Source: a virus
DNA length: 25,757 bases
IMG/VR virus record: IMGVR_UViG_3300027977_000179
Span: 1-25,757 of that record
Reading direction: 5' to 3' (one strand)
A program made the translations under genes and the position numbers. The notes beneath the pieces are model-generated. The model was not told the origin of the DNA. It did not search any database and was given only the letters and a program-made list of their open reading frames with translations. This document shows positions 1 to 25,757 of the stretch, one piece after another (the stretch's first letter is position 1; every line of letters begins with the position of its first letter).

Positions 1-626
1 ATGTTCTTACAGCACTTTCAAATTATAATACAACAACATTACAAAAGTTTGATGGTGTGTTTAGATATTCTAAAGTTACAGGTATTATTGATGATACAGA
101 CACCAGCATTGTTTCAAACATTACTACAATTAAAATAAGAAAGAATTTTACACCTACATTAAATACTTCATCACGATACGACATATATTTTAGAAACTCA
201 TTATATAATCCAGTTTCAGGTTACAATGCTACAAACGGTGGTATTTTAGAATCATCAGGATTTAAAATAAGTGGTGATACAACAAATGTTTTCTTTTTAG
301 ATGACGATGGAGCTGGTAATGTGAGAAGATATAGATTAACAGGTTCAGTAAGAACATATGCTAACAATACACAAGGCACAATTAATTATACAACAGGTCA
401 AATTACTTTAACATCTTTAAATATTACAACAGTTCAAAATATAAGAGGTGTTGCTTCGACTGTTATTGAATTAACAGTTCTACCAAAATCAAATGATATA
501 GTTCCAGTAAGAGATCAAATATTAGAAATTGATACGGCAAACTCAAGCATTACAGTTGAAGCCGATACTTTTGTTGGTGGCTCTGCTGATGCTGGTATAG
601 GATATACAACAGCTTCAAGTAGATAA
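1..626 (+). CDS. gp6: Baseplate wedge subunit gp6, C-terminal part (5' partial)
   Basis: The reading frame (codons from position 3) is open to the left edge, so this is the 3' end of a longer gene; the GTG at 57 is only an internal Val codon. About 208 residues remain. The segment FRYSKVTGIIDDTDTSIVSN followed by TTIKIRKNFTPTLN, and the later NDIVPVRDQILEID, resemble my recollection of the C-terminus of gp6-like baseplate wedge proteins of marine T4-like phages. gp6 forms the ring that holds baseplate wedges together. It sits directly before a gp7-position gene and gp8, the T4 order, and its TAA is two bases from the next ATG, so translation is probably coupled. The family name rests on recalled sequence and synteny, not on a search; the virion-structural nature is much surer than the number. 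Confidence 0.7.
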   Translation, partial: VLTALSNYNTTTLQKFDGVFRYSKVTGIIDDTDTSIVSNITTIKIRKNFTPTLNTSSRYDIYFRNSLYNPVSGYNATNGGILESSGFKISGDTTNVFFLDDDGAGNVRRYRLTGSVRTYANNTQGTINYTTGQITLTSLNITTVQNIRGVASTVIELTVLPKSNDIVPVRDQILEIDTANSSITVEADTFVGGSADAGIGYTTASSR

Positions 627-628
627 CA

Positions 629-3202
629 ATGGCAAAGTTTCACAATAAAATATCAAACCTGATTACTTCTCAGGTTCCTGATTTTGTATTAGACGATCAT
701 CCAAAGTTTGTAGAGTTTCTAAAAACATATTATACATTTATGGAATCTGCCGAATTGGCAGTTACTTCTGTTCAAACAACAGATGGTATCACTTTAGAAA
801 CAGAAACAAATCAGGACAATAAATTAGTTTTAGATGGTTCACGTATTGATTCAGATCGAACACAATTAGATGCTGGCGATAAGTTACTCTTAGAAAGTTC
901 TGCCTTTGGTAAGTTTACAAGAGGTGAAATTATAACAGGCCAAACATCAAAGGCCACTTCAACGATATTAGCAGAAGATTTAGACAATGGCCGACTATTC
1001 ATAGCGGCACAAAACAAGTTTATTCAAGGTGAAATTATATTAGGTGCTAGCTCTAACGCCAGTGCTGTGGTAAATGATTACAGACCAAATCCAGTAAATA
1101 ACATACAAGAGTTATTAGATTTTAGAGATCCAGATAAAGCTGTATCTAACTTTTTAACAAAGTTTAGAAATGAATTTTTAAATACAATACCTGAAGAAAT
1201 AAATGCCAATATTAATAAGAGAAATCTTATAAAGAATATAAAATCATTATATCGTTTAAAAGGTACAAATACAGGCCATCAAATATTCTTTCGATTATTA
1301 TTTGGTTTAGAATCTGAAACAACTTTTCCAAGAGAACAACTTTTAAGAGTATCAGATGGTAAATGGAATACAAGTAAAATATTAAGAGTCATTACAACAA
1401 CAGGTGATACTGTTGATTTAGTAGGAAGAACAATCGAAGGCCAAACTTCAGATGCTACAGCAATTGTAGAAAATGTATTTAAGTTTCAAATTGGTTCAGA
1501 TGAAGTATCAGAATTAATTGTAAACACCGATACAGTTGTAGGCACATTTTCAGTTGGTGAAGAAATACGAGGTACATCTTCTGATGACAGTGATATTTTT
1601 ATAAAAGCAAATATTTCAGGAATACCAAATCAACCTACAATTACAAATGATGGTTCTTTATATACAACAGGCGACACAGTTGCAATTACAGCCGGTGGCG
1701 AAGGATCAATTATACAAGTTGATAGTGTTGGCCGTGGCAGTATAACAGAATTTTTTATTGATGATGTTGGTACAGGTTATGTTATTGGCGACGATTTAGT
1801 TTTCAATAATGCAAACACAGGCGGTGGTGCCGCTGTTGCTAAAGTTTCTGTAGTGAATGGTGGATTTACAGATGAACAAAGCACAAGCACAATTAATGAT
1901 CACATTGTTTTAGAAGATGAAACAGTAAGAGGTGATGCTTACACAGGAAATAAAATTGTTCAAGAATCAGGCACAGGCGTAGGCGACATTACTGATATAA
2001 GAATTATAAATGCCGGTTCAAATTATCTTTCTTTACCCACCGTTACAGTCACAAGTTCAGGTGGTTCAGGTGCTGTTGTAAAAGCTTATGGTTCAGAAAT
2101 TGGCCGTGTTCAATCACTAAAAATTGTAGAACCAGGAAAAGGTTATGAAAATTCACCTACACCTCCTTCATTAAAATTACCGACTTATCTTTTATTGATT
2201 GATCGTATAGGTTCTTTTTCAACAGATGAAACTGTTTCAGCATTAGGTTCAGATGGTTCAACTACGATTACAGCTTCAGTTGTAGGCATAAACACTTCTA
2301 CAAATATTTTAGAAGTATCAAATGCTTCAGGCACTTTTGGTACAGATGTTACAATTACAGGTGGCACATCAGGCGCCACAGCGACAATTAAAAAATTCGA
2401 TCAGGCAACGGCCACTACAACAGTAACAGCTATACTAGATACAGCCGGCACATATATTAGTCAAGACGGCCATCTTTCAGAAAATGTGATGAGAATACAA
2501 GACAGTTTATTATATCAAGACTTTTCATATGTTATTAAAGTAGGCCGTTCAATTAACGACTGGCGAGATAGTTTTAAAAAGACAGTTCACACGGCTGGTT
2601 TTTATTTTGTAGGTCAAGTAAGTATTGCCACACAAGTAAGTGCTGAATTAAGAAGTATTACAGGTATTAACTCTGGCGAAATCAATACACCAATTGATAG
2701 TGTCATCAATACATTATTTACAACAATATTCGGCCGAAGATTAGGTACAGTAGATGATGGTACAACTTTAAGAGCTTCACCACAAATAGGCGAAGGCGCT
2801 GACTTTAATACAAGCACAACATCACCGTTCTCAACAGGAACAAGAGATGTTACATTAAAACGACAATACACAGTATCGTTCCCTGCTATTGCTCGTATTT
2901 CAGTAAGAGGTGATGAATTGAAATTTGGTTACGCTTATTGTGGGCCAAGAATGAGAAGTGTTAATAATTTTGGACTAAGTTTGTTTAGTGGAAGTGGTTT
3001 TGCTCAAACTTCTAATGTAGGAGCAGATAGCACGACAGCTATTTACATATCCCCTATGCAAATGGCCAATTGGGCGAATTTTAGATTAACAGCTTTAAAC
3101 AGTGTGGATTATGATGGAGAGGTTGTTCAATTCCAAGATATTAACAATCCTAATCTAAAAACTAACTTAGCTTTCCCTAGTGAAATTAGGGTAAGTTATT
3201 AA
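629..3202 (+). CDS. Large baseplate structural protein in the gp7 position
   Basis: 857 residues. It starts two bases after the gp6 stop with no good Shine-Dalgarno sequence, which suggests coupling. The N-terminus (residues 4-40: KISNLITSQVPDFVLDDHPK, then FVEFLKTYYTFME) and the region at 224-247 (LFGLESETTFPREQLLRVSD) look like a conserved structural protein of marine T4-like phages. Synteny between gp6 and gp8 makes it the positional counterpart of T4 gp7 (1032 residues), but I see no direct T4 gp7 similarity. A short motif of the form F-x-x-G-E-x-I-x-G-x-T-S recurs near residues 94, 131, 264, 307 and 573. Gly-rich GTGY/GKGY units (about 370-510) resemble an insertion in gp8. It probably acts in wedge assembly. 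The structural role is firm; equating it with gp7 is inference. Confidence 0.7.
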   Translation: MAKFHNKISNLITSQVPDFVLDDHPKFVEFLKTYYTFMESAELAVTSVQTTDGITLETETNQDNKLVLDGSRIDSDRTQLDAGDKLLLESSAFGKFTRGEIITGQTSKATSTILAEDLDNGRLFIAAQNKFIQGEIILGASSNASAVVNDYRPNPVNNIQELLDFRDPDKAVSNFLTKFRNEFLNTIPEEINANINKRNLIKNIKSLYRLKGTNTGHQIFFRLLFGLESETTFPREQLLRVSDGKWNTSKILRVITTTGDTVDLVGRTIEGQTSDATAIVENVFKFQIGSDEVSELIVNTDTVVGTFSVGEEIRGTSSDDSDIFIKANISGIPNQPTITNDGSLYTTGDTVAITAGGEGSIIQVDSVGRGSITEFFIDDVGTGYVIGDDLVFNNANTGGGAAVAKVSVVNGGFTDEQSTSTINDHIVLEDETVRGDAYTGNKIVQESGTGVGDITDIRIINAGSNYLSLPTVTVTSSGGSGAVVKAYGSEIGRVQSLKIVEPGKGYENSPTPPSLKLPTYLLLIDRIGSFSTDETVSALGSDGSTTITASVVGINTSTNILEVSNASGTFGTDVTITGGTSGATATIKKFDQATATTTVTAILDTAGTYISQDGHLSENVMRIQDSLLYQDFSYVIKVGRSINDWRDSFKKTVHTAGFYFVGQVSIATQVSAELRSITGINSGEINTPIDSVINTLFTTIFGRRLGTVDDGTTLRASPQIGEGADFNTSTTSPFSTGTRDVTLKRQYTVSFPAIARISVRGDELKFGYAYCGPRMRSVNNFGLSLFSGSGFAQTSNVGADSTTAIYISPMQMANWANFRLTALNSVDYDGEVVQFQDINNPNLKTNLAFPSEIRVSY

Positions 3203-3209
3203 TATCGTG

Positions 3210-3223
3210 TATAAATATAAATA
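3210..3223 (+). promoter_or_regulatory. Tandem overlapping T4-type late promoters upstream of gp8
   Basis: Two overlapping exact TATAAATA boxes (3210-3217 and 3216-3223) lie in the 39-bp gap after the gp7-position gene. The second ends 18 bases before the gp8 ATG. TATAAATA is the late promoter element used by T4-like phages with the gp55 sigma factor and sliding clamp. The context is intergenic, correctly oriented and before a late structural gene. Confidence 0.8.
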
Positions 3224-3241
3224 GAATTTTAAGGAAAAACT

Positions 3242-4711
3242 ATGCCAGCAATTATAACAAATAAGTTTAGAATACATAATAGTGAACAATTTTCAGAATC
3301 ATTTTCAGAAGCATCACCAAATGTTTACTATTTAGCTATAGGAAGACCACAGGCCTTCGCTACACAAACGAGAGGCGATAGCCGAACAGACAATCAAGGA
3401 ACAGATGCGGCTCCTTTAACACCAGTTGATTCAATACAAGAAGAATTTTATACTTTTGATGATTTATTAGCTGCTAAAAAAATAGCAAGTTCAGACGTTT
3501 CTTTTGTAATACCAAGAAGAAACTGGACAAATGGTACAGTTTACGATTATTACAGACACGATTACGGAAATAGAATTACAGGTTCAACTTCAGTTCAAAC
3601 AGCAAACAGTGGTGCTACAAGTTTATTTGACGCTACTTATTATGTAATGTCATCAACTTATAACGTTTATAAAGTTTTGGATAACAATTCAAATGCTGCT
3701 TCAACAATAGAACCAACAGGCACTTCAACAGCTGTATTAACAACGGCTGATGGTTACAAATGGAAATATATGTATACCTTATCAGCAACACAACAATCAA
3801 ACTTTTTATCAACAGATTTTATGGCCGTTGCAACAAATGGCACAGTATCAGCCGCTGCTGTTGACGGTGCTGTTCGTATCGTAAAAATTAAATCAGCAGG
3901 TACAGGTGGTACAAATGGTACACACACAGGCATAGCGATAAGAGGCGATGGTTCTTCAGGCACAGTTTCAGTTACAGTTGCTGGTGGTGTTATCACTGCT
4001 GTTACAGTTACAAACGTAGGTTCAGGTTATACTTTTGCTTATATACGAAATGCCGATATAGTTACAGCTGGCGCTACAGGTTTAACTGGCTCAGAATTAG
4101 ATGTGATTATTGAACCAAAAGGTGGCCACGGTTTTGATGCTGTAAAAGAATTAGGTGGATTTTATGTAATGTTAAATACAAACTTTGATGGTTCTGAGTC
4201 TGCTAACACAGGCGACTTTACAACAGCAAATGATTTTAGAAGAATTGCTTTAATAAGAGATCCTTTTTCAGGTGGTTCAGCTGCTTCAACTTCAACATTA
4301 AGAGGTACAAAAGCAATACGATTTGCTGCTTCTCCAGCTCCAGGAACATTTACAGTAGATGAAGAAATTAATCAAGCAACAACAGGTGCTGTAGGTAAAG
4401 TTGTTGAATGGGACGCTACAAACAGAATACTACATTACATACAAACAAGATTTAATGATGAAGGCGTTGACAGTAATGGAAATCTAACGGCATTTAGTGG
4501 TGCTAACGTTGTAACTGGCCAAACTTCAAGTGCTACAGGCACACCAAGTTCAGCAGGTAGTGAAAGTGCTGACAATATAACTTTCACAAGTGGTTATGCT
4601 GCTTCTGAAATTGATGCTGACAAAGGCGATGTTATCTATATTGAAAATCGTTCACCAATAACAAGAGCTTCGGATCAAACTGAAAACGTTAAATTAATTA
4701 TTGAGTTTTAG
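3242..4711 (+). CDS. gp8: Baseplate wedge subunit gp8
   Basis: 489 residues against 334 in T4 gp8. Several stretches match T4 gp8 as I recall it: ITNKFR at the N-terminus, YLAIGRPQAF (T4 has ITFGRSEPW), VIPRRNW at 89-95 (T4 VIPRRDW), DGYKWKYMY from 170 (T4 DGYVWEYLF), RRIALIRDP, and the C-terminus IYIENRSPITRASDQTE (T4 IYMENRPPIIMAMDQTE). gp8 is a dimeric wedge protein that binds gp10 and gp7 in the baseplate. The extra length is mostly a Gly/Thr/Val-rich insertion around residues 205-275 with a GSGY unit, and a second one around 355-440 carrying a TGQTSSATG motif. AAGGA precedes the ATG. Its first 11 codons recur out of place at 19532. Confidence 0.93.
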   Translation: MPAIITNKFRIHNSEQFSESFSEASPNVYYLAIGRPQAFATQTRGDSRTDNQGTDAAPLTPVDSIQEEFYTFDDLLAAKKIASSDVSFVIPRRNWTNGTVYDYYRHDYGNRITGSTSVQTANSGATSLFDATYYVMSSTYNVYKVLDNNSNAASTIEPTGTSTAVLTTADGYKWKYMYTLSATQQSNFLSTDFMAVATNGTVSAAAVDGAVRIVKIKSAGTGGTNGTHTGIAIRGDGSSGTVSVTVAGGVITAVTVTNVGSGYTFAYIRNADIVTAGATGLTGSELDVIIEPKGGHGFDAVKELGGFYVMLNTNFDGSESANTGDFTTANDFRRIALIRDPFSGGSAASTSTLRGTKAIRFAASPAPGTFTVDEEINQATTGAVGKVVEWDATNRILHYIQTRFNDEGVDSNGNLTAFSGANVVTGQTSSATGTPSSAGSESADNITFTSGYAASEIDADKGDVIYIENRSPITRASDQTENVKLIIEF

Positions 4712-4720
4712 GAAAGATAA

Positions 4721-7700
4721 ATGCCAAGTCCAACAGACTTTAACCTTTCGCCATACTTTGATGACTATACTGAGTCGAAAAAGTTCCATAGAGTTCTTTT
4801 TAGACCGGCCTTTGCTGTTCAAGCTCGAGAATTAACACAATCTCAAACAATATTACAAAATCAAATAGAAAGAGTATCAGATCATCTTTTTGAAAAAGGT
4901 GCTATGATTATACCAGGTGAAATAGCTTTTGATTTAGAATATTACGCTGTAAAACTTACTTCACGTTCATCTACATTAGCAAATTATATTGGTGCCACAC
5001 TAACAGGTGCCACATCAGGTGTAAAAGCAATCGTAGTTAATTCTGTTGCTACAGATGGTACCGATCCTGATACTTTATATGTAAAATATACACAAACAGG
5101 TACAAACAATACTTCTTTAGTTTTCACAAACGGCGAAACAGTAAACGCTGTGAATATGGTTGACTCAACATCAGCAACATTAGTTGTGGCTTCAACAGCT
5201 ACAGGTTCGGCTGCTAACATCGCTGCCGGTGTTTATTACATTAATGGATTTCACGTATCAGTTTCTCAACAAACTTTAGTATTAGACAAATATACAAATA
5301 CACCAAGTTATAGAATTGGTTTAGAAATTACAGAAAGTTTTGTTACACCAAATGATGATGCTTCACTAAACGATAATGCTCAAGGTTCATCAAACGTAAA
5401 TGCTCCAGGAGCTCACAGATTTAAAATAGATTTAACGTTAGCAAAAAGAACATTAGCTTCAACAGCTGACTCAAACTTTGTTGAATTATTAAGATTAGAA
5501 AATGGATTTAGATTAAATCAAGTTCGTTCAACAGAATATAATATATTAGAAGATACATTAGCAAGAAGAACCTTTGATGAATCAGGCGATTACACAGTAA
5601 GAGATTTTGATTTAGATATAAGAGAACATTTAATATCAGGAAATAATAGAGGTATTTTTACAGCAGGTAATGGTGGTGTTGAAACTAAATTGGCTGCTGG
5701 TTTAGCACCAGGAAAAGCCTATGTTAAAGGTTATGAAATTGAAACAATCGGTACAACTTTTTTAGATGTAGATAAAGCCAGAGAGTTCGATACACAAAAT
5801 AATAATAAAACAAGATTTGATTTAGAAAACTTTGTCAATGTAACAAACGTTTTCGGTTCACCTGATATAGGATTTGTTTCTGGTGACGTAGAAGCTTTCA
5901 AAAATGTAAATCTATTTGACACAGCGACTTCATCAAGAGGTACGCAACAATCTACTTCAGGCGTTACAGTACCACAAATTGGTCGTGCTAAGTCGAGAGG
6001 TTTTGAATTAAATAGTGGTACAGCAACTTCTTTTGTATTTGCTAGTTCATCTTTAACAAGTGCTATTTACAAACATTTTATTTTTGATATTGAAATGTTT
6101 ACACATTTGAATATCCGAACATCACAAACATTTACTAACGGAGAAAAAGTAACTGGTGGCACTTCAGGTGCTACAGGTATTGTTCAATCTCTTTCATCTA
6201 CTAAAGATGCTGTTGTTACAAGTATTACTGAACCAGGCACAGGAACGGCCAGTGTTGTAACTTCAAACGGCCATACATTCAAAGATGGAATGCAAATACA
6301 GTTTTCAAATCCAGCATTTACTGCTGTTGATTCAACATCTACTGTTGTTACAGTAAATGATAATACAGTTTTTACAGTTAAAAATGTTACAACAAATACT
6401 TTTGAATTATTTGATTCAACAGGAGAAATACCAATTAGTGCTACTTCATATACTTCAGGTGGTATAGCAAGACACGGTGTTGTAGTTTTAAATAATGTAA
6501 TCGGAACTTTTGTTGCTGGCGAAACAATTACAGGCGGCACTTCATCAAACACAGCTGTGATACAATCAAATCGTTATGGATTTAATGGTGTTCGTACCTT
6601 TGATTTTTCAGCAGTAAGACAATTAGGTATGGCTGGTTCGCCAACATACACAGCAGATACAGCAATTGATGCTACATTCGGTGAAAACTTTCCTATCTTT
6701 GGAAGTTTTTCAGTAGCAAACAGTGGTACAACAGTTACAGGATTTGGTACTTTATTTAATACTGAATTGCAAATTGGCGATACAATTACATTTACAACTG
6801 ATGCTGGTACTTCAATAACAAGAATAGTTGAATCTATTTCATCAAATACAAGTTTAGAATTATCTACAGCAGTTGGTGGTGGCGATGTGTCAACAAAAAC
6901 ACAAGGTACAAGAAAACGTAATTTATTAAGAGGTTCGAATAAAAATATTGCTATATTTAAATTACCTAATAATAGAATCAAAACATTAAAAACAGCTTCT
7001 AATTCAGGTTTAACAGATACAAACTTTAATGTAAGACGACATTTTACAGCAACACTATCTTCTGGTTCTGCTACAATCACAGCAGGTACAAATGAAATAT
7101 TTGCTGGCCTAACTGAAAAAGATTATTCAGTTTCAGTAATGACTTCAAGTGGTTCAGCTGTGGCTGGTGATGTATTAAGTTTAACTGGTAATAATGGAAA
7201 TGGAAATCCAATCTTTACATTAGGTGGTTCTCCAACAGGTAAAACATTAACACTTGATTTTGACTCAGCATATTCAAGTGCTAAAATAAAAATATTAGCA
7301 ACTGTTGTTCGTTCAGTTGCAGGTTCAAAAACTAAAACATTAAATACAAATAGCACAATTGCTATTTCAAGTCAAACAACAATTGAATCAGGAACTATTG
7401 GTTTAGCTAAAGCTGACATTTATGAAATTAATTCTATTTTTATGTCACCTGATTTTTCTACACCAGCCACAACAAGTCATACAGATGTTACGGATAGATT
7501 TACTTTAGATAATGGACAAAGAGATAACTTCTATGATATAGGTAGAATAAAATTAAAAACAGGTGCAATTACACCAACAGGAAGATTATTAATTAACTTC
7601 GATTACTTCTCTCACGGTTCAGGAGATTATTTTGATGTAGATTCTTATTCAGGTGTTATTGATTATGAAGATATACCTACTTACACTTCAGATACTACAG

Positions 7701-10700
7701 GTGTTGATTTTGATTTAAGAGATTGTTTAGATTTTAGACCAAGAGTTGATGACGCTTCAACAGTTATCAGCGCTACACAAGATAGACAATATAGTGGTTC
7801 AGGAGCTTCTACAATTGATATTGTTCAATTCAATTCAGATGTCACTTCTGATTTTGAGTTTTATTTACCAAGAATAGATAAAATATTTTTAGATAAAGAT
7901 GGTAATTTTAAAGTAGTTAAAGGTGCAAGTTCATTAAATCCACAAGTTCCAAAAGGACTTGAAAATGCTATGCAACTTTATACAATAATATTAAATGCTT
8001 ATACACTTGATACAAATGATTTAAAAATTATAAAACAAGATAATAAACGATACACAATGAGAGATATTGGTCGTTTAGAAAAAAGAATTGAAAATGTAGA
8101 ATACTACACACAACTTTCTTTATTAGAAACACAAGCACAATCTTTACAAATACAAGACGCTGAAGGATTCGATAGATTCAAAAATGGATTTATCGTAGAT
8201 AACTTTACAGGCCACGGCATTGGTGATGTAGGTAATTTAGATTATAAAGTTTCTATTGATATGGCCGGTGGTTTTGTAAGACCAATGTTTAGTTCTGAGT
8301 CTGTACAATTAATTGAAGCAGATGATGATGGTACAGCAATTGTTGCAGCTGATAGAACAGCAGCTAACTATCAAAAAACTGGAGATTTAATTACTTTACC
8401 TTATGAAGAACAAACTTTAATTGAACAACCATACGCTAGTAGATTTGTAAACGTAAATCCATTTAATATATTTACTTGGGCAGGGTCAGTTACACTTGAT
8501 CCTCCAGGTGATGAATGGAAAGAAACAAATAGAGTTCCTGATTTATTAATTAATGAACAAGGTGGATTTGACACTATGCTTGCTAATTTAGGTAATCCTA
8601 ATTTAGAAAGTGTAGAAATAGATACTGTATGGAATGAATGGCAAGATTTTTGGCAAGGCACGCCAGTAGAAACAACAACTACAGGTAACGTAAGACGAGG
8701 AAATCAAAATGGTTGGACAGTTGATTTCGCTGATACAACTACAACAACATCTCAACAAGTAGGCCAAACACGTTCAGGAATAAGAACAGCAATTGTTCCT
8801 CAAGTTGTAAGAACATCTTTAGGTGATAAAGTTTTAAATATAGCTTTCATACCTTTTATAAGAAGTAGAACAATTAATTTTACAGCTACAAGAATGAAAC
8901 CTAATACAAGAGTTTATCCTTTCTTTGACAACGTGGCTATAACTGCTTATGTTACACCAACAGGTGGTTCATTGGCTGGTAATTTAGTTACAGATGCTAA
9001 CGGTGCTGTATCAGGTACTTTTGCTATTCCTGATTCGACTAACGACAGTAATCCTAGATGGAGAACAGGTCAAAGAGTATTCAGATTAACAAGTTCATCT
9101 ACTAATTCAACAAATGACGTTGAAACTTCTGCTGAAGCAGATTACATAGCAAGAGGTTCTTTAGAAACAGTGCAAAATACTATCGTATCTACAAGAGAAC
9201 CACAATTAGTTAGACAAACTGTAACAGATACAAGAAACATTACAAGATCATCTACAAGAACATCTACTGAAGTTATTGCTTGGATTGATCCTATAGCACA
9301 AACATTTTTAATTGATGATACAGGAGGAGCATTTATAACTTCGATTGATACTTATTTTCAATCAAAAGACGATAACATACCAGTTACATTACAAATAAGA
9401 GAAGTTGTAAATGGATATCCTTCGAGAACAATTGTACCTTTTGGAGAAGTAGTATTAAATCCAAGTTCAGTAAATATATCTGCTGACGCTACAACAGCTA
9501 CTAAGTTTACATTTCCTTCACCAGTTTATTTACAAGAAAAAACAGAATATTGTTTTTGTTTATTAAGTAACTGTGATAATTACAATGCTTGGGTGGCCAC
9601 ATTAGGCGAAACACAAGTAGGTTCAGATCGTACCATTTCAGCCAATCCGTATGCCGGTGTTTTCTTTAAATCACAAAACGGTTCTACTTGGACGGCCGAC
9701 CAAACAACAGATATTAAGTTTAAGATTAATCGTGCTGAATTTGAAAATGTTACAGGCACAGTTACATTAGTCAATGATGAATTGCCTACAAGAACATTAC
9801 CAAATAATTCATTAAGAACAACAAACGCTTCAGGTGTAATAAGAGTATTTTGTAGAAATCACGGAATGCACGGCACAAGTAATAATGTTACAATTGCTGG
9901 CGTAGCTGCTGGTACATATAATGGTATTACATCAGCACAAATAAATGGAACATATACAAGTATTTCAAACGTAACACTTGACAGTTTTGACATTACAACG
10001 GCCGGTACAGCCAATGCTACAGGCGATATTGGTGGCACAACTGTAACGGTTACACAAAATAGATTATTTGATTTAGCTTGTTTAAATCTTTCTACAATGA
10101 CAGTTCCAGGCACAACAATAAATTACGACATAAGAACAACATCAGGTAAATCAATACACGGTAGTGAATCTGAGTTTAGTTTAATTTCAGCGGCAAATGC
10201 TATCAGTGTAATACCTGGAGATAATATTTACTTTACTGCTCCACAAATGATAGCAAGTGCTATAAATGAAACAAATGAAATGTCAGGTTCTAAATCTTTA
10301 TTCTTAAATCTTACATTATCAACTACAAGCACAAAACTTTCACCAGTGTTAGATGTAAAACGTATCAGTATGGTGGCCGTTCAAAACAGATTAAATGCTC
10401 CTACAGCTGGTAATACACCAAACTTTGTAGCAGATACAGCACCAACAGGTACTTCATCAGCGGCCGTTTATTGCACAAGACCAATTATATTAGAAAACTC
10501 ATCTACAGCTTTAGATGTAAGATTAACACAAAATGTAAGAACAACATCTTCTGTAAGAGTTTTTTATAGAGTTTCAGGTGCTGAAGAAGTTCGAAACATT
10601 GGTGATTTATCTTGGATACCTTTTAATACAGGCGGCGAAGAAGATACAACAGTAACGCCAGCTGAAAATGAAAATACATTTAAAGAATACAAATATTCGG

Positions 10701-10813
10701 CAAGTAATATAAATCACTTTACGGCATTTCAAATTAAAATAGTTATGAAAGGAAGCGTTTCATCTTATCCTCCAATTATAAGAGATTTAAGAGGAATAGC
10801 TTTAGCAGTATAA
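4721..10813 (+). CDS. Giant DUF4815-type virion structural protein (baseplate/fibre)
   Basis: 2030 residues, the largest gene here. The N-terminus (residues 8-65: LSPYFDDYTESKKFHRVLFR, AVQARELTQSQTILQNQIER, GAMIIPGE) is the signature of DUF4815 structural proteins of marine T4-like phages. A conserved stretch near residue 1107 (YTMRDIGRLEKRIENVEYYT) is predicted helical and could be a short coiled coil. The C-terminal third begins with WIDPIAQTFLIDD near 1520, followed by beta-rich modules. Several internal repeats resemble domains in neighbouring proteins, including FTNGEKVTGGTSGATG near 471 and FVAGETITGGTSSNTA near 597. It occupies the place of T4 genes 9-10 after gp8, so it may link the baseplate to fibres. 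AGGAAA lies upstream of the ATG. Exact role unknown. Confidence 0.85.
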   Translation: MPSPTDFNLSPYFDDYTESKKFHRVLFRPAFAVQARELTQSQTILQNQIERVSDHLFEKGAMIIPGEIAFDLEYYAVKLTSRSSTLANYIGATLTGATSGVKAIVVNSVATDGTDPDTLYVKYTQTGTNNTSLVFTNGETVNAVNMVDSTSATLVVASTATGSAANIAAGVYYINGFHVSVSQQTLVLDKYTNTPSYRIGLEITESFVTPNDDASLNDNAQGSSNVNAPGAHRFKIDLTLAKRTLASTADSNFVELLRLENGFRLNQVRSTEYNILEDTLARRTFDESGDYTVRDFDLDIREHLISGNNRGIFTAGNGGVETKLAAGLAPGKAYVKGYEIETIGTTFLDVDKAREFDTQNNNKTRFDLENFVNVTNVFGSPDIGFVSGDVEAFKNVNLFDTATSSRGTQQSTSGVTVPQIGRAKSRGFELNSGTATSFVFASSSLTSAIYKHFIFDIEMFTHLNIRTSQTFTNGEKVTGGTSGATGIVQSLSSTKDAVVTSITEPGTGTASVVTSNGHTFKDGMQIQFSNPAFTAVDSTSTVVTVNDNTVFTVKNVTTNTFELFDSTGEIPISATSYTSGGIARHGVVVLNNVIGTFVAGETITGGTSSNTAVIQSNRYGFNGVRTFDFSAVRQLGMAGSPTYTADTAIDATFGENFPIFGSFSVANSGTTVTGFGTLFNTELQIGDTITFTTDAGTSITRIVESISSNTSLELSTAVGGGDVSTKTQGTRKRNLLRGSNKNIAIFKLPNNRIKTLKTASNSGLTDTNFNVRRHFTATLSSGSATITAGTNEIFAGLTEKDYSVSVMTSSGSAVAGDVLSLTGNNGNGNPIFTLGGSPTGKTLTLDFDSAYSSAKIKILATVVRSVAGSKTKTLNTNSTIAISSQTTIESGTIGLAKADIYEINSIFMSPDFSTPATTSHTDVTDRFTLDNGQRDNFYDIGRIKLKTGAITPTGRLLINFDYFSHGSGDYFDVDSYSGVIDYEDIPTYTSDTTGVDFDLRDCLDFRPRVDDASTVISATQDRQYSGSGASTIDIVQFNSDVTSDFEFYLPRIDKIFLDKDGNFKVVKGASSLNPQVPKGLENAMQLYTIILNAYTLDTNDLKIIKQDNKRYTMRDIGRLEKRIENVEYYTQLSLLETQAQSLQIQDAEGFDRFKNGFIVDNFTGHGIGDVGNLDYKVSIDMAGGFVRPMFSSESVQLIEADDDGTAIVAADRTAANYQKTGDLITLPYEEQTLIEQPYASRFVNVNPFNIFTWAGSVTLDPPGDEWKETNRVPDLLINEQGGFDTMLANLGNPNLESVEIDTVWNEWQDFWQGTPVETTTTGNVRRGNQNGWTVDFADTTTTTSQQVGQTRSGIRTAIVPQVVRTSLGDKVLNIAFIPFIRSRTINFTATRMKPNTRVYPFFDNVAITAYVTPTGGSLAGNLVTDANGAVSGTFAIPDSTNDSNPRWRTGQRVFRLTSSSTNSTNDVETSAEADYIARGSLETVQNTIVSTREPQLVRQTVTDTRNITRSSTRTSTEVIAWIDPIAQTFLIDDTGGAFITSIDTYFQSKDDNIPVTLQIREVVNGYPSRTIVPFGEVVLNPSSVNISADATTATKFTFPSPVYLQEKTEYCFCLLSNCDNYNAWVATLGETQVGSDRTISANPYAGVFFKSQNGSTWTADQTTDIKFKINRAEFENVTGTVTLVNDELPTRTLPNNSLRTTNASGVIRVFCRNHGMHGTSNNVTIAGVAAGTYNGITSAQINGTYTSISNVTLDSFDITTAGTANATGDIGGTTVTVTQNRLFDLACLNLSTMTVPGTTINYDIRTTSGKSIHGSESEFSLISAANAISVIPGDNIYFTAPQMIASAINETNEMSGSKSLFLNLTLSTTSTKLSPVLDVKRISMVAVQNRLNAPTAGNTPNFVADTAPTGTSSAAVYCTRPIILENSSTALDVRLTQNVRTTSSVRVFYRVSGAEEVRNIGDLSWIPFNTGGEEDTTVTPAENENTFKEYKYSASNINHFTAFQIKIVMKGSVSSYPPIIRDLRGIALAV

Positions 10814-10814
10814 T

Positions 10815-11033
10815 ATGAAATTAAAAGTAGAAGGACACGAATCACTGGCAAGAGATTTAAGATCAAATGCGATTGTTAATACTTCTAAAACTGAATATCA
10901 GATTTATATGAATCGTGTAAGAAGTAGAGAACAACAAGGTGATCAAATACGAAATACGATAAAAGAAATTAATGTATTGAAACAAGAATTGTTTGAAATT
11001 AAAAGTTTATTAAAAGAGGTACTTAAAAAATAA
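10815..11033 (+). CDS. Small charged protein with C-terminal coiled-coil-like helix
   Basis: 72 residues, beginning one base after the stop of the giant DUF4815 gene and ending three bases before the next ATG, so it sits inside a translationally tight cluster. The N-terminal half contains HESLARDLRSNAIVNTSKTE, a pattern I associate with small uncharacterised proteins of marine T4-like phages. The second half (IKEINVLKQELFEIKSLLKE) has hydrophobic spacing consistent with an amphipathic or coiled-coil helix. There is no Shine-Dalgarno sequence at normal spacing. It may be a small baseplate or fibre accessory protein; no specific function can be assigned. Confidence 0.75.
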   Translation: MKLKVEGHESLARDLRSNAIVNTSKTEYQIYMNRVRSREQQGDQIRNTIKEINVLKQELFEIKSLLKEVLKK

Positions 11034-11036
11034 AAA

Positions 11037-11846
11037 ATGGCTGTAACACAGATATTAACAACCGATACACTCGAAAATCTACGTACCAAAATTAATAGTT
11101 TGGCACTGAATGATTTTGGTGATCCAGCTTTATTAACAACTACGGCTACAAATATCGTAGGCGCTGTAAATGAGCTGGCAGCTTCTGTAAGTGCTACAGG
11201 TTTTACTCTAAGAGATGAAAGTTCGACCACACAAACTATTACTTCAGGCGATGTATTAAATGTTATAGGCAGTTCAGGTATTACAGCTGTTGTATCTTCT
11301 ACAGACACATTAACAATTTCTTTAGAGAGTAATATAACACAAAATCTTTACATAGATGTGATTGGTACAAAATATAATGCTGATGCTTCAAATGCTTATC
11401 ATACAATTGTAACAACTGTTGCTACTAAAACAACAGCACATATCTATTATGGTACAGGTTCAGCAAACGGTTTTGTATTAGATGGTATTGAGAGTCCTTT
11501 TTTAGACCTTAAAGTAGGAAATACATATAGATTTGACCAAGCAGACGCTTCAAATTCAGGACATCCATTAAGATTTTATTATGACGTGGCTAAAACCACA
11601 CAATATTCAACTGGTGTAACAACAAGTGGAACACCTGGTAGTGCTGGCGCTTATACACAGATCGTTGTATCTGAAACAACGCCAAATATATTATTTTATC
11701 AATGTTCTGTTCACGCAAATATGGGAAGTAGAGCTGACTTAGATACGTCTAATATTATTGCTCCTACTTTTACAAGCACAACAGGAACAACAATAAGTTT
11801 TGCAACTAACGCTTTTGCAATTGCTCAGGCAGTAGCTTTAGGTTAG
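11037..11846 (+). CDS. Virion structural protein with cupredoxin-like domain
   Basis: 269 residues. Residues 1-55 resemble phage structural N-termini (LENLRTKINSLALN ... IVGAVNELAA). Residues about 56-96 carry the DESST/GSSGI module that recurs in the proteins at 17682, 20895 and 24189. The second half looks like a cupredoxin fold: YRFDQADASNSGHPLRFY with His176, then LFYQCSVHANMGS with Cys223, His226 and Met229. A His plus C-x2-H-x2-M arrangement is that of a type-1-like copper site, so metal binding is plausible but unproven. The C-terminus FAIAQAVALG is nearly identical to that of the protein at 24189. Probably a tail or fibre component. It contains no GGCC, unlike most neighbours. Confidence 0.75.
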   Translation: MAVTQILTTDTLENLRTKINSLALNDFGDPALLTTTATNIVGAVNELAASVSATGFTLRDESSTTQTITSGDVLNVIGSSGITAVVSSTDTLTISLESNITQNLYIDVIGTKYNADASNAYHTIVTTVATKTTAHIYYGTGSANGFVLDGIESPFLDLKVGNTYRFDQADASNSGHPLRFYYDVAKTTQYSTGVTTSGTPGSAGAYTQIVVSETTPNILFYQCSVHANMGSRADLDTSNIIAPTFTSTTGTTISFATNAFAIAQAVALG

Positions 11847-11858
11847 ATATAAAATGAT

Positions 11859-11866
11859 TATAAATA
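11859..11866 (+). promoter_or_regulatory. T4-type late promoter
   Basis: Exact TATAAATA, followed by GTAA, in the 40-bp gap between the cupredoxin-like gene and the 122-residue gene; AAGGAAAA follows before the ATG at 11887. The extended TATAAATAGTAA is identical at 17338 and 19504. Confidence 0.8.
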
Positions 11867-11886
11867 GTAAAAAGGAAAATTAAAAA

Positions 11887-12255
11887 ATGGCTAACGATTT
11901 CAAAAGATTTACAGTATCAAGCGTAAACACATCAGCAGGTGCCTCAGCTACAGCAGTATATACAGTTCCAGCAGGTGCTGGAGCAACAGCATTAGAATCA
12001 ATCGTTATCGGAATTACATTAGCAAACAAAACATCAACAGGTGTTACCGCTTCTGTATTTTTAGATAACTTTTCAGGTTCAAATGACGTAAATATTGTGA
12101 AAGACGCAACTATTCCAGCAGGTGCTTCATTAGAAGTAATGGCAGGAAATAAAATTGTGTTAATGAATGATGGCACAACAGGTGATGTATTAAGAGTATC
12201 TTGTGGAACAGCAACTGCTCTTGACGCTACAGTTTCGGTATTGGAAGACGTATAA
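11887..12255 (+). CDS. Small beta-rich virion protein
   Basis: 122 residues. Begins MANDFKRFTVSSVNTSAG, with a run VYTVPAGAGA and later TIPAGASLEVMAGNKIVLMN and ATVSVLEDV. This pattern is familiar from small structural proteins in tail regions of marine phages. It has no signal peptide or membrane segment and is rich in Ala, Thr, Val and Gly, consistent with an all-beta fold. A late promoter lies just upstream and an AAGGAAAA ribosome-binding region sits about 10 bases before the ATG. It could be a minor tail component or a decoration-like protein; the exact role is unknown. Confidence 0.7.
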   Translation: MANDFKRFTVSSVNTSAGASATAVYTVPAGAGATALESIVIGITLANKTSTGVTASVFLDNFSGSNDVNIVKDATIPAGASLEVMAGNKIVLMNDGTTGDVLRVSCGTATALDATVSVLEDV

Positions 12256-12277
12256 TTTTAGAGAGGAATAAAAGTTA

Positions 12278-12943
12278 ATGGCATATATTGGACAAAACCC
12301 AATTGACGCATTTAGAGGATTAGCAGCATACGACACCTTTACTGGTGATGGCTCTACTACAACTTTTGATTTAACAAAAGTGGCTCCAGATGGTGGCCAA
12401 AATGATATTCTTGTTGTAGTGAACAATGTCATACAAGAGCCAGGTGTTTCTAAATCTTATACATTAGGTGTAGATGGTAACGGCGATTATAAAAGAGTTA
12501 CTTTCAACGTAGCACCAGACCTTGCTGATGACATTTATGTAATTAATCCAGGCCGTACAACAGCCTTACTTCAAGTTTCAGACAATGCCATTACAGCAGC
12601 AAAATTAAATGTAAGTGCCATAACAGGCCAGACAGAATTAGCAACCGTAGCGGCAGATGATGATGTATTATTAATCGTTGACACATCCGTTGGTACACTT
12701 AAAAAGATTCAAAAATCAAACATAGCAACTACACTTACTTATTCAGTAGGAAGTGAAACAGGAGATGGTTCGACTGTGGCATTTACGATAAATAGTGGCA
12801 GAGCTGTTGCAAATGTTTTAGTGATTGTGAACGGTGTTGTATTAGTTCCAACAACCGACTATACTATAACAGGAACAACACTAACTTTCGTTTTGGCGCC
12901 AGCAGCGTCATCCGAAATACAAATAAGGTATTTACCGATTTAG
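12278..12943 (+). CDS. Modular tail-fibre connector protein (MAYIG type)
   Basis: 221 residues. The N-terminal domain (about 1-95) starts MAYIGQNP and contains FTGDGSTTTFDL, VNNVIQEPG and GDYKRVTFNVAP, typical of phage fibre beta domains that begin tail-fibre proteins. One repeat QTELATVAADDDVLLIVDTS plus LKKIQKS follows (about 115-150). A C-terminal GDGSTVAFTINSGR ... PTTDYTITGTTLTF domain ends in IRYLPI. The same repeat and end domain occur in the larger protein at 14173, so the two are modular paralogues. GAGAGG/GAGGAA lies upstream of the ATG. It is followed nine bases later by a receptor-binding candidate, so it likely anchors a tip protein. The fibre role is inference from domains and context. 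Confidence 0.75.
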   Translation: MAYIGQNPIDAFRGLAAYDTFTGDGSTTTFDLTKVAPDGGQNDILVVVNNVIQEPGVSKSYTLGVDGNGDYKRVTFNVAPDLADDIYVINPGRTTALLQVSDNAITAAKLNVSAITGQTELATVAADDDVLLIVDTSVGTLKKIQKSNIATTLTYSVGSETGDGSTVAFTINSGRAVANVLVIVNGVVLVPTTDYTITGTTLTFVLAPAASSEIQIRYLPI

Positions 12944-12951
12944 GATAAACT

Positions 12952-13545
12952 ATGTCAATTACAAGAAGTTTTGCTAATTTAATTACTGCAAGTGGGCCAA
13001 GTGCTGTGGCAGATGGTTCAATCGTTAATGCAGATATTAATGCTAGTGCTGGAATAGATGCTAGTAAATTAACTGGTGTACAAGGTAAGTTTGAATCTGC
13101 TTTACTTCATGTAAGAGATGAAAAATCTAATGGAACTGATGGTGGTCATGCAACAGCAAACACTTGGGTTAAAAGAGATTTAAATACAATACTTACAAAT
13201 GAAATTTCTGGTGCTTCTATTACATCAAGTGTAATAACTTTGCCTAGTGGAACTTATTTTATTCAAGGATCTGCACCTGCAAGACAGCAACATTATGCAA
13301 AATTAAAATTAAGAAACACAACAGATAGTTCAGATACTTTAATAGGAACAAATGAATATGTAGCGGCAAGTGTTGGTGCCATTACTCATTCTTTTATTGC
13401 AGGAAGATTTACAATAGCATCACAAAAAGATTTTGAATTACAGATGAGAGTAAGCGATACTTCAGTTGGTGGTGGTTTTGGTCTTAGTAACAGTATGTCA
13501 GTAGTTGAAGTATATACTGATATTCAAATATGGAAGACAGCATAA
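12952..13545 (+). CDS. Putative receptor-binding tip protein with C1q-like C-terminal domain
   Basis: 197 residues. The N-terminus MSITRSFANLITASG matches the N-terminal tag of the three tip proteins at 15200-17254, but the rest is unrelated to them. From residue about 50 it reads LLHVRDEKSNGTDGGHA, then LNTILTNEISGAS, LPSGTYFIQGSAPA, LKLRNTTDSSD and finishes EVYTDIQIWKTA. This layout resembles C1q/TNF-like jelly-roll domains used by marine phages at fibre ends. It follows a fibre connector and precedes a small chaperone-like gene, so host recognition is the likely role. AGGA lies before the ATG. It has a single GGCC, a base composition closer to the other tip genes than to the baseplate core. 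Confidence 0.7.
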   Translation: MSITRSFANLITASGPSAVADGSIVNADINASAGIDASKLTGVQGKFESALLHVRDEKSNGTDGGHATANTWVKRDLNTILTNEISGASITSSVITLPSGTYFIQGSAPARQQHYAKLKLRNTTDSSDTLIGTNEYVAASVGAITHSFIAGRFTIASQKDFELQMRVSDTSVGGGFGLSNSMSVVEVYTDIQIWKTA

Positions 13546-13546
13546 T

Positions 13547-13810
13547 ATGAAATACGCATTAATTAAAAATAATAAAGTAGAGTTAATATCATATGAACCA
13601 ACAGAAGGATTTGTTGAAGTAAATGATAATGTATTTGCTGATATGATTAAAAAATCAGATGGTTCATTTAATTACTCAGATGAGTTTTTATTTCAACAAG
13701 AACAATCAAAATTAAAAATGGCACAAGAACTTGCTAACAAACAATCAGCACTAAACAAACTTAAAGCATTAGGTTTAACTGAAGCTGAGATAAAAGCTAT
13801 CATAGGATAA
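13547..13810 (+). CDS. Small tail-fibre-associated (assembly-like) protein
   Basis: 87 residues from the ATG at 13547, one base after the preceding TAA. An earlier in-frame ATG at 13505 lies inside the upstream gene and would add residues out of keeping with the MKYALIKNNKVELISYEP start. The C-terminal half is a predicted helix, and the end NKLKALGLTEAEIKAIIG resembles the LGLTEAEI-type C-terminus of many small proteins encoded next to phage tail fibres, some of which are assembly chaperones. It follows a receptor-binding candidate directly. It probably helps fold or attach the fibre; this is inferred from position and the C-terminal motif only. Confidence 0.7.
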   Translation: MKYALIKNNKVELISYEPTEGFVEVNDNVFADMIKKSDGSFNYSDEFLFQQEQSKLKMAQELANKQSALNKLKALGLTEAEIKAIIG

Positions 13811-13811
13811 T

Positions 13812-13982
13812 ATGGCATACATCGGAGCACAACCAACAGTAGGAAACTTCGTCAAACTAGACGCAATCACTACATCTGCCACAGCTACATACAATTTATT
13901 AAATGGTGGTGTTACAGCAGCTATAAGAGGTGGTGCTGGTGCACATATGACATATTTAAGTGGATACAAAATTATAGAATAA
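13812..13982 (+). CDS. Short truncated MAYIG-type fibre protein (56 residues)
   Basis: ATG at 13812, two bases after the previous stop, TAA at 13980-13982. The first part, MAYIGAQPTVGNFVKLDAIT followed by TSATATYNLLNGG, looks like the start of a phage fibre N-terminal domain that normally continues with a VSLNG-type strand and many more residues. Here it jumps to a short Gly/Ala-rich tail ending HMTYLSGYKIIE. The simplest reading is an internal deletion that joined the start of a fibre connector to the end of another protein. It still has intact start and stop codons and fits the run of closely spaced genes, so it may be expressed. Function unknown. Confidence 0.5.
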   Translation: MAYIGAQPTVGNFVKLDAITTSATATYNLLNGGVTAAIRGGAGAHMTYLSGYKIIE

Positions 13983-13984
13983 TT

Positions 13985-14173
13985 ATGACAAATTTATCAA
14001 CTAAAATAAAACTATACGCAAATAGAGAAGTAAATTTTAGAAATGAAGCTATCTTACAAGATGATGGTAAATGTCGTTTAACTTGCACAGAAGATTATCC
14101 ATCATTTAAAGAATGGCTTGAAGAAGGTAATACACCTTTACCAGCAGATAATCCACCACAGGAGAATAACTAA
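13985..14173 (+). CDS. Small fibre-region protein of unknown function
   Basis: 62 residues, beginning two bases after the preceding stop; its TAA overlaps the next gene's ATG as TAATG, so translation is coupled to the large fibre connector at 14173. Contains LYANREVNFRNEAILQDDGK, then EDYPSFKEWLEEGNTPLPAD and a proline-rich end. It is acidic, lacks membrane segments, and has two cysteines (CRLTC) that could pair or bind metal. I do not recognise the family with certainty. Small acidic proteins next to fibre genes are often assembly factors, but nothing here proves that. Confidence 0.65.
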   Translation: MTNLSTKIKLYANREVNFRNEAILQDDGKCRLTCTEDYPSFKEWLEEGNTPLPADNPPQENN

Positions 14174-15198
14174 TGGCCTACATAGGATTATCCCCAACAT
14201 ACGGAGTATTTGAGAAGCAGGCCTTAACTGCTGATGGCTCTACAACTACATTTACACTCAACTATACTGTAGGCTCATCTTCATCAATACTCGTTTCAGT
14301 GGCCGGTGTTCATCAAGAGCCAGAGGTCGCTTATAATTTAGGCAGTGGTGGCACGCAAATTGTTTTTACAGCGGCGCCAGCTGCCATAGACACCGTATTT
14401 GTAATCTTTCTAGGAGTGGCCTTTGAGTCACAAATATTAGGTACAGGTGCTATAACAGGCCAAACGGCCCTTACAACAGGCGTTCAAGGTGCTGATACAT
14501 TATTAATCTATGATGATTCAGCAGCATCATTAAAGAAAATTAATTTAGATGATCTTATAATCGGTCAAACGGCCCTTACAACAGGTGTTCAAGGTGCTGA
14601 TACATTAATTATCTATGACGACTCAGCAACAGAAATTAAAAAGATTAATTTAGATGACCTTATAATCGGCCAAACAGAATTAGCTGAAACACCAGCAAGT
14701 GATGATGTTCTTTTAGTTTATGATACTTCAGCAAGTGAAATTAAAAAAGTTCAAAAATCTTTTATAACGGCTAATTTAACATATGCCAGTGGTACGGCCA
14801 CAGGCGATGGTTCAACAGTTGCCTTTTCTATTAACTCTGGCCGAACAGTTGAAGATGTTGTAATTACTGTAAACGGATTTCATCTTACACCAACAACAGA
14901 TTATACAATTTCAGGTACAACACTTACATTTACTTTAGCGCCAGCTGCTTCTGCTGAAATATCTATAAGATACTTAGCGGTGCCAGGTACATATTCACAC
15001 GCTGATTACACAGGCGATGGTTCAACAACTGGTATTACAATTAATTCAGGCCGTGCTGTAGATGATGTAATTGTGATAGTAAATGGTTTACAATTAGTAC
15101 CAACAACAGATTACACAATAGCGAGCACAACTTTAACTTTTGTAGCTGCTCCAGCAGCTTCTGCTGAAATAACAGTGAGATACTTGAGGTTAACATAA
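14173..15198 (+). CDS. Modular repeat-containing tail-fibre connector (MAYIG type)
   Basis: 341 residues. N-terminal domain about 1-95 (MAYIGLSPTYGVFEKQ, ADGSTTTFTLNY, AGVHQEPE, VIFLGVAF). Three 35-residue repeats follow (residues about 97-201; pattern QTALTTGVQGADTLLIYDDS, LKKINLDDLIIG); the third is diverged. Two copies of a GDGST ... NSGR ... PTTDYTI ... LAPAASAEI.IRYL domain end the protein. The protein at 12278 has one repeat and one end domain of the same kind, so length seems to change by module gain or loss. An AGGAG ribosome-binding site lies within the upstream gene's end and TAATG couples the two. It precedes three tip genes and probably forms the shaft they attach to. It is rich in GGCC, unlike the tips. 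Confidence 0.75.
   Translation: MAYIGLSPTYGVFEKQALTADGSTTTFTLNYTVGSSSSILVSVAGVHQEPEVAYNLGSGGTQIVFTAAPAAIDTVFVIFLGVAFESQILGTGAITGQTALTTGVQGADTLLIYDDSAASLKKINLDDLIIGQTALTTGVQGADTLIIYDDSATEIKKINLDDLIIGQTELAETPASDDVLLVYDTSASEIKKVQKSFITANLTYASGTATGDGSTVAFSINSGRTVEDVVITVNGFHLTPTTDYTISGTTLTFTLAPAASAEISIRYLAVPGTYSHADYTGDGSTTGITINSGRAVDDVIVIVNGLQLVPTTDYTIASTTLTFVAAPAASAEITVRYLRLT
14461..14775 (+). repeat. Three tandem 105-bp coding repeats
   Basis: Units at 14461-14565, 14566-14670 and 14671-14775 each encode 35 residues within the fibre connector. The first two are nearly identical at DNA level (both begin CAAACGGCCCTTACAACAGG); the third is diverged and resembles the single unit in the gene at 12278. 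Confidence 0.85.
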
Positions 15199-15199
15199 A

Positions 15200-15868
15200 A
15201 TGGGTGCTATTGCTAGAAGTGCCGCAAACAATATAACTACAAGTGGAGTATTTACCTTTAATGCTATTACCAATTCTTCTGTTACAGGAATAACAGTATT
15301 AGCAAATGCTGAAGATGGTATTACACTTATATCTTCTCAAACAGCTTCTAACTCAGCTTCAATTAGTTTTACAACAGGCATAACTTCAACTTACAAAGCA
15401 TATAAATTTGTGTTTAGCGATATTCACCCAAGAACTGATACTGTTGGTTTCCAATTTAACATGAGTACAGATAGTGGTTCTAATTACAACGTTACCAAGA
15501 CTACTACAAATTTTGTTGCTACACATAAAGCAGATGATGCTGATGCTGGTTTAATTTATCAAAGTGGTAGGGATTTAGCACAATCAACAGGATTTCAAGA
15601 AATTATGGGAGATTGTGGAAATGGTGCAAAAAAAAATAGTGGTGGTTCTTTATTATTATTTAATCCTTCTTCTACAACCTATGTAAAGCACTTTATATCA
15701 AATGGAAGCACAATGACATATCACACTGGAGATACTGATACTGGTAATTATAATTATGCTATGTTTGTTGGTGGTTATGGAAATACAACATCAGCAGTTA
15801 ATGCAATTAGATTTCAAATGTCATCAGGGAACTTTGATGGTAAAATTTACTTATATGGAATTAAATAA
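15200..15868 (+). CDS. Putative receptor-binding tip protein, paralogue 1
   Basis: 222 residues. Starts with a variant of the shared tag, MGAIARSAANNITTSG. The body contains LISSQTASNSASISFTTGI, STYKAYKFVFSDIHPRTD, a variable middle (about 105-160), then LLLFNPSSTTYVKHFI and a C-terminus NAIRFQMSSGNFDGKIYLYG. The genes at 15920 and 16595 share this plan throughout, with the middle part most different. Proteins ending in a SGN-x-x-G-x-x-x-LYGI pattern are common at the end of marine phage fibre clusters. The TAA overlaps a downstream ATG (TAATG). No GGCC occurs in this gene or the next two. Host-surface binding is inferred from arrangement and variation. Confidence 0.7.
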   Translation: MGAIARSAANNITTSGVFTFNAITNSSVTGITVLANAEDGITLISSQTASNSASISFTTGITSTYKAYKFVFSDIHPRTDTVGFQFNMSTDSGSNYNVTKTTTNFVATHKADDADAGLIYQSGRDLAQSTGFQEIMGDCGNGAKKNSGGSLLLFNPSSTTYVKHFISNGSTMTYHTGDTDTGNYNYAMFVGGYGNTTSAVNAIRFQMSSGNFDGKIYLYGIK

Positions 15869-15927
15869 TGGCTACACTTTCACTACGTTCAAGTATAGAA
15901 ATTCGCAAGGAGATTGCTCATGGGTAG
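15868..15927 (+). CDS. Possible 19-residue micro-gene coupling two tip genes
   Basis: ATG at 15868 overlaps the stop of the preceding tip gene as TAATG; the frame reads MATLSLRSSIEIRKEIAHG then TAG at 15925-15927, which overlaps the start of the next tip gene by eight bases. It contains that gene's AAGGAG ribosome-binding site (15907-15912). It could be a coupling leader, or the leftover start of a gene removed when the tip genes were duplicated. No family is recognisable. Confidence 0.3.
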   Translation: MATLSLRSSIEIRKEIAHG

Positions 15928-16579
15928 CATAACAAGAAGTTTATCAAACAACATTACAACTGGTGGAGTTATACTTCCTGCTGGAATTACAAATTCTTCA
16001 GTAAGTGCTGTAACTTCCTTTGCTAATGCTAGTGGTGGAACATTAATATTATTATCAACACAGACTGCTAGTGCATCAGCTAACATCTCCTTTACCACAG
16101 GATTGGATTCTACTTATGATGAATATATATTTAAGTTTATTAATATTCACCCTGCTGTTGATGATAATGAATTTCATTTTAATATGAGTACAGATGGTGG
16201 TTCAAATTATAACGTAACAAAAACCACTACATCATTTTATTCTTTTCATAATGAAGCTGATACAGTAACAGCATTAACATATAATACTGAAGCTGACTTA
16301 GCACAAAGCACAGCATTTCAACCATTAATGAATGGTTTGGGTTCAGATGCAGACCAACAAGGTTCAGGAACATTAACATTATTTAATCCATCTAGCACAA
16401 CTTATGTTAAGCATTTTATTACTCAGATACCTACAACATTTAGAGATGACGCTTCTTATACAGATTTTGTAGCTGGATATGGAAACACAACAAGTGCTGT
16501 TAATGCAATCCAATTTAAGATGTCATCTGGTAACATAGACGATGGTATTATTAAGCTGTATGGGGTAAAGAAATCATAA
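15920..16579 (+). CDS. Putative receptor-binding tip protein, paralogue 2
   Basis: 219 residues from the ATG at 15920, chosen because it gives the conserved start MGSITRSLSNNITTGG and has AAGGAG seven bases upstream; a TTG two codons earlier (15914) is less likely. The plan matches paralogue 1: STQTASASANISFTTGL, DEYIFKFINIHPAVDD, a variable middle, LTLFNPSSTTYVKHFI, GYGNTTSAVNAIQFKMSSGN and a LYGVKKS end. It differs from paralogues 1 and 3 mainly in the middle and just before the C-terminal block. Likely an alternative or additional host-binding tip. Whether all three are assembled on one virion cannot be told from sequence. Confidence 0.7.
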   Translation: MGSITRSLSNNITTGGVILPAGITNSSVSAVTSFANASGGTLILLSTQTASASANISFTTGLDSTYDEYIFKFINIHPAVDDNEFHFNMSTDGGSNYNVTKTTTSFYSFHNEADTVTALTYNTEADLAQSTAFQPLMNGLGSDADQQGSGTLTLFNPSSTTYVKHFITQIPTTFRDDASYTDFVAGYGNTTSAVNAIQFKMSSGNIDDGIIKLYGVKKS

Positions 16580-16594
16580 TGGAGAATAAATAAT

Positions 16595-17254
16595 ATGGGG
16601 AGTATCACTAGAAGTTTTGCAAATAACATAACAACATCAGGTGTGCTATTACCAGCATCATTGAATAACAATTCTATTGCCAATGTAACTGAATACAATG
16701 CCGCAATAGCTACTGGTAATATGGTTCTATTAAGCAGTCAGACAGCAAGTAACTCAGCTTCTATTTCTTTTACTACTGGTATTGATTCTACTTATAAAGA
16801 GTACCAGTTTTATTTTATAGATGTTCACCCAAGAACTGATAGTGCTAATTTTGCATTTCAAGTAAGCACAAATGGTGGAAGTAGTTATGGAGTGATACAA
16901 ACAAATACACAATTTAGAGCATACCATTTTGAAAATGACAGTGCCACACAACTTGCTTACAATGGTTCAGGAGATGTAGCACAAACAACAGATCTTGCTT
17001 TGATAACAGCAGAAATAAGTGTTGGTAATGGTGCAGACGAATGTTGTGTTGGTTACTTACAATTATTCAATCCTTCTTCAACTACATACGTTAAACATTA
17101 TATAGTTAATAATCAGACATATAACGCAAGTGATATTAGTGCTAACAATTTTGTTGCAGGATATTTTAATACTACGACTGCTTTAAACGCAATTCAATTT
17201 AAAATGGATAGTGGAAACTTTGATGGAACAATACTTATGTATGGTATCGTATAA
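16595..17254 (+). CDS. Putative receptor-binding tip protein, paralogue 3
   Basis: 219 residues. Starts MGSITRSFANNITTSG, the most typical copy of the shared tag, followed by LLSSQTASNSASISFTTGID, KEYQFYFIDVHPRTD, a middle that is unlike the other two and contains a vicinal Cys pair (ADECCVGY), then LQLFNPSSTTYVKHYI and NAIQFKMDSGNFDGTILMYG. GGAG lies about 10 bases before the ATG. The near-consensus box AATAAATA at 16585 is too close to the start to be a convincing promoter, so it is probably read from further upstream together with paralogues 1 and 2. Function inferred as host recognition. Confidence 0.7.
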   Translation: MGSITRSFANNITTSGVLLPASLNNNSIANVTEYNAAIATGNMVLLSSQTASNSASISFTTGIDSTYKEYQFYFIDVHPRTDSANFAFQVSTNGGSSYGVIQTNTQFRAYHFENDSATQLAYNGSGDVAQTTDLALITAEISVGNGADECCVGYLQLFNPSSTTYVKHYIVNNQTYNASDISANNFVAGYFNTTTALNAIQFKMDSGNFDGTILMYGIV

Positions 17255-17293
17255 CTTAACTAATTCAACTAACAATAATAAATAGGAGATAAT

Positions 17294-17383
17294 ATGGCAG
17301 AACATAACCAAATTAAGACCTCCTTTAGTAAAAGAATTATAAATAGTAATAAATTAACAGGAGAAACCAATGCCAAGATATAA
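17294..17383 (+). CDS. Possible 29-residue micro-gene or gene-start remnant
   Basis: ATG at 17294 with an excellent AGGAG six bases upstream; the frame reads MAEHNQIKTSFSKRIINSNK then LTGETNAKI and stops at 17381-17383, overlapping the start of the gene at 17370. A late promoter (17338) lies inside it. The good ribosome-binding site with such a short product suggests either a genuine small peptide or the stranded start of a gene lost at a module junction. Confidence 0.35.
   Translation: MAEHNQIKTSFSKRIINSNKLTGETNAKI
17338..17345 (+). promoter_or_regulatory. T4-type late promoter
   Basis: Exact TATAAATA followed by GTAA, 24 bases before the ATG at 17370, with an AGGAG ribosome-binding site in between. 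Identical 12-base core to those at 11859 and 19504. Confidence 0.78.
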
Positions 17384-17660
17384 ACTCGTAGATGGTGTAT
17401 CTGTACAATTCACTGCTGCTGAAGAAACAGCAAGAGATGCTGAAGAAGCGGCCTATGCTGCTGGCGCTTTTGATAGAGCACTTGCTTCTCTTAGGGCTAG
17501 AAGAAACGCTTTATTAGCGGCTACAGATTACCTTGCTTTGTCTGATAATACTTTGTCTGCTAATATGACAACGTATAGACAAGCATTAAGAGATTTAACA
17601 GAAGGCCTGACTACAGTAGCACAGATAAATGCTGTTGTATGGCCAACTAAACCAGTATAA
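17370..17660 (+). CDS. Tail-fibre assembly chaperone-like protein
   Basis: 96 residues. The N-terminus MPRYKLVDGVSVQFTAAEET is followed by an Ala-rich helix and then RARRNALLAATDYLALSDNT, MTTYRQALRDLTEG and a VVWPTKP end. The pattern R-R-N-x-L-L-x-x-T-D-[WY] ... Y-R-Q-A-L-R-D ... W-P is typical of phage tail assembly chaperone-like proteins encoded beside tail fibres (the Phage_tail_APC-like group). AGGAG lies about eight bases before the ATG, and its own late promoter lies upstream. Given the position between three tip genes and the glycine-rich adhesin, it most likely assists fibre folding or attachment. Confidence 0.75.
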   Translation: MPRYKLVDGVSVQFTAAEETARDAEEAAYAAGAFDRALASLRARRNALLAATDYLALSDNTLSANMTTYRQALRDLTEGLTTVAQINAVVWPTKPV

Positions 17661-17681
17661 TTAAAAGAGAGAGTTAAGTGT

Positions 17682-19115
17682 ATGCCATTAACAAAGATCA
17701 CAACAAGCGGTATAGATAATGACGCTATCACGTCAGATAAGATAGCAGCTGGCGTTGTCAGTGCTTCAGATGTGGCCGATGGCACATTAACAAATAATAA
17801 ACTTGTTAATTCTCTTTTAAAGTTTGCTGACGAATCTTCAACAGTTACTTCCATACCTCTTGGCGGCACATTAAAATTTAATGGTGCCACACTCTCAGGA
17901 GATACATTAGAAATTACAGGTGGTACTTCATGGCAATCAGTTCAAACAACAGGATTTACTGCTGTGGCCGGCCGTGCTTATCCTTGTAACACAACTTCTG
18001 CAGCATTTACAGTAACATTACCTGCAACTCCAAGTGCTGGAGATGAGATTATACTTTTAGATTATGCAGGAACTTTTGCTACTAATAATCTTAATATTAC
18101 TTCAACACCAAAAATAAATGGTTCAACAAATGATGTTTTATTAACAACAAATAGAGAAGCAACAAGATTAGTTTATATAGATTCAACACAAGGTTGGTTA
18201 GCTTATTCAGGTGTTAATGAAGGTACAGCACCTTCTTTAACTGATAACCCACCACCTTATTCAGTAGATTTTTTAGTAGTGGCAGGTGGTGGAGGTAGTG
18301 GTGGTAGAGCAAATGGTGCTGGTGGTAGTGCAGGAGGTGGTGCAGGAGGATATAGAAATTCATTTAGTACAGAAACTTCAGGTGGTGGTGGAAGTTCAGA
18401 ATCAAGTTTAACATTTTCAGTTGGAACAGTTTATACAATTACAGTTGGTGCTGGAGGAGCAGCAGGTGCAAGTGGTGCTACTAATGGATTTGGAGGCAGT
18501 GGTGGAAATTCATCAATTTCAGGAACAGGAATTACAACAATAACTTCTAGTGGTGGAGGAGGTGGTGGACATGGAACTGCTCCAAATAGTGCTGGTAATT
18601 CAGGTGGTTCTGGGGGTGGTGGAACAGCAACATCAACAACAGCAAATGGAGGTTCAGGAACAGCAAATCAAGGTTATGCAGGAAAAGGTGGAGATGGTGA
18701 TGCTGGTGGAGGTGGTGGTGGTGCTAGTGCAGTTGGTACTGATGCAGTTAGTGGTAGTGGTGGTAATGGTGGTGCTGGTTTAGCTTCTTCAATAACAGGT
18801 TCTTCTCTTAGTAGAGGTGGAGGAGGAGGTGTAGCAAGATATTTAACTGGTTCTAATGGAACTGGCGGAACTGGTGGTGGTGGAAATGCAGGAAATCCTG
18901 GTACTGCTGGAACAGTAAATACTGGAGGTGGAGGCGGAGGTAGTGAAGGTGTTGGTATTTCACCTACTGCTGGAGCAGCAGGTGGTAAAGGAGTTGTTAT
19001 ATTAAGTATGCCTCTTGCCAATTTTTCTGGTACAGTAACAGGTTCACCAACAGAATCAGATGATGGAACAACTAAACGATTAATATTTAACGATTCAGGA
19101 AGTTACACAGGATAA
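17682..19115 (+). CDS. Tail-fibre adhesin with large glycine-rich domain
   Basis: 477 residues. The N-terminal part (1-45, ITTSGIDNDAITSDKIAAGV) resembles phage fibre attachment sequences. Residues about 45-80 hold the DESST/LGGTLKF module shared with 11037, 20895 and 24189. Residues about 85-195 form a beta domain (VTLPATPSAGDEIILLDYAG). From 199 to about 440 the protein is glycine-rich, bounded by DFLVVAGGGG and GGKGVVILSMP, the usual borders of Gly-rich domains in marine phage fibres. Runs of four to six Gly are separated by Ser/Thr/Ala-rich loops. This recalls the polyglycine helices of the gp38-type adhesins of some T-even-like phages. The first 300 bases contain GGCC; the Gly-rich part has none. 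Confidence 0.8.
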   Translation: MPLTKITTSGIDNDAITSDKIAAGVVSASDVADGTLTNNKLVNSLLKFADESSTVTSIPLGGTLKFNGATLSGDTLEITGGTSWQSVQTTGFTAVAGRAYPCNTTSAAFTVTLPATPSAGDEIILLDYAGTFATNNLNITSTPKINGSTNDVLLTTNREATRLVYIDSTQGWLAYSGVNEGTAPSLTDNPPPYSVDFLVVAGGGGSGGRANGAGGSAGGGAGGYRNSFSTETSGGGGSSESSLTFSVGTVYTITVGAGGAAGASGATNGFGGSGGNSSISGTGITTITSSGGGGGGHGTAPNSAGNSGGSGGGGTATSTTANGGSGTANQGYAGKGGDGDAGGGGGGASAVGTDAVSGSGGNGGAGLASSITGSSLSRGGGGGVARYLTGSNGTGGTGGGGNAGNPGTAGTVNTGGGGGGSEGVGISPTAGAAGGKGVVILSMPLANFSGTVTGSPTESDDGTTKRLIFNDSGSYTG

Positions 19116-19118
19116 TTT

Positions 19119-19499
19119 ATGGCTTATTTTGCAAAATTAGGAACAGGAAATATAGTTGAACAAGTAATCTCTATTAACAATGTTGTAATTACAGATGCTA
19201 ATGGAGTTGAACAAGAACAACTTGGTGTAGATTTTATCAACAAACTATATAATACAAGAGATGTTTGGAAAAAAACTTCTTACAATAATAATATTAGAAA
19301 AAATTATGCTGGTATTGGTTATCATTATGATCAAGCAAGAGATGCTTTCATAGCACCCAAACCTTTTAACTCTTGGATATTAAACGAAGATACTTGTAGA
19401 TGGGAAGCACCAATTTCTATGCCAACAACAGAATTAGAAGAAAATCAGTATTATTCTTGGAATGAATCTATTATAAATTGGGAGATTAAAACAAGATAA
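19119..19499 (+). CDS. Fibre-associated protein of the NYAGIGY type
   Basis: 126 residues, starting three bases after the adhesin stop. Contains MAYFAKLGTGNIVEQVISIN, then VWKKTSYNNNIRKNYAGIGY, FIAPKPFNSWILNEDTCRWE and NWEIKTR. Proteins with the order AKL ... NNVV-Q-VI ... TSYN ... NYAGIGY-x-Y ... P-x-P-F-x-SW-x-LNE are frequent, uncharacterised neighbours of fibre genes in marine T4-like phages. The high Trp and Tyr content of the C-terminal half would suit a glycan-contacting or trimer-capping role, but this is speculation. Because it follows the glycine-rich adhesin directly, it may be its partner or assembly factor. Confidence 0.75.
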   Translation: MAYFAKLGTGNIVEQVISINNVVITDANGVEQEQLGVDFINKLYNTRDVWKKTSYNNNIRKNYAGIGYHYDQARDAFIAPKPFNSWILNEDTCRWEAPISMPTTELEENQYYSWNESIINWEIKTR

Positions 19500-19500
19500 T

Positions 19501-19564
19501 GTGTATAAATAGTAAGAAAGAATAACAAAATATGCCAGCAATTATAACAAATAAATTCAGAATC
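19501..19564 (+). repeat. Displaced copy of the gp8 promoter region and first 11 codons
   Basis: The 33 bases 19532-19564 match the gp8 start (3242-3274) at 30 positions and encode the same MPAIITNKFRI; all three differences are silent. The promoter stretch GTGTATAAATA upstream also matches 3208-3217. After codon 11 the similarity ends, and the frame stops at 19580-19582 after 16 codons. Confidence 0.9.
19504..19511 (+). promoter_or_regulatory. T4-type late promoter (copy of gp8 type)
   Basis: Exact TATAAATA followed by GTAA, 20 bases before the displaced gp8 start at 19532. It would transcribe the oxygenase remnant and the gene at 19727. Confidence 0.78.
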
Positions 19565-19730
19565 TTGGTGGTTTACAGTTAAAACTGGAGACCTTGTAAT
19601 GTTTCCATCTTCACTAACTCATATGGTTGAAAACAAAGAAGGAACAAATACAAGAATAAGTTTGGCTTTTAATGTGTTCATTAAAGGCTCAATTGGTAAC
19701 AACAAAAATCTGACAGAATTAATATTATGA
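19554..19730 (+). pseudogene. C-terminal remnant of a 2-oxoglutarate/Fe(II) oxygenase
   Basis: In a frame different from the displaced gp8 start, codons from 19554 read NSESWWFTVKTGDLVMFPSS, LTHMVENKEGTNTRISLAFN, then VFIKGSIGNNKNLTELIL and TGA at 19728-19730. The order G-D-L-V-x-F-P-S-x-L-x-H-x-V ... R-I-S-x-x-F-N is that of the C-terminal half of 2OG-Fe(II) oxygenases related to prolyl hydroxylases (TIGR02466-like), where this His binds iron and this Arg binds 2-oxoglutarate. The first part with the HxD pair is missing, and an in-frame TAA lies at 19545, so the enzyme cannot be active. The ATG at 19599 could give a 43-residue peptide. Such oxygenases are common in marine T4-like phages. The TGA overlaps the next ATG (ATGA), preserving an old coupling. 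Confidence 0.75.
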
Positions 19731-19981
19731 CAGTTCGAAAATTATCTGTAGCGGCAACAATAAAAAGATACACTAATGAAAATGGTTTTGCTTGGGGTAT
19801 TAATACAGTAATGAAATCCTTAGCACCTGATGCCAGTTATGATCTAACTTCGGCTGGTGAGTTTATAATAGACCGATGGGATTCACCTTTACCTCAACCT
19901 ACATCACAAGAAATAAGAGATGAATATATACGACAGCAAACGATAGCTGAATGTATAGAATACTTTAAAACATTAAAATAA
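19727..19981 (+). CDS. Small protein of unknown function in the fibre region
   Basis: 84 residues. The ATG overlaps the TGA of the oxygenase remnant (ATGA), so the gene was probably translated by coupling to the intact oxygenase; now it depends on the shorter reading frame or on its own weak site. The sequence has KRYTNENGFAWGINTVMKSL, then FIIDRWDSPLPQPTSQEIRD and a helical end IRQQTIAECIEYFKTLK. The pattern of a compact N-terminal domain, a PxPT linker and a C-terminal helix is seen in small fibre-associated phage proteins, but I do not recognise a named family. It has no membrane segment or signal peptide. Confidence 0.7.
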   Translation: MTVRKLSVAATIKRYTNENGFAWGINTVMKSLAPDASYDLTSAGEFIIDRWDSPLPQPTSQEIRDEYIRQQTIAECIEYFKTLK

Positions 19982-19986
19982 CATCA

Positions 19987-19994
19987 TATAAATA
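19987..19994 (+). promoter_or_regulatory. T4-type late promoter
   Basis: Exact TATAAATA directly after the stop at 19981 and 16 bases before the ATG at 20011, with AAGGAAAA between. Confidence 0.78.
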
Positions 19995-20010
19995 AAAGAA
20001 AAGGAAAATT

Positions 20011-20205
20011 ATGGCAGACATAACAATTGACGGTATAGTATATAAAGAAGAAGAATTAACTAACTACTTAAAAAATATTATATTAGCAAGACAAGAAATA
20101 CAACAAAGTAGAATCAGACATACAATTGAAATTGAAAAAATTGATGTATTAACAAACTATTATAATGACAAAATAAAAGAAGAAATAGTAAAGATTAAGA
20201 AGTAA
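20011..20205 (+). CDS. Small helical protein, DUF6447-like
   Basis: 64 residues. The N-terminus MADITIDGIVYKEEELTNYL matches the pattern of a short family in cyanophages that begins with a TIDGxxY beta hairpin followed by one long helix (I recall it as DUF6447). The rest, ARQEIQQSRIRHTIEIEKID ... DKIKEEIVKIKK, is compatible with a coiled coil, lysine- and glutamate-rich. It has its own late promoter and AAGGA, and ends three bases before the next ATG. Function unknown; the coiled coil suggests an oligomeric accessory protein. The family assignment is from memory of the pattern. Confidence 0.7.
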   Translation: MADITIDGIVYKEEELTNYLKNIILARQEIQQSRIRHTIEIEKIDVLTNYYNDKIKEEIVKIKK

Positions 20206-20208
20206 AAA

Positions 20209-20550
20209 ATGGCCGCAATAGCAAACCTTTCAATACAACAAGGCGCTTCGTTTAGTTCAGATGTAACTGTAACGACAGATGCTGATGGCGTATTTGATTT
20301 AACAGGCCATAGTTCGTTTGGCCAGTTATCAAAAGGGTTTTCAAGCACACAAAGTCGAACAACATTTACAACTTCAAATAACAATACAACTGGTGTCATT
20401 ACACTTACATTATCAGCGGCACAAACAGCGGCTTTAGAAGAAGGCCGTTATGTTTATGATGTTACAATCGTTAAAAATTCGGATAGTACCGTAACAAGAG
20501 TGGTTGAAGGTATAGCAACGGTCTTTCCAAGAGTCGCTTCAAATTATTGA
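20209..20550 (+). CDS. Small beta-structured tail protein
   Basis: 113 residues. Begins MAAIANLSIQQGASFSSDVT, with FDLTGHSSFGQLSKGF, GVITLTLSAAQTAALEEGRY and VYDVTIVKNSDSTVTRVVEG, ending TVFPRVASNY. The arrangement, in particular ITLTLSAAQTAALE-x-GRYVYDV followed by V-T-R-V-V-E-G, is typical of a small immunoglobulin-like beta protein found in tail gene clusters of marine phages and akin to BppU-type N-terminal modules. It likely forms part of a fibre or baseplate attachment. It has four GGCC sites in 342 bases, returning to the composition of the core. No strong ribosome-binding site is present and the start is coupled to the preceding gene. Confidence 0.75.
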   Translation: MAAIANLSIQQGASFSSDVTVTTDADGVFDLTGHSSFGQLSKGFSSTQSRTTFTTSNNNTTGVITLTLSAAQTAALEEGRYVYDVTIVKNSDSTVTRVVEGIATVFPRVASNY

Positions 20551-20582
20551 AAAATATATATCATTTTACAGTATAGTTTTAT

Positions 20583-20590
20583 TATAAATA
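20583..20590 (+). promoter_or_regulatory. T4-type late promoter
   Basis: Exact TATAAATA in the 62-bp gap between 20550 and the ATG at 20613. The rest of the gap is AT-rich with no clear hairpin. Confidence 0.78.
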
Positions 20591-20612
20591 TTAGTAAATT
20601 TAAGTTAAAACT

Positions 20613-20885
20613 ATGGTAAAAGCAGTCATTAATACTTCAGGGGGAGTTACTGCTAAAATAACTCCAAAAACAGGTGGCCTTCCACAACAGGTGTCTGTCA
20701 CATTACCATCAGGTTCAAACTTACAAAATAGTGCTCTTCGACTAGCACTTTTACAGGATGTTGTTACAACAAATATATCTGATGGAGCATTATTACAATA
20801 CAGAGCAAGTGATCAAAAGTTTGTAGCAAGAACAGAATTAGAAACAACAACGGGTACCATTATATTTAACGCTGGTAACTTTTAG
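20613..20885 (+). CDS. Small structural protein preceding the long fibre gene
   Basis: 90 residues. Contains VINTSGGVTAKITPKTGGLP, QQVSVTLPSGSNLQNSALRL, then DVVTTNISDGALLQYRASDQ and KFVARTELETTTGTIIFNAGNF. The segment ISDGALLQYRASDQKFVAR resembles a beta-hairpin motif (x-DG-x-L-x-Y-x-x-x-x-x-KF-x-A) often found in fibre and fibritin-like proteins of marine phages. It lies behind its own late promoter and ends nine bases before the 890-residue fibre gene, so it may be that fibre's attachment or capping partner. No enzyme motif, signal peptide or membrane segment is seen. The start lacks a strong Shine-Dalgarno sequence. Confidence 0.7.
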   Translation: MVKAVINTSGGVTAKITPKTGGLPQQVSVTLPSGSNLQNSALRLALLQDVVTTNISDGALLQYRASDQKFVARTELETTTGTIIFNAGNF

Positions 20886-20894
20886 GGAGATTAA

Positions 20895-23567
20895 ATGTCA
20901 ACAATTATAAAGATTTTACGTTCATCAGGTACAACAGCTCCAAATGCTTTAGCAACTGGAGAAATGGCCTATACGTTTGGTGTAGGTACACAAGGTAACG
21001 GAGGTGATCGTCTTTTTATAGGAACAGGCACAGAAACAAACGGCCAAGCAGCAAATATAGATGTCATTGGTGGTAAGTATTTTACAAGTATTACAGATCA
21101 CGTTGCCGGTACATTAACAGCTTCTTCAGCAATTATTGTTGACTCAAATAAGGCCATTGATGAATTGTTTATTGGTAACAATGCTTCAACAGGCGGTACA
21201 ATTAAGTTTAATGAAGGTACAAATAATGGTTCTAACTTTGTTGCCTTAAAAGCTCCTAACACAGTTGCTTCAGATATTACATTTACTTTACCAGGTGCAG
21301 ATGGTACAAACGGCCAAGTATTAACAACAAATGGTTCTGGTGTTCTTTCTTTTGCTACAATCAGTGGCAATTTAACAATCGCTGATGACAGTTCATCTAC
21401 AACAACAATTTCTTTAGGCACAGATACATTAAAAATTGCTGGCGGTACAGGTATTACTTCATCTATTTCTGGCGATACAGTTACTTTAGATATTGATAAC
21501 ACTGTAGTAACTTTAACAGATACACAAACATTAACAAATAAAACTTTAACAAGTCCTGTTATTTCAACTATTTCAAATTCAGGTACTTTAACGTTACCGA
21601 CTTCAACTGATACTTTAGTTGGCAGAGCAACAACTGACACATTAACGAATAAATCAATTAGTTTTACTACAAACACAATTACTGCTACATCTGCTGAATT
21701 AGCTGCGGCAATTTCAGATGAAACAGGTTCAGGAGTTTTAGTATTTGCTACTTCTCCTACATTAGTAACACCTAATTTAGGAACACCATCAAGTTTAACT
21801 TTAACAAACGCTACAGGCCTTCCTTTAACAGGAATTACTTCTTCTACATCAACAGCATTAGGTGTTGGTACATTAGAATTAGGCCACGCTTCTGATACAA
21901 CATTATCCCGTTCATCAGCTGGAGTTTTAGCAATCGAAGGTATTGTAGTACCTACAATTTCTTCTTCAGATACATTAACAAATAAAACAATTGATGGTTC
22001 TAATAATACAATATCAAATATTGGCAATTCATCTTTAGTTAATTCAACTATTACAATTGCTGATGACAGTTCAACAACTTCTTCAGTAAGTTTAGGTCAA
22101 ACATTAAAGATTGCTGGCGGTACAGGCCTTACTTCAAGTGTATCAGGCAACACAATTACTTTAGACATTGATAGTTCAGTTGTTACAGAATCTTCTACAG
22201 ATACTTTAACAAACAAATCAATTTCTTTAACAACAAATACAATTACTGGCACACTAGCAGAGTTTAATACAGCATTATCAGATGCTGACTTTGCTACATT
22301 AGCTGGTTCGGAAACATTAAGTAATAAAACATTAACAGCACCTAAAATTGTTGATGATGGATTTATTGCTGACGCTAATGGTAATGAATTAATTATCTTT
22401 AATACAACAGGTTCAGCTGTAAATCAATTAGAGATTTCAAACTCAGCAACAGGTAATGGCGTTACAATTGCTTCTTCTGGTAGTGATACAAATATCAATA
22501 TAGTTTTAGATCCAAAAGGTTCAGGTACAGTTGATGTTAATTCAAGTAGAATTACAAATGTAACAGATCCTTCTGGTGACCAAGACGCTGCTACAAAAGC
22601 ATATGTTGACAGTGTAGCAAATGGATTAGACGTTAAAAAATCAGTAAGAGTTGCTACAACAGCTGCTTTAGCGGCCGTTACATATAACAACGGAGCAGGT
22701 ACTTTAACTGCCAATGCGAATGGTGCTTTAATTATAGATGGTGTTACAGTTTCAGTTGATGATAGAGTTTTAGTTAAAAACCAAGCAAGTGCTTTTCAAA
22801 ACGGTATCTATAAAGTAACAGCAACAGGTTCAGGAGCTGCTACCTTTGTATTAACAAGAACGCCAGATGCTGACACAGCCGGTGAATTAACAGGCGGTGC
22901 TTTTTTCTTTGTTGAAGAAGGTACAGATAATGCCGACAATGGTTATGTAACTTCATTTAATGGCACACCTACACTCGGCACAACAGACATTACATTCAGT
23001 CAGTTCTCAGGAGCTGGCCAAATCAGTGCTGGTAATGCTTTAACAAAAACTGGTAACACTTTAGATGTTGCCGTTGATAACACAACAATTGAAGTTTCTT
23101 CAGATGCTTTAAGAGTTAAAGCTTCAGGTATTGGTGCTAACGAATTAGCAACTGATGCTGTTACAACTGTTAAAATATTAGATCTAAATGTTACAACAGG
23201 TAAAATTAACGACTTAGCCGTAACAACAGGTAAAATCAATGATCTGGCCGTTACAACAGGCAAAATTAATGATTTAGCTGTAACAACAGGTAAAATTGCT
23301 GATAGTGCTGTTACAAATGTTAAATTAGCAAACTCATCAATTTTCTTTACAGATGAAAGTTCTACACAAGGTTCAGTATCACTTGGTGGTAATATTGAGT
23401 TTTTAGCTGGCGAAGGTATAGATACAACTGTTTTAGGTAACACTGTAAGAATATCAGGAGAATTAGCAACATCATCAAATGCCGGTGTCGCTTTTTTCCC
23501 TACAACAAACTTTACAGTTACAACAGGATCAGTAGCGATTACAAAAATAGACGGCGGAACATTTTAA
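20895..23567 (+). CDS. Long repeat-containing tail-fibre protein
   Basis: 890 residues. An N-terminal domain (1-60, LRSSGTTAPNALATGEMAYT ... GGDRLFIGTG) is typical of fibres that expose a data-like GELAY/LFIG pattern. Three copies of the DDSST/SLG/GGTGI module lie near residues 157-207, 383-431 and 814-857. LTNKTL/LTNKSI repeats lie between them, as in long fibre shafts. Residues about 556-710 form a recognisable fibre domain: DPSGDQDAATKAYVDSVANG, DDRVLVKNQASAFQNGIYKV, then GGAFFFVEEGT. Four tandem VTTGKINDLA repeats follow (766-805). GGGAG lies eight bases before the ATG. It is probably a trimeric fibre. The GGCC-rich composition matches the baseplate core rather than the tips. Confidence 0.8.
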   Translation: MSTIIKILRSSGTTAPNALATGEMAYTFGVGTQGNGGDRLFIGTGTETNGQAANIDVIGGKYFTSITDHVAGTLTASSAIIVDSNKAIDELFIGNNASTGGTIKFNEGTNNGSNFVALKAPNTVASDITFTLPGADGTNGQVLTTNGSGVLSFATISGNLTIADDSSSTTTISLGTDTLKIAGGTGITSSISGDTVTLDIDNTVVTLTDTQTLTNKTLTSPVISTISNSGTLTLPTSTDTLVGRATTDTLTNKSISFTTNTITATSAELAAAISDETGSGVLVFATSPTLVTPNLGTPSSLTLTNATGLPLTGITSSTSTALGVGTLELGHASDTTLSRSSAGVLAIEGIVVPTISSSDTLTNKTIDGSNNTISNIGNSSLVNSTITIADDSSTTSSVSLGQTLKIAGGTGLTSSVSGNTITLDIDSSVVTESSTDTLTNKSISLTTNTITGTLAEFNTALSDADFATLAGSETLSNKTLTAPKIVDDGFIADANGNELIIFNTTGSAVNQLEISNSATGNGVTIASSGSDTNINIVLDPKGSGTVDVNSSRITNVTDPSGDQDAATKAYVDSVANGLDVKKSVRVATTAALAAVTYNNGAGTLTANANGALIIDGVTVSVDDRVLVKNQASAFQNGIYKVTATGSGAATFVLTRTPDADTAGELTGGAFFFVEEGTDNADNGYVTSFNGTPTLGTTDITFSQFSGAGQISAGNALTKTGNTLDVAVDNTTIEVSSDALRVKASGIGANELATDAVTTVKILDLNVTTGKINDLAVTTGKINDLAVTTGKINDLAVTTGKIADSAVTNVKLANSSIFFTDESSTQGSVSLGGNIEFLAGEGIDTTVLGNTVRISGELATSSNAGVAFFPTTNFTVTTGSVAITKIDGGTF
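23190..23309 (+). repeat. Four tandem 30-bp coding repeats (VTTGKINDLA)
   Basis: Units at 23190-23219, 23220-23249, 23250-23279 and 23280-23309 encode VTTGKINDLA three times and VTTGKIADSA once. Third-position differences between units show that protein sequence is being kept while the DNA drifts. Confidence 0.9.
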
Positions 23568-23588
23568 TAATTAACTTTGGAGATTTAA

Positions 23589-24179
23589 GTGGCACCACCA
23601 CCATCAACAGTAATAAAACTCAAAAGAACAACAACTGCTGCTGCTGTTCCTACTACAAACGATTTAGAAGATGGCGAAATAGCCGTTAATATTACAGATA
23701 AAAAAGTTTTTGTAAGAAATGGTGGTAGTATCGTTACTATTGCTAATTTTAATGAATCAGCTGTAGATTTAACTTCAATAGGCAGCAATCTTTTACCATC
23801 TACAACAACAACTTTTGATATAGGTTCTGCATCTAAAAGATGGAAAGATTTATACCTTGCTGGAAATACAATTAATTTAGCAGGTGCTACTATTTCTTCT
23901 GATGGCACAGGAGCTATTTCTATATCAGCAACAGGTGCTACTTTACCATTAAACTCAAATGTTCAAGTATCTGGTGCCGTAACAAAAACAATTGCTTTGG
24001 CCGGTGCTGATGGTTCACCTGTTCAATCAGTGCCTTTCTTTACAAATGCTGGTGGTTTAGCAACACAAAATACAAAATTAGATTTTAAGGCCGATCCAGA
24101 GAAGATAGTGGCAAGTTTTACACTAAATAATGGTAGTGTTTTAGGATCAGCACAAGGTAATACCTTGTTTTTCTTTTAG
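23589..24179 (+). CDS. Tail-fibre or collar-region structural protein (GTG start)
   Basis: 196 residues, with a GTG start preceded by GGAG (23579-23582). The N-terminus reads MAPPPSTVIKLKRTTTAAAV and then DLEDGEIAVNITDKKVFVRN, a pattern (LKR ... P ... DLE-x-GEIA-x-N-x-x-D-x-K-x-F) that begins many phage fibre proteins. Next come LLPSTTTTFDIGSASKRWKD and LYLAGNTINLAGATISSDGT, a motif also common in phage fibres, and a C-terminus SVLGSAQGNTLFFF. It lies between the long fibre and the fibritin-position protein with short gaps on both sides, so it is most likely part of the same appendage. Whether it belongs to fibre, whisker or collar cannot be decided here. Confidence 0.7.
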   Translation: MAPPPSTVIKLKRTTTAAAVPTTNDLEDGEIAVNITDKKVFVRNGGSIVTIANFNESAVDLTSIGSNLLPSTTTTFDIGSASKRWKDLYLAGNTINLAGATISSDGTGAISISATGATLPLNSNVQVSGAVTKTIALAGADGSPVQSVPFFTNAGGLATQNTKLDFKADPEKIVASFTLNNGSVLGSAQGNTLFFF

Positions 24180-24188
24180 GAATAAAAT

Positions 24189-25379
24189 ATGGCAACAGAA
24201 AAAATACCTATACGAACAGTCTTTGATGGTGCTACGGCCGTAGGTCTAGCCGAGTTTCAAGCAACAGAAGTCGTAGGCGTAACCTACGGAGGTATAGGTA
24301 CAAATACACTTACTTCTAATTCTATTCTTTTAGGTAATGGTACAAATGCCGTTCAATCTTCAGCTATACAAATAGTAGGCACAACATTATCTTCAACTGA
24401 TTCATCAATTATAAATGTAAATGAAGGATTAGTAGTAGAAGGAACATTAAATGTTACAGGAGCCACAACTCTTGGTGCTACTACAATTTCTGGTAATTTA
24501 ACTGTAACAGGAACAACTACTACTGTTAATTCAACTACAATTGATATTACAAACTCATTTACTTTTGAAGGAGCAACAGCAGACGGCTTTGAAACAACAT
24601 TAGGTGTTATAGACCCTACAGCTGACCGAGCAATTAATTTACCCAATGTATCAGGTACAGTTTTAACAACAGGAAATATAACTGATTTAGGAACGCCAAT
24701 TGGAGATTTAACAGAAATATCGAATGTTGCAAATGATGATGTATTTTTAGCTATTGATACTTCAGGCGGTGGGCTTAAAAAAATAACAAGATCAACTATT
24801 GTATCAGGATTAGCAGCATCTTCAGCTTTATCAAACATAGTAGAAGATACAACACCACAATTAGGTGGTAGTTTAGATGTAAATGGTAATTCTATTGTAT
24901 CGGTATCAAATGGTAATATAAGCATTGTACCAAATGGTTCAGGTAAAGTTATATTAGATGGTGACGGTAGTGCTTCTGGTGTAAGTATAACAGATGGTTT
25001 AATTGACATAAGATCAAGTATAGGACAAGTATCTAAAATCAAGTTTTATTGTGAAGTAAGTAATGCTCACTTTCAAACTTTACAAGCAGCTCCTCATTCG
25101 TCAGCAAGTTCAGCTGTATTAACTTTGCCTGTAGCAACAGGTACTTTAATAGGAACAGGTGATAGCGGCACTGTAAGTAATACAATGTTAACTAATTCTT
25201 CAATTACTATTGTAGATGATAGTTCCACTACTTCTCTTGTTTCATTAGGTGAAAGTTTAAAGTTTACAGGAGGCACCGGCATTGATACTACTATATCAGG
25301 TGATAATATAACTTTTTCTGTTGATAATACCGTTCCTACAAAAGCTTTTGCTATAGCACAAGCGATTGCTCTTGGTTAA
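24189..25379 (+). CDS. Fibre-like structural protein in the fibritin (wac) position
   Basis: 396 residues, immediately before gp13, where T4 carries wac (fibritin). The sequence is a chain of fibre modules: LVVEGTLNVTGATTLGATTI, then NSTTIDITNSFTFEGATADG (about 100-160), DDVFLAIDTSGGGLKKITRS (about 178-200, the same repeat as in 12278 and 14173), TPQLGGSLDVNGNSIVSVSN (about 220-260), and a DDSST/SLG/GGTGI module (about 345-385). The last residues, KAFAIAQAIALG, almost equal the C-terminus of the protein at 11037. I see no T4 fibritin coiled coil or foldon, so the link to wac is positional only. AGGA precedes the ATG. Confidence 0.72.
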   Translation: MATEKIPIRTVFDGATAVGLAEFQATEVVGVTYGGIGTNTLTSNSILLGNGTNAVQSSAIQIVGTTLSSTDSSIINVNEGLVVEGTLNVTGATTLGATTISGNLTVTGTTTTVNSTTIDITNSFTFEGATADGFETTLGVIDPTADRAINLPNVSGTVLTTGNITDLGTPIGDLTEISNVANDDVFLAIDTSGGGLKKITRSTIVSGLAASSALSNIVEDTTPQLGGSLDVNGNSIVSVSNGNISIVPNGSGKVILDGDGSASGVSITDGLIDIRSSIGQVSKIKFYCEVSNAHFQTLQAAPHSSASSAVLTLPVATGTLIGTGDSGTVSNTMLTNSSITIVDDSSTTSLVSLGESLKFTGGTGIDTTISGDNITFSVDNTVPTKAFAIAQAIALG

Positions 25380-25385
25380 TACGAT

Positions 25386-25393
25386 TATAAATA
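25386..25393 (+). promoter_or_regulatory. T4-type late promoter for gp13
   Basis: Exact TATAAATA six bases after the preceding stop and 27 bases before the gp13 ATG at 25421. The gp13 ribosome-binding region is AAAAAGG. Confidence 0.8.
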
Positions 25394-25420
25394 TAGTAAA
25401 TAAGACTAAAAAGGTATGAA

Positions 25421-25757
25421 ATGGCAACTCCATCAACACGAGAAACATTAAAACAATACGCTTTACGTTCATTAGGTAAGCCAGTTATTGAAATCAATGT
25501 GGACAACGATCAAGTCGAAGATCGTATAGATGAGGCCTTACAATTCTATGTTCAATATCACTATGACGGTATTCGTAGAACCTATCTTAAATACAAATTA
25601 ACAGCAGCCGATAAAATCAGATTAAAAGCACCAATACCTACTTCTGAATCAGTAACACAAGACAGTGTTACAACAACTTGGTATGAACAAGACAATTATT
25701 TGGTTGTTCCTGAAACTGTGGTGGCCGTTGTGAATATATTTCCTTTTTCAGATAAGG
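25421..25757 (+). CDS. gp13: Neck protein gp13, N-terminal part (3' partial)
   Basis: 112 codons before the right edge. MATPSTRETLKQYALRSLGK is followed by PVIEINVDNDQVEDRIDEAL (Asp30-Glu33-Asp34 region) and QFYVQYHYDGIRRTYLKYKL. The pattern L-R-x-L-G-x-P-[VI]-[IL]-x-[IV]-[NE]-[VL] ... D-Q-V-E-D-R-[VI]-[DE]-E-A-L ... Y-H-Y-D-G matches T4 gp13 and its cyanophage counterparts. gp13 forms, with gp14, the neck that connects the filled head to the tail. It follows the fibritin-position gene as in T4 (wac, 13, 14). It has its own late promoter. The remainder lies beyond the window. Confidence 0.9.
   Translation, partial: MATPSTRETLKQYALRSLGKPVIEINVDNDQVEDRIDEALQFYVQYHYDGIRRTYLKYKLTAADKIRLKAPIPTSESVTQDSVTTTWYEQDNYLVVPETVVAVVNIFPFSDK

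Follow-up and report, generated by a model that had tools for sequence, protein, structure and literature searches.

A short N-terminal tag shared by unrelated tail-tip proteins of marine phages as a candidate docking plug for a C-terminal socket on upstream adaptors

A conserved peptide of about 16 residues opens tail-tip proteins with different bodies in marine phages, and the gene upstream of these tips ends in a conserved domain that is encoded there in every array that could be resolved. We propose that the peptide is a docking plug, which would seat the tips on this domain, the socket, at the C-terminus of a dedicated adaptor protein, a reading to which we give a probability of roughly three in four. 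The window, i.e., the whole stretch of DNA that was analysed, is a 25.8-kb virus record (25,757 nucleotides) with baseplate genes of a myovirus-like kind at 57–4708 (PHROG baseplate wedge families) and a run of tail-fibre-type genes. Two cassettes, in which genes are named after their first position, lie inside the window. The first has adaptor 12278 and, behind it, tip 12952; the second opens with adaptor 14173, continues with tips 15200, 15920 and 16595 and closes with the tail assembly chaperone 17370, the like of which is found in most related loci according to the neighbour listing. The features are as follows:

12278..12943, + strand: adaptor 1, 221 aa, MAYIG N-terminus, single socket domain at its end (phrog_18673 tail fibre N-terminus, E 3e-15)
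12737..12940, + strand: socket domain of adaptor 1, about its last 68 residues, ..EIQIRYLPI (alignment, direct repeat D2)
12952..12999, + strand: tag (putative plug) of tip 1, MSITRSFANLITASGP (AlphaFold2 pLDDT about 47, without secondary structure)
12952..13545, + strand: tip 1, C1q/TNF-like body, 197 aa (C-terminal half of phrog_24210; Foldseek TNF/C1q)
14173..15198, + strand: adaptor 2, MAYIG N-terminus, 341 aa (phrog_18673, E 4e-24; repeats D2, D8, D16)
14779..14973, + strand: first socket repeat of adaptor 2, residues 203–267 (PF03906/PF03442, repeat D2)
14992..15195, + strand: terminal socket domain of adaptor 2, ..EITVRYLRLT (socket HMM score 123, alignment)
15200..15868, + strand: tip A, tag MGAIARSAANNITTSG and phrog_14820 body (translation, PHROG match)
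15920..16579, + strand: tip B, tag MGSITRSLSNNITTGG and phrog_14820 body (translation, PHROG match)
16595..17254, + strand: tip C, tag MGSITRSFANNITTSG and phrog_14820 body (translation, PHROG match)
17370..17660, + strand: tail assembly chaperone, 96 aa, end of the cassette (PF16778 Phage_tail_APC, E 1.6e-12; phrog_4912 tail fibre assembly)

The four tips of the window start with M-G-x-I-[TA]-R-[SGN]-x-x-N-x-I-T-x-[SG]-G. A preliminary description had reported one motif common to all of them; in the translations it is exact in 15200, 15920 and 16595, while the tag of 12952 is one residue shorter, its third residue being missing (M-S-I-T vs. M-S-x-I-T). For tip B, the ORF listing gives a TTG start at 15914, and the ATG at 15920 yields the tag. 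A degenerate codon pattern of the tag retrieved 70 stretches from IMG/VR, almost all of which proved to be genuine N-termini of genes resembling tail tips, besides a few short spurious ORFs; the recurrence of the tag is not a product of chance. Our survey set, collected with this first pattern, two further tag patterns and two socket patterns, comprised 244 sequences, most of them IMG/VR contigs, together with the window itself and a small number of phage records, and contained 245 tagged ORFs. The tag was never seen inside a longer protein. An “ANLIT” tag pattern added no locus, a tblastn search of tag and linker against cultured phage genomes returned no match, no phage with this cassette turned up in the phage collection, and the tag pattern had three matches in a set of one genome per bacterial or archaeal species (Methylobacteriaceae, Ureibacillus and Helicobacter). 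Between tip classes A, B and C, amino-acid identity is 66–74% in the tag, 58–59% in the body and 32–38% in the linker, whereas identity at fourfold sites is 0.40–0.45 in the tag and 0.48–0.49 in the body. The tag thus exceeds the body in protein identity but not at fourfold sites, which indicates that selection acts on the protein; between classes, these values do not support a DNA-level element.

Behind this single tag, the bodies differ, as had been noticed beforehand for the window: residues 47–196 of 12952 match the C-terminal half of phrog_24210 (E 1e-37), whereas 15200, 15920 and 16595 match phrog_14820 from about residue 21 to their end, directly after the tag (E 2e-63 to 6e-81). Across the 245 tagged ORFs, the bodies fall into 11 BLAST clusters, some of which may be remote relatives of one another, and match five different PHROG families, including C1q/TNF-like and galectin-like jelly rolls. 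This rules out the tag as part of one family, an outcome that had been named beforehand as a refutation. Four of the five PHROG bodies correspond to the far C-terminus of long tail-fibre-type proteins (residues 152–302 of 303 in phrog_24210, 779–1042 of 1096 in phrog_4492, 283–613 of 617 in phrog_27227 and 527–674 of 708 in phrog_6942), and begin just after the tag or linker. The body of 12952, for which the IMG/VR search found no close relatives, is modelled with a fold that Foldseek matches to TNF/C1q chains (E 2e-6 and below 1e-4, probability 1.00), including the short tail fibre of cyanophage A-1(L) (8ke9); the TNF/C1q jelly-roll topology is assigned with moderate confidence because the pLDDT of the model is 69. 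A ConA/galectin-like sandwich is tentatively predicted for the phrog_14820 body, the model of which reaches a moderate Z of 7–8.5 to galectin-8 and GH32 beta-sandwich domains, near the background range of the tool.

The gene upstream of the first tip has a constant C-terminus of about 65 residues and a variable N-terminus in the neighbour listing. The consensus of this socket is ..TGDGSTTAFTINSGRxVxDVLVxVNGxxLVPTxDYTISGTTLTFxTAPxxxAEIxVRYL.., and at least six N-terminal types carry it among 86 non-redundant socket–tip pairs (MA/PYIG, MAQHDYNIANQGFPAFR, MAKQxINRGTxANDGTG, MAGxxxYS, MTISxTxVKNSYxG and MPSSFSTDLK). In the window, adaptor 12278 has a C-terminal socket HMM score of 112 and is followed by a tagged gene, while adaptor 14173 consists of an N-terminal module, ITGQT..LLIYD spacer repeats and two C-terminal socket domains, the first of which (residues 203–267) is recognized by Pfam as PF03906 Phage_T7_tail (E 5e-8). 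Like the other adaptors, both end in the socket (RYLPI and RYLRLT) and have no receptor-binding domain beyond the docking domains. The tag had initially been imagined to dock onto MAYIG connectors; the connectors are retained as putative partners, but through their C-terminal XD-type domain, which is shared with at least five other N-terminal types. The MAYIG part itself was rejected as the partner, given that the same socket sits on other N-termini and that tagless phages have MAYIG proteins devoid of it.

The pairing of tag and socket is close. A socket C-terminus is encoded upstream in 102 of 102 resolvable tip arrays, although the contigs are related, so that the pairing counts are not independent events. 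The 245 tagged ORFs divide into 102 that come first in their array behind a socket gene, 109 that follow another tagged tip, 9 at a contig edge and 25 internal tips that come after a truncated sibling or one with a divergent tag (e.g., MSIALSLGNNLTTGG and MGANTRGFANLL), which leaves no true exception to the pattern of a socket before a tagged array. Since the socket HMM was trained on genes upstream of tags, the set found through the tag is partly circular, but the sets found through socket codons or tip bodies are not. Among loci found by the last codons of socket genes alone, the downstream gene is tagged in 29 of 34 cases, the five socket genes without a clearly tagged next gene belonging to loci L079, L083, L088 (twice) and L092. 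In loci found by the tip body alone, a socket lies upstream of both tagged first copies (2/2) and of none of the 63 untagged first copies whose upstream gene could be identified. Moreover, socket and tag distances correlate once body distance is allowed for (partial r 0.41, permutation p 0.0005), which, as a signal of co-variation between the sequences, is suggestive only because relatedness is shared. Since one plug is found on many tips, always by a socket gene, tips and fibres look interchangeable, and the preliminary idea of a common docking peptide on exchangeable bodies appears well supported by this genomic association.

To model the pair, a socket gene and a tip that are neighbours in nature (locus L028) were given to AlphaFold2 as a single chain with stops read through, and both the socket and the tip domains were confidently predicted. 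The terminal socket (model residues 83–149) superimposes on XD2 of CBA120 TSP4 with Z 10.1 and 1.4 Å over 64 residues (VIA-align) and also aligns to the N-terminal domains of T7-type fibres; the best structural match therefore predicts an XD-type beta-sandwich (XD2/XD3, T4gp10-like). In sequence, the matches of the socket profile in the PDB are uninformative, being mostly antibody chains (E 0.03–1) and one capsule depolymerase (0.01). The socket HMM also finds the K1-5 adaptor, at 204–242 and, weakly, at 275–305. The tag, for its part, is placed without confidence in the L028 chain (block pLDDT 56–76) and adds no strand to the socket, in what is a monomer of an expected trimer. In the monomer model of 12952, it is disordered, without secondary structure; AlphaFold2 leaves it unfolded from the body, and the burial inside the tip that had been named as a possible objection is not seen.

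Altogether, the tag is most likely a plug that docks on the socket, given the pairing, the match to the XD2/XD3 fold of TSP4 and the traces of the socket in the K1-5 adaptor. Adaptor 12278 or 14173 would be fixed to the virion via its N-terminus, its far end would form one or more XD-type beta-sandwich sockets, and the plug, i.e., the first 16 or so residues of the tip, would bind the terminal socket and so secure the tip to the fibre end. With plug and socket constant and anchor and tip bodies varying, the two halves would be exchangeable. From these elements, we infer that plug and socket bind physically, that a threefold socket receives three plugs and that the system takes part in recognizing the host. 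What counts against a plug is that tagless relatives of these tips manage without plug and socket. Some untagged phages join anchor and tip body directly in one protein (e.g., fusions of 317–362 aa), and in HTVC010P and HTVC019P, MAYIG is fused to C1q-like or other bodies; the two-piece plug-and-socket arrangement thus seems to be an alternative to fibres made in one piece.

N-terminal registration motifs are common among fibrous proteins, and the tag might instead serve small tips as a motif for trimerisation or for the nucleation of folding, without contact with the adaptor. Tips of C1q/TNF-like fold are expected to be trimeric, and a tag that is unstructured in monomer models agrees with this explanation. 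Yet such a motif needs no particular neighbouring domain, whereas the socket is present in all resolvable arrays and absent next to the tagless versions of the same tips (0/63), so that we consider trimerisation alone improbable. It is very unlikely, in our opinion, that tag and socket are linked by ancestry only, the tag being a conserved 5′ block used as a recombination junction for tip swaps, without docking. Within one tip class, fourfold identity is indeed higher in tag and linker (0.58–0.83) than in the body (0.50–0.54), as would follow from an exchange of bodies behind a common 5′ end; between classes and bodies, however, the tag is kept as protein and not as DNA (fourfold identity 0.40–0.45), and the association extends over at least six anchor types and five body families. 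Finally, the tag could dock elsewhere on the virion (baseplate or tail hub), with the socket serving another purpose or partner. The contact of tag with socket is one that we infer, and adaptors with two or three sockets have domains to spare. Against this, the neighbour that stays constant is the adaptor gene, in phages that otherwise differ (at least six adaptor N-termini), and the socket fold matches domains known to hold partner tail proteins; of these alternatives, docking at another site seems to us the least probable.

Docking on an adaptor through a socket has precedents. The preliminary description knew of no named docking element of this kind, but K1-5 has a heptapeptide (MAKLTKP) and an undecapeptide (MIQRLGSSLVK), its adaptor docking two tailspikes by its middle and C-terminal parts, and KP32-type phages have “conserved peptides” thought to seat on T4gp10-like domains (PMC6872550). 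As in K1-5/SP6 (gp46, gp47), the adaptor is a dedicated protein that bears T4gp10-like domains but lacks a receptor-binding domain, and the tips share a short conserved N-terminal peptide across phages with different bodies; in K1-5, socket-like sequence even occurs at the docking regions of the adaptor. However, K1-5/SP6 use two peptides for two sites, whereas here one plug is carried by single tips or threes, on many anchor types and in marine phages. The tags are not the same peptide as MAKLTKP or MIQRLGSSLVK, to which they show only a loose I-x-R likeness. By analogy, the plug–socket pair would work like the K1-5/SP6 system, but we do not file it as a member. In CBA120, XD2 and XD3 of TSP4 mediate the binding of partner tailspikes (PMC8825819); the socket has their fold, but these domains lie at the N-terminus of a full tailspike and partners dock by a whole head or XD domains, whereas here the domain ends an adaptor and the partner would be a plug of about 16 residues. 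KP32 and G7C come close in that the conserved N-terminal region of a second receptor-binding protein is presumed to fasten it to the T4gp10-like domain of the first, but the latter retains its own receptor-binding domain, and the peptide varies by phage group, with one body at a time. The pelagiphages HTVC010P and HTVC019P have the same tip family in tandem threes with a chaperone-like gene after it, but without tag or upstream socket, their tips beginning MALNFANNNSLSAIT-like. The two-piece system is thus a new form, in marine phages, of a type of docking already known from a handful of phages of gut bacteria, and its breadth, on both the plug side and the socket side, is unusual compared to known docking peptides.

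The number of tips per array follows the body. Of the 48 complete tagged arrays of tips with a phrog_14820 body, 45 are made up of exactly three genes (the exceptions being one of six genes, one of three with a split gene and one single tip), while arrays with other bodies have one gene each (18/18). Untagged arrays have three tips (34) or three plus an anchor–tip fusion (5). The three triplet positions are separate lineages kept in order, in a tree whose backbone does not establish orthology of positions between tagged and untagged triplets. Tip number does not track socket count, triplets occurring with one socket (10), two sockets (33) or three sockets (2) per adaptor, and the idea of one socket per tip has no support. 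Tail-fibre tips are normally homotrimers. The triplet/single pattern may fit a threefold socket filled either by a one-gene homotrimer or by a three-gene heterotrimer, other readings being possible; that the galectin-like tips are A/B/C heterotrimers, each subunit bringing one identical plug to a threefold socket, is a tentative idea that we hold to be somewhat doubtful.

C1q, lectin and tail-fibre genes lie in metaviromic islands, genome regions that vary fast in phages of abundant ocean bacteria (PMC3909814). If the proposed docking is true, a constant plug and socket would account for the exchange of host-recognition tips by marine phages in such regions with no need to rebuild the fibre. 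The plug–socket pair offers a simple sequence rule for spotting receptor-binding tips among unannotated marine genes, and the rule of three for galectin-like tips is a directly testable claim on heterotrimeric tips.

Among the complete arrays compared, the number of tips (the putative host-binding proteins at the fibre end) differs with the body. Galectin-like tips nearly always come three to a tagged array, one exception being the array of L243, which holds six, while tips with other bodies occur singly. In five of the related loci (L138, L141, L170, L175 and L177), a galectin-like tip is fused straight onto the anchor protein and is followed by three further tips.

The tag itself can diverge within arrays (L010, L024 and L049; L121, L211 and L243), the variants being MSIALSLGNNLTTGG and MGANTRGFANLLNTDGT. 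In L079, L083, L088 and L092, the gene behind the socket-ending gene has no clear tag (MGLKTRLLASGK, MSKAFDFAKSIEG, MGIIKRNRGNSKG), and such genes may represent other plug types. The tag pattern was also matched in three contigs from bacterial genomes, i.e., L245, L246 and L247 (Methylobacteriaceae, Ureibacillus and Helicobacter), possibly by chance.

Three further features of the window are:
13547-13810, 87-aa gene with the C-terminal end LKALGLTEAEIKAIIG
14451-14790, three spacer repeats of ~35 residues (ITGQTALTTGVQGADTLLIYDDSAASLKKINLDDLI) within the adaptor gene 14173..15198 (+)
17682-19115, gene for a protein of 477 aa whose C-terminal domain is rich in glycine (PF21722, E 1e-8)

The product of the 87-aa gene had no match in either PHROG or Pfam; its ending is common in other contigs, on genes directly upstream of untagged tip triplets. 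The 477-aa gene is the next member of the tail-fibre run. Finally, spacer repeats 1 and 2 of the adaptor share 85% DNA identity, and the repeats possibly reflect a recent change in shaft length.
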